64,000 bases of DNA, from NCBI GenBank assembly GCA_021414365.1, contig JAIOOR010000021.1, positions 62,001 through 126,000 of the forward strand, read 5' to 3'. This DNA is from Nitrosarchaeum sp. (GTDB lineage: Archaea > Thermoproteota > Nitrososphaeria > Nitrososphaerales > Nitrosopumilaceae). Of the stretch, positions 1-64,000 are shown piece by piece. The notes below the pieces were generated by a model. That model ran no database searches and had not been told where the DNA came from. It saw nothing but the letters and a program-made list of their open reading frames with translations. The position numbers were made by a program, and so were the translations under genes. Each line of letters starts with the position of its first letter. Positions within the stretch are counted from its first letter, which is position 1.

Positions 1-38
1 TTGATCGTAATTTTTGATAAAATACACTGCTAGAAGAG

Positions 39-323
39 TCATTTCCAATCTCTGTTAATTATGCTGCTTGCCATTGGTTCTGTGGAAAAATCCACAAATA
101 GATTCACTAGTGTTTGCCTGCTTAGAGATTCAGGGGATTTAACTAAATTGTTCAAAACAAAAATAGACACTAATTTCTCTGTGGATTTTGTTAACACATG
201 ATGTAAGAAATGCTTCCTCTCACATAGAGTGGGCTCATTACTTTTTGGACAATTAGAATCAATGCATCTGCGTCTACGCATCAATTTTTCCCTCTTTGAT
301 GTTATTATCAAATTCAATAGCAT
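39..323 (-). CDS. hypothetical protein (true start may be the internal MRRRRCIDSNCP Met)
   Basis: ORF track; overlaps the next ORF at its N-terminus. Confidence 0.4.
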   Translation of the reverse strand: MLLNLIITSKREKLMRRRRCIDSNCPKSNEPTLCERKHFLHHVLTKSTEKLVSIFVLNNLVKSPESLSRQTLVNLFVDFSTEPMASSIINRDWK

Positions 324-492
324 TCAATTCTTTTACAAACAAAATATTTTTGTCAAATGGCTGTTTGTTTAGATGAAGTTTACAGAGTAAAACAGAATAG
401 TCTGATGATGGGGCTCCATTGAATCTTACAAGATATTCTGGAGTATCCTCACAACATTTACCTATAATGGGTTTGTAAAAGATTTCATTCAT
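274..492 (-). CDS. hypothetical protein
   Basis: ORF track; no recognised motif. Confidence 0.4.
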   Translation of the reverse strand: MNEIFYKPIIGKCCEDTPEYLVRFNGAPSSDYSVLLCKLHLNKQPFDKNILFVKELNAIEFDNNIKEGKIDA

Positions 493-815
493 TAGACAAT
501 CATCCCAAGTTTGAAACCCATTGTATTTTCTAGAGATGCGTTGCTTCTTTTAGCCAAACAAATTTCTTCAAGTGCATTGACTGCAACATCTTTTGTAGGA
601 TATGCTATTAGACTAAAATTTTGACACTGGTGAATATGCGCCCAAAGAGTTTGTGGACGAGGAAACGAAATAGAATGTTTTGTGTTTCTTTTCAATAACT
701 CACAAGCAGGACACCGTAGTTTAATTCGAATTTTATCTTTTCTGCAAATCACAACCTTGGTTTTATAATACTGTGGTTCGTATACTGTCATAGGGTTTTC
801 CTCTTGTTGTTCCAA
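492..815 (-). CDS. small protein with C2H2-like zinc-finger pattern (CPAC...HIHQC)
   Basis: ORF track; Cys/His spacing. Confidence 0.5.
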   Translation of the reverse strand: MEQQEENPMTVYEPQYYKTKVVICRKDKIRIKLRCPACELLKRNTKHSISFPRPQTLWAHIHQCQNFSLIAYPTKDVAVNALEEICLAKRSNASLENTMGFKLGMIV

Positions 816-1117
816 TTGGGAAATTCTCTAAGTGAAGGTGGTTGGCAAAACTCCTCACCATTTTTTTTGATAACCTTTTGAAATGAAATCGATTTTACAA
901 TGGATATCATGATTTCATCTCCTTTGCATTCAAATCCAGTTTCTCGTAGTTGGCAAACAATTCTGATATTCCATCATCAAAACTTGAAATGGACTTTTTT
1001 AGAAGAATGTGTAGTTTGAGATAGTTCTCAAAGGAGATATTCGTTAGGATTTGTTTCACAAACAGTATAACCCAATGAGTTTATTAATTCCGACTGTTTC
1101 TGTTAATTTATAGTGAA

Positions 1118-2935
1118 ATGGTCGGAATACCTGTAAAACCCGCCTGGCAAAGGCGAAAAGATCCTGAGTTAAAGACAAAAATAATGCTCAAATTAGCAAT
1201 TGGAAATTGGTCTGTGGCATCACTATCGCAAGAATTTGGATATACTATACAAAAAAAGGGACAAAAAAAAGAATACCTTGATTACGAAATTGTTAAAAAG
1301 GCTCTAACCTCTCTTAGCGATTTTTCTGGTGAAGGAGACGGGTTTGTAAAAAAGACTACTGATTTTACAGAGGGGAATTGGAAGGGAGAGCATAACAGAG
1401 TATGGATTTTAACTAAGAAAGGGATTTTGGCACTAACACAAATTCAAGAACCATCTGAATTTTTTGAAATGATTTTTTTTCAATATGATAATAATTATAA
1501 ACATTACAAAACAATAATTGAACTTTCAAAACTAATAGAAAACTATGAGTTAAATCATCAAATGTTCAGAGATAAAATAAATTCGGAAATAAATATTGTA
1601 TTATTGAATAAAGTAAAAAACTTATTTTTTACAGAGGATTTCAAAACAAACATTGTTCCAATTCTTAAAAGAATTGGACTTAAAAAAGAAATGACTTATG
1701 CAGAAATTAAAGAATATTCTGAAAATCAAGAATATGAAAAAACTCAATATGGTATTTTAATATCCTGTGTGGACGAAGGATTGGTCATGCAATTAGATAA
1801 CAATTATTGTTTATCTTTGTTTGGATTCCTTTCATTAATTAGTACATATTCAATAGATAGAAATATTTCTAACAAAAAACTTGAAAATGAAATCCATCAA
1901 ATTATTGATAATCATAAATTTTTATTCCCAAAAATACTAAACAAAAAAGTTGTTTCAATTATCGAATTAACTCAAATTTTTAGAAAGATCTTCTTTGGTA
2001 GTTTTTCAATTGAAGATAATGAATCATCCATCATAGAGAGCAGAATGCTTGTCGTACAATCCTATTTTGAGAAACTCCAACAAATCAAATTTCGTGTTTT
2101 CTTTGCACAATTTATACGTGCATATCAAAATTGGTGTGACAAACAAAACTGTCACATATTACCATTTTCATCAGATTTTAAGTTGAGCTCATTTTTTTCT
2201 ATTGATGTTCTTTTGGACAAAAAGTTCATGCAGTTTCTATTAAAGAAGCGAGGTCCTCTCAAAAAAGAGATAATTAAAGTAATTGTGGATGAAAAAAAAC
2301 ACCGTATAGAATTTAGGATAAAAGGAATTCATGATGACGTTTTAGAGTATGTTGAAAAATCTGATACCCGTCAGTCTCTTGAAAGTTTTGACCCTGCAGA
2401 TCAGGATCTATATGAGCCGGAATCTAAGTTGAGATATGAAGAGTTACTTTATGACATAAACAACATCATTATAGATTCTCTTAGAGCCAAATCAAATGAA
2501 CTTCAAGGAGATATTGATGCTGTTTTATCAAATTTTAGCAAAAATGAAAAAAAGATCCTAAAACAAAAAATAAACAAAGCATACACAGACATTGTTCAAT
2601 TATTGGAATGCAAAGAACTCTTGTGGGAATTGTTGTACCTCAGTGAGAAAATTGAAAAAAATAACGAGTTTGATACCACTATAATTCAAACAGCACAAGT
2701 TTTTGAATCTCTTGAGGATTTTTCTAATGATAAAAATACAAAAGCAATGCAAAATATTGTCGAGTTCCAATTTTTCACATATTTGAAATCCATCAATCCT
2801 ATCTTGCTCAAAAATGTATTTTTAAAATATGAATTATCAGAATGGTATTATGATTGGATTAAAATTTTAATTGAATTTCACAATGTTGAAGATGCAGAAT
2901 TGGAAAACTTTTCAGAATCTCTTAATTTCAGTTAA
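1118..2935 (+). CDS. hypothetical 605-aa protein, possible N-terminal winged helix
   Basis: long ORF; N-terminal WSVASLSQEFGY...LTKKGILALT resembles wHTH. Confidence 0.75.
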   Translation: MVGIPVKPAWQRRKDPELKTKIMLKLAIGNWSVASLSQEFGYTIQKKGQKKEYLDYEIVKKALTSLSDFSGEGDGFVKKTTDFTEGNWKGEHNRVWILTKKGILALTQIQEPSEFFEMIFFQYDNNYKHYKTIIELSKLIENYELNHQMFRDKINSEINIVLLNKVKNLFFTEDFKTNIVPILKRIGLKKEMTYAEIKEYSENQEYEKTQYGILISCVDEGLVMQLDNNYCLSLFGFLSLISTYSIDRNISNKKLENEIHQIIDNHKFLFPKILNKKVVSIIELTQIFRKIFFGSFSIEDNESSIIESRMLVVQSYFEKLQQIKFRVFFAQFIRAYQNWCDKQNCHILPFSSDFKLSSFFSIDVLLDKKFMQFLLKKRGPLKKEIIKVIVDEKKHRIEFRIKGIHDDVLEYVEKSDTRQSLESFDPADQDLYEPESKLRYEELLYDINNIIIDSLRAKSNELQGDIDAVLSNFSKNEKKILKQKINKAYTDIVQLLECKELLWELLYLSEKIEKNNEFDTTIIQTAQVFESLEDFSNDKNTKAMQNIVEFQFFTYLKSINPILLKNVFLKYELSEWYYDWIKILIEFHNVEDAELENFSESLNFS

Positions 2936-2972
2936 TTACAAATTATATACGAATATAATAATTTTAACAATT

Positions 2973-3890
2973 TTAGAACCAAACATGGTCTTTGCCAAAC
3001 GGTCTATCGATATCACCCACTTTTTCTTCAATCATCAATATTGAATCAATAGCAAACGCAACTGTAAATTCTGCATCATTAATTGTGGGGTCTTTCTTTT
3101 GATCAAAAAAACTAGATGGTTTTTCAGAACCAACTGAAAACAGGGGCTGACCTGTGATGGATTTGAATTTAAGATATTTTGCATAATCTAATCCAAGTGA
3201 AACAAAGCGTAGTGTGTCTTGCATTTTTTTAAAAGAACGTGTAATTCTATCATTTCCTTTCATACCATTAAACGAAGAAGTGGTAACGATGTTATCAAAA
3301 AAATACATTGTAGAACCACCTACTAATGCATTACCAACACTGTTTAATGCTTTTTCCAAACCTGTTACAGACTCATTAATTGCAGTTTGAATATCTTTTT
3401 TTTCTAATGCTTGATTCGCCTCTTTTAAAATAGTTTGAATTTTTTTATTTTGAATTAAATCAGTTAAACTGATTTGTTCAAAATTTAATCCCCAAGACTG
3501 TTCTACTATTTTTTTTAAAAAATCTCGTGTGTATGTTTGACAATCACTCACTTCGCTATTGTTTGGATATCTTGCATCATGTTGAGCATCATTTCTGATA
3601 TTATGTACTCGAAGTATGTTTGCTCTGTCTGGAATATTTCCCAAAGATGTTGATGTTAATAGTGATTCAACTTGATTCAAAAGAGATGGAAATCCATCTG
3701 AGGGTGATTTTGAAGAATCAATCGAAGTTACAACTGCATTTAGAACTGTTTCCGTAGATAAATCAAATAAGATCACCGCCATCAATTTATCTACATTTGC
3801 TTCTGATTGAGAATGAATTAATCCTCTCTGAAAAATCTGTTTAGATAGTGCAAGTTTTTTTAAATTTACAGAGTCTGTAGAAATAGGCAT
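2973..3890 (-). CDS. hypothetical protein with HEPN-like motif (RNDAQH)
   Basis: RVHNIRNDAQHDARYP matches the RX4-6H HEPN signature in a helical protein. Confidence 0.6.
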   Translation of the reverse strand: MPISTDSVNLKKLALSKQIFQRGLIHSQSEANVDKLMAVILFDLSTETVLNAVVTSIDSSKSPSDGFPSLLNQVESLLTSTSLGNIPDRANILRVHNIRNDAQHDARYPNNSEVSDCQTYTRDFLKKIVEQSWGLNFEQISLTDLIQNKKIQTILKEANQALEKKDIQTAINESVTGLEKALNSVGNALVGGSTMYFFDNIVTTSSFNGMKGNDRITRSFKKMQDTLRFVSLGLDYAKYLKFKSITGQPLFSVGSEKPSSFFDQKKDPTINDAEFTVAFAIDSILMIEEKVGDIDRPFGKDHVWF

Positions 3891-3897
3891 TTAGACT

Positions 3898-4410
3898 TTA
3901 ACCTGATAATGGATTTTGTGAACTTGTCTGTGTTTGTTGTTTTTGTAGATTCATTTCAATACCCATAGTCGATGAAAGTAAATTGAAAGTGTAATTCATG
4001 ATGTTTTGAACTCGAATCAATGTTGTAATAAAATCAGACTTTGAAGTGTCACCTACTGTAAGCTTGTGTATTCTAACTCCTACAATATTTTGCTCATTAA
4101 ATAGAAATTCATGATTGTAATCAAACTCTATTGCATTTCTTGTAAGATTTGCAAATAGATTACTTTTTTTCATATTGTCCCATTTAGACACCATTTCGAT
4201 TTGTTCAGGTGCAAGATTGATTTGTTGTTGATAATAGATTCTATCTGGATATTTCTTTTGACAATAAACAATTATGTTTCCAATACTCAAACTCCAATAA
4301 AATATCGGATCATCTGATTTGATAGGACTTTCTTTGAAAGGTATGCTGTCTTGTGTGCAATAATCCATCACTTTTTGTTTTAATTCATCAGGATTAGGCA
4401 TATTATACAA
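3898..4410 (-). CDS. hypothetical protein (possibly DUF2299-like)
   Basis: ORF directly upstream of the HEPN-like ORF on the same strand. Confidence 0.5.
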   Translation of the reverse strand: MYNMPNPDELKQKVMDYCTQDSIPFKESPIKSDDPIFYWSLSIGNIIVYCQKKYPDRIYYQQQINLAPEQIEMVSKWDNMKKSNLFANLTRNAIEFDYNHEFLFNEQNIVGVRIHKLTVGDTSKSDFITTLIRVQNIMNYTFNLLSSTMGIEMNLQKQQTQTSSQNPLSG

Positions 4411-4647
4411 TCATAATATTTTGAAGTTAAACGTTATGCGTAATTGTACATATTCTTAGAACCATTTCAGTAAATACATTCATTTCATGCCTAAAAATCT
4501 GTGAACTGGGCAATCTTTGGCAATATCTGATCTGAATACCTTGGTGTTTTCAAAACAACTTTCCCAAACTATACCTAAATGTACTTTTAAGTTCAAAATT
4601 TAGATTTTTCAAAAAACACTTAATCTTACTAATTTTGTATTTTATAC

Positions 4648-5532
4648 ATGAATGGACATCTGAGAACCTGTACAGTAGATGGTCTGAACATAGGTGATTC
4701 TAGATTCAATTGGAATGACAAACTGATCATATTTCATAACAAAGGAACGGATAACAATTTAGTTAATGTCAATGTAATTCTTCCAAATCCTTACAGAGTT
4801 AGAAATTTGGGAGACTCAATCAGTGATGAAGAATTTCAAGATCAAGGAGAGGCATTTGATATAGTTGCAATGTTTCTAGCATGTTATCATCTTACAAATG
4901 ATTTCAATATGCCTAAAATCATAATGCATACCTGGTCTGCAACTGATTTACAACCTTTTGATTCAATTAATGATGTAACATTTAGTGGATTTATTCCACA
5001 ATTCAAATCCAGATTTGAGAATGTTATTTCAACAGACTTGACATCAAGTGCATTACAAAACACAAAACCATTGTTTGAAAAACTTATGAATTTACCAAAA
5101 AAAAATAGAGAGCCAATTAGTGTTGCTCTGATTGTATATCATAAAGCAAGGTCATCAGATGAAATCTTCACTCAGTTTTTAGATTTGGTGACTGTGTTAG
5201 AAACATTGTTTACAGAAAATGATGGAGAAACTAAATACAAATTAGCATTACGTACTTGTATTTTTTATGAAAATGATACCTTAAAAAGAAAGGAATTATT
5301 TGAGAAATTAAGAACTGTCTATAGAGATAGGAGTGATTTGATTCATGGGAATAAAATATCTCTGAATCCCCATTCTGTATATCATAAACATTATGAATTT
5401 CTATTACCTATTGTTTTTCAGATTTTGATAAAATACATTAAGATATTGTCTAATGATGTTGCTAAGAAAGATATTGTCAAAATGATAGATGATATGGCAT
5501 TAGGAGAACTAAAATCTGAATTTGTCACCTAA
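4648..5532 (+). CDS. Apea-like HEPN domain protein
   Basis: C-terminal YRDRSDLIHG (R-x4-6-H) typical of Apea-like HEPN. Confidence 0.6.
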   Translation: MNGHLRTCTVDGLNIGDSRFNWNDKLIIFHNKGTDNNLVNVNVILPNPYRVRNLGDSISDEEFQDQGEAFDIVAMFLACYHLTNDFNMPKIIMHTWSATDLQPFDSINDVTFSGFIPQFKSRFENVISTDLTSSALQNTKPLFEKLMNLPKKNREPISVALIVYHKARSSDEIFTQFLDLVTVLETLFTENDGETKYKLALRTCIFYENDTLKRKELFEKLRTVYRDRSDLIHGNKISLNPHSVYHKHYEFLLPIVFQILIKYIKILSNDVAKKDIVKMIDDMALGELKSEFVT

Positions 5533-5764
5533 AAAATTCTTCACATTAATTGCAGGAATAATTCTTGGTTTTTTTATGGCATTGGTTCCCTCTCCATTGG
5601 ATATCGGAGAAATGATTTTGTTACAAATTGCAGGACTTAATTTATGCAAAACTGACATCTGTTTAGACCAACAAGAATTTTTATTGAATTCCTATACTCT
5701 CGCTGGTCTGATGATAGGAATTGCTTCATCAATTGAGATGTTTAGAAGTTTCAGATATAATTAG
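5522..5764 (+). CDS. small membrane protein
   Basis: two hydrophobic helices; overlaps end of previous CDS. Confidence 0.55.
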   Translation: MSPKKFFTLIAGIILGFFMALVPSPLDIGEMILLQIAGLNLCKTDICLDQQEFLLNSYTLAGLMIGIASSIEMFRSFRYN

Positions 5765-5771
5765 ACAATAA

Positions 5772-5987
5772 TTATATTTTATTTTTGAAAATTGTTGTTC
5801 TGACAGAAGTTACTTTATCATGAACATTTTGCTTCTGGATCCTGATGATTATTTCACATTTCATACACCAATAAACCTGTATTTCTTTGTCAGGATTATG
5901 CCTATCTTTTGTTGAAATTACTGCATCATACACCATTTTTTTGTTAGAACCACACTGCGAACAATAAACATTTGGATATCTTGCCAT
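5772..5987 (-). CDS. small zinc-ribbon protein
   Basis: CSQCG...CMKCE. Confidence 0.6.
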   Translation of the reverse strand: MARYPNVYCSQCGSNKKMVYDAVISTKDRHNPDKEIQVYWCMKCEIIIRIQKQNVHDKVTSVRTTIFKNKI

Positions 5988-6092
5988 TTGGAAGCAATTT
6001 GCATCTTACTAAGAAATACCCAATGGTTCCAATATGGGAGGACCAATACTGATTAAGGAATGTGTACTCAAACATACATTAGATTTGAACCT

Positions 6093-7214
6093 CTAATTTC
6101 TTTTATTTGCAGAAATGGTTCTTTCTCTAATAGTATCTTTTTGAATCAATCTGTTTACTGTTTCTTTTAATTCATCTACTTGAGATTGAAGATTTTTGTT
6201 TGATTCATTGATTTTGTTAATTTCTGTTTTTTCTTTCTCTAGATTTTCGATAGTTGCTTTTTGTCTTTCTTCGGTATTGACGGTTAATTCGGGTTCTACT
6301 TCCAAAAACCATTCTAATTTTTTAGTATCACTCATTCTATCATATTGTGGTAAATATCCACCATGACCTGTCATTCTATGCGCATATCCCTCTCTATGAA
6401 CATCAGATGCACGTCCAAAGAAGTAGGATCTAAATGAATATAGCGTGATCATTCTAAAACCGTTAGATTTGTACTTTTGAGTAAATCCTGCCTCTTCAGT
6501 GTACTTGTTAAACATCTGAGCTTCTGCCTTTTCTGCAAATGCTGGATTCTCGTTAGTTGCCCAAACTAGATCATTTTCTTTCAAGTCCTTTAGTCGAACC
6601 ATTAGAAATCTTCCAGCTTCTTTTGTCAGCCAAACTGAACGTCCTGATCTAGTCTTTGTATTCTCAGCTTCAATCCTAATTTTGATTCTCTTTTGAGTGG
6701 TGTCAATATCTTTTTTTCTTACTTGGAGTAACTCTCCAGGTCTAGCACCTGTTGAAATTAGAGCCAAATAGAATCCTGTCCTCCTTGGCAATGCTACTGA
6801 GAATATCTTTTGAATCTCCTCCAAGGTTAATTCATGGAGTTCTTCTTTGGTTACAGGTTTGTATTCCAAAGGCTCATCAAAGTCTTCGATATGGATTTTG
6901 ATATTATTGTGAAGAAATACCCGTTTAATTTTAGATACATACTGCTTTACTGAATTGGTCAAGGATCCATCACTGTATTGCCAGTCTATCCATGATTGTA
7001 GGACTTCCCTTACTGCTTGAGTTTGTTTGTCTCCTTTGAGTGTCTGCAATTCCCTGAAAATATCATCCAATGTTCTGCCATCATAATAATCCTGACAGAA
7101 TCTATCCAATGAGTTTTTGGATGCTTCTATGTTTTGCCTTGTCTTGATGGATAATTTTTCTGTCTTTTCTGCAAAAGATTTTTGATTCTTTTTTTCCACT
7201 AAGAATGATGTCAT
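6093..7214 (-). CDS. tyrosine recombinase / phage-type integrase
   Basis: STGARPGELLQVRKKDI (Arg box), HRMTGHGG (H-x-x-R type box) and downstream Tyr (LPQYDR); C-terminal coiled coil. Confidence 0.85.
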   Translation of the reverse strand: MTSFLVEKKNQKSFAEKTEKLSIKTRQNIEASKNSLDRFCQDYYDGRTLDDIFRELQTLKGDKQTQAVREVLQSWIDWQYSDGSLTNSVKQYVSKIKRVFLHNNIKIHIEDFDEPLEYKPVTKEELHELTLEEIQKIFSVALPRRTGFYLALISTGARPGELLQVRKKDIDTTQKRIKIRIEAENTKTRSGRSVWLTKEAGRFLMVRLKDLKENDLVWATNENPAFAEKAEAQMFNKYTEEAGFTQKYKSNGFRMITLYSFRSYFFGRASDVHREGYAHRMTGHGGYLPQYDRMSDTKKLEWFLEVEPELTVNTEERQKATIENLEKEKTEINKINESNKNLQSQVDELKETVNRLIQKDTIRERTISANKRN

Positions 7215-7253
7215 GCTTTGAAATACTTTAGTATGCCTATAAAGTAGAACTTT

Positions 7254-7508
7254 TTGATGGATTTCATGCTAGAAGAAGAACTAATGGATTTGATGACCTT
7301 TTGTTTACAGAATCCTGATTCTGCAGAAGTAATTGAAAAAAAGAAAAGAATTACTGAAATAGGAAGTGAGCTTTTTTTAGATGGTGGATTAGATGCACTT
7401 GAGAATTTCTTTTTTGCCTTAAAAAATAGAATTATTCAAGAAATAGAAAAAGATCCATCCTCATTGCGTTCGCTATGGAATGGACTAACTACTGAATGGC
7501 ATTACTAG
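7254..7508 (+). CDS. hypothetical 84-aa protein
   Basis: ORF track. Confidence 0.5.
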   Translation: MMDFMLEEELMDLMTFCLQNPDSAEVIEKKKRITEIGSELFLDGGLDALENFFFALKNRIIQEIEKDPSSLRSLWNGLTTEWHY

Positions 7509-7527
7509 TTTATTTCGATGAGAAATT

Positions 7528-7671
7528 CTAGCCTCTGCCAATTCTAAATATGGCTGTACTGCATTTTGGGCAGGTGCCTTTTAGAGCTGGTTTGCCATTT
7601 TTCATGGTGTATGGTTTAGCGCCTTCGATGTCTCTTTTATCTCGACACTTAACACAATATCCTATTGTCAT
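7528..7671 (-). CDS. DUF5679-like zinc-ribbon miniprotein (47 aa)
   Basis: manual translation MTIGYCVKCRDKRDIEGAKPYTMKNGKPALKGTCPKCSTAIFRIGRG*; absent from ORF track. Confidence 0.75.
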   Translation of the reverse strand: MTIGYCVKCRDKRDIEGAKPYTMKNGKPALKGTCPKCSTAIFRIGRG

Positions 7672-7844
7672 GATATTGCTAGGCACGTAGTTCTATTAGC
7701 GAGATCTTGTTAAATTTTTTTTACTATGAGGCAAACCTATGATCTTATTTTTGTGTACAATAATCACTGTTTTTATCTACAAATTTTCATACTTTTGGGA
7801 TTTTTTGAAATGAATTTAGTATCTGAAAAGAACATGAGTTATAA

Positions 7845-8297
7845 TTAACTGGTTATTTTAAAAGTCACATGTTCTGCTAATGCGTCTAAATTATTCCATG
7901 ATTTGTTACTGCCTTCTTCTGATATGTCCCAGACAAAAATTTCAACTCTATATTCATCTGACACAAGTGGTGTCCAAGATAATGCAGGACTAAAAGTTTG
8001 TTGAGGTTCAAGTGATAAACCATTTATCCAACCCAACGACACTACTACCCCGTTTTGATTTTTGACTTGAACAATATATACAAATTTTTGAATTTTTTCT
8101 TGATTATTTTTAATGTCTGTGGTAATTTGAACATGTTGATTTACATTGACTTGATTGGACACCTGCTGTCCAAACGCATCCACAAGTCGTGGATTTGTGA
8201 TCTCTACTCTCTCTAACTGCGTTATTGCATATGCGGGAGTAATCAAAACCATTATAGAAAATATAATCACACAGATACCTGCAATCTGCTTTATCAT
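7845..8297 (-). CDS. secreted/membrane-anchored beta-domain protein; paralogue of 45484..45885
   Basis: N-terminal signal; shares QVKN..VV.SL.W......P.Q.FSPA.SWT....Y..E.FVW with the second copy. Confidence 0.65.
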   Translation of the reverse strand: MIKQIAGICVIIFSIMVLITPAYAITQLERVEITNPRLVDAFGQQVSNQVNVNQHVQITTDIKNNQEKIQKFVYIVQVKNQNGVVVSLGWINGLSLEPQQTFSPALSWTPLVSDEYRVEIFVWDISEEGSNKSWNNLDALAEHVTFKITS

Positions 8298-8431
8298 GAA
8301 TTTCAGACCATTTTTTTGTTAATAAAGCGTTTCTACATCTTTTCCTGATTTAACTGGTTTAATTTCAATCACCTTTTTTTAACTTGTAATGTTTTTTGTG
8401 ATGCATGTTATCTATGGAATTTTAGCCACGA

Positions 8432-9757
8432 CTATATCTTGATTCTATAATAATCCCATCTTTCTGGATCAAACGTTGTTACAAATTCTGCTTGCTCTTT
8501 ACCTACTCTGGATTTAATCACATCTCTCAAAGCAAAACTAGTCAAAAATTTGTATTTTTTAGCATGTGCTTGCATTATAAACATGTGGCGCATTTCACTA
8601 CCTCCCTTTAACCCCCAATACCCCATTTTTAATGCCAATGGTTCTAAAAATATTGTATTATTGAGACCATAATTCTCATCTCGTATCTCGGGTCTTAATC
8701 TGTAATTTTCCAATGGTCCCCCCTTGGCAAATCCTACCACTTCCCCCTTACAATCATTTAGTCTAAGTGTATTGAGAATCACGTTTTGATCTTTTAACGA
8801 TTGTTCAAAACCATCTCTTACAAATTGAAGTGGTTTTGGCAATTCTAAAAATATTGAAAACAAAGATTTGATAAATTCTGGTTCAGAACGCGTCTCTAAA
8901 TTCTCAATAGTTGGAACTAATTTCAAATTATCATATGTATAAGTTGCCTGTATCGAAATCTCCTGCTGTCTGATATTCATAAATTCTAACACTGTATTAA
9001 AAAAATTCTGTCTCATATGTTTTGGTAAAGATTCTAAAATAAACCTGCACATTTCAGTTTCTTTGTTTAAAAGTTCTTCAAAATATGCTACAGAACTTCT
9101 CACAATTAATGATGGTCTCCAAGCTAAAGCATGTGCGTTCATTTTTGCCATCTCCATAGCTTTTGAAAAATCTCCTAATGCATAACCGCTAATCCTATCT
9201 ACTACTGAAAGGTACCACCCCAAATTCATAAAATGTTCTTGCATTGCATTGTCTTTTTTTGTAATCTCTGATTTGTTAAAACATTCTTTAATTTGTCTCT
9301 CTGCGTTTTCTTTTAGTTGGCCGCTCCAAGGATATGTTGTTCGAAGTATTAGCACTTTAATTATTTCAAGATCAAGTTTTGCAGTATCAATTAGTTTTCT
9401 CAATTTTTTATCTATGGAAATAAATTTTAACACGCTATCTTCGTGGGGTTTGTCTACACTTTTTTGTGGATCAAAATCATGAAATAATGCAGCTGTATAC
9501 AGATACTTCAAATCATTAATTGAAAATCTCTTTGATGTGTTATTTAGATTGGCAGATAATAGTGATACAAATGTAACTTCTAATTCGTGATTGATGTTAT
9601 GATATCCGTAGTAATCACTTCCTAGTCCTTGTGTTTCAAATAATTCTATGGTGTAATCTAACATCTCTATGTAACAATCTTCATCAATGCCACTTTCTAC
9701 AATTAGGCTCATGATCTCATTTCGTATCGTATGTGGATTTGCGAATTCTTGCAACAA
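8432..9757 (-). CDS. HD-domain phosphohydrolase-like protein
   Basis: NINHELEV...AALFHDFDP HD signature. Confidence 0.65.
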   Translation of the reverse strand: MLQEFANPHTIRNEIMSLIVESGIDEDCYIEMLDYTIELFETQGLGSDYYGYHNINHELEVTFVSLLSANLNNTSKRFSINDLKYLYTAALFHDFDPQKSVDKPHEDSVLKFISIDKKLRKLIDTAKLDLEIIKVLILRTTYPWSGQLKENAERQIKECFNKSEITKKDNAMQEHFMNLGWYLSVVDRISGYALGDFSKAMEMAKMNAHALAWRPSLIVRSSVAYFEELLNKETEMCRFILESLPKHMRQNFFNTVLEFMNIRQQEISIQATYTYDNLKLVPTIENLETRSEPEFIKSLFSIFLELPKPLQFVRDGFEQSLKDQNVILNTLRLNDCKGEVVGFAKGGPLENYRLRPEIRDENYGLNNTIFLEPLALKMGYWGLKGGSEMRHMFIMQAHAKKYKFLTSFALRDVIKSRVGKEQAEFVTTFDPERWDYYRIKI

Positions 9758-9785
9758 ATAACGTTCCTAATTCTTATTTTTAAAT

Positions 9786-10295
9786 ATGCTTCCATGTTTG
9801 TTGAAAATCTTATCTGATAATCCAATAATTTGTGAAAATTTCTATATTTTCACGAAACACTCAATAGAATTATCCTTTTTTTTGTTTTTATTGTCTGTTG
9901 ACTTGGGCTTGCTTGAATCTCTTATGAATATCAATGAGAAAGAGTCTCTGGAGTATGTAATGCATCTAGACAATAAACAATATCTTTTATCTGATGTTGT
10001 TATTGTAAACTCCCCGACCCCTGTGAATTCTCCTACTACCAGAGGAGGTGTTTATTTCTCTGATACTTTTGCATACAAGATTAAGGGAATAATTGATGAT
10101 TTGTCTATCATTCCATTATTGTCAAAAACCATGTTAGGCCCAAACACTGAATTCGGTGAAATTAAAATTACCACGAATCTTCTCAAAAATGGTAAGACAG
10201 TGCCTTTATCTTTATTTACAAATCTGACAAATAGTGTACAATATCCATCAAAAATTGAACTAAATATGATTCTAGTAAAATTAGAGTCTAGCTAA
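9786..10295 (+). CDS. hypothetical protein
   Basis: ORF track. Confidence 0.45.
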   Translation: MLPCLLKILSDNPIICENFYIFTKHSIELSFFLFLLSVDLGLLESLMNINEKESLEYVMHLDNKQYLLSDVVIVNSPTPVNSPTTRGGVYFSDTFAYKIKGIIDDLSIIPLLSKTMLGPNTEFGEIKITTNLLKNGKTVPLSLFTNLTNSVQYPSKIELNMILVKLESS

Positions 10296-10861
10296 ATTTT
10301 GTTATAATGGGAGTCATATTTTTTCCGCATTTCTTCATTAGATAAAATTTCATATGCTTTATTGATCTGAACCATTACTTCCTCTGATTTCTCATCTTTA
10401 CTTTTGTCTGGGTGTGTTTTTTTTGCAAGTTCTCTGTATTGGTTTTTTATTTCTTCTGGTGTTGCATCCTGAGAAACCTCTAATATTTTATAGTAATCTG
10501 GTAATGTGGAATTTTGAGATAACTTTCTGAATTCTTTATCTTCTTTAGAGTTCTTTCTTGTCCCAAACTCTTCATAATCATCAGACCAGTCTGAATGATA
10601 TTTTTCATATGTTTTATCGTTCTTTGAATCAAATTCTTTAGAATCATAAGATGTTTTTTTCCTTAGGATGATGTCTCTTGCTAGATAGACAAAAATCCCA
10701 ATAACTGCTATTGCAAAAATACTAAATAAAATAATTTTTTGTTCATCTGTCACAATTAACTCCATTTGTAATTGTCTTTGATCATTGTTTGATTGCCCTG
10801 ATGCACTTTGAATCACACTTATGATAATTATTCCTAATACTATTACAATAGAGTTTTTCAT
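10292..10861 (-). CDS. membrane-anchored DnaJ-domain protein
   Basis: DYYKILEVSQDATPEEIKNQYRELAKKTHPDKS; N-terminal signal plus TM helix. Confidence 0.85.
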   Translation of the reverse strand: MKNSIVIVLGIIIISVIQSASGQSNNDQRQLQMELIVTDEQKIILFSIFAIAVIGIFVYLARDIILRKKTSYDSKEFDSKNDKTYEKYHSDWSDDYEEFGTRKNSKEDKEFRKLSQNSTLPDYYKILEVSQDATPEEIKNQYRELAKKTHPDKSKDEKSEEVMVQINKAYEILSNEEMRKKYDSHYNKI

Positions 10862-10862
10862 T

Positions 10863-11306
10863 TTACGTTAATCTGAAGTCTTCTTTAGCTGTATTTAGCA
10901 CCACATGTGTTATAGTATTCTCTATGTTTTGAATTGATGCAATTCTCTTTACAAATTCACTTAACTCATTACGGGATTTGAATTTTGCAATAACCAGAGT
11001 ATCTGTATTTCCTGTAATGTCGTAGACCCCACACACGTTTTCTAATTTTGAGAGCTCGGCTTCAATATCTATTATTTTGTCTTTTTTTGCAATTATTTCA
11101 ATTATTGCAGTCAAATTATAGCCTAATTTCTCGTGATCAATCAATGCCGTGTATCCTTTGATTATTTTTTCTTTTTCTAGTTTTTTTATTCTTGATAGTA
11201 CTGTAACAGTAGAAATTCCAAGCTTTAGAGCAAGTTGTCTTGCAGAAAGTCGTGCATCCACCATCAAATTTTTAAGAATTCGCTCATCAGTTTTATCTAA
11301 ATTCAT
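10863..11306 (-). CDS. Lrp/AsnC family transcriptional regulator
   Basis: LDKTDERILKNLMVDARLSARQLALKLGISTVTVLSRIKKLEKEKIIKGY. Confidence 0.9.
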   Translation of the reverse strand: MNLDKTDERILKNLMVDARLSARQLALKLGISTVTVLSRIKKLEKEKIIKGYTALIDHEKLGYNLTAIIEIIAKKDKIIDIEAELSKLENVCGVYDITGNTDTLVIAKFKSRNELSEFVKRIASIQNIENTITHVVLNTAKEDFRLT

Positions 11307-11440
11307 TTAGTATACCTATGTCAAAAATACATTTAAATTTTCAGTGATTTGTTAAATATGTGTTTAATAATGCCTGCATTTGATATTTTTTGTATTTTAT
11401 CCTCATTCAAACTTAAAACAAATGACTACTCACATTTGAT

Positions 11441-11668
11441 GTGGGACAAATAGATGAATTGGTTTTAAAAGGCAAAACCTTTTTGGAATCTGGTAGTTTT
11501 GAAGATGCTTTGGCTTGTTTTGAGCAAGCTTTGTTGTTGAATCAAGACAATCCCGAATTATTAAATCTCAAGGCTGTATCTTTGCGTAGCTTGGGTAGAT
11601 ATGAAGAAGCCGTAGAGTATTTTAACAAATCCTTAGAGCTAGATCCGAGAGATAGAAATGCGTCATGA
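11441..11668 (+). CDS. TPR-repeat protein
   Basis: FEDALACFEQALLLNQDNPELL / YEEAVEYFNKSLELDP. Confidence 0.8.
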   Translation: MGQIDELVLKGKTFLESGSFEDALACFEQALLLNQDNPELLNLKAVSLRSLGRYEEAVEYFNKSLELDPRDRNAS

Positions 11669-11774
11669 CCTTTATTTTAGTAAATTTTTGATTGTTTTTA
11701 ATGCTCTTTGTGACTTTGAAGCCCACTAATGAATAATTTTTATGATTTCCTACTAGTTATTATTAAAGTGATAC

Positions 11775-12707
11775 GTGAGTGATTCTATCATGGTTTTACA
11801 GTCCATTAATGCTGATAATTGTCCACGTTGCGCAAAAAATTCTCTATTAACTGATGATGTAACTGGAGAACGATTTTGTGGTAAATGTGGTTATGTGATT
11901 TCTGAAAAATCTCAAGAATCTGGACCTGAATGGAGATCTTTTACACAAGATGAACATGGCAATAAAGCAAGAGCTGGTGCACCAACATCACTAACAATGC
12001 ACGATATGGGATTGTCTACAATAATCAATCCAATGAATAAAGATGCATCTGGAAAACCACTCACCGCTTCAATGAAAAGCACTATTGAAAGACTAAGAAC
12101 GTGGGATAGTAGAAGTCAAGTTCATGAATCTGTTGATAGAAATCTAAGACAAGCATTAAGTGAATTAAACCGATTAAAAGATAAACTATCTCTGTCTGAT
12201 GCTGTAATCGAAAAGGCAGCTTACATTTACAGAAAAGCAATTGAAAAAAAGTTGGTACGTGGAAGATCAATCTCTGCAATGATTGCATCTGCACTTTATG
12301 CAGCATGTCGAGACACTGAAACTCCTCGAACTTTAAATGATGTGGGAGAAGCTGCAAATCTCAAGAAAAAAGATATTGCAAGATGTTATAGATTATTACA
12401 TCGAGAACTTGAACTAAAGATGCCAGTAGTTGACCCAATACAATGTCTTGCACGTATTGCAAGTAGGATTGGTATTACAGAAAAAACTAAACGTTATGCA
12501 GCTAAAGTTTTGAAAATATCTCAAGAACATGAAGAATCTGCAGGAAAAGATCCGATGGGATTGGCAGCCGCAGCACTTTATTTAGCATGTGTTAAAAATG
12601 GCGAAGATATCACTCAACGTGATATTGCAGAAGCAGCCAGTGTAACTGAAGTTACTATAAGAAATAGATACAAAGGTCTGAAATTAGATCAAAATATGGA
12701 ACTATAA
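11775..12707 (+). CDS. tfb: transcription initiation factor IIB
   Basis: N-terminal zinc ribbon CPRCAKNSLLTDDVTGERFCGKCG and two cyclin-fold repeats. Confidence 0.95.
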   Translation: MSDSIMVLQSINADNCPRCAKNSLLTDDVTGERFCGKCGYVISEKSQESGPEWRSFTQDEHGNKARAGAPTSLTMHDMGLSTIINPMNKDASGKPLTASMKSTIERLRTWDSRSQVHESVDRNLRQALSELNRLKDKLSLSDAVIEKAAYIYRKAIEKKLVRGRSISAMIASALYAACRDTETPRTLNDVGEAANLKKKDIARCYRLLHRELELKMPVVDPIQCLARIASRIGITEKTKRYAAKVLKISQEHEESAGKDPMGLAAAALYLACVKNGEDITQRDIAEAASVTEVTIRNRYKGLKLDQNMEL

Positions 12708-12848
12708 AATTAGTGTATTTTTTAATTTTTGATTAATTCTAATTCCTTGTTTTTAGTACATGTGTCTTGTATGGTAATTAAAAATGGTCACAAATTCAAA
12801 AATGGTAATTGTAAAAGTATTAAATTACCTTTAAACTGTAATTGAGAT

Positions 12849-13286
12849 ATGCTTTTCAAAAACATTCTTGTACCATGGGATGGTTCTAAACATTCTCTAC
12901 ACGCATTCAAAATCGGCTTAGATATGGCAAAAAAATATAATTCAAAAATAACAGTACTACATTGTATTGACGGTGGAGCATATACAGGTAGTTGGTATGT
13001 TGACTCGATGTATTCAAAGGCCATAATAAAAAAACAAACAAAAATTGCTGAAGAAGAAATTGACAAACTAGCCATACTGGCAAAAAATGCAAATATTTCA
13101 ATGTCTTCGCATATTCTAGTTGTAGACTCTGTTGTAAAACAAATAATAGCATATGCAAAATCAAAAAAGATCGATCTTGTTGTAATGGGCTCTCACGGTA
13201 GAACTGGATGGAATAAAATTATTCTTGGCAGCGTTGCAAACGGTGTCTCTCAAAACATTCATTGCCCAATGCTGATAGTTAAATAA
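12849..13286 (+). CDS. universal stress protein (UspA family)
   Basis: ILVPWDGSKHS...VVMGSHGRTGWNKIILGSVANGVSQNIHCPMLIVK. Confidence 0.95.
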   Translation: MLFKNILVPWDGSKHSLHAFKIGLDMAKKYNSKITVLHCIDGGAYTGSWYVDSMYSKAIIKKQTKIAEEEIDKLAILAKNANISMSSHILVVDSVVKQIIAYAKSKKIDLVVMGSHGRTGWNKIILGSVANGVSQNIHCPMLIVK

Positions 13287-13375
13287 CTCCAATAATTCCA
13301 TTCCTGGATGCATCTGTATTATTTATGAATAAAATAGGTTAGAATCTATATTATTGATAAGGTATCACTAAATTC

Positions 13376-13876
13376 GTGATGAGTAAAGAATTTGATAAAC
13401 TTCTATCTGAAGCGTATGATCTTTGTGAGGATGGAAATTTTTCAGATGCTTTAAAATTATATGATTTGGTATTGAAAAAAGATCCTCAAAACATTAGCGC
13501 CCTTATAGACAAAGGTGTTACACTACAAAATTTAGGTAAAATAAAACAATCGATAAAATATTATGATAAAGTACTTTATCTTGATCCAAAAAATATTCGT
13601 GCTCTAGTAAATAAGGGAGCATCATTACACACAAACAAAAAATACCATGATGCAATACGTTGTTATGATTCTGCTCTTAAAATTGATAAAAAATGTGCAA
13701 TGGCATTAGCTTACAAAGGTCTGTCATTAGGCGAATTAGGAAATCTTACAGATGCCTTAAAGCACTTTAAAAAAGCACTATCTATTGAACATGATTATGA
13801 TCTTGCTAGTATCAGTAAAAATGTAGTTACTGAATTATTGCGATCTATTAAAAAACAAAAATCTAAAATACAGTAA
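13376..13876 (+). CDS. TPR-repeat protein
   Basis: repeated ALxNKGxxLxxxxKxxxAIxxYDxxLxxDP units. Confidence 0.9.
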   Translation: MMSKEFDKLLSEAYDLCEDGNFSDALKLYDLVLKKDPQNISALIDKGVTLQNLGKIKQSIKYYDKVLYLDPKNIRALVNKGASLHTNKKYHDAIRCYDSALKIDKKCAMALAYKGLSLGELGNLTDALKHFKKALSIEHDYDLASISKNVVTELLRSIKKQKSKIQ

Positions 13877-14036
13877 CGTCCCCTGGGGCTGGTTCACGTT
13901 TGTTGTTTTTTTCATGCGATTCAAAAAATTCTCTATGTTCTAAATTTTGATGCTCTCTGAGTTTTTCAATATTGTCAAATCCAGTGTGACACAAGTAACA
14001 TTTTGGCTTGTGTTCATCAACAAGAGGTAGCACCAT
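13863..14036 (-). CDS. C2H2 zinc-finger miniprotein (57 aa)
   Basis: manual translation MVLPLVDEHKPKCYLCHTGFDNIEKLREHQNLEHREFFESHEKNNKREPAPGDVTVF*; absent from ORF track. Confidence 0.7.
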   Translation of the reverse strand: MVLPLVDEHKPKCYLCHTGFDNIEKLREHQNLEHREFFESHEKNNKREPAPGDVTVF

Positions 14037-14103
14037 GATATTCTTAATTTTCTTACCTACTTAATTCTTGAGACTGACAGTTAAGAATTATATCCTTTAA
14101 CGA

Positions 14104-15213
14104 TTGACTTGTTTTGTGTTAGAACAATTAATTGGTGAATCAAAGGCTTTAGATCGATCTATTGCTGGAGAAGAACTTTCCTATGATGATGGGATTGAAT
14201 TGATGAATTATGAAAATTTGCATATTTTAGGTGCAGTTGCAGACATTGCTAGAAAAAAGTTAGTTGGCAATACTGTCTCTTTCACTGCATCATATTATAT
14301 GAATTACACAAATGTCTGTGCTGCAAGTTGTCAGATGTGTGCATTTTATAGAAAAGATGGTGCAGAAGATGCTTATACCTTAACCCCAGAACAAATTGAA
14401 CAACGCGTAGCTATCGCAGAAAACATGGGTGCAACAGAGGTTCACATCGTTGGTGGTTTTCATCCAACACTTCCTCTAGAGTACTATGAAAATATGATGA
14501 AGATTATCAAAAAAAACCACCCTCAATTAAAAATTAAAGCACTCACTGCAGCTGAAATTTTTTTCCTTTCTAAACTGACAAAGAATTCTACTAAAGAGAT
14601 TCTTTCTCGTCTCAAAGATGCCGGTCTTGACTCTATGCCTGGTGGGGGAGCAGAACTCTTTCATCCAGAAATAAGAGCAAAAATTGTTAGAGGAAAATGT
14701 ACCGGACAAGAATGGTTAGATACAATTGAGCAGGCTCACAATCTCGGCATTAAAAGTAATGTTACTATGCTATACGGACATATCGAAAAACCTTCCCACA
14801 TTGTTGATCATCTAATAAAAATTCGTGATTTACAAAAAAAGACACATGGATTTATCACAATGATCCCCCTCAAATTCAGTCTTGATAATACTGAATTAGA
14901 ACAAGAACATTTGGTCAATAATGAATGCTCATCTTTGTATGATTTGAGAATCACTGCTCTGTCTAGATTGATGCTTGCAAATGTTTTGAATAATATTTCT
15001 GTTTACTGGGTTGCATATGGTAAAAAACTAGCACAAGTTGCATTGTCTAATGGTGGCAATGATTTAGTTGGCACTGCATTTTCTGAAGAAATTTACCGCG
15101 CTGCCGGTAAACCTACTACTTCATCTCTAGATGAGTTGGCTATTATGGTAAAAGAAATTGGACGCCAACCTGTACAACGTGATACATTTTATAATGTTAT
15201 AAAAAAATTCTAA
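14104..15213 (+). CDS. mqnE: radical SAM aminofutalosine synthase-like (MqnE)
   Basis: CAASCQMCAFY radical-SAM CX3CX2C motif; AGLDSMPGGGAELFHPEIR. Confidence 0.8.
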   Translation: MTCFVLEQLIGESKALDRSIAGEELSYDDGIELMNYENLHILGAVADIARKKLVGNTVSFTASYYMNYTNVCAASCQMCAFYRKDGAEDAYTLTPEQIEQRVAIAENMGATEVHIVGGFHPTLPLEYYENMMKIIKKNHPQLKIKALTAAEIFFLSKLTKNSTKEILSRLKDAGLDSMPGGGAELFHPEIRAKIVRGKCTGQEWLDTIEQAHNLGIKSNVTMLYGHIEKPSHIVDHLIKIRDLQKKTHGFITMIPLKFSLDNTELEQEHLVNNECSSLYDLRITALSRLMLANVLNNISVYWVAYGKKLAQVALSNGGNDLVGTAFSEEIYRAAGKPTTSSLDELAIMVKEIGRQPVQRDTFYNVIKKF

Positions 15214-15521
15214 ATTTTATTTAGATGCTTTTTTATTGATTCTACTTTATCTTCTATTTTTACTTGTTTGTCTTTGCGTGAATCTATTTTTAAAACTACT
15301 TCAACTCTGTTTACGCCTAAATTATGTACTACTTCCATAATGATTTTGGCTGCCTCGTAAATTTTATCAATGTTATCTGATTCTAAAATTGTCCCCATTG
15401 GATTGATCTCATATCTAATTTCTTTGATATTTTGTATTGCTTCAATTCCTTTGGCAATATAGAAACTCACACTAGAATTTCCAGTTCCTATCGGATATAC
15501 GCTGATTTCTGCATGAATCAA
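15210..15521 (-). CDS. thiamine-binding / MTH1187-YqgV family protein
   Basis: MIHAEISVYPIGTGNSSVSFYIAKGIEAI...YEINPMGTILE. Confidence 0.75.
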   Translation of the reverse strand: MIHAEISVYPIGTGNSSVSFYIAKGIEAIQNIKEIRYEINPMGTILESDNIDKIYEAAKIIMEVVHNLGVNRVEVVLKIDSRKDKQVKIEDKVESIKKHLNKI

Positions 15522-15561
15522 TGTTATTGAATTATAGTTTTGGAATTAAAATGTTTGAAGT

Positions 15562-15840
15562 CTATGTAATTGGTTTTTTCTCTTCTTTTTCTGGACTATC
15601 TTTTCTTTTTCTTTTTGCACCAAAACTAATTAAAATCAACATAAACCCAACCCCAATTAAAATTCCTGCTAGAGTGTTCATGTCTTTATTCTCTTGTTGT
15701 TTTGTCATCAAATCAATGATTTCTTCCTCTGTCATTCCTGATTGACCCATCGGTATTGTGGCATTAATGTTGATGATAATGATTATGCCTATTACCAACA
15801 TGATGAGTCCACCTGCAAAAATTTTTTTGTCTATTAACAT
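15562..15840 (-). CDS. small two-TM membrane protein
   Basis: two hydrophobic segments. Confidence 0.6.
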   Translation of the reverse strand: MLIDKKIFAGGLIMLVIGIIIIININATIPMGQSGMTEEEIIDLMTKQQENKDMNTLAGILIGVGFMLILISFGAKRKRKDSPEKEEKKPIT

Positions 15841-15870
15841 TTCTCAATAAAGTTTGAACTTTATCCTATA

Positions 15871-16032
15871 TTAGGCATTAACTTCAGACTTCAACTCTTT
15901 ATACTCTGCAATAGAATCGTTGAGTTTTTTCAAAATAATTTTATCTTCAAAATCTTTTTCTTTTAATTCATTAAAATTGCTAATGATATTTTCTTTTAAA
16001 ATAATCAAGGTTCGTTTATCATCACAATGCAT
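15871..16032 (-). CDS. hypothetical 53-aa protein
   Basis: manual translation MHCDDKRTLIILKENIISNFNELKEKDFEDKIILKKLNDSIAEYKELKSEVNA*. Confidence 0.4.
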   Translation of the reverse strand: MHCDDKRTLIILKENIISNFNELKEKDFEDKIILKKLNDSIAEYKELKSEVNA

Positions 16033-16092
16033 ACCCTTTCTTTATTTCATTGAATTTATGCTTATTTGTTTTTGATTTTGACACTAAACTGC

Positions 16093-16197
16093 TCAAATCA
16101 TTAATGTGACAATAATCACTATTATGCTTCCTATCAGACCTACTAGTGCAAGTTTACTATTCTTAGTCCATCCTTTTTTAATTGATATCCAAACCAT
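16093..16197 (-). CDS. single-TM miniprotein (34 aa)
   Basis: manual translation MVWISIKKGWTKNSKLALVGLIGSIIVIIVTLMI*. Confidence 0.35.
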   Translation of the reverse strand: MVWISIKKGWTKNSKLALVGLIGSIIVIIVTLMI

Positions 16198-16295
16198 TTA
16201 TTTTTTGTAATCTTATGTAAAATTAAACCTTGATTTTATTCAAATTCTATTATTTGTCTATGTTTACAATATCTGTTGGATTATTTTTTTATAAT

Positions 16296-16574
16296 CTAGT
16301 CTATTCGGCGTACTTTTGAGGATGGTTTCAAAGTTTCACCATATGAATAAGGAGGTTTTGGAATTACTGGTAATATTGAGACATTGTCCCCAATCATCTT
16401 TTTAATATCTTCATCATACACAGATAGTGTCTTACACTTTGGACAAAACCATCCTCTTCCTTTAATGAAACTACAACATTCGATGATTATGTTAAATCCA
16501 CATGCTGGACATTTGCCAGGTTCTTTATTGATATATTTCACAAATTCAAAAACTATACGCTCTACGCTCATCAC
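16296..16574 (-). CDS. zinc-ribbon hypothetical protein
   Basis: CPACGFN...CPKCKTLS. Confidence 0.6.
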   Translation of the reverse strand: MMSVERIVFEFVKYINKEPGKCPACGFNIIIECCSFIKGRGWFCPKCKTLSVYDEDIKKMIGDNVSILPVIPKPPYSYGETLKPSSKVRRID

Positions 16575-16760
16575 CCTAAATCAAAATCACTGATTTTTTA
16601 AATTATGTGTTAGATGTTTATTCTCAGAACTGTAGTTTTATGGCATTTCTCATGATCTAAAGCCTAATTTGACTTTAAATCTTCATGAACTGCTTTTTAG
16701 TAAATCTGTAAATTTTGGTATTTTTGTGTCTAAATACTAAAATTGTTTTTTTGAGGTTAA

Positions 16761-17051
16761 TCATACTTCTTTTTTCTTCTTTGTTTTTGATGGCGCATTT
16801 TCATCTTCATAATCTATTTTTTCTCCACAAAAAGGGCAGAAAAATACTGGCTGAACTGAATGACCCTCATAGGTTATTTGATCCACTATTGCAAATTTGC
16901 CCTGCTCATAATTCCAAACTGTAAATTTTTTACAAAAACTTTTGAATTTTTCACAACAAAATTTCGTATTATGCTTTAATGTAAAATTTGTATATGTGTT
17001 GTTTTCAGATTCTGGATCCTTTAATGTTTCTTTTTTGTATGTTGCTTTCAA
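16761..17051 (-). CDS. zinc-ribbon hypothetical protein
   Basis: CCEKF...FFCPFCGEKI. Confidence 0.6.
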   Translation of the reverse strand: MKATYKKETLKDPESENNTYTNFTLKHNTKFCCEKFKSFCKKFTVWNYEQGKFAIVDQITYEGHSVQPVFFCPFCGEKIDYEDENAPSKTKKKKEV

Positions 17052-17156
17052 TGTAGAATTAATTTCATTAATTTATTATCCTGATAATATCTTTTCTTGA
17101 ATATTTGATTTGATAATTATTTCATTTTAAACAAATTATGTGATTTGTAGACAAAA

Positions 17157-17294
17157 TTATCCGTTAGTTACTGGTTCACTAGATGATAAATGACAAATTG
17201 GGCAAGGTGTGTCCTTTGATGTTTCTCCTGAAACGTTGTCAGAAAAAACATTTTTACATTTTTTACATACTCTGAGATGTGATACATTTGGCAT
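17157..17294 (-). CDS. zinc-ribbon miniprotein (45 aa)
   Basis: manual translation MPNVSHLRVCKKCKNVFSDNVSGETSKDTPCPICHLSSSEPVTNG*; absent from ORF track. Confidence 0.6.
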   Translation of the reverse strand: MPNVSHLRVCKKCKNVFSDNVSGETSKDTPCPICHLSSSEPVTNG

Positions 17295-17357
17295 GTCTTT
17301 ATGACGTGATGATAGTTATTAAATTAAACTTATTTCATATTTTTAAAAATCCTGTTG

Positions 17358-17774
17358 CTATTCTTTAATTTCAAAATTCGCTTTATCTCTTTTTTGAATT
17401 TCTTCATTAATTGCACTAAGTAAAATATCAAATCCTGAATAAACCATATTTATTCTCTCATAATCTTTCCCTCCCAAAGCTGCATTTGTTTTTCTTTCAA
17501 AACTGTTTTTTTCTTTTAGCACGTTCTCAAGGATGGAGTTTAACTCGTCATTGCTTTTTTTAGATAATTTACTAATGTGCTGATTAATGTTTTTGCCTAT
17601 CTCTTGACCAATATCTTCTATTTTGATTTCATTATTTGGTACAAACACATTTTCTGAAATTCCCACATATGGTATTTTCTCCTTTTTATCTAATTGTTTT
17701 TCTGAATCCCCTTTTGCTTTATCTCTGACACTTTTCATGACACAGAATTTACGAAGGATATTTAGTAATCTCAT
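17358..17774 (-). CDS. hypothetical protein
   Basis: ORF track. Confidence 0.5.
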   Translation of the reverse strand: MRLLNILRKFCVMKSVRDKAKGDSEKQLDKKEKIPYVGISENVFVPNNEIKIEDIGQEIGKNINQHISKLSKKSNDELNSILENVLKEKNSFERKTNAALGGKDYERINMVYSGFDILLSAINEEIQKRDKANFEIKE

Positions 17775-17851
17775 ACAGTTCTAGTTTTTCTATTAACTTA
17801 AGGATTTATGAAAAATCTGCTATTTGATGCGATTATTTCTTTATACATTTT

Positions 17852-18193
17852 TTAAGTCGCGTTAATCACTTTTGAAAAACTCACTGAATTAGATGTGCCT
17901 TGAATTCTTTTTGATTGAATTTCTCTTAATTTTTCCATTATGTCATAGACTAGTTTGTTTATGTCGTCTTTGGTAACGTCATTCCAGTCTTTGTTGATTT
18001 GTCTTGTGAGTCTTACTATAATTGATAACTGTCCACGTCTTGTAGTAGCAACTGTATCTCCAATCATTGCTTTGTCATATCTTTCAAATAATTGATAATT
18101 GTTAGAAGACATTTCTCTTTTTGCCAACTCGTATAATTTTACAATCATGTTTTCAAATGGATGAATTGTTATTTCTTGAGATGTTCTACGCAT
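17852..18193 (-). CDS. hypothetical protein
   Basis: ORF track; helical, basic. Confidence 0.6.
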   Translation of the reverse strand: MRRTSQEITIHPFENMIVKLYELAKREMSSNNYQLFERYDKAMIGDTVATTRRGQLSIIVRLTRQINKDWNDVTKDDINKLVYDIMEKLREIQSKRIQGTSNSVSFSKVINAT

Positions 18194-18228
18194 GAATTAA
18201 TTTATTGTAAAAGGGGTATTTGAGGGAA

Positions 18229-18522
18229 TTAGTTGAAACCTTCTGGAGGTTTTTGAACAAAGACATTGCAAATAAGGGCGTCTGTTTTTGCATCTCTATA
18301 TTGCACATTACATGAGACAAACTTTCCTTTCAATGCCATCTCTAGTTCTGTTTTTGTTGTTTCCTTATACTCTGGTTCATCTGGATTGTCAATTTTAGCA
18401 ATAATTATGCGCTCAGTTTTTGCATAATCCTCTTTGTTATCTTTGCGAAAATGAGTGACTAGAAGATCAAATGTATTATTTGACAAACAACCTATTACCG
18501 GTCCACCTATTCCATCGCCCAT
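18229..18522 (-). CDS. hypothetical protein
   Basis: ORF track. Confidence 0.6.
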   Translation of the reverse strand: MGDGIGGPVIGCLSNNTFDLLVTHFRKDNKEDYAKTERIIIAKIDNPDEPEYKETTKTELEMALKGKFVSCNVQYRDAKTDALICNVFVQKPPEGFN

Positions 18523-18549
18523 TGAATTATAATATTTTTTACAATATAA

Positions 18550-19377
18550 TTACTTGATGGCAATACTAAGTGCAAAATCTGGAACCAAATTCTTTTGTTT
18601 TGCCATCTCAAAAACTCTTCTTATGGACTCTTCTCCACTATCTCCCATATTCACAGTGACTTTGTTGACATACATTTTTACAAATTTCTCAATCAGTTCT
18701 CTGGGCTTTCCTCTACTGTACTGCATTGCATAATCTAGTGCATCATCAAAATTATTTAATCCGTATTCAATTGATGCTTGTAAATATCTGTCAAATTTAT
18801 GAATCATCTCCATTCCTAAACTGGTCTTCATAACATTGATCCCTAATGGAACAGGCAATCCATTTGTTTCTTTGTCCCACCATTCTCCAACATCTAAAAT
18901 TTTGACATTTCCTTCATGCTTGTATGATAACTGGGTTTCATGAATTACTAGCCCTGCATCTACCTTGCCATTTCTTACAGCCTCTGGAATGTCACTAAAA
19001 TTCATTTCAATATAATCAAACTTGCCTATCATTAATTGAAGCAATAAAAACGCCGATGTCATTTTTCCTGGTATTGCAATTTTGCATTTTTTAATTTCAT
19101 CTATTGTCATTTGTTTTTTTGCTGTAATTATTGGACCGTACCCTATTCCAAAACTTCCACCACTCCTCAATATCGTATATCCTGGAATGTATGCACAAGC
19201 ATGTACTGACACTGCTGTAACATCAAGTTCTGGATTTGTTGCTTTTCTGTTTAGTTTTTCAATATCTTCAATTACATGCTTTACTGTAAAGTCCTGAAAT
19301 GTTACTTTTCCTGTAAACATTCCATAAAACATGAATGCATCGTCTGAATCAGGCGTGTGTCCTACAGTAATTTCCAC
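18550..19377 (-). CDS. mqnD: MqnA/MqnD family, most like 1,4-dihydroxy-6-naphthoate synthase
   Basis: HTPDSDDAFMFYGM...DVTAVSVHACAYI...VDAGLVIHETQLSY. Confidence 0.8.
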   Translation of the reverse strand: MEITVGHTPDSDDAFMFYGMFTGKVTFQDFTVKHVIEDIEKLNRKATNPELDVTAVSVHACAYIPGYTILRSGGSFGIGYGPIITAKKQMTIDEIKKCKIAIPGKMTSAFLLLQLMIGKFDYIEMNFSDIPEAVRNGKVDAGLVIHETQLSYKHEGNVKILDVGEWWDKETNGLPVPLGINVMKTSLGMEMIHKFDRYLQASIEYGLNNFDDALDYAMQYSRGKPRELIEKFVKMYVNKVTVNMGDSGEESIRRVFEMAKQKNLVPDFALSIAIK

Positions 19378-19431
19378 ATTTTATTCCTAAATTGTCGTTA
19401 TAAAAATCAAAAACTGGACCGTTTTTCTAAT

Positions 19432-20364
19432 ATGTCTGATGATTTTATGATTTTTATGCAAACAATAAGAGCATATGAAAAAGACATTTTTGCTCAACCT
19501 GAATTTTTGAATACATTTCATAGAAAAAAACCAATTTCTAAAAATCAACAAAAAAATGTGATATTTTCTGGAACAGGTGATTCATTTGTATCTGCCTTAT
19601 TGGCAGAAGTATTTTCTGGCCATGTTGTAAGATCTTTTGATCCTTTGGATTTGCTAAAATCTAAATCTATTACAAAAAACAAAACAATCTATTTCATCTC
19701 TATATCTGGAAATACAATCTCCAATATCAAACTTGCAAAAATATCCAAAAAATCCATTGCTATCACATCAAGACCGAAAAGTAGATTGGCAAATGTTTGT
19801 GATACTTCAATAATTCTTAATTCTCCAAATTCTGATGAATTTACTGCTGGTAGTATCAGTTTTTTGGATAGTGCATTAACTTGTATTTCTTTGGTAACTC
19901 CAATCCAAATACCAAAAGATCCCAAAATATTCAAAAAAGCATTCTCTGATGCAAAAAGATCCAAATTTGGAAAGAAACTTTATGTTTTAGGTTCTTTACA
20001 CACATTTCCAATAGCGATGTACTGTGCAGCAAAATTTTATGAAATACTTGGATATGACGTTCATTATGAGAGAATAGAGCAATTTTCTCATATGGAATTA
20101 TTTTCTGTAAAAAAAGGTGACACTGTGTTAATTTTTGATGAAAAAAATTCTCATAATATTCAGCTGAGAAAGAATTTAGAAAAAATTGGATTAAATGTAC
20201 TTCATCTCGTATTTGAATCAAAAAATAAGATCTCACAATTGCTTTACTATGTGTATTTTTCTCAGTTGCTGACACTTTTTGAGGCTAAAAGACGACGACA
20301 AAAAGATTGCCATTTTATTTTATCAAAAAAACTTCGTAACGTCAGTAATCAAATGATCTATTGA
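19432..20364 (+). CDS. SIS-domain sugar isomerase-like protein
   Basis: FSGTGDSFVSALLAEVFSG / YFISISGNTISNI; start set at the internal Met (MSDDFMIF) to avoid overlap with mqnD. Confidence 0.75.
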   Translation: MSDDFMIFMQTIRAYEKDIFAQPEFLNTFHRKKPISKNQQKNVIFSGTGDSFVSALLAEVFSGHVVRSFDPLDLLKSKSITKNKTIYFISISGNTISNIKLAKISKKSIAITSRPKSRLANVCDTSIILNSPNSDEFTAGSISFLDSALTCISLVTPIQIPKDPKIFKKAFSDAKRSKFGKKLYVLGSLHTFPIAMYCAAKFYEILGYDVHYERIEQFSHMELFSVKKGDTVLIFDEKNSHNIQLRKNLEKIGLNVLHLVFESKNKISQLLYYVYFSQLLTLFEAKRRRQKDCHFILSKKLRNVSNQMIY

Positions 20365-20410
20365 TCTTTATCTCATAAGATTTAATAGCTGAATAATTGG
20401 TTTTGCGAAT

Positions 20411-22759
20411 ATGGCAAAATTCAAGTCAACGACTGAAGTGTTAAAGATCATCAAAAATAAAGAACAAATTCGTAACTTTGGTGTAATTGCTCACGTTGAT
20501 CACGGAAAGACAACCATGAGTGATAGTCTCTTGGCAGCATCTGGAATTATTGCCCCATCCGCTGCAGGAAAGGCATTGGCAATGGATTTTGATAAAGAGG
20601 AGCAAGCAAGAGGAATTACAATTTATCAGGCAAACGTCACATTACACTTTACTCAAAAAGATAAAGAATTTGTCATTAACATGATTGATACTCCAGGACA
20701 CGTTGATTTTAGTGGAAGGGTAATTCGTAGTCTTAGAGCAATTGATGGAGCAACTGTCGTATGTGATGCAGTTGAAGGAATTATGACTCAAACAGAAACA
20801 GTAACAAGAATGGCATTGGAAGAAAGAGTTAGACCTGTTTTATTCATAAATAAAGTAGATAGATTGATCAAAGAACTTCGTTTGACTCCAGAAAAAATGC
20901 AAGAAACTCTTGCAGGTGTAGTATCTAGCTTTAATCAATTAGTTGAAACCTATGCAGAACCTGAATACAAAGAAAAATGGAAAGTATCAATACAAGATGC
21001 TAGTGTGACATTTGGTTCTGCCAAAGACAAGTGGGCATTTAATGTAGATATCATGAAAGAAAAAGGAATTACATTCAAAGATGTTATTGATGCATATAAA
21101 AATGAAAAAGTGGACGATTTAGTTGCAAGAGCTCCTTTGGCTGACGCAGTATTGGGAATGGTCGTTAAACATGTTCCACCACCACATGTTGCTCAAAAAT
21201 ACAGAATCCCTCAAATTTGGAAAGGGGATCTTGAATCTGATATCGGAAAAGCACTTTTGGCATGCAGTGATGATGGACCAACAATTATGATGGTCGTTAA
21301 CATGGTATTGGATCCAGCTGCTGGTCCAGTTGCAATTGGCAGATTGTTCTCAGGAACAGTAAAAGATGGACAAACAGTTAACATAATAGATTCAAAACGA
21401 GAAGGCAGAATTCAATCTGTAAACTTTTTCATGGGTAACCAAAGAGAACAAGTTAATGAATTAGGTGCTGGAAATATTCCTGCACTTTTGGGATTGACTG
21501 AAGCCCGAGCAGGTAACACGATTTCATCCATTAAAGGTATTCCAATGTTTGAAGGAGTCAAATATGTTTCAGAACCTGTTGTTCAAATTGCAATTGAGCC
21601 AAAACATCCAAAAGATTTACCTAAACTAGTTGAGGTTCTCAGACAACTAACAATTGAAGATCCTAACCTGATAGTAAAAATCGATGAAGAGTCAGGCGAA
21701 ACTTTGGTTGCTGGAATGGGCGTATTGCACCTTGATGTAGCTACTCACCGTATTCAAGATGCTAAAGTGGAAATTATTACATCTGAACCACTTATCAATT
21801 ATAGAGAAACCGTCAAAGGAAAATGTGAACCTATCATGTCAAAATCACCAAATAGACATAACAAGATTTTCATGAAAGTAGAACCATTAGAACCAGCTAT
21901 AGCACACATGCTTAGAACTGGTGAAATCAGTGACATGAAAGACAAAAAGGTTGTAGCTGATCTTCTCAAAAGCGCTGGTTGGGATACTGATACTGTTAAG
22001 AGAGTTATGAAATTAGATCCTCGTGGAAATGTTATGATAAATGGAACAAAAGGTGTTCAATTTATTCAAGAATCAACTGACTCTATTAATTCTGGATTTG
22101 AAGAAGTTATGAAAGAAGGTCCTTTATGCAAAGAGCAAATGAGAGATTGCAAGTTCACTTTTACTCACTTTGTTCCTCACGAAGATACTGCACACAGAGG
22201 TTTGTCACAACTTGGACCTGCTTCTAGACGAGCTTGTATGGGAGCACTTTTAACAGCTGGAGTTACAATGCTAGAACCAATGCTTGCAATTGAAGTTAGG
22301 GTTCCAACAGATCTGGTGGGAAATGTTGCTACTGTGTTATCTGGAAAACGTGGAAAAGTACTTGATATGTCACAAAAAGGAGCTTCTAGCATTATTGTTG
22401 GTGAAATTCCAGCAGCTGAAACATTTACACTTTCAGAAGCAATGAGAGGTCAAACAGCTGGTCGTGCAACATGGAACACATCTTTTAAGGCATGGACTGA
22501 ACTTCCAAAATCTATTGCTACTACCGCAATTGCAGAAATAAGAAAAAGAAAAGGTCTAGCACCAACTAAGAAATGTTTCAACTTTTTGCCTTTGTTTAGG
22601 AATTGCGTTCTTAATTATCGGCTTTGCAATATTTTTTGCTTCAGATGTAGGTACAAAACCAGAAAAGATGGGAAATTTTTTCATGATACTAGGTGCTGTT
22701 CTTCTAGGAGTTGGATTCACTGCTCTAATTACAAAGAAATCCCTGTGACTCTCGATTGA
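20411..22759 (+). CDS. elongation factor 2 with aberrant C-terminal extension
   Basis: GVIAHVDHGKTTMSD, DTPGHVDFSGRV, NKVDR; normal similarity to IRKRKGLAP (approx. 22564), then an unrelated Cys-rich tail. Confidence 0.95.
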   Translation: MAKFKSTTEVLKIIKNKEQIRNFGVIAHVDHGKTTMSDSLLAASGIIAPSAAGKALAMDFDKEEQARGITIYQANVTLHFTQKDKEFVINMIDTPGHVDFSGRVIRSLRAIDGATVVCDAVEGIMTQTETVTRMALEERVRPVLFINKVDRLIKELRLTPEKMQETLAGVVSSFNQLVETYAEPEYKEKWKVSIQDASVTFGSAKDKWAFNVDIMKEKGITFKDVIDAYKNEKVDDLVARAPLADAVLGMVVKHVPPPHVAQKYRIPQIWKGDLESDIGKALLACSDDGPTIMMVVNMVLDPAAGPVAIGRLFSGTVKDGQTVNIIDSKREGRIQSVNFFMGNQREQVNELGAGNIPALLGLTEARAGNTISSIKGIPMFEGVKYVSEPVVQIAIEPKHPKDLPKLVEVLRQLTIEDPNLIVKIDEESGETLVAGMGVLHLDVATHRIQDAKVEIITSEPLINYRETVKGKCEPIMSKSPNRHNKIFMKVEPLEPAIAHMLRTGEISDMKDKKVVADLLKSAGWDTDTVKRVMKLDPRGNVMINGTKGVQFIQESTDSINSGFEEVMKEGPLCKEQMRDCKFTFTHFVPHEDTAHRGLSQLGPASRRACMGALLTAGVTMLEPMLAIEVRVPTDLVGNVATVLSGKRGKVLDMSQKGASSIIVGEIPAAETFTLSEAMRGQTAGRATWNTSFKAWTELPKSIATTAIAEIRKRKGLAPTKKCFNFLPLFRNCVLNYRLCNIFCFRCRYKTRKDGKFFHDTRCCSSRSWIHCSNYKEIPVTLD
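22573..22748 (+). pseudogene. frameshifted small membrane-protein ORF overlapping EF-2 tail
   Basis: ATG at 22573 reads MFQLFAFV*; adding one T in the T5 run 22583-22587 gives MFQLFCLCLGIAFLIIGFAIFFASDVGTKPEKMGNFFMILGAVLLGVGFTALITKKSL*. Confidence 0.5.
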
Positions 22760-23820
22760 CATTAAAAGGAAAAAACAATCACTATAATGTGAAATTGCTT
22801 CGTGGATATGGAGTATCTATTTCTCTTAAAAATAATAAAATTAATCTAAAAAACGGTACTGATGTATTATCTGGTAAATCTGAAACTGAATCTTGGTATA
22901 TTACTCAACTACCATATGAAAAAATTGTAATTTCTGGCAAAGGCTATATCTCTACTGATGCGCTAAAGTTACTAAATCAAAATAATCGAAATGTCATATT
23001 GACTGATACTTTTGGAAAACCAATTTCTTTTATGAATGGTATGATGGAATCTCTAACTGCTACCAAATACCGAATGGCTCAATATGATGCATTTCGCGAT
23101 CCCGAAAAATGTCTATACTTACAGAATCAAATAGTAAAGGCAAAATTGGAATCTCAAATTAAATTTCTCAAATCCACTGAAAATGAACTAGTTACAAATG
23201 GAATTGTCCAGTTAGAAGAATATCTAAAACAGATAGAAAATCATTCTGTTTCTCCTATCAAGATAGAGGCACCATCTAGTCATGTATATTTTAGAAATTT
23301 TGCCAAATTAATTCCTGAAAAATATGGCTTTAACTCTAGAAGCAATTCTGTAGTTCGAATAACAAAAAGAAACGCCACTGATGTGATTAATGCTCTATTG
23401 AATTATGGTTATGCTGTACTTGCTGGTGAGATATCTAAATTTGTAAACGGATTTGGCTTGGATGCTTATTGTGGGTTTTATCATAAACAGCACACTGGTT
23501 TTCAACCTCTAGTGTATGATATGATGGAGCCGTTTAGGTGGTTAGTAGATTCTGCAGTATTTCAGATTGCAACAAACAAGGATCATGGACAAAGAATCAG
23601 ACTCAAAGACTATGTACACACTAGAGATGGAATCGTGGTCTTGGATTCTTCTTTGATTAGACGATTTTTGGAGAAACTAGAGAGAGTGTTTCAAACAGAG
23701 CGAGAATACAAATTCAAACACGGTAGAAAGATGAAAAATGGAATGTCTATGTGTCAAGAAATTACTATTGTAAAGATATTTTGTGGGTTGTTATTGGATG
23801 ATATCAGAAAAGATGATTAA
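22756..23820 (+). CDS. cas1: Cas1-family integrase (casposase-like)
   Basis: LNYGYAVLAGEISKFVNGFGLDAYCGFYHKQHTGFQPLVYDMMEPFRWLVD: Cas1 active-site region. Confidence 0.92.
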   Translation: MTLKGKNNHYNVKLLRGYGVSISLKNNKINLKNGTDVLSGKSETESWYITQLPYEKIVISGKGYISTDALKLLNQNNRNVILTDTFGKPISFMNGMMESLTATKYRMAQYDAFRDPEKCLYLQNQIVKAKLESQIKFLKSTENELVTNGIVQLEEYLKQIENHSVSPIKIEAPSSHVYFRNFAKLIPEKYGFNSRSNSVVRITKRNATDVINALLNYGYAVLAGEISKFVNGFGLDAYCGFYHKQHTGFQPLVYDMMEPFRWLVDSAVFQIATNKDHGQRIRLKDYVHTRDGIVVLDSSLIRRFLEKLERVFQTEREYKFKHGRKMKNGMSMCQEITIVKIFCGLLLDDIRKDD

Positions 23821-23841
23821 TCATACAGATAATCGCATTCT

Positions 23842-24582
23842 ATGAATAAAGTTATTTTTAGTTTTTGTGTTGTTTTAATATTAAGTATCAGCGTATTTTT
23901 TGGTATAAGTTATAACGTATATTCTGAAAAAGAAAATTCAAGTTTTATTCTACCTGAATCCTTCTTTGAAAATAAATTTATTCAAGATATAATTTTAATT
24001 ACTATCCCCACAGCAAGTGCTTTTCTTACATCGTTGTATGTGACTAATACATGGCAAATTAGAAAAGAAAAACTTGAACTGCAACGAAAAATTTTAGATG
24101 AAGTTGACAATTCAATTGTAAATAGCATTCAAACATTGAAAAATTTTGATAGGATGTTATGGAGTAAATATACTATAGTAAATACTAGTATAGAAACAAA
24201 AGAAACTACAGAAGAAACAAAAGAAACTAAACTATATGAAACAAAATTTCCTTCTGAAAAATCAGAATATCCAAACCCAAAATTTGAAAAGGAACATAAT
24301 ATTTTTCTCACAAAATATGCTGATGAGACATTAGAACTCTGGAAATTTTCTTCTACCATAAAATTGTATTATGAAAAAAAACTTTTCGATGATTTTGATA
24401 AAATTGTGATAAGTTTAGATCCTACACGTAATGAACTAGAGAAATTATATAACTCAAAAAATAAAATGGAATTTGATTTATTTCATAAACAATTTATGAC
24501 AAAAAGAAAAACAATTGAATCTCAAATTATAAAATTCAAAGAAGATTTAGTTAAGGGTAAAATAAAAAAATTAAATGTTTAA
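23842..24582 (+). CDS. membrane protein with two TM helices and coiled-coil tail
   Basis: hydrophobic segments near N-terminus, charged C-terminal half. Confidence 0.65.
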   Translation: MNKVIFSFCVVLILSISVFFGISYNVYSEKENSSFILPESFFENKFIQDIILITIPTASAFLTSLYVTNTWQIRKEKLELQRKILDEVDNSIVNSIQTLKNFDRMLWSKYTIVNTSIETKETTEETKETKLYETKFPSEKSEYPNPKFEKEHNIFLTKYADETLELWKFSSTIKLYYEKKLFDDFDKIVISLDPTRNELEKLYNSKNKMEFDLFHKQFMTKRKTIESQIIKFKEDLVKGKIKKLNV

Positions 24583-27500
24583 TCAAGAAATTTTCTAAAA
24601 TCCTCATATCCTAACGAACCCAGAAAATTTATGCTCTCTTTCATTTTTTGTATTGCAGATGTATGTTTTGTTTTAAGGATTAATGGAAATATATTTTCAA
24701 AATGTCTTAACATTGTATACATTTCCCCGCTTGTTTGATAATGTTTAATCATTTTACCAATGCATTCAATAGTTTCAAGAGGGTATTCTTCTGCGAATAT
24801 ATGTAATTCTTCAGGAATCCAATATATTGGAGAAATCTCTCCTTTTGTTTCATCTAGAATTGAATTTAATAATTTGATTCGTTCTAATCTTGGCATTAAA
24901 GGATTCAAAAATAGCCATCCTGCACTAGGATTTGATTTTATTTTTGAATATGATATTAGTTTAGATACGTTCATTTTTGGAGGAGTTTTCTCCTTCCAAT
25001 CTTTTAATGCCCTGCCAATCCATTCGAGACAATCTTCTAATGATTGGGGATCTGATTTTTCTAGAAAATATTCGAATAATTCATCACTTCTTTTGAGACT
25101 ATGAAGGTAAACTAAACCAATTTGTTGAGCAAATCGTTGTTGTGAATCATTTAGTGAAGTATCTGTTCTTTTACCTGGATTCTTGATTCGGTACAAATAT
25201 TCTTCAAATAATGCATTGAAGCTTTTTTGGTAAATCTGTTGGAATGTATATGCGTCCCACGATGCATTTCCAGCTTTGGCATGTTGTTCATCATGAGAAA
25301 AAATTGAACCAATTTTAGACTTTGTCCATTTATCATCCAATGCTAATAGATTGTAGAAATTATGTCCTAAAACAGCGTGAATAGAAACAGATTGTTCTTG
25401 TTCAGGATTTAACATGGATTCTAAGAGATGCTTCACTTCAGGAACAAGTTCAGTAGGGGTGGGTCCTACGTTCTTTAATCCATAATAACACCATACGGCA
25501 TATTGCAATAAAGCATGACTTAATCTCCCAATGCTACTGTTGATAGATATCCCCATAGCGTCCCAATTTTTATCTGGATAGTTTTCAGACCATATTGTAT
25601 CGGGAGGTGCAATCTTGATGGCAGTATTCAATATATTCCAAATTTTATCTCGTAATGCAAAGGGAATTGCAGTTTCATTATGAAGTAAATTATTCTGTAA
25701 TAAATCCCCCAAATAATCCAAGATCAAATCTAAAATTTTTACATCTCTTGGTGGGGATTTAATTATAATAGATTCACAAAATATTAGAATTGCATCCCAA
25801 TCTAGTTTTTTATTTTTTATTTTAGATAACCCATCTAAAAATCTGTAATGAAATAGTCCTAAACACTCTATCAGTTCAGTGGCATGTTTAGAATATTCTT
25901 CAGGATTTTTTTCTACAAATTCTTTGAAAGTTCTTCCAGTTCCGTCCTCTTCTAAGAAAATATTTTCTGGAATCTTATACTGTTTTAAAAATTCTATTAC
26001 TTGGCTAACGGTCATGTCTTCTGTTAAATCTGAAGATTCTTTAACTTCTGAAAATGATTCATGATAACTAACGAATTCTGTTAAATTAGATATTCCATAT
26101 TCTTTTACAAGTGAATCGTATTCTTCTTGTAATTCAGGCAGATATTCTATAATTGGAGAGAGTTTTTCTATTTTCCAATGTTTTTTATATATTTCAAATT
26201 CATTTGGATTTCCTCTAAATTCCTCAAAATTTGGACCTTTTAAAATAACATCCAAAATAATCTCTTTATTCTCAGATTTTAAATGAGGGAAACTATTTTT
26301 CAACATGTGATAGTATTCATGTCTAAAACTACCTTTTGCAAAATATTCTACACATAATCGATTAATTTCTTCAATAAAATCTAAAGGGTGTTTTCCATAA
26401 AAATAAAGTTCTAACCTTCTAAAAATATAATACTTTTGTCCTGCAAGTACATTCAAAGATTTTTTAAGACTATCAATTCCAATACTTTCAGATTTTTCCA
26501 TGGTTCTACATATAGTAGCAACTAAGTGAGAGCGTATATCGAAATTGTAATTTTGTTCATGTTCTTCAATTGCAGGTCTCCAAACAAAGGACATATCTTG
26601 ATTAGGATCTTTTTGAAGTTCTTGACGAGTTTTGCTTGCAAGCCAATTGGCTTTAGATAACTTTTTTGCTAAAATTTGAATTACAACATCATGATCCTTT
26701 TCATATAAAACAGGAATATTTTCTTTCAAAATTGTTTCATAAGAATAACGATCGATGATACTACGTACATCTTTACGAGAACTAGAACTAATCATATCAG
26801 GAATTCCAGTGTCCATTAATGTAACATCTAATAGAAAATCACAAAGTTTCAAAGACGTTTCAAATTCTGAATCAACAAGTTTGATCATCAAATCTGCAAG
26901 TTCTCTGTCGAGAACTGAACTTATCATTCCATCACGCCATTTTTCTAGAATTGCTTTTTCAGCGATTAATTTTCCTAATTTTGGAGGCATTTTGAGTGCA
27001 GCGCCAACAAAATTTCTTAATACTGTAGAATTTTTTTCTAAATCTTTTTTGGGAGTTGGAGTTTGTAAAATTATTTTTCCTACCAAATCTGGTTTTTCAG
27101 AAGCAATGCGTTCTAAGTAATATGCTTCAGGCCAAAATGGAAATGAATAGGAGTTCTCTTTTCGGATAACTATAGGTACCTTCTTGAAATATTTGCCATC
27201 TTCAACTAGTACTTCTAACCAATTTCCTTTTGCATTTGCAAAGAAGTAGTTATATGATTGAGTATTTTTACTCATTAAAAATTCTAATTTTTCTAAATCC
27301 ATTTTATCAGGACTTGATTTTTTTATAAATTCATCAATTTCCTGAATTACCTCATAATGAGGTGTTAAAATATGACGCATGAGAGAAGTAAATTCTTCAA
27401 CCTTGGTAAGATATTCTTGCTCGGAAGGAGCATAGCCATGATGTGAAACATTGGTAAACCATGAGTGTAAATCAGTTAGTTGACTATATGTGAATTGAAG

Positions 27501-27872
27501 AAAATCAGGGAGGTTTGTTTGAGGATCAGTTATTTTTTGAACTTTTGTTTTAAAAGTTAAATTTGAAGCTGATGAAATAATTTTTGGATGACGTAATGTG
27601 ACATTCATCGTTTCTCTCATCGAGTGCGCAGATTGTGCAATTCTGTCAGGGTTCTCTTCTATAAAATTTTCAGAAAATGGGTTGGAATCATTTTGAGAAT
27701 TTTCATTACCAGAAGTAGTTTCTGAAAAAGGACTTTCTGAAACTTGTGTTTGAACCGTATTTTTTTGACGTAATACTATTAGTCCTGAATAATATATTTT
27801 TCCTAAATTTGAATCGATTTTTGTTAATTCTTCAAATACCTTCTTTTCGTCATCTGAAGAAAAACTGACCAT
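24579..27872 (-). CDS. 1097-aa helical protein of unknown function (candidate cargo)
   Basis: single long ORF; no NTPase motif seen; NPDRIAQSAHSMRE and LHSWFTNVSHHGY near N-terminus. Confidence 0.8.
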   Translation of the reverse strand: MVSFSSDDEKKVFEELTKIDSNLGKIYYSGLIVLRQKNTVQTQVSESPFSETTSGNENSQNDSNPFSENFIEENPDRIAQSAHSMRETMNVTLRHPKIISSASNLTFKTKVQKITDPQTNLPDFLQFTYSQLTDLHSWFTNVSHHGYAPSEQEYLTKVEEFTSLMRHILTPHYEVIQEIDEFIKKSSPDKMDLEKLEFLMSKNTQSYNYFFANAKGNWLEVLVEDGKYFKKVPIVIRKENSYSFPFWPEAYYLERIASEKPDLVGKIILQTPTPKKDLEKNSTVLRNFVGAALKMPPKLGKLIAEKAILEKWRDGMISSVLDRELADLMIKLVDSEFETSLKLCDFLLDVTLMDTGIPDMISSSSRKDVRSIIDRYSYETILKENIPVLYEKDHDVVIQILAKKLSKANWLASKTRQELQKDPNQDMSFVWRPAIEEHEQNYNFDIRSHLVATICRTMEKSESIGIDSLKKSLNVLAGQKYYIFRRLELYFYGKHPLDFIEEINRLCVEYFAKGSFRHEYYHMLKNSFPHLKSENKEIILDVILKGPNFEEFRGNPNEFEIYKKHWKIEKLSPIIEYLPELQEEYDSLVKEYGISNLTEFVSYHESFSEVKESSDLTEDMTVSQVIEFLKQYKIPENIFLEEDGTGRTFKEFVEKNPEEYSKHATELIECLGLFHYRFLDGLSKIKNKKLDWDAILIFCESIIIKSPPRDVKILDLILDYLGDLLQNNLLHNETAIPFALRDKIWNILNTAIKIAPPDTIWSENYPDKNWDAMGISINSSIGRLSHALLQYAVWCYYGLKNVGPTPTELVPEVKHLLESMLNPEQEQSVSIHAVLGHNFYNLLALDDKWTKSKIGSIFSHDEQHAKAGNASWDAYTFQQIYQKSFNALFEEYLYRIKNPGKRTDTSLNDSQQRFAQQIGLVYLHSLKRSDELFEYFLEKSDPQSLEDCLEWIGRALKDWKEKTPPKMNVSKLISYSKIKSNPSAGWLFLNPLMPRLERIKLLNSILDETKGEISPIYWIPEELHIFAEEYPLETIECIGKMIKHYQTSGEMYTMLRHFENIFPLILKTKHTSAIQKMKESINFLGSLGYEDFRKFLD

Positions 27873-27917
27873 AGAATATGAAAATAATACTAGAATTAAT
27901 TCATGTCTCTAATTGAT

Positions 27918-29798
27918 TCATAATTCACTTTCTGGATCATATGCTCCTTCATCATAACCTGCCCATATTACATCTGTTTTTGATATAATATCGCCCACTA
28001 AATCAATAGGAATAGGCACGGAATCGCAGAATTTCTTGTCATTTAGTGATTCTAGTTGAGAAAACCACATTCTCTTTCTATCAGAGTTTAATCCAATTTT
28101 CTTGTCATATGTCTCAATTTTCCCAATATCGTCAATTTTGTTAAAAGTGATGGCACCTTTGATGTGCGGTGTTCGTGTGGTTTGAATTGTAATGTAGAGA
28201 TTTCCTTTCTCATCGATTTTTGTATCCAAATGCTGAATCTCTATTTTTCTTTCAGTGTCATATCCAATACCGCGATTCTTCCATGTATCATTAATGTAGT
28301 AAAATCCGTTAGATAGAAAATATGTATCATATCCAAACTTGTCTAGTTTCATTTCACCTAGTTCTTTACTATCTAAACCATGAATTTTTTTTCTGCATGC
28401 AATTGAATCAGTTGCAAATGCAACAACATCTTTTTCAATGTTGTTTTCTCTGACAAACTTGTACAGTTGTGCCCTTGCAAAACCTGTAATGTATGCAGAA
28501 ATGACAGGATTAAACAAGTTGCCCATCACATTATTTACTCTTTGAGCCATCTTTCCATAAACGGAATTTAAAATAATTTTGATTGCACGCTCCAAAGAAT
28601 TTCCTTCTTGTTTTAGTTGCAATCTTTTTTGGTACTGTGATTTTATAAAATCTCTAAACGGATAACCACAGTTTGGATTTGCAACAAATTGAAACGACTC
28701 TAGTATTTTGTATTTTATTCTAGTGTCTCCAGTTACTGCCTTTAGTTCTTCTAGTGTAACAAATGTCTCAAATTCTCCACATGGATAGATTATTCTGTTG
28801 CTTTTTGTCCTAAATGGAAATGGCGCAATTTTTACAGAGTCAGAAACATATGCTCGTATATGAAAAAATCCGACTGACGCCTTAGGATTAATTCTAGTAC
28901 TGCCAAACCATTTGCCATCATTAATGTCTGGAAGAAATGTTAACGCATATGGATATGCAGAATTGATGTCGTAAATGTAACATTCTCCAATGTATCCGCG
29001 TTGAATTAGCTCAAATCTGCCTCCGTAGAAGGATTTCCAAGCAAGATCCTGAATATCATAAGGAATATCGTCAAATAATGCAATTTCAATGTCGTTGAAT
29101 ATCAAGACCTTTTCTGCCAGATATCCAGAACTTATCCAGTTTGCCGTATAGAACTGGTATGCATTAAAAAAAGTATCAAGCCAATAGTCTGCAAGTTCAA
29201 GAGTCAGGACACAATCCATTAGACAGTATTTTCTCATCTGATTCTTGTTTCTCTGAAAATATCGCAATGAGAATTTTTTCCTACTTTCTTTCATGTCTAG
29301 ATAGTCTTGATCAAGTGGTTTTTTGATGTGTTCAGAATATGCTTTTACCAAATTTTTGTTATCATAGTATTGTGCAATGTCATATAATGAAATGGAGTGG
29401 CTTCCTTTTCTTATTGTCAGTTGCTTTTTTGGAATGTAGCGTATATCATATCCATTGTATGCAAAATTCAATAGTTTTGTTGTCTTGTATATTTTGAGAG
29501 TGTCTCGTGGCAATAACTTTAGAATACATTCAGCATCAAACTGCAAGTTATAGAAAAATATCCAACATCCTTCATATCTTAAAAGAAATTTTGCAATGGT
29601 ATCAAATGTAATGTTTGGATACTCTAGCTTGTCTCCGTTTGATAGCATAAAGAGAAAAATATTTCCATCGTGTGTTTCAGTGTCTGCACCTAATGTTTTT
29701 CTTCTTTGTGATACGTTTGGATTTCTGTTTTGTCGTCTTGTCTTGATAAAAGTAAGATCTTTTGCATTTGATTTTGGAGTGTGAATCTGCAAAGTCAT
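27918..29798 (-). CDS. family B DNA polymerase, protein-primed type
   Basis: Exo motifs ADTETHDG, FYNLQFDA, YCLMDC; Pol motifs YDINSAYPYAL, KIILNSVYGKMAQ, FATDSI. Confidence 0.88.
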   Translation of the reverse strand: MTLQIHTPKSNAKDLTFIKTRRQNRNPNVSQRRKTLGADTETHDGNIFLFMLSNGDKLEYPNITFDTIAKFLLRYEGCWIFFYNLQFDAECILKLLPRDTLKIYKTTKLLNFAYNGYDIRYIPKKQLTIRKGSHSISLYDIAQYYDNKNLVKAYSEHIKKPLDQDYLDMKESRKKFSLRYFQRNKNQMRKYCLMDCVLTLELADYWLDTFFNAYQFYTANWISSGYLAEKVLIFNDIEIALFDDIPYDIQDLAWKSFYGGRFELIQRGYIGECYIYDINSAYPYALTFLPDINDGKWFGSTRINPKASVGFFHIRAYVSDSVKIAPFPFRTKSNRIIYPCGEFETFVTLEELKAVTGDTRIKYKILESFQFVANPNCGYPFRDFIKSQYQKRLQLKQEGNSLERAIKIILNSVYGKMAQRVNNVMGNLFNPVISAYITGFARAQLYKFVRENNIEKDVVAFATDSIACRKKIHGLDSKELGEMKLDKFGYDTYFLSNGFYYINDTWKNRGIGYDTERKIEIQHLDTKIDEKGNLYITIQTTRTPHIKGAITFNKIDDIGKIETYDKKIGLNSDRKRMWFSQLESLNDKKFCDSVPIPIDLVGDIISKTDVIWAGYDEGAYDPESEL

Positions 29799-30172
29799 GG
29801 GCTAGGATTCCTCCATATGACTTCAGAAATATCGGTCTCTAGTCCTTTTTTGAATTTTGAGAATTCAGAACGTAATTGTTTAATTGATTTTTTAGTATCA
29901 TAATTTTTGTGAATTGCTCTAAAATAATTCCAAGTACGTTTCATCTTATGACTGCGATTTTTGTTTGCTTCAGTTCGTCTGCTTTGCTTTTCTTGCTCTT
30001 TTGATTTCTTTGACTGTTCTATTTTTCTAATTTGATTTTGGATATTCATTCGCTCTCCCATTAATTGTCGTAGGAATTTTTTGGTCTGAGTAGTTTGTCT
30101 GAATGATTGTAATGACTCCATCTCTTTTTCGATAATCTCAATTTCTTTGCGTAATCGTGTGATTTTAGGCAC
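29795..30172 (-). CDS. small basic coiled-coil protein overlapping polymerase start
   Basis: 125 aa, highly basic, overlaps PolB start by 4 nt. Confidence 0.65.
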   Translation of the reverse strand: MPKITRLRKEIEIIEKEMESLQSFRQTTQTKKFLRQLMGERMNIQNQIRKIEQSKKSKEQEKQSRRTEANKNRSHKMKRTWNYFRAIHKNYDTKKSIKQLRSEFSKFKKGLETDISEVIWRNPSP

Positions 30173-30214
30173 GATTTAGGTATAAAATAATCAATTATCA
30201 GTCAGTAAGTAGAT

Positions 30215-30242
30215 TTATGATATTATGAGTCATAGGTCATAA
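30215..30242. promoter_or_regulatory. candidate operator TTATGA-TA-TTATGA-G-TCATA-GG-TCATAA
   Basis: symmetric half-sites directly upstream of the wHTH gene at 30259. Confidence 0.45.
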
Positions 30243-30258
30243 AGGAGAAAAATGCCAC

Positions 30259-31047
30259 ATGTCAAATAATAAAGATATTCAAACCATTCTTAGAAACAGA
30301 CTATCTCATAAATTGTTTTTAGAGATATTTTTGAGGCCTGCATCAGGATACAAATTGGCTCAAATAGTTCAAAATACAACCAAAACCCCAAACACAAAAT
30401 CAGTATACCGTGTATTAAAAAATTTAACAGAACAAGACTATGTCATATATGAAAATCAAAAATATCATCACAATCCAACAAAACTAACAAAAGAACTTGT
30501 TACTTATCTAAAATCAAAAGACATATCATTTACATCTAATGAAACAAATTCTCTTTTGTATTTACTCTCCAGTACTAGATTTTTTATTTATTTTAGAGAG
30601 TTTATCGCTAAAGACAACCAAAAAAATAAAATTTCTAATAACGTGTTAGAAGAAATTTCAAATATTGTGGGAATGTTCTCTGCAATACTTTACCATGGAA
30701 TGGAAACATCTGTATCTAAACCATTACCTGTTAAAATATCTCTAGAAAAAGCATTTGAACGACAGACAATAATTGCCAATGGACTACCTGAAAAAATCTC
30801 TAAAATTGTACGAGGTTCAAAATCAGAAAGAAAAGCACAGCAAAAATATTTAGAAGAACTTTACTTGTTTTTACTTTCCTTTTCATTTTTATTTGTAGTG
30901 CAGGAAAAAATTCCTAAAAAATCATTAGAAAAATTTGCACAGTTATGGGATCAGTATGAAGGATTCAAGATAGGTATCAGGGTTGGTAAAATTGATTTTA
31001 AAAACAATCCTCTAACAAAACTTTTTGATTCTAAAATTACAAAATAA
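30259..31047 (+). CDS. winged-helix DNA-binding protein
   Basis: ILRNRLSHKLFLEIFLRPASGYKLAQIVQ...SVYRVLKNLTEQDYVIYENQKYHHN. Confidence 0.65.
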   Translation: MSNNKDIQTILRNRLSHKLFLEIFLRPASGYKLAQIVQNTTKTPNTKSVYRVLKNLTEQDYVIYENQKYHHNPTKLTKELVTYLKSKDISFTSNETNSLLYLLSSTRFFIYFREFIAKDNQKNKISNNVLEEISNIVGMFSAILYHGMETSVSKPLPVKISLEKAFERQTIIANGLPEKISKIVRGSKSERKAQQKYLEELYLFLLSFSFLFVVQEKIPKKSLEKFAQLWDQYEGFKIGIRVGKIDFKNNPLTKLFDSKITK

Positions 31048-31089
31048 TACTAATTGATTTCTGTAAACTAAAAATTATGTTATTAAAAA

Positions 31090-32298
31090 TTAGGACATCT
31101 CTTGTTGTTTAACTGTGATTTTAGTTAAAACATTTTTTGGCCCATCATCATTCATCACTATTAACAATCCACTGCCTTTTCCAATATTTTTACACGTGTT
31201 ACTGAAGCTAAGCATTCCCTCTCGATAGCAACTGCTATCCACATAATGAGAAAACTTTCCAGTTTTGCTCCATTTGTTCATCTCATCTGGAGAAGGTACA
31301 ACATAAACATCAAATCCTTGCCGGTTATTGTCAGATTTTACCGAATAATAGTAGGATGTAACATCTTTGATGGTACAAAATGGAACAAATTGGGCATAAC
31401 CTGCATTTAGGGTATATTCTTCTTGTACTAGACCATACTCACGATTAAGGGCAATTGGATACATGATACTATTACGATCATTACTGTGTTGGAATCCAAG
31501 AACATGTCCAAGCTCATGTTTCATGATATCTGCCACATGATGTCCTGAATACGGTTGCCATTTTCCATGGCATTCACTGTCCCCCAACCCTACCTCGACA
31601 TATTGTTTACCTAACGTGTATCCAACATGTTCGACTCCAAATTCCTTGACCCATGCAATATGAACATCGGCAACATTCAATGATGGAGCCTTGTAAAATT
31701 TTAATCCGGAATTGACATCTTCCCATGCTCTAGTTGATTCATACATTACATTTCCAGCATAATATGCCCAAGTAGGTAATGCATCTGCATAGACCTGATA
31801 AGTTTTTGTGTATTTAGTAGGTGTAACAGAATTAGATGAAGAACCTGAATTGGATGAACTGGAATAACTGCTTTGAGTGTTGATAGAATACGATGATTTT
31901 GCAGTTACAACAACACTTGGCCACCCTGCTTTTGCACTTGTAATTTTACTTACACCATCATAAACTGCGTAAAAATGATATGCACCGCCAGAGCGAATCT
32001 GTGCTTTCCATATGCCAGAAAATTTACCGTTACTATCAGTAGTTAATTTCAGAATTTGTGTGCCTGAACTGACACTTGGTTCATCTTTGATAATTACAGT
32101 GGCTCGTGTTATTACATATCTTCCATCTTTTGTTACTAACTGACCTGAGAATTTCACATTGTCTCCAGCATTAATGCCAGTAGGGATTGAATCAAGTATT
32201 ATTTTGGAATAATACATTCCAGAGGATTGTGCACTAACACTTGAATAAGTAGAAATTAGAAATAATGAAACAAGTGCAATTATCAGTATGATCCTCAT
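31090..32298 (-). CDS. secreted matrixin-type (M10) metalloprotease
   Basis: HELGHVLGFQHSNDRNSIMYP zinc site plus Met-turn-like segment; signal peptide; N-terminal beta domain. Confidence 0.85.
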   Translation of the reverse strand: MRIILIIALVSLFLISTYSSVSAQSSGMYYSKIILDSIPTGINAGDNVKFSGQLVTKDGRYVITRATVIIKDEPSVSSGTQILKLTTDSNGKFSGIWKAQIRSGGAYHFYAVYDGVSKITSAKAGWPSVVVTAKSSYSINTQSSYSSSSNSGSSSNSVTPTKYTKTYQVYADALPTWAYYAGNVMYESTRAWEDVNSGLKFYKAPSLNVADVHIAWVKEFGVEHVGYTLGKQYVEVGLGDSECHGKWQPYSGHHVADIMKHELGHVLGFQHSNDRNSIMYPIALNREYGLVQEEYTLNAGYAQFVPFCTIKDVTSYYYSVKSDNNRQGFDVYVVPSPDEMNKWSKTGKFSHYVDSSCYREGMLSFSNTCKNIGKGSGLLIVMNDDGPKNVLTKITVKQQEMS

Positions 32299-32386
32299 AT
32301 GATCTCTCTTCAGTAAGATAATTTATTAGCATTTTAAGTATTTTGTAACTGTATTTTTCATTAATTTCAGTAATAGTTTAGAAATA

Positions 32387-32490
32387 GTTACATTATGAAT
32401 TAGAGTTTCATTATGACAATTACATTATGAATTACAGTTTCATTTTAGTTTCATTATGGCAGTTACACTATGATTTTGCCAATTTCATGA
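32387..32490. repeat. cluster of CATTATGA-like repeats
   Basis: copies starting near 32391, 32409, 32423, 32441 (diverged), 32452, 32466 (diverged); the first two TTACATTATGAATTA units are 32 nt apart. Confidence 0.65.
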
Positions 32491-32506
32491 ATAATTACTC
32501 ATGAAA
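32483..32506. repeat. perfect inverted repeat TTTCATGA-8nt-TCATGAAA
   Basis: direct reading. Confidence 0.8.
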
Positions 32507-32530
32507 CTAGAAATTATTACGTTTTCAGGC

Positions 32531-32554
32531 GTGAAATTACATTGTGAATTTCAC
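32531..32554. repeat. perfect inverted repeat GTGAAATT-8nt-AATTTCAC
   Basis: direct reading. Confidence 0.8.
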
Positions 32555-32567
32555 AAAGTTATTCGTG

Positions 32568-32595
32568 GAAATTATTACGTATTAGTAATAGTTTC
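32568..32595. repeat. inverted repeat GAAATTATTAC-6nt-GTAATAGTTTC (10/11)
   Basis: direct reading; GAAATTATTACGT also occurs at 32510 and a variant at 32600. Confidence 0.7.
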
Positions 32596-32649
32596 TAATG
32601 AAATTGTTACAGTTTCAAATGTTTTACAATTGCTTTTCATTACGCGTTA

Positions 32650-33489
32650 TCAAACAATTTCATTTTCTACTACCCCTTGTTTTTTTAATTTATTTCTGAA
32701 TTCTTCAGTGAGAATTTTCTTTGAGAACAAAGTAAAAAAACAAGTTAAGACTATCGGAAGTGCAAAATAAGCATACTCTGTTGGGAAAGATTGTTCAGGA
32801 ATTTTTAATTCTGACAGTGTTGCCCATATGATGTTTATGGCAAAAAAACTAATAATTGCATTTTTATAAATTGAAAAACCTGTAATAATGGTATTTTTCT
32901 TTTTTAACTTTATTCTAATGTTTGATGAATACAGAATTGCAATGGGAAATATCAACAAATATGAAATAACTGAAAATATTGATGTATCGATAAGAAAATT
33001 CCATGCAGTATATGGACTAGAGGGCAGAAGAAAAAAAGGATGTAAAAAACGATTCAAAATAAACGATAATGACCAAGTGCCAATAAACACAATGCCTGTC
33101 ACTTCATACCATTTAGTCTGATTTTTTAAAAGAAATACATCCGATAATGGAATTTGTTTTATGCTTATAATCATATGAATTAACGAGAATCTCTGAATAT
33201 TAAAAAACACTTTAGTTAATCGAGAACTTTCGGTATGAGCAATTAACCAAATCATTAAACTGCTATGCCCAATCATAAAGAAAAATACAAATCTTATGAC
33301 TAACAGTTGTTGTTCGTCTAAAATTTTTAAATCCGATGAGAAAAGGGTTCCAAACAAGTCAAAAAATCCCAGATATCCTAATACTACATATGTGATTATT
33401 GACCATGTAAAAAGAACAACAAAGAATATTTTCATGGTTTGAGATCTAATTGGAATTCCGTTTAGATAGATAATTTCTTTATTAAACAT
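32650..33489 (-). CDS. multi-pass membrane protein
   Basis: multiple hydrophobic segments. Confidence 0.7.
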   Translation of the reverse strand: MFNKEIIYLNGIPIRSQTMKIFFVVLFTWSIITYVVLGYLGFFDLFGTLFSSDLKILDEQQLLVIRFVFFFMIGHSSLMIWLIAHTESSRLTKVFFNIQRFSLIHMIISIKQIPLSDVFLLKNQTKWYEVTGIVFIGTWSLSFILNRFLHPFFLLPSSPYTAWNFLIDTSIFSVISYLLIFPIAILYSSNIRIKLKKKNTIITGFSIYKNAIISFFAINIIWATLSELKIPEQSFPTEYAYFALPIVLTCFFTLFSKKILTEEFRNKLKKQGVVENEIV

Positions 33490-33580
33490 AGTAACTCTTT
33501 ATTATCATTCTTATTATTCTAAAACATTACCACAAACATCAAATTTCTAATCTCATGCCAATAATTTTGATTCATACTGT

Positions 33581-34081
33581 CTATTCAATTACAGTTTTTT
33601 TCAATCTGTAAAAATCATCTTCAGAGATTTCTCCTTTTGCTAAACGCATTTTAAGAACCTTGATTACTTCCTCTGCTTCTTTTGGTATTTCACCGTGATA
33701 TTCGTTCTCTGAATTACGAGGTTTAGTGTATGCTGTTGCAGCTCCCAATCCTTTTTGAAATCCGAGAAATTTTTGCATTTCTTGCCAGATTACTTTAACA
33801 TCTTTAGGATTTCCCTCAAACGGAATTTTTTGTGTCCTTGTCTCAATAATTAAAAATCCTTTTTTGCGGACTATTCCCTGCTCGTCATATTTCAGATTAG
33901 ATACTTCCTCTAAAGCAACTGAAAACACTCTGTCTTTTTTGAAGATAAACCCCTTTCGTCTATGTCCTATGATTCTTCTATTTGTAATAAAGAGGACATA
34001 ATTTTCTGCTCCATATTGAATATCATGCTTGCTTTGGTATTGGATTACTTCTTGTGGGAGCAAAAAGTCCTCTAAGACCAT
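33581..34081 (-). CDS. PH-like domain protein with C-terminal SHOCT motif
   Basis: C-terminal VIKVLKMRLAKGEISEDDFYRLKKTV. Confidence 0.65.
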   Translation of the reverse strand: MVLEDFLLPQEVIQYQSKHDIQYGAENYVLFITNRRIIGHRRKGFIFKKDRVFSVALEEVSNLKYDEQGIVRKKGFLIIETRTQKIPFEGNPKDVKVIWQEMQKFLGFQKGLGAATAYTKPRNSENEYHGEIPKEAEEVIKVLKMRLAKGEISEDDFYRLKKTVIE

Positions 34082-34112
34082 TATTTCTCCTAGATTATGA
34101 AAATAATAAAGA

Positions 34113-34337
34113 TTATGCCTTGAATAATTTTCTTATTTTTTCTCCTAAAGAAACGGCTACATCTGCTGGATATGGGGCAAATCTTTCAGATGGAATTCCG
34201 CTAATTCCTAGTGAGATTCCAAGTAGGACTAGTATGGAAATTACCCAAAGGAAATGAATTGAGTACAAAAACAATATTCCTATTGAAAAGACTAATGAAA
34301 ACACTATGCTTTTTTTGATTAGGGCTGATTTTTTCAC
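34113..34337 (-). CDS. small membrane protein
   Basis: two hydrophobic segments. Confidence 0.55.
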   Translation of the reverse strand: MKKSALIKKSIVFSLVFSIGILFLYSIHFLWVISILVLLGISLGISGIPSERFAPYPADVAVSLGEKIRKLFKA

Positions 34338-34454
34338 TGTATTTTAAAAATTTAATCAAAACTTAAGATCAATGTAGTATTTTTAAAACAACAATTTTTA
34401 CACATTCAGAAAATCAGATTTAAAACATTACGAGAAGTATAATCATTTACTAGA

Positions 34455-34934
34455 TTAGGGCTTAAACGATACTTCAAATTTTAATGTATCATACGAGTGA
34501 TTAGGGTTTTGATATTTAGAATCATTCACAAGAACTTCTATAGGTTTAGTGATTTCATGACATTTTGTACAATGATGTAAAAATGTTCCAGAAAACACTG
34601 GATGCTGTTTTATTTTGTCCTGAATAAATTCAACTTCCGGATTCTTTTCAACATTAATTCCATACCGTTCTAATTCTTTAACAAACTTTTCACGTAAAGC
34701 TTCATTTTGTTGTATTCTTGTATCCCCACCACTAAAGATATATCCTAAATTGATAAGTGCAGTTCTTAATTCATAATGTCTTGCCATCAAAATCAATCTG
34801 TTTTGAGATCGTCTATTTTCAGTAGTTTGCCAAATGCCGAAAAGTACAGTAAATACTATCGCTCCAATAAATCCAAAAATTGTTAAATCAATACTAGAAG
34901 GATCAGTGACATTTCCAAAAAATATACTACCCAT
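34455..34934 (-). CDS. membrane-anchored hypothetical protein
   Basis: N-terminal TM helix. Confidence 0.6.
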   Translation of the reverse strand: MGSIFFGNVTDPSSIDLTIFGFIGAIVFTVLFGIWQTTENRRSQNRLILMARHYELRTALINLGYIFSGGDTRIQQNEALREKFVKELERYGINVEKNPEVEFIQDKIKQHPVFSGTFLHHCTKCHEITKPIEVLVNDSKYQNPNHSYDTLKFEVSFKP

Positions 34935-35021
34935 AAAATTAATATTTCATTCTAGAATATTATCTTATTTATTTATTATCTTAAGCATTACGACAAGCGT
35001 CATGTTTTACTGCCTAAACTG

Positions 35022-35066
35022 GGGGCATTCTATTTTTATAGACAGAGAATAAAAATAGAACGCCCC
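35022..35066. repeat. long hairpin: 18-bp arms (17/18), 9-nt loop
   Basis: GGGGCATTCTATTTTTAT - AGACAGAGA - ATAAAAATAGAACGCCCC. Confidence 0.8.
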
Positions 35067-35100
35067 TCTCAAATGATGATATTTTTATCTAAAGTTTGTT

Positions 35101-36645
35101 CTAATCTTGATTTTCAGATTGTTTTTTAGTTGATTTTTGTGGTTTTGATTTACTTGATCTTGTTTTAGATAATTTTAGTTGCTTATTTTTTTCTAATAGT
35201 TCTTTCTTAATTTTTTGTTGTTCTTCTTTTAATTTCTGTTTTTCCAATTTAATTTGTATTTCAACTTTCTCTCGTTTCTGTTTGATTTCTTCTAACGCCT
35301 TTTTTTCATCCGCAAGTTGCTTTGCTAACATCCCCTGCATTTTTAATTTTTCTTTCTCTTCTTTTGCTATTTTAGCAATATTTTCTTTTTCTTTAACGAT
35401 GACATTGTCTATTTTTAATCTCTCTTCTTTTGCTTTAATTAGATTATTTTCTTGAGATTTAATTAATTTTTTCAGTTTTGTTGATTCAACAAGTTTAGTT
35501 TTCTCACTTTTTACTTGAGAGGTGATCTCCTCATATTCTTTCTTAGTTTTTTCTAAATCTGACTGTTTTTCCTTTATATCTTGCGTAATTTGAGACTGTT
35601 TGAACAGATTTGCTTTTTGAACATTTAACATTTTAGAAAGTAGTGCCTGTTCAGATTTAATTTGTTTTTCAATTTCTTCTTGTTCAGAACATGTTTGTAA
35701 TAGTTGTTTTTTCTGAAATTCTAGTTCTTTTGATACTGTGTCTTTTTCACTTGCAATCTTTTTCGTTAATTCTACTCTCTCAGATTTCACTTTTTCCAGT
35801 TCCTCTTTTTGTAATAGAATTTGCTCAGATAGTTTAGTCTGTGCCTGAATATTGAGATGCTCTTCTTTAATTTGTGAGTCTAGCAAAGATTTTTCCAGTG
35901 AAACTTGTTTTTCATACTCTTTTCTATTTAGAATAATCTGAGATAATTTAGAGCGTTGTACATTTATTTCATCATAAATTTTTTTGTTATCTTTAAGTAA
36001 CTCTTCTTCAGATTTTATTTTTTCATATATTCCGGTTAATTCCTTCATGTTGTTGTCTGGAGGTCTCCACTCTTTTGGCATTAATCCACGAAGTTTTGTA
36101 GTGATATGTGTAGTCTGAGGTATTGTTTCCCTGTATATCTCAATTTTATTTTTAGGTTTATTCTCCATCTCAATTTTATTTTCAAATACTTTCTCAGAAT
36201 TAATAGTAATATCTTTTGAAGAAATATTATTTGATTCTAATTGCTGTTCAAGATAAACCTGATCTGAATGATATAGTGGCTTATTTCTTGATATCATATC
36301 ATAAATATGTTGCAGTCGTCCAGGATCTCCGTTACCTAAATTAATTATTGTTTGAATTTTTAAAAGAACACGATTTTCTTTGGGCCTTTCCTCGTCAACA
36401 ATAATAAATTGAGTGCAAAGCTTGTCCTCTAAATATTTTTGGTCTGAATGATATAGTGGTCTGTCTCGTTTAAGAAATTCAAGAATATGATATAATCGTC
36501 CAACATCTCCATTATCTGTGTCAATTAAATATTGAACCTTTTTAATAATCTGAGTTTGTGTGAGCTGTCTTTGAGCAATCTCATTATCCAATTCATTTTT
36601 GAGTAGTAACAGTTTAGTATAAAAAAACAGATAAAGAAAATTCAC
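35101..36645 (-). CDS. coiled-coil protein with two N-terminal GDxGRLxHI...PLYHSDxxYLE repeats
   Basis: GDVGRLYHILEFLKRDRPLYHSDQKYLEDKL and GDPGRLQHIYDMISRNKPLYHSDQVYLEQQL. Confidence 0.75.
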   Translation of the reverse strand: MNFLYLFFYTKLLLLKNELDNEIAQRQLTQTQIIKKVQYLIDTDNGDVGRLYHILEFLKRDRPLYHSDQKYLEDKLCTQFIIVDEERPKENRVLLKIQTIINLGNGDPGRLQHIYDMISRNKPLYHSDQVYLEQQLESNNISSKDITINSEKVFENKIEMENKPKNKIEIYRETIPQTTHITTKLRGLMPKEWRPPDNNMKELTGIYEKIKSEEELLKDNKKIYDEINVQRSKLSQIILNRKEYEKQVSLEKSLLDSQIKEEHLNIQAQTKLSEQILLQKEELEKVKSERVELTKKIASEKDTVSKELEFQKKQLLQTCSEQEEIEKQIKSEQALLSKMLNVQKANLFKQSQITQDIKEKQSDLEKTKKEYEEITSQVKSEKTKLVESTKLKKLIKSQENNLIKAKEERLKIDNVIVKEKENIAKIAKEEKEKLKMQGMLAKQLADEKKALEEIKQKREKVEIQIKLEKQKLKEEQQKIKKELLEKNKQLKLSKTRSSKSKPQKSTKKQSENQD

Positions 36646-36863
36646 ATTTTTATAAATTTTAAATGATTTCGATCAAATCCAAAAGTTATCTTAAACTGAT
36701 TTTAAAAAACTGATATTATTATGTCGAACAATTCTGAATATTATTTTGTATGTTTTTTTGATTTGATGGATCTCATTTAGAAATTTTTGTGCCTGCTTGA
36801 TTTTAAATTGTAAATTTTTAATTATGCTTTATTCGATATTGATAAATACTTAACCTGTATAAT

Positions 36864-36877
36864 ATAGGTCGACCTAT
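36864..36877. promoter_or_regulatory. 14-bp perfect palindrome ATAGGTCGACCTAT
   Basis: 5 nt upstream of the start of the 36883 gene. Confidence 0.6.
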
Positions 36878-36882
36878 TACTA

Positions 36883-37464
36883 ATGACCTATGTTGAGCCT
36901 GATTCTGAACTATATGAGCGTGAGAGAATAGTTCTAGAGTATGTCAAAAAATACCCTGATAAACATCATAACGCATTGATCAAAATGATAGTTCCTGAAT
37001 ACATGGCTAAAACTACCTTTGAAAAAACTCGTAATGCGTTACTTGAAAAAGAGACAATCTCTGTCCAAAAAAAAGGAAATATGAAATTCTATATTCCAAC
37101 CCAGAATTATTCTATGCGATTTCAACAACATGTAGAAAGAATCACCAATATTTCTTTTCACAATATAAAAAATCAAATAAAAAAAATTGAATCATCATAT
37201 CACCATAAAGATGTGGCTGAAAAGATTTTCTTGGCAAATTTATTGCTAAAAAATCTATTTCAAATTGACAATGGATTTACTTTTCTTGATTCAAGCAAAA
37301 ATCCAAAAAAAACTTTGTATCGTGATGAGCATCAAGAAATACAGGAATTGATTTATAGGCTTTTTCAGATTATTCATAACGATAAAGATTTTGATACAAT
37401 TTATCCTACAATTATGATCTATTTCAGTACCAATATGCCAAAAAACTATCAAGACTCAGAATAG
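36883..37464 (+). CDS. winged-helix transcriptional regulator-like protein
   Basis: IVLEYVKKYPDKHHNALIKMIVPEYMAKTTFEKTRNALLEKETISVQKKGNMKFY. Confidence 0.6.
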   Translation: MTYVEPDSELYERERIVLEYVKKYPDKHHNALIKMIVPEYMAKTTFEKTRNALLEKETISVQKKGNMKFYIPTQNYSMRFQQHVERITNISFHNIKNQIKKIESSYHHKDVAEKIFLANLLLKNLFQIDNGFTFLDSSKNPKKTLYRDEHQEIQELIYRLFQIIHNDKDFDTIYPTIMIYFSTNMPKNYQDSE

Positions 37465-37516
37465 TTATTTTTAATTAAGGCCTATCTGGTTTTTATTCTG
37501 GTTTGTTTAACCGTAT

Positions 37517-37750
37517 TTGAAAATGGGGTTACTTTATACTAAATTTTATCTAGATTTTGAACCATATGAATGGAAGGAAATTTCTAGTAACCCTGTAGTT
37601 TTTCAGACAATTGCTGATGACGTTTCACTTGAGATTTATGATACTTCTCAAAACTCATATAAATTGAAATTTAAAAAAGGTGGAAAATTACAAATTTTCA
37701 GAGTTGTTGGAAAATTTCGTTTGACTTGGGATGATGATGATATTGTTTAG
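37517..37750 (+). CDS. hypothetical protein
   Basis: ORF track. Confidence 0.5.
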   Translation: MKMGLLYTKFYLDFEPYEWKEISSNPVVFQTIADDVSLEIYDTSQNSYKLKFKKGGKLQIFRVVGKFRLTWDDDDIV

Positions 37751-37755
37751 AATTT

Positions 37756-38037
37756 TTGCTGACCAATAAAATAATAACTGGATTGAGTTTAGAATTTACT
37801 ATGACATTAAATGACAAAGTTAAGGAAATTTTAAATGATTTTGACAATGTTACTACTGATAAAATTATTGAAATTTTAATCCAGATCCAACCTTTTCTTA
37901 AAAGTGAACTTACACAGAACTACCTTCATGGGAAAATCCAAGGTATTTTAGGCATAGATGATGGTGCTGAAAGAAAAAAACTATGTAAAAATCTTAAACC
38001 TTACTTGGACTGGTACACTCAGGGGACATACCTATGA
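37756..38037 (+). CDS. hypothetical protein (start may be internal ATG at 37801)
   Basis: ORF track. Confidence 0.5.
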   Translation: MLTNKIITGLSLEFTMTLNDKVKEILNDFDNVTTDKIIEILIQIQPFLKSELTQNYLHGKIQGILGIDDGAERKKLCKNLKPYLDWYTQGTYL

Positions 38038-38454
38038 AAACTGTTCAATTTTATTTATCGCGTTTTTAATTAATTCTAAATTATTTTTAACTAATGCCAA
38101 GTCTCCAACTAATCTCAAAAAATACTCATGCCCATTATCTTGAGCTTTTTTTATGTCTGATTCATAACACAAAAGAGCTTTAACTAAAAATTTTGAATCA
38201 TTACTTAATGAATTGAGCACCATACTGTCTATTAATCCCTCTTGAATTATTTTTACTGTTTCATCTATCTTTGGAATGATCTTTGCAGCTTCTTGCTGAA
38301 GTAATGATCCTAACATTGCCGATGAATCTTTTAATTCTGGACTACTTCCTATGGTTTTTAGTCTTTTTTTATAATGATTTAATGATTTTAAAACTATTTC
38401 ATAGCCACCTTCATCTTTGAGATAAATTGTACCTAACCAAATTTTTTCTGACAA
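38032..38454 (-). CDS. hypothetical protein
   Basis: ORF track. Confidence 0.55.
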   Translation of the reverse strand: MSEKIWLGTIYLKDEGGYEIVLKSLNHYKKRLKTIGSSPELKDSSAMLGSLLQQEAAKIIPKIDETVKIIQEGLIDSMVLNSLSNDSKFLVKALLCYESDIKKAQDNGHEYFLRLVGDLALVKNNLELIKNAINKIEQFS

Positions 38455-38531
38455 TTTTTTTGGTTGGCTTTTTACATTATTATAATTTCTTAATGTTGTC
38501 TTTAGATCTTTATCACTAGTATCATTTCTAC

Positions 38532-38759
38532 TTGCTACTAATATACAAGAAATACGTAACTATGTCATTGAATATTGAAAATGAATTTGGTATGAAGCAT
38601 TTGCTTGCATCTTGCCCAAATTGCAACAAATCCTCTCTTTATTGTGGAAAAATTCCAACAACATTACGCGATATGGTAAATAAAGAAGTGTTATTTTGTA
38701 ATATCTGTAAGTTTGTAGTTTCAGTAGATGAATTTAAAAAAATTCTATACAGCATATAA
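38532..38759 (+). CDS. zinc-ribbon hypothetical protein
   Basis: CPNCNKSSLYCG...CNICKF. Confidence 0.55.
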   Translation: MLLIYKKYVTMSLNIENEFGMKHLLASCPNCNKSSLYCGKIPTTLRDMVNKEVLFCNICKFVVSVDEFKKILYSI

Positions 38760-38805
38760 TTTGTAATATTTGTTTATTTTTGCTATGGATAAATTGAATT
38801 GCAGT

Positions 38806-39036
38806 TCATTTCACATCAAAATCTGATTGAATCTGTGGCTGATTTCTATTAATCAAGTATAGCAAAATTCCTGCAAGTGTTACTCCAATACCTAATAACC
38901 CAACAAATGTTCCTGCATGTTTTATTGTTTTAAAAAATGGTTCTATTTCAGGACTAATCTGAACTGCATAAAATAATATCAACCCACATATCACCATAGA
39001 TCCGCCTGCAATAATTATCACAATCCCACTTTTCAT
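38806..39036 (-). CDS. small membrane protein
   Basis: two TM segments. Confidence 0.6.
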   Translation of the reverse strand: MKSGIVIIIAGGSMVICGLILFYAVQISPEIEPFFKTIKHAGTFVGLLGIGVTLAGILLYLINRNQPQIQSDFDVK

Positions 39037-39190
39037 TGGTTATTTGTTATTTGACCATCTAATAAACTCCAATAATTTTTTTTAAAATATTTTAAACTTG
39101 GTCATTTTTTAAGATTATTTTTAGAAACTTGTATGGTATTTATTTTATTAGTTAATACAGAGATTTTTTGAAATACTTCAATAGATTATA

Positions 39191-39592
39191 TTGGTAAATC
39201 TTTACCGGATAATAATGGCAGCTAAAAAAGTTGATCTACTAAAAATTGTTGAATCCATGATTAATCTAGATCCAAAAATGAGATTTGCTGCAATTATTGA
39301 TGCTAAAGGTAACATTCGAGAAGGAATCATGAAAAGTGGAAAAACTTCTTTAAAAACCCAAAAAGAAGAAGAGCATTTTTGTAAACAAGTTGCTCAGAGA
39401 AGAAAAATGAGAAAAGAATTTGATAGAACCCTGGGTAAGGTTCGGTATGTTCATGTAGAACGAGAAAAAATAACTCAAATGGTTACATATACTAAAAAAA
39501 ATATTGTTTACTTCACAATGGAGCCTGAAATGCCAATTGATACAAAAATTCGTATAATAACAAAAATTAAGAAAATCACCGCCGATATTTAG
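39191..39592 (+). CDS. thaumarchaeal hypothetical protein (DUF6659-like)
   Basis: MRFAAIIDAKGNIREGIMKSG start, beta-rich. Confidence 0.55.
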   Translation: MVNLYRIIMAAKKVDLLKIVESMINLDPKMRFAAIIDAKGNIREGIMKSGKTSLKTQKEEEHFCKQVAQRRKMRKEFDRTLGKVRYVHVEREKITQMVTYTKKNIVYFTMEPEMPIDTKIRIITKIKKITADI

Positions 39593-39600
39593 ATCTATTT

Positions 39601-39975
39601 TTGTGGTTTTCATATTTTTCTAAAATGTCTCTAAAAAAATTCATTTCAGATTCAAAAATGTTTGAATATGACAAACATTATAGAGAATGTCAACAAAATA
39701 ATCAGCCTTTCATTAAAGCATGGATAAATCAAAGTAATAGGAACTACTATGTTCAAATTGATTTGATGACTTGTAATTATAATCTCACATTTGATGGAAA
39801 AAATCAAGTGACTCAATTATTTGAAAATGAAATAACTTTTCTTGAATCTTCTCAATCTTCTTTTAAGGGCTATAACGTGGATAAAGAATTAGCCTGGTTT
39901 GATGGTGTTTTGCCAAATCGATTAGTCTCATTCTGTGAAAAATTATTTGATTTGTCTCAAAATTTTCATGATTAG
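39601..39975 (+). CDS. hypothetical protein
   Basis: ORF track. Confidence 0.45.
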   Translation: MWFSYFSKMSLKKFISDSKMFEYDKHYRECQQNNQPFIKAWINQSNRNYYVQIDLMTCNYNLTFDGKNQVTQLFENEITFLESSQSSFKGYNVDKELAWFDGVLPNRLVSFCEKLFDLSQNFHD

Positions 39976-40027
39976 CCATTAATTTAGGTTGTTTATACTA
40001 ATATTGAAAATCTTTCTAGATTGATTT

Positions 40028-40312
40028 ATGTCAAAGCCGATTAAAATTTTGATTGATGAGATGGATGATGGTTGGGATGATAGACTTCATAAAATGGGAT
40101 ATAATGCGTATAGTGTCAAAAAATTACGTACTAATGGTCATAAACTACGCACGTATTATTCTGTAATCAATTTTGCCAAGGAAAATGACATGATTTTAGT
40201 TACAAGAGACACAGAAAGTGGGCAAGCATGTGAAGAGAACAATCTCCCGTTTATACTGCTTGATAATGATAAAATTTTTAAAATTGTTGTTGAGAAACTA
40301 AACCAGATTTAA
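40028..40312 (+). CDS. DUF5615/PIN-like protein
   Basis: KILIDEMDDGWDDRLHKMGYNAYSV...DMILVTRDTE acidic positions. Confidence 0.65.
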   Translation: MSKPIKILIDEMDDGWDDRLHKMGYNAYSVKKLRTNGHKLRTYYSVINFAKENDMILVTRDTESGQACEENNLPFILLDNDKIFKIVVEKLNQI

Positions 40313-40337
40313 TAAAATTATTTTAATTTTTTTTATT

Positions 40338-40904
40338 CTAATTTACACTATCTAATCCAATTTGTGATATTCTCAAATTTGCTATTACTTCATTGAGAAA
40401 CTCTTCTTCTGGCTCATGGGCAATACCATCCATTATGTTTTCCCAACAATCACTAATTTTTCTAATAATTTGTGAAAACATTTTATCTTTTTTAAATGAG
40501 GGATAATATGATAATAACTTCATTACCCCATCAGTAGATTGAATGGTGTGGATGAAATATATTGTTATTCTTAATCTCTCTTGAAATTCTATTTTATTTT
40601 GTTGTATGATATCCTTAAACTCTACAATTTCCTCAAAAATGCTCTCAATTTCATTATGGACACTTTTGAGTTGATTATTTACTGATTTTGATATATTGAT
40701 CAACTCATATTCTATGTGTGATTTACTGTACATTTTTTTCCCAATTTCCCCAGATTCTACTAATGCACTAATTTCCCTGTATACCATTTTTTCATTTCCT
40801 ACTTTTTTTATAACTCTGCTTGTAAGTTCACTTCCACGGATCTTCCCACTCTCATTTAAAACGCGTAAAATCTCAGTCTTAATAATGTCTGAATCTATGA
40901 CCAT
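40338..40904 (-). CDS. winged-helix domain protein
   Basis: KTEILRVLNESGKIRGSELTSRVIKKVGNEKMVYREISALVESGEI. Confidence 0.6.
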   Translation of the reverse strand: MVIDSDIIKTEILRVLNESGKIRGSELTSRVIKKVGNEKMVYREISALVESGEIGKKMYSKSHIEYELINISKSVNNQLKSVHNEIESIFEEIVEFKDIIQQNKIEFQERLRITIYFIHTIQSTDGVMKLLSYYPSFKKDKMFSQIIRKISDCWENIMDGIAHEPEEEFLNEVIANLRISQIGLDSVN

Positions 40905-40995
40905 TAGTTTTAATTAAATTCATTAACTTAAAAATGCAATTCTTTTTTCTATTTTTATCACTGTCTATTTTGAATTATGACTGCATCTTCGGTTT

Positions 40996-41229
40996 TTATT
41001 CACTATATTTTTTTAAAACCGCCTGCTCCCCAATTCCTTTTATTTCTTCAATTAGTCCATCTAAAATGTCTACACCGTTTAAAATTGGATCCTTATCAAT
41101 TTTCTTATTTTCAAGCTTATGTTTTAAAACCATTTTTTCATTATTTATGAAACTTAGCAGATTGACACTATCTTGCATTTCTAAATTTATGTAGAATTTT
41201 ACGTAATCTTTTGTTGTTTTTATTCCCAT
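40996..41229 (-). CDS. hypothetical protein
   Basis: ORF track. Confidence 0.45.
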   Translation of the reverse strand: MGIKTTKDYVKFYINLEMQDSVNLLSFINNEKMVLKHKLENKKIDKDPILNGVDILDGLIEEIKGIGEQAVLKKYSE

Positions 41230-41288
41230 GATTTTATCAGAATTTTCCTGTATTTGATTTAACTTGTCAATTTTTGGTCTAGGTTTAT

Positions 41289-41567
41289 TTGGAATTTTAT
41301 TTACTGCACACTATGGATGCTTGTGATACTAGAGTTCGTGCGTACAAAAATGGGAAAACTTTTGAACAATGCAAAGTTATCGCGGAATCTCTCAATCCCA
41401 CTTTTAAGGACCAAATTGAAATACATGGGAAAATTCTTTGGACTGAAATTCTAAATCAAGTAGATCACGATGAATTAATTTACAAATTAACATTGAAATT
41501 TCTTCGACAAGACGGCTATGATATAGGAAACAGCAAAATTCCTGAAGTGAAAAAATTTATTCTGTAG
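41289..41567 (+). CDS. hypothetical protein
   Basis: ORF track. Confidence 0.5.
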   Translation: MEFYLLHTMDACDTRVRAYKNGKTFEQCKVIAESLNPTFKDQIEIHGKILWTEILNQVDHDELIYKLTLKFLRQDGYDIGNSKIPEVKKFIL

Positions 41568-42396
41568 GATCTATTTTACAACTACCGTCGGAATTTCTTA
41601 ATTTCTTTGCCATTATTATAGGCGTTATCAATAACACTGGAATTGATATCGCAATGAATGCTGTTTGTAATTGTGTTAATGCTATTGATAATGCAATACC
41701 GCTTGCTGTTCCAATAAAGACTGACATGAATGTTCCTGCACATGTTGGACATGCTATGAATAACCCTGTTATGGCTCCTATGCTTGTTAATCCTCTGCCT
41801 TTTTTAGATATTGTATATGCGCTAATTGCCATTGAAGCATTAAGTCCAACTAAATACGATACAATTACCTGCAAAACTAAATTGATGGGAATGATTTGTA
41901 ATCCGACATGTTCTGTAAGATATACTATGATTTTTGGCATATATCCTGGTTCTCCACAACACGGTGCTACAAATCCTGATGGTATCACAGCTCCATAATG
42001 AGTAACAAAATTAACTTCTGGTTGATACACTAATGTTCCAGAGACTAGTGAAAAAAATATTCCATATATCACTGATGTTATGACAAAAATTTTCTTTGCT
42101 TTTGTATTTGATGTACATAATGCAATTATTGTTGTAATGCTCTTCTCTTTTTTTTCTATTTTTTCTTTATTGTAAAGATGTATCCCATACATAATTGCTC
42201 CAAATGATGCCAGCAATATGATGTAAAAGCCATAAGCAATTCTTTGAATGGCTTCTGTAGACTCTGGTGTGAATACCTCTGGGTCTAGATATCTTGTATA
42301 CATTACGAATATGATGGCAATCGTTGAAAATCCTAAAATTATTAATTTTCTTCCTCCTTTTCCGGATGATTCATTTTTCAATATTTTGAATTTCAT
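41557..42396 (-). CDS. multi-pass membrane protein
   Basis: several TM segments; conserved Cys (CCGEPGY, CPTCAG). Confidence 0.7.
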   Translation of the reverse strand: MKFKILKNESSGKGGRKLIILGFSTIAIIFVMYTRYLDPEVFTPESTEAIQRIAYGFYIILLASFGAIMYGIHLYNKEKIEKKEKSITTIIALCTSNTKAKKIFVITSVIYGIFFSLVSGTLVYQPEVNFVTHYGAVIPSGFVAPCCGEPGYMPKIIVYLTEHVGLQIIPINLVLQVIVSYLVGLNASMAISAYTISKKGRGLTSIGAITGLFIACPTCAGTFMSVFIGTASGIALSIALTQLQTAFIAISIPVLLITPIIMAKKLRNSDGSCKIDPTE

Positions 42397-42435
42397 ATTA
42401 TTGAATTAATTCTATTCTGTTTTTTTGAGTATTTC

Positions 42436-44253
42436 TTAGATCAATTTAGGCACAAATATGTATATTATGGCAATTATTTCCATTCTTCCAATTATCATCA
42501 AAAAACTGACTACCATTTTGACTGTTGCATCTGTATCAAAATTTATCAGATTTGCAGTCAATCCCGCAGTTGTGATGATACCTGTTGCTTCATAGAATGC
42601 ATTTTCAAAACTAGTGTTTTCAATCGTTGTCAAATAAGTTGCTGTCACATATATAGTTCCTGGAAATGCCAGCACGATTAGTATTGTGGATACTAGCTCT
42701 TTTTTTCTTTTTTCTGATAATTCTGATCTGTGTATCTTACTGAATAATTTTCTACATTCTTTTAATTGCAATACTCTAAAAATCTTAATTCCTCCCGAAG
42801 TTGAAAAACCACACCCTCCAATAATCATTAGTAAAATCAGAATTACATGTATCGTCCCATTGAAATTTACTATTACTTGTGCATTAAGTCCAGATGTAGT
42901 ACTGGCAGCAACTGTGTAAAATGCACTAGTCAATGGATCTAATTTGCTAAACCACATGAATAGTAATGTTGCACCACTTAAAATTATGAAATATGATAAC
43001 ACTTCTTTACCAAATTTAGGTGAAAGGAATTTTTTTCTAACAAAAGAATAGTGAAACGTAAATGGCAATGCACCAAATATCATGGCACCCATCACAATTA
43101 TCTTTTCTTGCCAATCAAAACTATTTAGAATTGTAGATGTGGGTAGAAAACCCCCAGTAGCAAATGCACTTATTATTAATGAAAAATCATCAATTACGTT
43201 TAGATTTCCAAACAAATAAAACAAAATCGAGAAAATTATGATGTATATTAAAAATATTATTGTAATTGTTCCAAATAATTCTCGCATGTGCAGTGATCTG
43301 CCTGAGATAAATCCTCTCATTGATTGTATTTTTGACTCTGGATAAAATGCGGCTATTGCCAAATAGATAAAACTCATCCCACCAATTAACTGTGTAAAAC
43401 TTCTATAGAATGTAAAACTTTGAGGCAGATTTTCTGGTTCATGAATTAATGATATGCCCGTAGTTGTAAATCCTGCTGCACTTGAAAAAAAAGAGTTTGC
43501 AAATACGTCAGATGTCACTTCTTTAGCAGGTAAGACATACAAATATGGAATTGTTCCAAATAATGATAATATCAACAAACTTGATAATACTAGAATTGAT
43601 GCCTGTTGAATATTTAGACTAGCTTTTTCACCATATGTGTTGAGAAAAAATCCTGTTACCAGTAAAAGTACAGTAGTGAGATAAACCCCCGAGGCTGTCA
43701 CCAAATCTCCTAATATTGTTGATAAAATTGCTGGAACAAGTAACAACACTCCTGCAAATTGTAACACAAATCCAAGATTTCCTAAAATTGCCTTTACAGG
43801 TGGGCTAAACAGATGAGGTGCAGTAGCTGTCGCATCTCTAATGACATTTGCAATAGTTCTTTGAAAAATTATCCCTACAACTTCATTTTTCTTAGATATT
43901 ACAGGAAGCTTTCTTATTTTACCATCTCTCATTTGATGAAGTGCATCTTGAAGTGTTGTTTTTTCACTAATTGTAATTAATGGTGTAGACATGATGTCTT
44001 TCAAAGTTGCAGATTCTACATTTGTGGTGATCTCGCTCATTTTATTTATCATGTCTTCATCTGTAACAATTCCGATTGGCAAATTTTTACTATCTATTAC
44101 AATAATGTCATCTCTATCAGAATCTTGTAGCATTTTAGCTGCAGATCTAACCAACACATTTTGATCTAACAGCAAGAAATCTTTACTCATATATGCTCCA
44201 ACATGTTTTGTTAGAACATATGATACTGAACGTTCAGAGTCTATCGACATCAA
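42436..44253 (-). CDS. TrkH-family K+ transporter with N-terminal tandem CBS domains
   Basis: CBS-type N-terminus then TrkH helices (AAGFTTTGISL, TSGLNAQ, GGCGFSTSGGIKI). Confidence 0.85.
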   Translation of the reverse strand: MMSIDSERSVSYVLTKHVGAYMSKDFLLLDQNVLVRSAAKMLQDSDRDDIIVIDSKNLPIGIVTDEDMINKMSEITTNVESATLKDIMSTPLITISEKTTLQDALHQMRDGKIRKLPVISKKNEVVGIIFQRTIANVIRDATATAPHLFSPPVKAILGNLGFVLQFAGVLLLVPAILSTILGDLVTASGVYLTTVLLLVTGFFLNTYGEKASLNIQQASILVLSSLLILSLFGTIPYLYVLPAKEVTSDVFANSFFSSAAGFTTTGISLIHEPENLPQSFTFYRSFTQLIGGMSFIYLAIAAFYPESKIQSMRGFISGRSLHMRELFGTITIIFLIYIIIFSILFYLFGNLNVIDDFSLIISAFATGGFLPTSTILNSFDWQEKIIVMGAMIFGALPFTFHYSFVRKKFLSPKFGKEVLSYFIILSGATLLFMWFSKLDPLTSAFYTVAASTTSGLNAQVIVNFNGTIHVILILLMIIGGCGFSTSGGIKIFRVLQLKECRKLFSKIHRSELSEKRKKELVSTILIVLAFPGTIYVTATYLTTIENTSFENAFYEATGIITTAGLTANLINFDTDATVKMVVSFLMIIGRMEIIAIIYIFVPKLI

Positions 44254-44386
44254 GCTTCAATTAATTATTGACGTTAAATAATTTGGGTTGTGATGTCATT
44301 AGATCGTTGTAGCAAATTTACTTTATTTGTTTTAGTATCTTTAGTATCTTTATAAGCATTAAAGTGGTACATTAATCGTAAATATT

Positions 44387-44812
44387 ATGAAAATTGATCA
44401 AGCACAAGAGCCTGATTATGAATCTGTCAAAATTGACTATGTTGGATTTGTAGATCCATATGCTGTTGAAGGAATGTTAGTTCTAAAAGGTGATGATGGC
44501 AAAGAATTTCACATGCGCGCATTTTCTGGCGAAGTTGCCAGACATATTTCCAGCTTTGTTGAGAGTGAAAGTGATTCAGCTCCATCTATTTACAAAATGG
44601 TGGAGGAAATCTGCGAAGAAAATGAACTAGTTTTAGTTAAGGTAAAAATCTATGAAAGCGGTGAAGTATTACGTGCAAACTTGTATTTTACTGGAAAAAA
44701 AGATATGGTGTTGCGAAATTATCGTGCATCTGATGCTATGGCTTTGGGAGCATTGTATAATATTCCAATTCTAGTTAGAAAAAATCTTCTTAAAGAACAT
44801 ATGGAAGCATAA
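44387..44812 (+). CDS. bifunctional nuclease family (DUF151)
   Basis: RASDAMALGALYNIPILV. Confidence 0.8.
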   Translation: MKIDQAQEPDYESVKIDYVGFVDPYAVEGMLVLKGDDGKEFHMRAFSGEVARHISSFVESESDSAPSIYKMVEEICEENELVLVKVKIYESGEVLRANLYFTGKKDMVLRNYRASDAMALGALYNIPILVRKNLLKEHMEA

Positions 44813-44867
44813 TGTTTTTGATTATTGTTATGGAATAGTTTTTTTACAGTGTGTTAATTGGTATTTT

Positions 44868-45080
44868 ATGAGTCAACAAGAACATCTGATGGATAATTTA
44901 CTCAACATTGATCTTGAGATAATTGATTCTGTTAGGGAATTACATCAAAGTAACTGGGATTCAGTAACTTTGAAACAACAAGTTGGAGATTTGCTCAAAA
45001 TACGTGATGGTCTAGTGGACAAATTAATGTCATTAAAAGAACATGACCATGAATGTGGTTGTGGTCACAATCACGAATAA
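44868..45080 (+). CDS. small protein with His/Cys metal-binding tail
   Basis: C-terminal EHDHECGCGHNHE. Confidence 0.6.
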   Translation: MSQQEHLMDNLLNIDLEIIDSVRELHQSNWDSVTLKQQVGDLLKIRDGLVDKLMSLKEHDHECGCGHNHE

Positions 45081-45122
45081 GCGAAAATTCATTTTAATTT
45101 TTTTGTAATATTTATTTTGAGA

Positions 45123-45201
45123 GTGACTGGAGGGATCCTCCACTGCATAATTACTGCTAAGTGTTATACAGAAGCTGCTCTTTCGAACAATCTCCAGTCA
45201 C
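45123..45201. other. compact inverted-repeat element / possible structured RNA
   Basis: perfect 10-bp arms GTGACTGGAG ... CTCCAGTCAC 59 nt apart in a non-coding interval; also GGAGG-GAT-CCTCC hairpin. Confidence 0.5.
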
Positions 45202-45244
45202 ATGTTGTGTTTATCTCTTACATAAAATTATAATGTTTTTTAAT

Positions 45245-45454
45245 TCATTCATCTGCTAGACTATCAAAAAATTTTTCAGGAAACATGCTTCTAATTTTTG
45301 TTCTTTCTGCTTCATATTTTTTTATTTTATTTTGAATTTTTTCCAATTTTGATTTCATCGCTTTTTCTTTTTCATCATTTAAATTCAAAATTTTCTTTGT
45401 CAGTGTTTTATACATGATCAAATACTCTGGAAATTTCTTAGGTAGACTGTTCAT
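45245..45454 (-). CDS. hypothetical coiled-coil protein
   Basis: ORF track. Confidence 0.5.
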   Translation of the reverse strand: MNSLPKKFPEYLIMYKTLTKKILNLNDEKEKAMKSKLEKIQNKIKKYEAERTKIRSMFPEKFFDSLADE

Positions 45455-45483
45455 TTTATATAGATTAAATATGTTGAAAACTA

Positions 45484-45885
45484 GTGTTATTTATGAAATT
45501 TCTAATATTGGTACTAATGCTAATCCCAACAGGTTTAGTATTTGCTGATACTGGTGATGTTACAGCGCAACTATCCTCCGAACCCACTGTACTTACTGTT
45601 GGAAATCAAATAATGATAACGGCTGACGTTTCAAATAATCAAAATACGCAGCAATCTTTTGCATATTTGACTCAAGTGAAAAATGAACACCAAGTTGTGA
45701 TTTCTTTATCATGGTTAACTGGTTCATTATCTCCAAGACAATCTTTTTCTCCAGCACAATCCTGGACATCTGCCGAGTCTGGACTTTACACTATTGAAGT
45801 ATTTGTTTGGAAAGGCATTGATGATCCTGAGGCATTATCTCCACCACTCTCAATGACTGTCAAAGTGGTAGATCCTGACACATGA
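45484..45885 (+). CDS. secreted beta-domain protein, paralogue of 7845..8297
   Basis: signal peptide; shared FSPAxSWT / EVFVW motifs. Confidence 0.7.
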   Translation: MLFMKFLILVLMLIPTGLVFADTGDVTAQLSSEPTVLTVGNQIMITADVSNNQNTQQSFAYLTQVKNEHQVVISLSWLTGSLSPRQSFSPAQSWTSAESGLYTIEVFVWKGIDDPEALSPPLSMTVKVVDPDT

Positions 45886-45893
45886 TCTACATT

Positions 45894-46457
45894 TTAAATT
45901 AAAAATGGTTTTTGTTTAAATTTAATGCATATTGTATTTATGCCATCCATGATTTCTTGAATTTTTGGATATGTTGATTTGTTTTCTGACACGTCTTTTT
46001 GAATTATTCTAAGATAATGCAAAATCTTTTTGATCTGCTTGTTTTTTTGAGTTTTTGAGATAGGTGCAGTTGATAAATCTTTTAGATTTGCAGATATGTC
46101 GCATAATTTAATAATTTTTGTTTGAATCGACGCACCTCTTAACTGGTTCATATATTGTGTTTCTCGGTCTTTTTTTGAAATATTTTGATCTTTTGTCAAT
46201 GACAAAACAATTACTGCGACTTCCCTTCCAAATCTTTCATTGATCTGATCAAAAGTCACATCTGTATCTTCTATTGTATCATGAAGCCACGCTGCACATA
46301 ATACGTCCTTATCTGTAATTCCTAAATTTTTGAGTCTGTTTACAACTCCTTCCAAATGATCAAAATATGGTGTTACTCCGTCCTTTCTTTTTTGACTTTT
46401 GTGTTTATCTTGAGCAAATTTCTTTGCGCTTAGCACCATATCTGTATTATCTTCCAT
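45894..46457 (-). CDS. MESH1/SpoT-like HD phosphohydrolase
   Basis: KHKSQKRKDGVTPYFDHLEGVVNRL...AAWLHDTIEDT. Confidence 0.8.
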   Translation of the reverse strand: MEDNTDMVLSAKKFAQDKHKSQKRKDGVTPYFDHLEGVVNRLKNLGITDKDVLCAAWLHDTIEDTDVTFDQINERFGREVAVIVLSLTKDQNISKKDRETQYMNQLRGASIQTKIIKLCDISANLKDLSTAPISKTQKNKQIKKILHYLRIIQKDVSENKSTYPKIQEIMDGINTICIKFKQKPFLI

Positions 46458-46705
46458 ATGATGTCCTTTCTTTTCTGATATGTAGATGTTTATTCACTTA
46501 TACTGAAATTCATTTTTTATAATTTGTAAATATTCATGTTAAAATGCTTCATAATTCGGCAAACTCATCAATATTCAGATATAGCTTTTCTATTAATCAT
46601 CAGCATTTGATTATTCTACATTCTCAGATATATTGGTATTATATCTGATATTTCCTTTTTGACAAAGCATAACGTTTTTGATATCCAGAAAACTAATAAT
46701 TTTTC

Positions 46706-46942
46706 ATGGCCAATCTAGATATTTTGTATCAAAATGTTGCTGCCAAAGTCATACAAAGATGTCATGGTAGTATCAAAATTACAAAACATGGGAAAATTTT
46801 AGAAGTCTATGATGTAAATAGACATATTTGGAGTAAAGGGCTAGCAGGATTGATCATAAAAGAAGAATGTAAGAATGCTGATTTGAGAGAATGGGAATTT
46901 GCATATGTCCGAAATTATATCATAAAAGAATTACTGCCTTGA
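46706..46942 (+). CDS. hypothetical protein
   Basis: ORF track. Confidence 0.5.
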   Translation: MANLDILYQNVAAKVIQRCHGSIKITKHGKILEVYDVNRHIWSKGLAGLIIKEECKNADLREWEFAYVRNYIIKELLP

Positions 46943-46970
46943 TCATTTCTGAGTAATTCACATCTGAAAT

Positions 46971-47231
46971 CTAATACATTACTTTTCGTATGAGATGCGG
47001 TTCTTTTAACATCACTTGTTCATCTTTTGCAGCTATCAAATCTACTTCTTTGAGATTGTGGTTTGTAACAACTGTCAATGCTTCACAACGAGTACACAGT
47101 ATTGTTTGTCCGTCTGTTTTTCTTTCAAAAACAACATTTTTTTCAAGTCTGTCATCTTTTTGACATGTGGGACACAGTTTTGGTTCTTTTAATATTGTGA
47201 TTATTTCACGAATGTAAATTGTTCTTGGCAT
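46971..47231 (-). CDS. zinc-ribbon protein
   Basis: CPTCQKD...CTRCEAL. Confidence 0.6.
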   Translation of the reverse strand: MPRTIYIREIITILKEPKLCPTCQKDDRLEKNVVFERKTDGQTILCTRCEALTVVTNHNLKEVDLIAAKDEQVMLKEPHLIRKVMY

Positions 47232-47520
47232 CTATGTTTTTATGAAATCCTGACAATAAAGAGTTTGTATTTTAATGCTAATTGGCATCCAGCATTTTAA
47301 TTCAAACAAAAACCGTTCTTTTAATTATTTGAATCAAAACGTTAGGTATTCTATATATTTCCTAATCTAGCCAATTAACAACTACTATTTTATTATCAAC
47401 AAAATATGTCTTTGGTATTTAGAATTTTAAATAAAATCAAGAGTTTAATTTTGAATATACGTGCTTGACTTACTTTGATTTTTTCTAAAACCTTAAGTTT
47501 GTACAAAAATTAGACACGAC

Positions 47521-47721
47521 ATGTCTGAAAAAAAACATCATTCATCATTACATGTAAGAATAGAAAAATTAGATGTCCCAATGAGTGAACTAATTGGTTA
47601 TTTTAGAGGAAAATGCAGCAAATGCGGTCATCAACGAATTGCGCATGATGATTCTGGAAAATGTGAAGGCGTAATGAATAAACCTTGCAATTCTGGATGT
47701 GACAATTATGTTCCGGAATAA
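47521..47721 (+). CDS. Cys-rich small protein
   Basis: CSKCGHQRIAH...CEGVMNKPCNSGC. Confidence 0.6.
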   Translation: MSEKKHHSSLHVRIEKLDVPMSELIGYFRGKCSKCGHQRIAHDDSGKCEGVMNKPCNSGCDNYVPE

Positions 47722-47764
47722 ACTTTCAAACTCTTTTTTGAGTAACTGGATTTACAATAAAATA

Positions 47765-48856
47765 TTATGTGACTATCTCGTCTAAACGACCTTCTTCTTG
47801 AGCCTGTTTTATCTCCATTGCGATTCTTCTTCCAACTCCGAATGTTTTTCCATACTGATATTTTGTGTATGGACTAGTAGTTGCCACAATAGGATTACCT
47901 GGAACGCGAAGTGATACATCATACACCACTAACTCCAAATCCTTTGTAATCACACTTTGTAGAGAAAATGGTCCTATGATTCCAGGCGCATATTCTTTTT
48001 TGACGGCAGCGACAAACTTGTCTCCTATTTTGATTACTTTTTCTAGTAATGATTCTCTTATGCTTGCAGGTGTGTGGCCTACCTCTATATTTTGTAAATC
48101 TATGTTGATATCTAACTGTTGTTTTGCAGGAAGTGCATTGAAATCATGAATGTTTGTTTGAAGTCTCCTTTCAATTCCTATAAAATCAACTTGTTTTGAT
48201 ATTGGTGTGTGAAAGAAATTAAAATTCATGTATGTTCCAATTGCTAGTTCTTCTATACTTGCTTTTTCCAAATCCTTTCTAGAAATTAATCCTTGTTTTA
48301 TTTTTATCTCTGATTTTTCTTTATAGTCTTTGTAAGATGATACTGTAAAAAAAGCTCTCTCTAACGGCCTTTTTAATTCTTGAACTTTAACAATACATGG
48401 TTTGTTGATGCTTTTTGGATCTTTGAATAATTTTGGAAATTTTATTTTTGCCTTTTCTAAAAGAAAGTATTGATTTCGTTTAGCTGTTCTCTCTTCTGCC
48501 TGGAATAATTTTCTATTCCCAAATATTGGAACCTTAAATGAATTTTCAAGGGTTTTGTATCCAAGATATACAGTAAGTGATCTATGTGGAATAATTATCG
48601 TATTTGTATCTCTCATAATTTTTTGATTCTTTGGTAATGCCATATCTTTGAATTTGTTTAAAATTATGATTTCATCTGCTATTCTGTTAAATCTTCTATA
48701 TGGATCCTCTCGGCCTTTTTGGCAGTATACAACCGTTTGAAAATTTTCATCTTTTGCACCATCCATAACTTCTAAGGCTGAATGACTTCCCATCACTCCA
48801 ATTTTTACATTCGAATAACCATTAACTATTTTTTTTATCTCAGAACTGTTAACCAC
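47765..48856 (-). CDS. purP: FAICAR synthetase PurP
   Basis: GSHSALEVMDGAKDENFQTVVYCQKGR...; archaeal PurP pattern. Confidence 0.85.
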   Translation of the reverse strand: MVNSSEIKKIVNGYSNVKIGVMGSHSALEVMDGAKDENFQTVVYCQKGREDPYRRFNRIADEIIILNKFKDMALPKNQKIMRDTNTIIIPHRSLTVYLGYKTLENSFKVPIFGNRKLFQAEERTAKRNQYFLLEKAKIKFPKLFKDPKSINKPCIVKVQELKRPLERAFFTVSSYKDYKEKSEIKIKQGLISRKDLEKASIEELAIGTYMNFNFFHTPISKQVDFIGIERRLQTNIHDFNALPAKQQLDINIDLQNIEVGHTPASIRESLLEKVIKIGDKFVAAVKKEYAPGIIGPFSLQSVITKDLELVVYDVSLRVPGNPIVATTSPYTKYQYGKTFGVGRRIAMEIKQAQEEGRLDEIVT

Positions 48857-48930
48857 ATTTTGACTAGAAAACAGGAACTAATATAGCTAATTTTCAATTT
48901 TTTGATCGATTACATGAACACAAGATTTTA

Positions 48931-49092
48931 TTGAAAAGCCTCGTAGGTATTTCTGTGTTTTACTCTGTTGAATTGCAAATGGCCGGTGTGATTTTACTGT
49001 CTGCAATGGCAGCTGGTGGAATTTCTTTATGGCTCAAAAGAAGAAAGGAGCAACATAGTTTAGATGCATTTGATGATGAGGCACAAAATTAG
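48931..49092 (+). CDS. single-TM miniprotein (53 aa with TTG start)
   Basis: manual translation ..ELQMAGVILLSAMAAGGISLWLKRRKEQHSLDAFDDEAQN*. Confidence 0.45.
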   Translation: MKSLVGISVFYSVELQMAGVILLSAMAAGGISLWLKRRKEQHSLDAFDDEAQN

Positions 49093-49159
49093 TGTGCTAG
49101 TACTAAAACACGATTTCTAACTAACAGATAAAATACCATTAAACTTTAGATAAATTACA

Positions 49160-49717
49160 ATGAAATTAGTAGTTGGTATTACAGGCAGTACGGGTGTAAT
49201 TTATGGAATTCGTTTACTTGAAGTTCTAAAAAAATTAAATGTTGAAACACATCTGATAATGTCTGAGTGGGCCATGAAGTGTATCTCAATGGAAACTGAA
49301 TTTAATCTTGATTATGTAAAATCTCTTGCAACATCTGTTTCTGATGAAAAAAACATGGCATCAAGTGTTTCAAGTGGAACTCATAAAGTGAATGGTATGG
49401 TGGTAGCACCATGTAGTATGAAGACTCTATCTGCAATTGCAAATGGTTATGATGATACACTTGTTGCAAGGGCAGCTGGTGTCACAATTAAAGAATCTAG
49501 AAAATTAATTTTAATGGTTAGAGAAACTCCTCTCTCTGCAATCCATCTTGAAAATATGCTCAAACTATCTAGGTTAGGAGTTGTAATTTTACCACCTGTC
49601 ACAGAATTTTATACAAAACCCAAAACAATTGATGACATTGTAAATCATGGTGTAGGAAAATGTTTGGATCAATTTGATCTAGAGCACGGTTTATACCCTC
49701 GCTGGGGCACTTTCTAA
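49160..49717 (+). CDS. ubiX: UbiX-family flavin prenyltransferase
   Basis: VVGITGSTGVIYGIRLLEVL...VVAPCSMKTLSAIANGYDDTLVARAAGVTIKE. Confidence 0.9.
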   Translation: MKLVVGITGSTGVIYGIRLLEVLKKLNVETHLIMSEWAMKCISMETEFNLDYVKSLATSVSDEKNMASSVSSGTHKVNGMVVAPCSMKTLSAIANGYDDTLVARAAGVTIKESRKLILMVRETPLSAIHLENMLKLSRLGVVILPPVTEFYTKPKTIDDIVNHGVGKCLDQFDLEHGLYPRWGTF

Positions 49718-49724
49718 TTTATAA

Positions 49725-50153
49725 TTGCCAAAAATAATTTTTGAAAAAATAATAAAGGCTGATAGAAAAAAAGTCTTTGAAATAACTACTAATTATGAAA
49801 ATTTTCAAAAAATTCTACCTCGATACTATCCCTCAATCAGAACAATATCCATCCGTGGCAATGTATCTGTAGTAGAAGAACATTTGCGAATCGGTGGAAA
49901 AGAGTTAGTTATGATGGTAAAACATGTAATTGACGAGCCAATATCACATGAAATTTTTATTATTGGGGGAGATGCCAAAGGCACTCATATTACTTTTAGA
50001 TATGAACATGTTCCAAATGCAACAAAACTGATAATTGAAGTTGATTGGAAACTAAGAGGAGTGATAAAACTGAATGCCTTTTTTGGAAAAAATAACATCC
50101 TAAAAGAATATTCTAAAATTATTGATGAATTTGCTTTAATTGCAGAGTGCTAG
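49725..50153 (+). CDS. SRPBCC/polyketide cyclase-like protein
   Basis: ADRKKVFEITTNYENFQKILPRYYPSI. Confidence 0.65.
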   Translation: MPKIIFEKIIKADRKKVFEITTNYENFQKILPRYYPSIRTISIRGNVSVVEEHLRIGGKELVMMVKHVIDEPISHEIFIIGGDAKGTHITFRYEHVPNATKLIIEVDWKLRGVIKLNAFFGKNNILKEYSKIIDEFALIAEC

Positions 50154-50356
50154 TCAATCTTTTCTTTATTTTTGAAATCGTTGAGTTCTCTTTCGGCCTC
50201 AATCTTGCCTTTCTCAAATTCTCCTTTTGCTTTACCTAATGTTTTTGCTAATTCTGGTATCTTCTTTGCTCCAAAAATAAATACTGCTGCTAAAACAAGA
50301 ATTATCAAAATTTCATTTATTCCAGGCATTGCAAGGAAAATACTTTCTAGTGTCAT
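50150..50356 (-). CDS. tatA: twin-arginine translocase TatA-type subunit
   Basis: INEILIILVLAAVFIFGAKKIPELAKTLGKAKGEF. Confidence 0.9.
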   Translation of the reverse strand: MTLESIFLAMPGINEILIILVLAAVFIFGAKKIPELAKTLGKAKGEFEKGKIEAERELNDFKNKEKID

Positions 50357-50368
50357 CTACGCTATAGT

Positions 50369-51166
50369 CTATGATTTAAGATTTAAATCTTTTTTGTGTT
50401 TTTTGTGCTCTAATACTAGCCCTGCCAGATAAAGTGCCATCATTGGTATTGAAATAAACCACATTGTGACGCCACTTCCATCTGGAGTGATTACTGCACC
50501 AAAGACCACTATTGCCAAAATGGCATATCTGATATTTTTTCTCCAAAAGTTATCCCCTACTATTCCTGACATGGTTATTGCATACATTACCAATGGAATT
50601 TGAAATGATATGCCAAACGCAAGTAAATACTGTAAAACAAATGTAATGAAATCCATAATGTTGAGAAATGTTATCAATCCTGAAGCATCACCGTACATGT
50701 AAAGAAATTCTAACATGTATGGTATTACTAGAAAATATGAAAAAAGACAACCTGTTATGAATAATCCTAATGCAGGGAGTGCAATATTGCGTGTAACTTT
50801 GATTTCTCGTTCTTTTAATGCTGGCTTTATGAATCCAACTGCCTCTTTGATTATCATAGGCATTCCAAACACAACAGCTACCAAGGCTCCGACATAAATT
50901 TGAGCAAATAGAGCTTGTCCTGGTTCAGTTTGTATTAACTGAACTCCCTCTGGAACTAGACTTTTTTTCATATGAGATGTAATTTGTGCTGCAACATTGT
51001 TGATTGGATCAATTTGTGGATAGTAAAGGTGAATTCCTGAAATTTCAATTGGGTATAAATGACATGAAATCACAAATGCAAAAATTATTCCTAATACGAT
51101 GATAATTCGTACTACTCTTTTTCTTAGTTCTTCTAGATGTTTATTGATATCTTCAATTGCTGACAT
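50369..51166 (-). CDS. tatC: twin-arginine translocase subunit TatC
   Basis: HLEELRKRVVRI and six TM helices. Confidence 0.92.
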   Translation of the reverse strand: MSAIEDINKHLEELRKRVVRIIIVLGIIFAFVISCHLYPIEISGIHLYYPQIDPINNVAAQITSHMKKSLVPEGVQLIQTEPGQALFAQIYVGALVAVVFGMPMIIKEAVGFIKPALKEREIKVTRNIALPALGLFITGCLFSYFLVIPYMLEFLYMYGDASGLITFLNIMDFITFVLQYLLAFGISFQIPLVMYAITMSGIVGDNFWRKNIRYAILAIVVFGAVITPDGSGVTMWFISIPMMALYLAGLVLEHKKHKKDLNLKS

Positions 51167-51196
51167 CTAAAATTCATCTATCTTAAACCACTTTAT

Positions 51197-51661
51197 CTAT
51201 TTGCCTGGGATTGGAAGTAACTTTGCTTCTGGTAATCCTGCATTTTTGAGTTCTTCCAGACTCAAATCTTGGAATTCTAGAGATATGATTGCCTTTGTTC
51301 TGAATTTTTGCTCCATGCTTTTTGCTAATGCTGCAATGTCTTTACTGGAATAGATTTCTTTTGAACCTTTGAGAAATATCCTCTCTCCTTTTTCCATTTC
51401 TTTTCCACCAAATTTTTCTTGAAGGAAACTTGTGATTGATGGTAATTCTTTTCTTGGGATGTTATTATGATAATATGTAATTCCCTTAACTGACTCATAG
51501 TCATATGGAGTCCCACCTCTGTACATGAAAATGCCGATAAAAATTGCATCTACATCTGGTTCTCTTATACATTTGATTTCCCAATTGATCAGTTTTTCTT
51601 CATTGTAGACAAATTTTTCCATCTCATCTGCTGTAATTTTCCAATATCTTGATCTTGACAA
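51197..51661 (-). CDS. hypothetical protein
   Basis: ORF track. Confidence 0.6.
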   Translation of the reverse strand: MSRSRYWKITADEMEKFVYNEEKLINWEIKCIREPDVDAIFIGIFMYRGGTPYDYESVKGITYYHNNIPRKELPSITSFLQEKFGGKEMEKGERIFLKGSKEIYSSKDIAALAKSMEQKFRTKAIISLEFQDLSLEELKNAGLPEAKLLPIPGK

Positions 51662-51726
51662 TACAAATACGCTTTACTCTTCTGATATAAATTCCAATAT
51701 ATGGGCATGTATGGATTAATTCAATC

Positions 51727-52431
51727 TTAGTTTGATTTGATTGATTTTGAATATTTTCTGGAAATTATCACTTCAATAATCAAACCTGTAACTATTACTG
51801 ATAAGACTGCAATTATTGACCACAATAGTTGCATTGAAGGTTCTGTCTGAATTGGCATTGCATTCATTGTGTTTCCAACATCTTGTGCTGGCATTGCTTT
51901 GAGTGCGGTATGAGGTACTTCTGAAGGCATTGATTCCATCATTGGAACTTGTTGTTCTGAGACTATTGATTTCTGAATTAACTGTGATGAAAACCACGCA
52001 GCTATTGATACTCCTCCGAGTGTAGCTAGTCTATGAATTCTAGTAAATGAATTAAAAAGTGACTTGCTCTTTTTTGCAGGCTCTGACATTTTTGACGGTA
52101 AAATTATAATTGCAAGCTTGTCTACCGTGTAAAATTTCATGTCATGAGACTTTGTATTTTTTCCAACACTTGTAATTTTCACTATTCCTGATTCCTGCAT
52201 CTTTTTTAAATGATAAATTACCAAAGGTAATGAAATCTCAGTTTTTTGTGATATTTGATTTGCAGTTAATGAATCATTAAACAAAATTTTCAAAATTTCT
52301 CTACTTGAATCTGAACTTAATATCTCTCCTATTGCCTTTATCTTTTGATCTTCAGTTGAGATGATTTCCACTCTGTCTGATATTCCAACTGACTCGTCTT
52401 CAAGGTCATCTTTCATTGAACCATCCACCAC
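51727..52431 (-). CDS. ArsR-like winged-helix protein with TM helices
   Basis: ILFNDSLTANQISQKTEISLPLVIYHLKKMQESGIVKI. Confidence 0.75.
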   Translation of the reverse strand: MVDGSMKDDLEDESVGISDRVEIISTEDQKIKAIGEILSSDSSREILKILFNDSLTANQISQKTEISLPLVIYHLKKMQESGIVKITSVGKNTKSHDMKFYTVDKLAIIILPSKMSEPAKKSKSLFNSFTRIHRLATLGGVSIAAWFSSQLIQKSIVSEQQVPMMESMPSEVPHTALKAMPAQDVGNTMNAMPIQTEPSMQLLWSIIAVLSVIVTGLIIEVIISRKYSKSIKSN

Positions 52432-52508
52432 AATAGTGTCTTATTAAGACTTACCATTAAAATGAAATTTAATCAAACTTTATCTACAAAATTCTTTTTT
52501 GGATATTC

Positions 52509-53288
52509 ATGAAACATTCAAAACAAATCATCGCTGGAATCATTGCTGTATTGGTAGTGGCAATCAGTGTGAGCGCAATTTCAGCTGCACCAAGTGCATC
52601 AGCCCAAGAGGTTACTCCATTTCCATCTCGGGAAAAAGTAATCTCAGTTACAGGTACTGCAACTTCAAGTGTAGCGCCGGATCTTGCAAACATTAGTTTT
52701 GGTGTTGAAACTCAAGAAAAAACTGCCAAAGACGCACTTGCTTCAAACTCTGAATTAATGAATACCGTGATTGACGCAATAAAAAAGGTGGGAATCACAG
52801 ATTCAGAAATCAGCACATCGCAGTTTAGCATTTATCCTGTGTATAACTATTACCAGGAAAAAGATACTGGCAAAAATATTCAAGAACTAATTGGATACAA
52901 AGTAAGCAATATCATTAATGTAAAAACTGAGAAGCTTGACAGTGTGGCGTCAATAATTGATGGTGCTGTAGGTGCTGGAGTAAACAGAGTTGATAGTGTA
53001 TTTTTTTCATTATCTCCTGAAGTTGCCTCTAAACTCAAAGATGATCTTTTAGCACAAGCAGTTCTAAATGCAAAGTCAAAGGCAGAAATCGCATTAACTC
53101 CACTGAACTACAAAGTAATTGGAGTAAAGGAGATCTCTTTATCTGAATTTTCAATACCATACCCAAGACCAATGAGTGATATGGCTTATGGCGCAATGGA
53201 AAAATCATCTGCACCAACACCAATATTCACATCAGATCAAGATATCAGCACAAGCGCAAACGTTGTCTTCCTTATTGGAAGCAACTAG
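52509..53288 (+). CDS. SIMPL-domain (DUF541) protein
   Basis: ISVTGTATSSVAPDLANISFGVETQEKTAKDA. Confidence 0.85.
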   Translation: MKHSKQIIAGIIAVLVVAISVSAISAAPSASAQEVTPFPSREKVISVTGTATSSVAPDLANISFGVETQEKTAKDALASNSELMNTVIDAIKKVGITDSEISTSQFSIYPVYNYYQEKDTGKNIQELIGYKVSNIINVKTEKLDSVASIIDGAVGAGVNRVDSVFFSLSPEVASKLKDDLLAQAVLNAKSKAEIALTPLNYKVIGVKEISLSEFSIPYPRPMSDMAYGAMEKSSAPTPIFTSDQDISTSANVVFLIGSN

Positions 53289-53539
53289 TTTTATTTTTTT
53301 AATGACCATTTATTACCATTTAATTGTGCCTAAGGATATATTCTAACAATCTTTTTAAGAATTCGTTCATAATTTCTTAAAACAATTTATTTAATTCAAA
53401 TATGTGTGGAAACTTTTGGTGGATTCTTTTTAAAATCAAAAAGAAAGATCTGATTTTAAATTATCTCCATCATATCTTAATGCCGTTTAAAGAAATTCGG
53501 TAGGAAGATAGATTAACCTCTTTTTGATTTTGAAAATTA

Positions 53540-53800
53540 ATGACTACCTTTGATGTTCATGTAATAATTGAAAACAAACCTGGAATAAGTGACCCTGAAG
53601 GTGAAACAATACTACATGATCTTGTCTTGAAAGGAAATCATTCTGCAGTCTCTAAAATCAAAACTGCCAAGATGCTAAAATTCACAATCAAAGAAAAAGA
53701 CAAAAAGTCTGCAAAAATTACAGTTCAGAAAATCTGTGATGAATTGCGCATTTACAATCCAATGGTCAGCAAAGTCACAATTGATGTCTTTGATGCTTAA
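53540..53800 (+). CDS. purS: FGAM synthase subunit PurS
   Basis: VIIENKPGISDPEGETI. Confidence 0.9.
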   Translation: MTTFDVHVIIENKPGISDPEGETILHDLVLKGNHSAVSKIKTAKMLKFTIKEKDKKSAKITVQKICDELRIYNPMVSKVTIDVFDA

Positions 53801-53910
53801 GGATTTTAAATTATACAAAATCAAATAAATTCATTTTATGACTATGCGATCAGAATTTTTTTTCTTTATTGGTTGATTCAAATTAAATATCTCTGTCAAT
53901 AAAGTAAATT

Positions 53911-54591
53911 GTGAAGGTAGGTGTAGTAGTTTTTCCAGGCAGTAACTGCGATCGTGATATGTATCATGTTTTGACTGATGTTTTCAAATTTAATGCTGAA
54001 TATTTCTGGCATGAAAAAGGACTGCCAAAAAACATAGATGCTGTAATACTTCCAGGTGGATTTTCTTATGGCGACAGACTAAGGTCAGGTGCAATTGCAG
54101 CCCATAGTCCAATAATTGCAGATGTGAGAAAAATGGCAGAAAAAGGAATCCCAATTTTGGGGGTGTGTAATGGATTTCAGATTTTAGTTGAAGCAGGATT
54201 ACTTCCTGGTGCACTTTTAAAAAACACATCACTTAATTTTATGTGTGGTTGGACTAACCTTATAGTAGAAAATAATAAAACCCCATTTACAAATAAATTA
54301 AAATTAAATCAAAAAATTCCAATCCCAATTGCAAATGGTGAAGGTCGATACTATGTTGATAATGAAACCCTGAAAAAATTAAAGAAAAATAACCAAATTG
54401 TATTTAGATACAGTGAAATTGTAAACGGTTCTACGGATAGAATTGCAGGAGTATGCAATGAATCAGGTAATGTTGTTGGTATGATGCCTCATCCTGAGAG
54501 AGCTGCCGAATCTGCAATCAACCCGATTGACAATAAACCATCATCACTAATTTTTGAATCTCTGCTAGATACAATCGGTGTTACAAATTGA
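53911..54591 (+). CDS. purQ: FGAM synthase glutaminase subunit PurQ
   Basis: VFPGSNCDRD...GVCNGFQIL...MMPHPERA. Confidence 0.95.
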   Translation: MKVGVVVFPGSNCDRDMYHVLTDVFKFNAEYFWHEKGLPKNIDAVILPGGFSYGDRLRSGAIAAHSPIIADVRKMAEKGIPILGVCNGFQILVEAGLLPGALLKNTSLNFMCGWTNLIVENNKTPFTNKLKLNQKIPIPIANGEGRYYVDNETLKKLKKNNQIVFRYSEIVNGSTDRIAGVCNESGNVVGMMPHPERAAESAINPIDNKPSSLIFESLLDTIGVTN

Positions 54592-56753
54592 GTCTAGAGC
54601 CTCAGGAACTAGATGATCTTACATCAAAGATTGGACGAAAACCAACATCAACTGAGTTACAAATTGTTGCTGCTGAATGGTCAGAGCATTGTTCTTACAA
54701 ATCTTCTAAAAAACATCTCAAAATGCTACCGATGAAAGGTCGTCTAGTAATTTCAGAAAAAGGTTATGATTCTGGAGTATTGGATGTTGGAGATGGCTAT
54801 GTAATCACAGCTCACATTGAAAGTCACAATCATCCATCTGCAGTAGAACCATACGGTGGAGCTGCAACTGGGGTTGGTGGGGTGATTAGAGATATTTTAT
54901 CTGCTGGAACTAGACCTATTGCAATCTTTGATGGATTGAGATTTGGAGATATTGAAAAAGACCTACAAGCAAGATGGTTGTTCAAAAATGCAGTTACTGG
55001 AATTGCAGATTATGGAAACTGTTTAGGAATTCCTACTATTGGCGGAGAAGTAGAGTTTGATGAATGCTATTCAAATTATGCTCTAGTTGATGTTGCAGCA
55101 ATTGGATTTGGCAAAAAAAAGAATCTGATTAAAAATCATGCAAAAAAAGGCAACATTGTTGTATTATTGGGCGGCTCTACTGGTCGAGATGGAATTGGTG
55201 GCTCTCAGTTTGCATCTGATTCGCTAGAATCTGAAAATCGTTCTGCTGTCCAAATTCCTGATCCGTTTATTGAAAAATTAATTATAGAGGCAATATTGGA
55301 AGCTAGAGACCAGCATCTCATTAATGCAATGAAAGACCTTGGAGGTGGTGGACTATCTTGTGCAGTGTCTGAAACTGCAGATGCTTTATCCATTGGAATA
55401 GAGATGGATGTGGACAAAGTCCATACTAGAGAATCTGATATGAGCCCCGAAGAAATAATGGTGTCTGAATCCCAAGAAAGAATGCTAATTGTAACTACTG
55501 ATGAGAAATTAAAAAAATTACAAATAATTTGCAAAAAATTCCGTATTGCTTGTTCAGTTATTGGCCATGTTACAACTAATAATATGATGCATGTAAAAAA
55601 AGGCAAAAAAACCTGTGCTAATCTTCCAACGGATGTAGTTGCAAATGCAAAACTATTGGACAGACCTTCAAAAAAGCCAGCATATCTTGAAACAATAGAG
55701 CAAGAAAAAAAACTCAAACCTGTTTCTGATTACTCAAAAATGATGCTAAAATTTTTAGCGTCGCCAAACATCGCAAGCAAAATTTGGGTATATGGACAGT
55801 ATGATCATGAGGTAGGAATTAGAACTGTAGTAAAGCCTGGCAAAGACGCATCGGTATTGAGATTGGATAATGGTAAATTCTTATCTGCAAAAATCGATGG
55901 TAATCCAAAACACTGCTACATTAATCCTCGTGAAGGCGCAATTGGGTGCTTTGAGGAAGCGTGCAGAAATGTGGTATGTACTGGTGCAAAACCAATTGGA
56001 ATGCTTGATCATTTGCAGTTTGGAAACCCAGAGAACCCTGAAATTTTTTGGACATTTTTAGAATCTCTAAAGGGGCTAACTGATTTTGCAAAATATTTTG
56101 AAATACCATGTGTTGGTGGGAAAGTGAGTTTGTACAATGAAACTCCATCTGGCCCAATAAAACCAACCCCATTAATTGGAATTTTGGGGCTAATTGAAAA
56201 GACCCCCATATCTTCTCAAATTATATCTCCGGGTGACTCTCTGATGATAATTGGCGATACAAAAGATGAGATGGGCGGTTCTGAATATTTTGAATACATT
56301 CACAAGTTCATTGGAGGCAAATGCCCCGTTGTAAATTTCAAAGAATCAAAATCAAACATGAATATAGTTTTGGAACTTGTTAAAAATGAATTGCTCAAAG
56401 CTGCACATGACTGCTCTAAAGGTGGACTGGCAGTAGCGATATCTGAATTATGCATGACTCACAAAATTGGATGTAAAGTATCTTTAGACAAAGTACCTGG
56501 ACCAAAACTAGATGTTGACAGGGTTTTATTTTCTGAGAGTCATTCTAGATATCTACTAGTCTTTGAAAAGAAAAACCTCAAAAAACTAGAAGACATTCTC
56601 AAAAAAGACAAAATATCATACAGTGTGTTAGGAAAGTTTGGCGGCGAAAATATTCTATTTAGTAAATCAAGCAAACCCATCATTGATCTAAGAGTTGATA
56701 AGGCTCAAAAAACTTGGTTTAATTCGTTAAGGGAGTTGGTGGTGCATGGTTAA
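54588..56753 (+). CDS. purL: FGAM synthase subunit PurL
   Basis: EWSEHCSYKSSK, ESHNHPSAVEPYGGAATGVGG. Confidence 0.97.
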   Translation: MSLEPQELDDLTSKIGRKPTSTELQIVAAEWSEHCSYKSSKKHLKMLPMKGRLVISEKGYDSGVLDVGDGYVITAHIESHNHPSAVEPYGGAATGVGGVIRDILSAGTRPIAIFDGLRFGDIEKDLQARWLFKNAVTGIADYGNCLGIPTIGGEVEFDECYSNYALVDVAAIGFGKKKNLIKNHAKKGNIVVLLGGSTGRDGIGGSQFASDSLESENRSAVQIPDPFIEKLIIEAILEARDQHLINAMKDLGGGGLSCAVSETADALSIGIEMDVDKVHTRESDMSPEEIMVSESQERMLIVTTDEKLKKLQIICKKFRIACSVIGHVTTNNMMHVKKGKKTCANLPTDVVANAKLLDRPSKKPAYLETIEQEKKLKPVSDYSKMMLKFLASPNIASKIWVYGQYDHEVGIRTVVKPGKDASVLRLDNGKFLSAKIDGNPKHCYINPREGAIGCFEEACRNVVCTGAKPIGMLDHLQFGNPENPEIFWTFLESLKGLTDFAKYFEIPCVGGKVSLYNETPSGPIKPTPLIGILGLIEKTPISSQIISPGDSLMIIGDTKDEMGGSEYFEYIHKFIGGKCPVVNFKESKSNMNIVLELVKNELLKAAHDCSKGGLAVAISELCMTHKIGCKVSLDKVPGPKLDVDRVLFSESHSRYLLVFEKKNLKKLEDILKKDKISYSVLGKFGGENILFSKSSKPIIDLRVDKAQKTWFNSLRELVVHG

Positions 56754-58179
56754 AGAAAATTGTGGTGTTGTTGGAATTTTTAGTCTTAGTGGCACTAATG
56801 TAGTCCCAATGGCAATTGATGCATTAAGGGCATTACAACATAGAGGCCAAGAAGCTTGGGGCATTGCAATTCCAAACAAAGAGCCACTAAAAAGACTGGG
56901 TCTTGTTTCTGGTGCATCGTCTGAATTTAAGAAAATATCTGAAGATTACGCATCTCCTGCAGTAATTGGTCATGTGCGATATTCTACTATGGGAAGAAGC
57001 ACTCTGGAAAATGCACAGCCGCTCAAAGTCAAAGATCTCTGTATTGCACATAATGGAACAATAGCTAATGTTCAAGAATTATCTAATTTGGTTGGAGGTT
57101 GCTCATTTACTCCACAAAATGCAAGTGACACACTAGTTGCAGCTCAAAGATTAGTGTCGCTAATTTCTGAAAATGGACAAATGGGAAAGGCACTATCAAT
57201 TTTAAAAAACGAGATGGTTGGCTCTTATTGTTTTACATTTATCTCTGATGATAATTCTGTTTATGCTGCAAGGGATCCTAAAGGATTCAGACCTATGGTA
57301 TTAGGTTACAAAGAATCTGATGACACATACATTGTTGCATCTGAATCATCTGCAGTTTCTGCAGTTGGTGCTCAATTACAAAGAGATGTCAAACCAGGCG
57401 AATTAATCAAACTCAGTACTAAAGGATTAGAAACTGAGCGATTCTCCGAAGATACATCACGTGCTCACTGTTCTTTTGAATTTACTTATTTTGCACATCC
57501 TTCAAGTAACATGGAAGGTGCAAACATTTACATCTCTAGAAAAAATATTGGCAGATTTTTGGCAAGAAAATTTCCAATACCTGATGCTGATCTTGTAATT
57601 CCCGTCCCAGATTCTGCAAGACCTGCTGCATTAGGATATGCACAAGAATTGGGAATTACATTTGATGAAGGATTGCTCAAAGACAGATATAGCAAAAAAG
57701 GTCCCCTACGTAGTTTTATTGAACCACATCAAAGTGATAGAATTGAAATTAATCGTTGGATTATTCCAATTAAAGAAATCATTAATGATAAACATGTAGT
57801 TGTAATTGACGATAGTTTGGTAAGGGGAACTAGTTCAAAGGCAATAATTCAAGCACTACGAAGAGCAGGTGCTAAAAAAATCAGCATGGTGATCACATAC
57901 CCCCCAATTAAATTTCCATGCTATGCTGGAATTGATTTTCCTTCACAAGAAGAACTTGCAACATTTTCTGATGGACAGAATATGACTGATGAGGAACTAA
58001 CTGAGATGGTTCGAAAGAGCATTGGGGCTGACTTTTTAGGCTATAATGATGCTGAAAACCTTGCAAGAGCAGTAGGAATATCAAAAGATTCGATGTGTTT
58101 TACCTGTTCGTCTGGAAATTATGATTCCCTAGGAATTACCCCAGAGTTTAAAACACGTATTGAGATGAAAGGCGAGTAA
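56746..58179 (+). CDS. purF: amidophosphoribosyltransferase PurF
   Basis: CGVVGIFSL, ALQHRGQEAWG, VVVIDDSLVRGTSSK. Confidence 0.97.
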   Translation: MVKENCGVVGIFSLSGTNVVPMAIDALRALQHRGQEAWGIAIPNKEPLKRLGLVSGASSEFKKISEDYASPAVIGHVRYSTMGRSTLENAQPLKVKDLCIAHNGTIANVQELSNLVGGCSFTPQNASDTLVAAQRLVSLISENGQMGKALSILKNEMVGSYCFTFISDDNSVYAARDPKGFRPMVLGYKESDDTYIVASESSAVSAVGAQLQRDVKPGELIKLSTKGLETERFSEDTSRAHCSFEFTYFAHPSSNMEGANIYISRKNIGRFLARKFPIPDADLVIPVPDSARPAALGYAQELGITFDEGLLKDRYSKKGPLRSFIEPHQSDRIEINRWIIPIKEIINDKHVVVIDDSLVRGTSSKAIIQALRRAGAKKISMVITYPPIKFPCYAGIDFPSQEELATFSDGQNMTDEELTEMVRKSIGADFLGYNDAENLARAVGISKDSMCFTCSSGNYDSLGITPEFKTRIEMKGE

Positions 58180-58180
58180 T

Positions 58181-58426
58181 ATGGAAACTGCATATGTTTT
58201 AGTTAAGAGTGAAATGGCTCACGAAATGGATGTTATGAGTGAATTGTTAAAAATTGATACTGTTAAAGAAGCTAGAGGGACATTTGGTGTTTATGATCTA
58301 TTTGCCAAAGTAGAAGCAAATACTGCAAAAGAAGTCGAAGACACAATTACCAAAAAAATCAGAAAAATAAAACATGTCATATCAACTACTACCCTATCTG
58401 TAATCCCAGAACAAGACAAAAAATAA
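58181..58426 (+). CDS. Lrp/AsnC ligand-binding (RAM) domain protein
   Basis: AYVLVKSEMAHEMDVMSELLKIDTVKEARGTFGVYDLFAKVEA. Confidence 0.85.
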   Translation: METAYVLVKSEMAHEMDVMSELLKIDTVKEARGTFGVYDLFAKVEANTAKEVEDTITKKIRKIKHVISTTTLSVIPEQDKK

Positions 58427-58468
58427 TCTGGGTCTTTCTTTAAATATTGTTTTTAGGAAAATCATTTA

Positions 58469-58747
58469 ATGAAAGCTGTTTGGAATGATGCAATAATTGC
58501 AGAAAGTGACAATACTGTAGTAGTTGAGGGAAATCACTACTTTCCATTTGATTCAATAAAATCTGAATACTTTAAAAAAACAGACCTAACTACGTTTTGC
58601 GGTTGGAAAGGAACGGCGAATTATTACTCTATAACAGTTAATGGAAAAACTAACAAAGATTGTGCCTGGTATTATGCAGAACCAAACGATGCTGCCAAAA
58701 AAATTAAGGGCATGGTTGCATTTTGGAATGGCGTCCAAGTAAAATAG
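58469..58747 (+). CDS. DUF427 family protein
   Basis: VVVEGNHYFPFDSIKSEYF...CGWKGTANYYSI. Confidence 0.85.
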   Translation: MKAVWNDAIIAESDNTVVVEGNHYFPFDSIKSEYFKKTDLTTFCGWKGTANYYSITVNGKTNKDCAWYYAEPNDAAKKIKGMVAFWNGVQVK

Positions 58748-58977
58748 CCTCAATCCTTGTTTTTATTGTATTTTATGAATTTAAAAATTAAAAAGAAAGA
58801 TTCAGAGAAATGGTGTTGTTAAAAACCCAACAATACTTCCTACTAGAAAGAGAAATATGCTTTTTGCCATGCCTGAGTCATTTTATTTTAGTGTAATTCC
58901 ATTATAAAAACAAATTCGTTTTGTTGTTCATTACTAACAAAGAAATCTAGAATAATCAAAACCACATAATATGCACT

Positions 58978-59190
58978 ATGAAAATATTATCTGCTATGGG
59001 AACTTCATTTTTAATTACTAGTCTTATGATGCCAACATTTCTTACATCATCTTATGGGTCTAATGGAATATGGATAATGTATTCTATACTTACATTTGTC
59101 TCAGGCATAGTGTTTATTGTAATATCTGCAATCAGATCAAAGCAACAAATAGAATACGATCTTTATAAAAAACAAAGACTAAACTCATAA
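58978..59190 (+). CDS. small membrane protein
   Basis: two TM segments. Confidence 0.55.
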   Translation: MKILSAMGTSFLITSLMMPTFLTSSYGSNGIWIMYSILTFVSGIVFIVISAIRSKQQIEYDLYKKQRLNS

Positions 59191-59235
59191 TTGATTTTAG
59201 AGTAAATTTGATATTGATTAACTGATTTGATAGTT

Positions 59236-59718
59236 TTACCATTTTTTTCCATATTTTTTTAATGATGATTTGGAATCATTAGAAAGAGTATCTAGCGTAT
59301 GTGAATCATAATTTGCATCTGTGAAATCTATGTTTGCAAGAATTGCACCATCAAAGTTCGTATGCCTGAGATTTGTTCCACTCAGATTGGCATCACTCAA
59401 ATCCGCACTTCTCAAATCCGAATAAAATAAATCAGCTCCTCTCAAATCTGAGCCTCGAAGATCAGCTCCATACAAATCAGCATCCCATAATTTTGCATCT
59501 GATAGATTTGCCCCTCTCAAATCTGAGCCTCTTAATTTAACATAAAACAAAATTGCCCCACTCAAATCAGCCCCACTCAAATCTGCATTATGGATATCTC
59601 TATTTTTAAGATTAACTCCACTCATATTGGAATTTGATAAATTTCTTGCAATCAGATCCTCATAATCAAAATTAGTATTTGTTAAATTCCTTTTTTTGAA
59701 TACATCTGAGGGATTCAT
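59236..59718 (-). CDS. pentapeptide-repeat protein
   Basis: repeated A(D/N)Lxx(A/S) units. Confidence 0.9.
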   Translation of the reverse strand: MNPSDVFKKRNLTNTNFDYEDLIARNLSNSNMSGVNLKNRDIHNADLSGADLSGAILFYVKLRGSDLRGANLSDAKLWDADLYGADLRGSDLRGADLFYSDLRSADLSDANLSGTNLRHTNFDGAILANIDFTDANYDSHTLDTLSNDSKSSLKKYGKKW

Positions 59719-59812
59719 TGTATATTACAAGTTACCAAAATAAGCACATTTGAATTTAGATGTGAAACTGTATTTTATTGATAATGGTATGTGCTCAAAA
59801 CTAGGGACTGTT

Positions 59813-60019
59813 TTATTTTGCAAATAGATTTGTACGACCACATTTTCTACAACTCGTGGTACCATTTTTTGTATATTCATGATTGCAATCAATGTTCTCA
59901 TTTGATATTGTTTGTTTTCTTTCTAAAGCGTCTGTATAAAATTTGTAACAACTTGTAGAACAAAAAACGGCATTTTTTGCATTAAACTCTTTTTTACAAT
60001 TTCTACAACTTGTTACCAT
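59813..60019 (-). CDS. zinc-ribbon hypothetical protein
   Basis: CRNCKKEF...CSTSCYKF...CRKCG. Confidence 0.6.
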   Translation of the reverse strand: MVTSCRNCKKEFNAKNAVFCSTSCYKFYTDALERKQTISNENIDCNHEYTKNGTTSCRKCGRTNLFAK

Positions 60020-60059
60020 GACATTAATTTTGTATTTGTTAATTTAAACAAATCTGAAA

Positions 60060-60248
60060 TTATTCTGCTAGTTTGCAATTAAACTCAATGGTGTCTACTG
60101 TTTTACCATCTATGATTTCCTTTGAAATTTTTGGATAAAAATTAGGTTGATCTTTTGGCATAATTTTAGAATCCCCAACAGCACTTGCATCTGTAATGAC
60201 AAATATTGATGCGACTAACATTATTGTTACTATTAGATACATCTTCAT
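60060..60248 (-). CDS. small secreted protein
   Basis: signal peptide-like N-terminus. Confidence 0.5.
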   Translation of the reverse strand: MKMYLIVTIMLVASIFVITDASAVGDSKIMPKDQPNFYPKISKEIIDGKTVDTIEFNCKLAE

Positions 60249-60417
60249 ACTATCTGGATGTCTAATTATTATTAAAGAAAAACGGGCTTTTATTGGATAA
60301 TCTGATTCCTTTTTGGCACAAGTGGAGAAATAATGCTGTTTTTAGAAAGTCAGTTTTTGAGATTATCTCTTGTGAAGAACATATGATCTTAATTATTAGA
60401 AAAATTATGTCACTACA

Positions 60418-60804
60418 GTGAAGCAATACACTATCTTCATTGCAGTCGGTGTTGGAATTATTGGGATTATGGTTGCAATTTTTGGGTTGGATGTTTTAAA
60501 ATTTTCAGTGGCTACACAAGAATATGATATTTTCGTAGACCCGATAATTGACAAGCAAAACCTCTTTGTGACTGGAAGGGTAACAATTCAAAATACTGGT
60601 TCTCAGCCATTGACAAACATTCATGTGAATTTTGGTGCTGGAAACACTCTTGATATTAAAACCCTAAAATCTGGTCAAAAGATCTTACTATCCCCACCGC
60701 CTGATAACCCGATGGAATTTGTCATGATTAGTGCAGATCATGACATTTTTGTAAATAAGGCATACCGAGAATTACCAAAAATGGTAGGGATGATGGGTTC
60801 TTAA
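60418..60804 (+). CDS. membrane-anchored beta-domain protein
   Basis: N-terminal TM helix then FxxSG-type beta domain. Confidence 0.55.
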   Translation: MKQYTIFIAVGVGIIGIMVAIFGLDVLKFSVATQEYDIFVDPIIDKQNLFVTGRVTIQNTGSQPLTNIHVNFGAGNTLDIKTLKSGQKILLSPPPDNPMEFVMISADHDIFVNKAYRELPKMVGMMGS

Positions 60805-60846
60805 AATTCCGAGCAGTTAAATCCAATTATGTCATAGCGTGTCTGT

Positions 60847-61671
60847 TTGAAATTTCTAACTTCTGGTAAAGTAAAGGATCTCTACGATATTGATGATAAG
60901 ACCCTTCTCTTCAAGTTCTCCAATAGAGTATCCGCATACGATGTAAAATTCAAAGAAGATATTCCGCAAAAAGGTAAGGTTCTATGCAAGTTTGCTGAGT
61001 TTTGGTTTAAAGAACTACCAGTCGCCAATCATTTTGTTAAAAGACGATCTGACACTGAAATTTTAGTAAAAAAAATGAAAATGCTTCCATTAGAATGTGT
61101 TGTAAGAGGTTACTTTTATGGCAGTCTTGTAAGCAGATGGAAAAAAGGAGAAGTGATACTTCCTAATGGTACCAACACCGCACTTGCAGCAAAACTCTTG
61201 GAGCCAATCTTTGATCCAACCACCAAATCCGAGCACGATATTCCAATTAACAAAGCAAAAGCATTAGAGATGAAACTTGTTAGCGAAGAACAATATGCTC
61301 AGCTTGAAAAAACTTCAATTGATATTTACAAAAAAATGTCCACACTTGTTGACAAGGCTGGATTCATTTTAGCTGATTTGAAATTGGAGTTTGGAATCTT
61401 GGATGGGAAAATAACATTAGGTGATTCTATTGGCCCTGATGAGTATCGACTATGGCCAAAGAATTCCTACAAAATAGGTCAAACTCAAGAAGCATACGAT
61501 AAACAAATTTTACGTGATTGGCTTACTGAACACGGTTATCAAAAACAATTTGATGATGCACGTGATGCAGGTAAAGAACCCGTGGCACCTTCCATCCCAC
61601 CAGAAATAATTCAAAAGATGACAAATCGTTATGTTACTGCATATGAAAAACTAACCGGTCATTCTCTCTAG
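60847..61671 (+). CDS. purC: SAICAR synthetase PurC
   Basis: GKVKDLYDIDDKTLLFKFSNRVSAYD...LPLECVVRGYFYGSL. Confidence 0.95.
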   Translation: MKFLTSGKVKDLYDIDDKTLLFKFSNRVSAYDVKFKEDIPQKGKVLCKFAEFWFKELPVANHFVKRRSDTEILVKKMKMLPLECVVRGYFYGSLVSRWKKGEVILPNGTNTALAAKLLEPIFDPTTKSEHDIPINKAKALEMKLVSEEQYAQLEKTSIDIYKKMSTLVDKAGFILADLKLEFGILDGKITLGDSIGPDEYRLWPKNSYKIGQTQEAYDKQILRDWLTEHGYQKQFDDARDAGKEPVAPSIPPEIIQKMTNRYVTAYEKLTGHSL

Positions 61672-61904
61672 TTCTAATTTTTGTGTACCTTTCTTTTTTT
61701 ATGACTGAATGTTGACTCTTAGCTAACATTCAACTCGAATTTTATTTTTGATTGGTTTTCAAACACATCGTTTTACATCATTTGTATCTATATATCGACA
61801 TATCTTTTTGTATTTTTTATTTTTTTTAATTTTTTATTATTTTTTGTAATGCTATGATAATTATGGTAGTGATAAGATAATAATTATAGTGCTAGTATAA
61901 CTAT

Positions 61905-61954
61905 GATAGCGGTCATAATAATTATTTTTGCAATACTATATTATTGATAGCGGT
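61905..61954. repeat. two direct GATAGCGGT repeats, 41 nt apart
   Basis: 61905-61913 and 61946-61954, upstream of the 62068 regulator. Confidence 0.5.
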
Positions 61955-62067
61955 TGATGTATTTTTAATCCACTCTTAACGCCATAATAGCAAAAAAAAA
62001 TTGACGTGGTTAGACAAAAAAATGTGATACAAGGATCTTTTAGATCAGAATTAAAGCAATACTCAGC

Positions 62068-62598
62068 ATGTCTACATTACTAGAAAAACAAGTCCGAGTA
62101 AATAGAATACTCACAACAAGTGTCAAACACGCACGCGCTATTGAAGACCCTGCACGTTCAAAAATCATCGAAATCCTTTATCATAGGGCATTATCTGCAG
62201 ACCAAATTGCAAATGAACTAAAAAAGACAGGATATAAAAAAGCCTTAACTACTGTCCGACACCATCTTGATATTTTAAAAGAATCGGGGTTAATTGAGAT
62301 TGCAAAAATTGAAGAGTCACGTGGTGCAATAACTAAATTTTATAGTACCTCTACAAAATTACTAGGTTTTGCTGCCCCTGATGATTTTGATTCAAAATAC
62401 TCTAAAATTATTAACAGCACTTCTGTAAAAATTGAAAAAATTCTAAGATCGATTACTCCAAAAACAACAAAATCAAAGAAAATTAAGGGTAGTGACTCTG
62501 AAGACTATTCACAGTACTTGGTAATGGAAATTGTAAATCGTGCCATGACCAATATCATGGAGAATTCTGGCAAAAAAGAGTCGATCAAAACTGTTTAG
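62068..62598 (+). CDS. ArsR-like winged-helix regulator
   Basis: DPARSKIIEILYHRALSADQIANELKKTGYKKALTTVRHHLDILKESGLIEI. Confidence 0.85.
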   Translation: MSTLLEKQVRVNRILTTSVKHARAIEDPARSKIIEILYHRALSADQIANELKKTGYKKALTTVRHHLDILKESGLIEIAKIEESRGAITKFYSTSTKLLGFAAPDDFDSKYSKIINSTSVKIEKILRSITPKTTKSKKIKGSDSEDYSQYLVMEIVNRAMTNIMENSGKKESIKTV

Positions 62599-62652
62599 TT
62601 TAATCCCAAAAAAACTAAAATGACTAGAATAGATCTATAATTGTGATCATTT

Positions 62653-63060
62653 TTGGAAGAAAAAGCACAGAAATTATTTTCACAAAAAAATATTGTCTTT
62701 ATTGCAACTATTATGAACGATGGGTCTCCCCAACTTTCACCTGTTTGGGCAAACTATGATTCTGGATACATTCTAGTGAATACTGCAGAAGGGAGAATAA
62801 AACATAAAAATATTTTACGTGACCCACGAGTTGCAGTATCTGTGATATCTCATGATAATCCACTTGACATGACAACAATACGTGGAATAGTTGAAAAAAT
62901 AATTCCAGATTATGATTATTTACATGCAGACAAATTAACACAACAATACATGGGACAAGAACACTATCCATTCAAACGTGATGATGAGAAACGAATTATT
63001 TTGAAAATTAAACCCAAACATGTATTTGTTTTGCCTGAGTTAAAAATGAATGATGATTAA
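62653..63060 (+). CDS. PPOX-class FMN/F420-dependent oxidoreductase
   Basis: IVFIATIMNDGSPQLSPVWANYDSGYILVNTAEGRIKHKNILRDPRVAVSVI. Confidence 0.88.
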   Translation: MEEKAQKLFSQKNIVFIATIMNDGSPQLSPVWANYDSGYILVNTAEGRIKHKNILRDPRVAVSVISHDNPLDMTTIRGIVEKIIPDYDYLHADKLTQQYMGQEHYPFKRDDEKRIILKIKPKHVFVLPELKMNDD

Positions 63061-63142
63061 AAATAAAATATTTCTAAATTCGAATTTAGAAACATATTAA
63101 ATTATTATGAATTAAAAATTGAAAAAATATAATGAAAGTAGC

Positions 63143-63391
63143 TTATCGTCTTCTTCTAACTGCTTTTCTTACAACAGCTCTTCTAACTGCTTTTCTAGCT
63201 ACAGTTCTTCTAGCTACTTTTCTTTTTGGAGCTACTCTCTTACGAGTTGCTGCTGCTTTTTTTGCAGCTCTACTTCGTCTTCTTCTTGCTGCCATTCTTG
63301 CTGCTTCAGCTGCTTTTAATGCGGCATTTCTTTTTCTTGTACGTGCTGCTTTTCTAGCTGCTTCAGCTCTTTTGGCTTTGGATGTTGCCAT
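63143..63391 (-). CDS. Lys/Arg/Ala-rich histone H1-like protein
   Basis: MATSKAKRAEAARKAARTRKRNAALKAAEAARMAARRRR... Confidence 0.75.
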   Translation of the reverse strand: MATSKAKRAEAARKAARTRKRNAALKAAEAARMAARRRRSRAAKKAAATRKRVAPKRKVARRTVARKAVRRAVVRKAVRRRR

Positions 63392-63480
63392 GCCTGATTT
63401 AGTTTTATCATGTGGTTATATAGTTAAAGTCACACATTGTTGCCCTGCTGCTAGTAATATTTGACAATCTTTTTTTGCGA

Positions 63481-63954
63481 TCAACAATTAATGATACAAA
63501 TCAGTGCAATATCTACAGATGTTTGTTGTTTTGCTGGATGAATCAAAACATTGTATTTCTTCAGATCATCATATGGAACATCAAACTGTGTTGTTACCGT
63601 TACTGGTTTATTTGGTTCTAGCAACCCATCTGCTGAAAACCCCCCATCTGCTGGAAGGTGTTTTTTCTGTTTGTCATCAATTAGGAAAAATTGGCCACCT
63701 GAAAGTATGGTGTTTTCTTTACTAATGTTTTTTGCAGTTATTTTGATTTTTACAAACGTATTTTCAGGCACTATTTCTTTGGTTCCTTTACTGGTTCCAT
63801 CAAAAGATATAGTATATTCAACAGGACCAACAATTATTGGCTCACCTGCATTTGCGGTGATGAAATTTGTTTGATTTTGAGTGTATGTGTACATGGCAGC
63901 TGCCATTGAAATTATTATTGCCCCTATCACGATAAAAACTGTGATCTGCACCAT
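63481..63954 (-). CDS. DUF4352-like membrane-anchored protein
   Basis: TM helix plus FVKIKITAKNISKENTILSGGQFFLIDDK. Confidence 0.7.
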   Translation of the reverse strand: MVQITVFIVIGAIIISMAAAMYTYTQNQTNFITANAGEPIIVGPVEYTISFDGTSKGTKEIVPENTFVKIKITAKNISKENTILSGGQFFLIDDKQKKHLPADGGFSADGLLEPNKPVTVTTQFDVPYDDLKKYNVLIHPAKQQTSVDIALICIINC

Positions 63955-64000
63955 GATATTATCTGTAAAAATTTGGTATATAGTTGAAGCGTAATGTGGG

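Follow-up and report, generated by a model that had tools for sequence, protein, structure and literature searches.

What does a cas1 gene that begins inside the aberrant end of an EF-2 gene, with a family B DNA polymerase gene some distance beyond it, belong to in a Nitrosarchaeum-like ammonia-oxidising archaeon? Analysis of the window (the 64,000 nucleotides of contig JAIOOR010000021.1 whose positions are used below; Table 1), coupled with comparison to related genomes, indicates that the stretch from about 22,565 to 35,037 is very probably a family 1 casposon that entered the 3′ end of EF-2, ahead of an older casposon now decayed, and that later had its left end deleted. This reading is based on the right terminal inverted repeat (TIR), the target-site duplication (TSD) and a TIR stub at the right end, on relatives in which EF-2 is free of the element, on a model of the missing left end derived from genomes G010 and G106, and on the gene order, the Cas1 tree, the match of Cas1 to structure 6opm and the fold of PolB.

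Table 1. Features of the EF-2 locus and of the putative casposon (positions in the window).
Feature	Position	Strand	Evidence or remark
EF-2, native residues 1-718, casposon target gene	20411..22564	+	aEF-2 TIGR00490, 820.7 bits
Non-native EF-2 extension, 64 residues and stop, out-of-frame through casposon DNA	22565..22759	+	Comparison with endings of complete relatives
Small membrane protein ORF, 5′-truncated, first casposon gene	22566..22748	+	Homologues directly after casposon TIR in G010:C40 and G106:C7
cas1 (casposase), intact	22756..23820	+	Pfam PF01867, E=1.8e-50
246-aa ORF, cargo	23842..24582	+	No Pfam, NCBIfam, PADLOC or PHROG match
Dsr1-like defence protein, 1097 aa, without sirtuin domain; cargo	24579..27872	-	PADLOC Dsr1, E=4.9e-39
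polB, family B DNA polymerase, intact	27918..29798	-	Pfam DNA_pol_B_2 PF03175, E=6.9e-22
125-aa gene	29795..30172	-	Adjacent upstream of polB; shared with 6 other casposons (30-75% identity), invariably beside polB
PadR-like winged-helix ORF, 262 aa, cargo or regulator	30259..31047	+	Weak PadR match, E=0.003, under curated cut-off
Secreted M10-type metalloprotease, cargo	31090..32298	-	PF00413, E=1.2e-9; distant homologue in G007 casposon
Four further cargo ORFs (32650-33489, 33581-34081, 34113-34337, 34455-34934)	32650..34934	-	Inside right TIR; no clear families
Right TIR	34983..35037	-	84% identity over 55 nt to left TIR of G010 (E=6e-11); 81% over 63 nt to that of G007 (E=2e-10)
Right TSD ATAGACAGAGAAT	35038..35050	+	With following AA keeps original EF-2 ending ..IDRE and stop
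Outer TIR stub, older decayed casposon, same site	35051..35066	+	15/16 matches to related TIR ends

An earlier note, made from the letters of the window, had described a cas1 with an intact active site that starts within the aberrant EF-2 3′ end, and a polymerase with Exo and Pol motifs about 4 kb away, and both descriptions hold. The cas1 ORF opens with a TTG at 22756, inside the end of the aberrant EF-2 ORF, and its product retains the active-site residues E171, H243, D255 and E258, which are invariant in the alignment with relatives. A profile built from 10 Cas1 relatives found its best solved match in 6opm, which we take to be the casposase of Methanosarcina mazei (cf. PMC6977970), above the structures of CRISPR Cas1. 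The phylogeny that the note had proposed as a test places the protein in casposon family 1, as in a tree of 59 Cas1s it pairs with the protein of Nitrosarchaeum sp. nzgw8 (support 98) inside a 24-member clade to which both Nitrosotalea devanaterra proteins also belong (SH-aLRT 95-97), the elements of N. devanaterra being published family 1 casposons (PMC6563490); longer Cas1s form a separate clade, as do 10 Cas1s from records with Cas2 beside cas1. The polB gene lies 4.1 kb from cas1 and its product carries the Exo motifs and the Pol motifs DINSAYP, KIILNSVYG and ATDS. As a PolB sequence profile gave no match against the PDB, fold comparison was used instead: the AlphaFold2 model (pLDDT 79.8) retrieved the phi29 DNA polymerase as the best of the solved structures (E=3.3e-17) and the His1 virus polymerase as the best of the viral models (E=1.7e-33). 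The predicted fold is thus that of the phi29/His1 protein-primed polymerases, the type already suspected from the motifs, and the founding casposon paper grouped family 1 PolBs beside those of His1 and His2 (PMC4046053). Family 1 casposons share three to four small genes upstream of polB, of which one conserved gene, that of 125 aa, was recognised here; its position would fit that of the terminal protein, which has been proposed to be encoded just upstream of polB (PMC4046053). A search of IMG/VR returned neither the EF-2/casposon junction nor relatives of PolB.

Family 1 casposons insert into the 3′ ends of protein-coding genes, EF-2 in most cases, and the present element conforms to this. 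The element had been taken to end at 31,047; its true end is at 35,037, 4 kb further, and is marked by the right TIR, the reverse complement of which (34,983-35,037) reads AAAAATAGAATGCCCCCAGTTTAGGCAGTAAAACATGACGCTTGTCGTAATG, and by the TSD. With the following AA, ATAGACAGAGAAT translates as I-D-R-E-stop, which is the EF-2 ending lost upstream, and directly 3′ of this target-site copy stands the TIR stub AAAAATAGAACGCCCC, the remnant of an older insertion at EF-2. Large inverted and direct repeats that emerged from self-comparison were dismissed as chance matches of A+T-rich DNA. An empty-site comparison, also set beforehand as a test, showed that the gene order is not common to all relatives: G008 and G009 have no cas1 or polB at EF-2, which lies approximately 1.2 kb from the homologue of a coiled-coil gene (window 35101-36645) or approximately 0.7 kb from that of an HTH gene (window 36868-37461), with nothing of window 22,565-35,037 between EF-2 and those host genes. 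Together with the Cas1 clade and the right TIR and TSD, these relatives bear out the earlier proposal of a likely family 1 casposon or its remnant. Most relatives in the genus have only TIR-like sequences past the EF-2 stop, which may be fossils of earlier insertions, and a fully virgin EF-2 site was not found within the genus, since relatives without a cas1/polB element mostly carry such TIR fossils. Lone cas1 starts of 25-73 aa in relatives were considered as conserved small proteins, a possibility that was rejected because most of them hit stop codons at differing points, and these are regarded as fossils.

The note had seen neither TIR nor TSD, and while this was wrong as regards the right end, the left copies are truly absent from the window sequence and were not overlooked. 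It had also placed a small membrane ORF beside EF-2 and cas1; the ORF is present and has to be corrected to a 5′-truncated one. Homologues of it occur in three other genomes. In G010 the ORF lies approximately 120 nt past a TIR that closely resembles the right TIR of the window, and in G106 it is located between a preceding TIR and the first cas1 codons, a cas1 start remnant. The contig end G003:C9 was rejected as an intact left end as its outer TIR is also lost, G010 and G106 providing the clean comparison. Relative to such genomes the window lacks the last 12 EF-2 codons and the stop, the left TSD (which lay in the deleted EF-2 end), the left TIR (located in G010 and G106 ahead of this membrane ORF), a short leader and the opening codons of that ORF, a deletion estimated at around 160 bp; the junction permits a microhomology of 2-3 nt (CA/CAA). 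The DNA past the EF-2 junction shares 90% identity with the beginning of the small membrane ORF of G003; of the 16 differences in this stretch, 12 are third-position changes in the membrane-ORF frame, in which 9 of 15 changed codons are synonymous, as against 13 of 15 non-synonymous changes in the EF-2 frame. The membrane ORF had therefore remained under selection until recently, and since the substitutions that separate it from G003 follow its frame, the EF-2 reading is a young by-product. With one TIR gone the element has probably lost its mobility, in agreement with the decayed or immobilised copy that had been envisaged, and we infer past transposition, although a matched TIR/TSD pair could not serve to verify the integration event given that the left members of both are missing. 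As only the right copies are present, and not TIRs at both ends with TSDs on both sides, the locus is classed as a family 1 casposon derivative that has lost its left end, and not as a complete member.

The consequences of the deletion for the host gene are the surprising part of the locus. The whole EF-2 ORF spans 20411-22759 (+), with a TGA stop at 22757-22759, and its product is 96% identical to relatives until residue 718-719, where it diverges abruptly: the ending of all complete relatives is ..PPGIEEYIDRE or closely similar to it, and in its place the window protein has 64 unrelated residues. A frameshift was rejected as the cause because the DNA 3′ of GCACCA, which is joined directly to ACTAAGAAATG, is unrelated to the EF-2 tail. 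By comparison, an unaltered EF-2 would be expected to end like ..GAATATATAGACAGAGAATAAAAA, followed by the TIR and only then by the membrane ORF. A pattern search with mismatches of the organism's own genome revealed no second copy of the tail, the one convincing copy being that at window 35,035-35,055. The EF-2 stop and the cas1 start overlap by 4 nt, as TTGA, and it is thus probable that cas1 shares the EF-2 message and that its translation is coupled to that of EF-2. On balance we favour the view that in living cells the boundary deletion rewrote the C terminus of an essential, single-copy EF-2, at the cost of 12 conserved residues and with a gain of 64 out-of-frame ones, and put the casposase gene into the EF-2 transcription unit. 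Casposons were described in the founding paper as leaving their target genes unaltered (PMC4046053). Such an alteration, observed in one assembly, is unexpected for an essential gene whose ending is universally kept.

Different explanations of the locus can be weighed against this background. As cas1 adjoins EF-2 in several genera of the order, it could be argued that cas1 and polB form a fixed, non-mobile chromosomal neighbourhood of EF-2, but the element-free EF-2 alleles of G008 and G009, the TIRs and TSDs of relatives, the cargo that differs from element to element and the copies at other targets make this exceedingly improbable. Hardly any credence can be given either to a stand-alone adaptation module of a CRISPR-Cas system, which the homology of the protein to CRISPR Cas1 might suggest: in accordance with the initial description, no match to Cas2 was obtained in the whole genome and no CRISPR-like repeat array was found in 22-44 kb of the window, the two components expected of such a module, while Cas1 falls outside the Cas2-linked clade and an element end is present.

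A more serious contender, which we nevertheless consider unlikely, is that cells of the living population carry a complete casposon and that an assembly or chimera artefact dropped the approximately 160 bp at the EF-2/left-end junction. EF-2 is essential, ..IDRE or a similar ending is kept wherever a relative has the complete gene, and in several related assemblies the break falls precisely at the 3′ end of EF-2, which marks the site as hard to assemble; against this, the junction is located within a 206-kb contig of a genome that is 99.9% complete, the flanks have only 2-3 nt in common, a homology so short that assemblers seldom join at it, and the genome holds no further copy of the lost EF-2 tail. 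It is more doubtful still that the element was domesticated, with the EF-2/cas1 overlap being selected and the casposase made from the EF-2 message serving the host. Intact cas1 and polB genes, the loss of the left end and the overlap of the cas1 start with the EF-2 stop would suit such a role, but the mark of selection is in the membrane-ORF frame and not in the EF-2 tail, the deletion looks young, and the arrangement is common to no relative.

The preferred reading, a family 1 casposon that lost its left end, is in keeping with the organisation of related elements. The order small ORF, cas1, cargo, polB and 125-aa gene is common to the TIR/TSD-bounded second element of G007 and to N. devanaterra, with differing cargo, and the arrangement of cas1, cargo, polB and 125-aa gene in G013 also matches that of the window. 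Residues 173-961 of the Dsr1-like protein align to positions 291-1082 of the 1227 of the profile, which corresponds to the C-terminal region only; no SIR2 family match was obtained for the protein, an N-terminal SIR2 NADase domain together with a sensor region at the C terminus being what constitutes a Dsr1 system, and no relatives of it were found among 120 related genomes. Defence-related genes also lie between cas1 and polB in G007 (a DUF4062/STAND pair), G013 (an OLD-type TOPRIM fragment) and N. devanaterra (a DUF4062 protein), and these four elements suggest that this position may be a recurrent slot for defence genes. Nucleases and other defence-associated genes have been reported in casposons (PMC6563490).

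In vitro, the family 1 casposase of Nitrosopumilus koreensis shows specific integration of TIR oligonucleotides into the EF-2 target (PMC6614799), and for this reason the same route is proposed here. The casposon would have integrated at the EF-2 3′ end, upstream of the older decayed casposon, the casposase cutting the EF-2 end at staggered positions and joining the TIR 3′ ends, and repair would have generated a TSD of approximately 13 nt and restored the EF-2 ending; from what is known of the family, the element may have been copied by its own protein-primed polymerase. The later deletion, possibly at the CA/CAA microhomology, would then have removed both the EF-2 end with the left TSD and the left TIR with the beginning of the small membrane ORF, and with them the EF-2-side target, thereby ending mobility. 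The locus shows in this way how a casposon can get stuck, a small deletion taking one end and the target together.

Among known systems the closest relative is the second casposon of Nitrosarchaeum sp. nzgw8 (G007:C2:84.4-102.9 kb, JAHFUM010000004.1), with identities of 82% for Cas1, 70% for PolB and 75% for the 125-aa gene and the same type of TIR, although that element measures 18.5 kb, has paired TIRs, carries the DUF4062/STAND defence cargo and is the middle one of a run of three. The family 1 casposons of N. devanaterra, one in EF-2 and one elsewhere (PMC6563490), share with the window the Cas1 clade, the protein-primed PolB, a 124/125-aa gene upstream of polB, the ORF order from the left end and, for one copy, the EF-2 target; they differ in their other cargo, in having both TIRs and TSDs, and in that EF-2 is intact. 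NitAR1-C1 of N. koreensis (PMC6614799) likewise targets EF-2 and has a family 1 casposase without a C-terminal HTH domain but is a complete element. Tandem family 1 casposons at EF-2 have been published for Nitrosopumilus adriaticus (PMC6563490), and the tandem pair NitNF5-C1/C2 in EF-2 (PMC6563490), compared by its description only, resembles the window in the repeated use of the EF-2 3′ end and in the tandem arrangement, whereas in the window the second element is a TIR stub only and the first is without its left end.

Repeated use of the site follows a consistent order. In G007 EF-2 is followed by three consecutive elements, of which the first two retain intact cas1 and polB and the third is a fossil, and in G013 and N. 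devanaterra one element is followed by a fossil, so that at all four EF-2 sites, including that of the window, intact elements are nearest EF-2 and fossils farther out. This is suggestive of, and does not prove, ordered insertion nearest EF-2, an order that resembles CRISPR arrays, in which new spacers are added at the leader side, and the four-site pattern allows ordered, leader-proximal insertion of casposons to be tested in hundreds of genomes. The locus contributes a further casposon from the classic EF-2 site, one that is unusually easy to read and is followed by a fossil stub. If true, the altered EF-2 would be an example of a casposon changing its target gene, and a natural test of whether the C-terminal tail of EF-2 is dispensable.

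The first 25-73 codons of cas1 stand alone in about ten relatives, and as their breakpoints differ these solitary starts look like fossils of deleted casposons. At EF-2 in Nitrosarchaeum sp. nzgw8 a row of three casposons was observed, the gene orientation of the first being opposite to that of the second. In the related genome G001 the middle of a small gene lies directly 3′ of the EF-2 stop codon, possibly representing another deletion at a casposon boundary; in G003, also related, this small gene is positioned just before a casposon end.

The Dsr1-like cargo protein of the window's casposon corresponds to Dsr1 in its C-terminal region only, and its effector part may have been swapped, since the first ~170 residues are non-sirtuin and matched no family.

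The window's genome carries further casposon traces. A partial second casposon polB, with 85-88% identity to the window polB, adjoins an ORF with a likely nuclease domain and a 1250-aa gene that, by our reading, looks like a STAND-type ATPase. Elsewhere, another gene (product ending ..ADEAIKNL*) has a casposon TIR directly after its stop codon, and a cas1 C-terminal remnant comes next; this is a second target site used in this genome. Among the relatives, TIRs located away from EF-2 (loci L066, L102, L204 and L205) occupy sites similar to the EF-2 3′ end, with the pattern TTTAT[CT]GA.. followed in most by CA[AG]TAAAA, as if secondary casposon targets mimic that end.

Coordinates of casposon-related features (Lxxx, loci; Gxxx:Cy, genome:contig; G000, the window's own genome)
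Feature	Position
Solitary cas1 starts	L062:8067, L063:5367, L071:3957, L076:5168, L077:3157, L101:691, and others
Three casposons, nzgw8	L064 + L063, G007:C2:84.4-113 kb
EF-2/small-gene junction, G001	L072:2763-3015
Small gene, G003	L093:245-628
Dsr1-like gene	window 24579-27872 (-)
Partial polB	G000:C26:37718-38235 (L094 9719-10236)
TIR, second target	G000:C9:755-905 (L075)
Non-EF-2 TIRs	L066:6666, L102:5441, L204, L205
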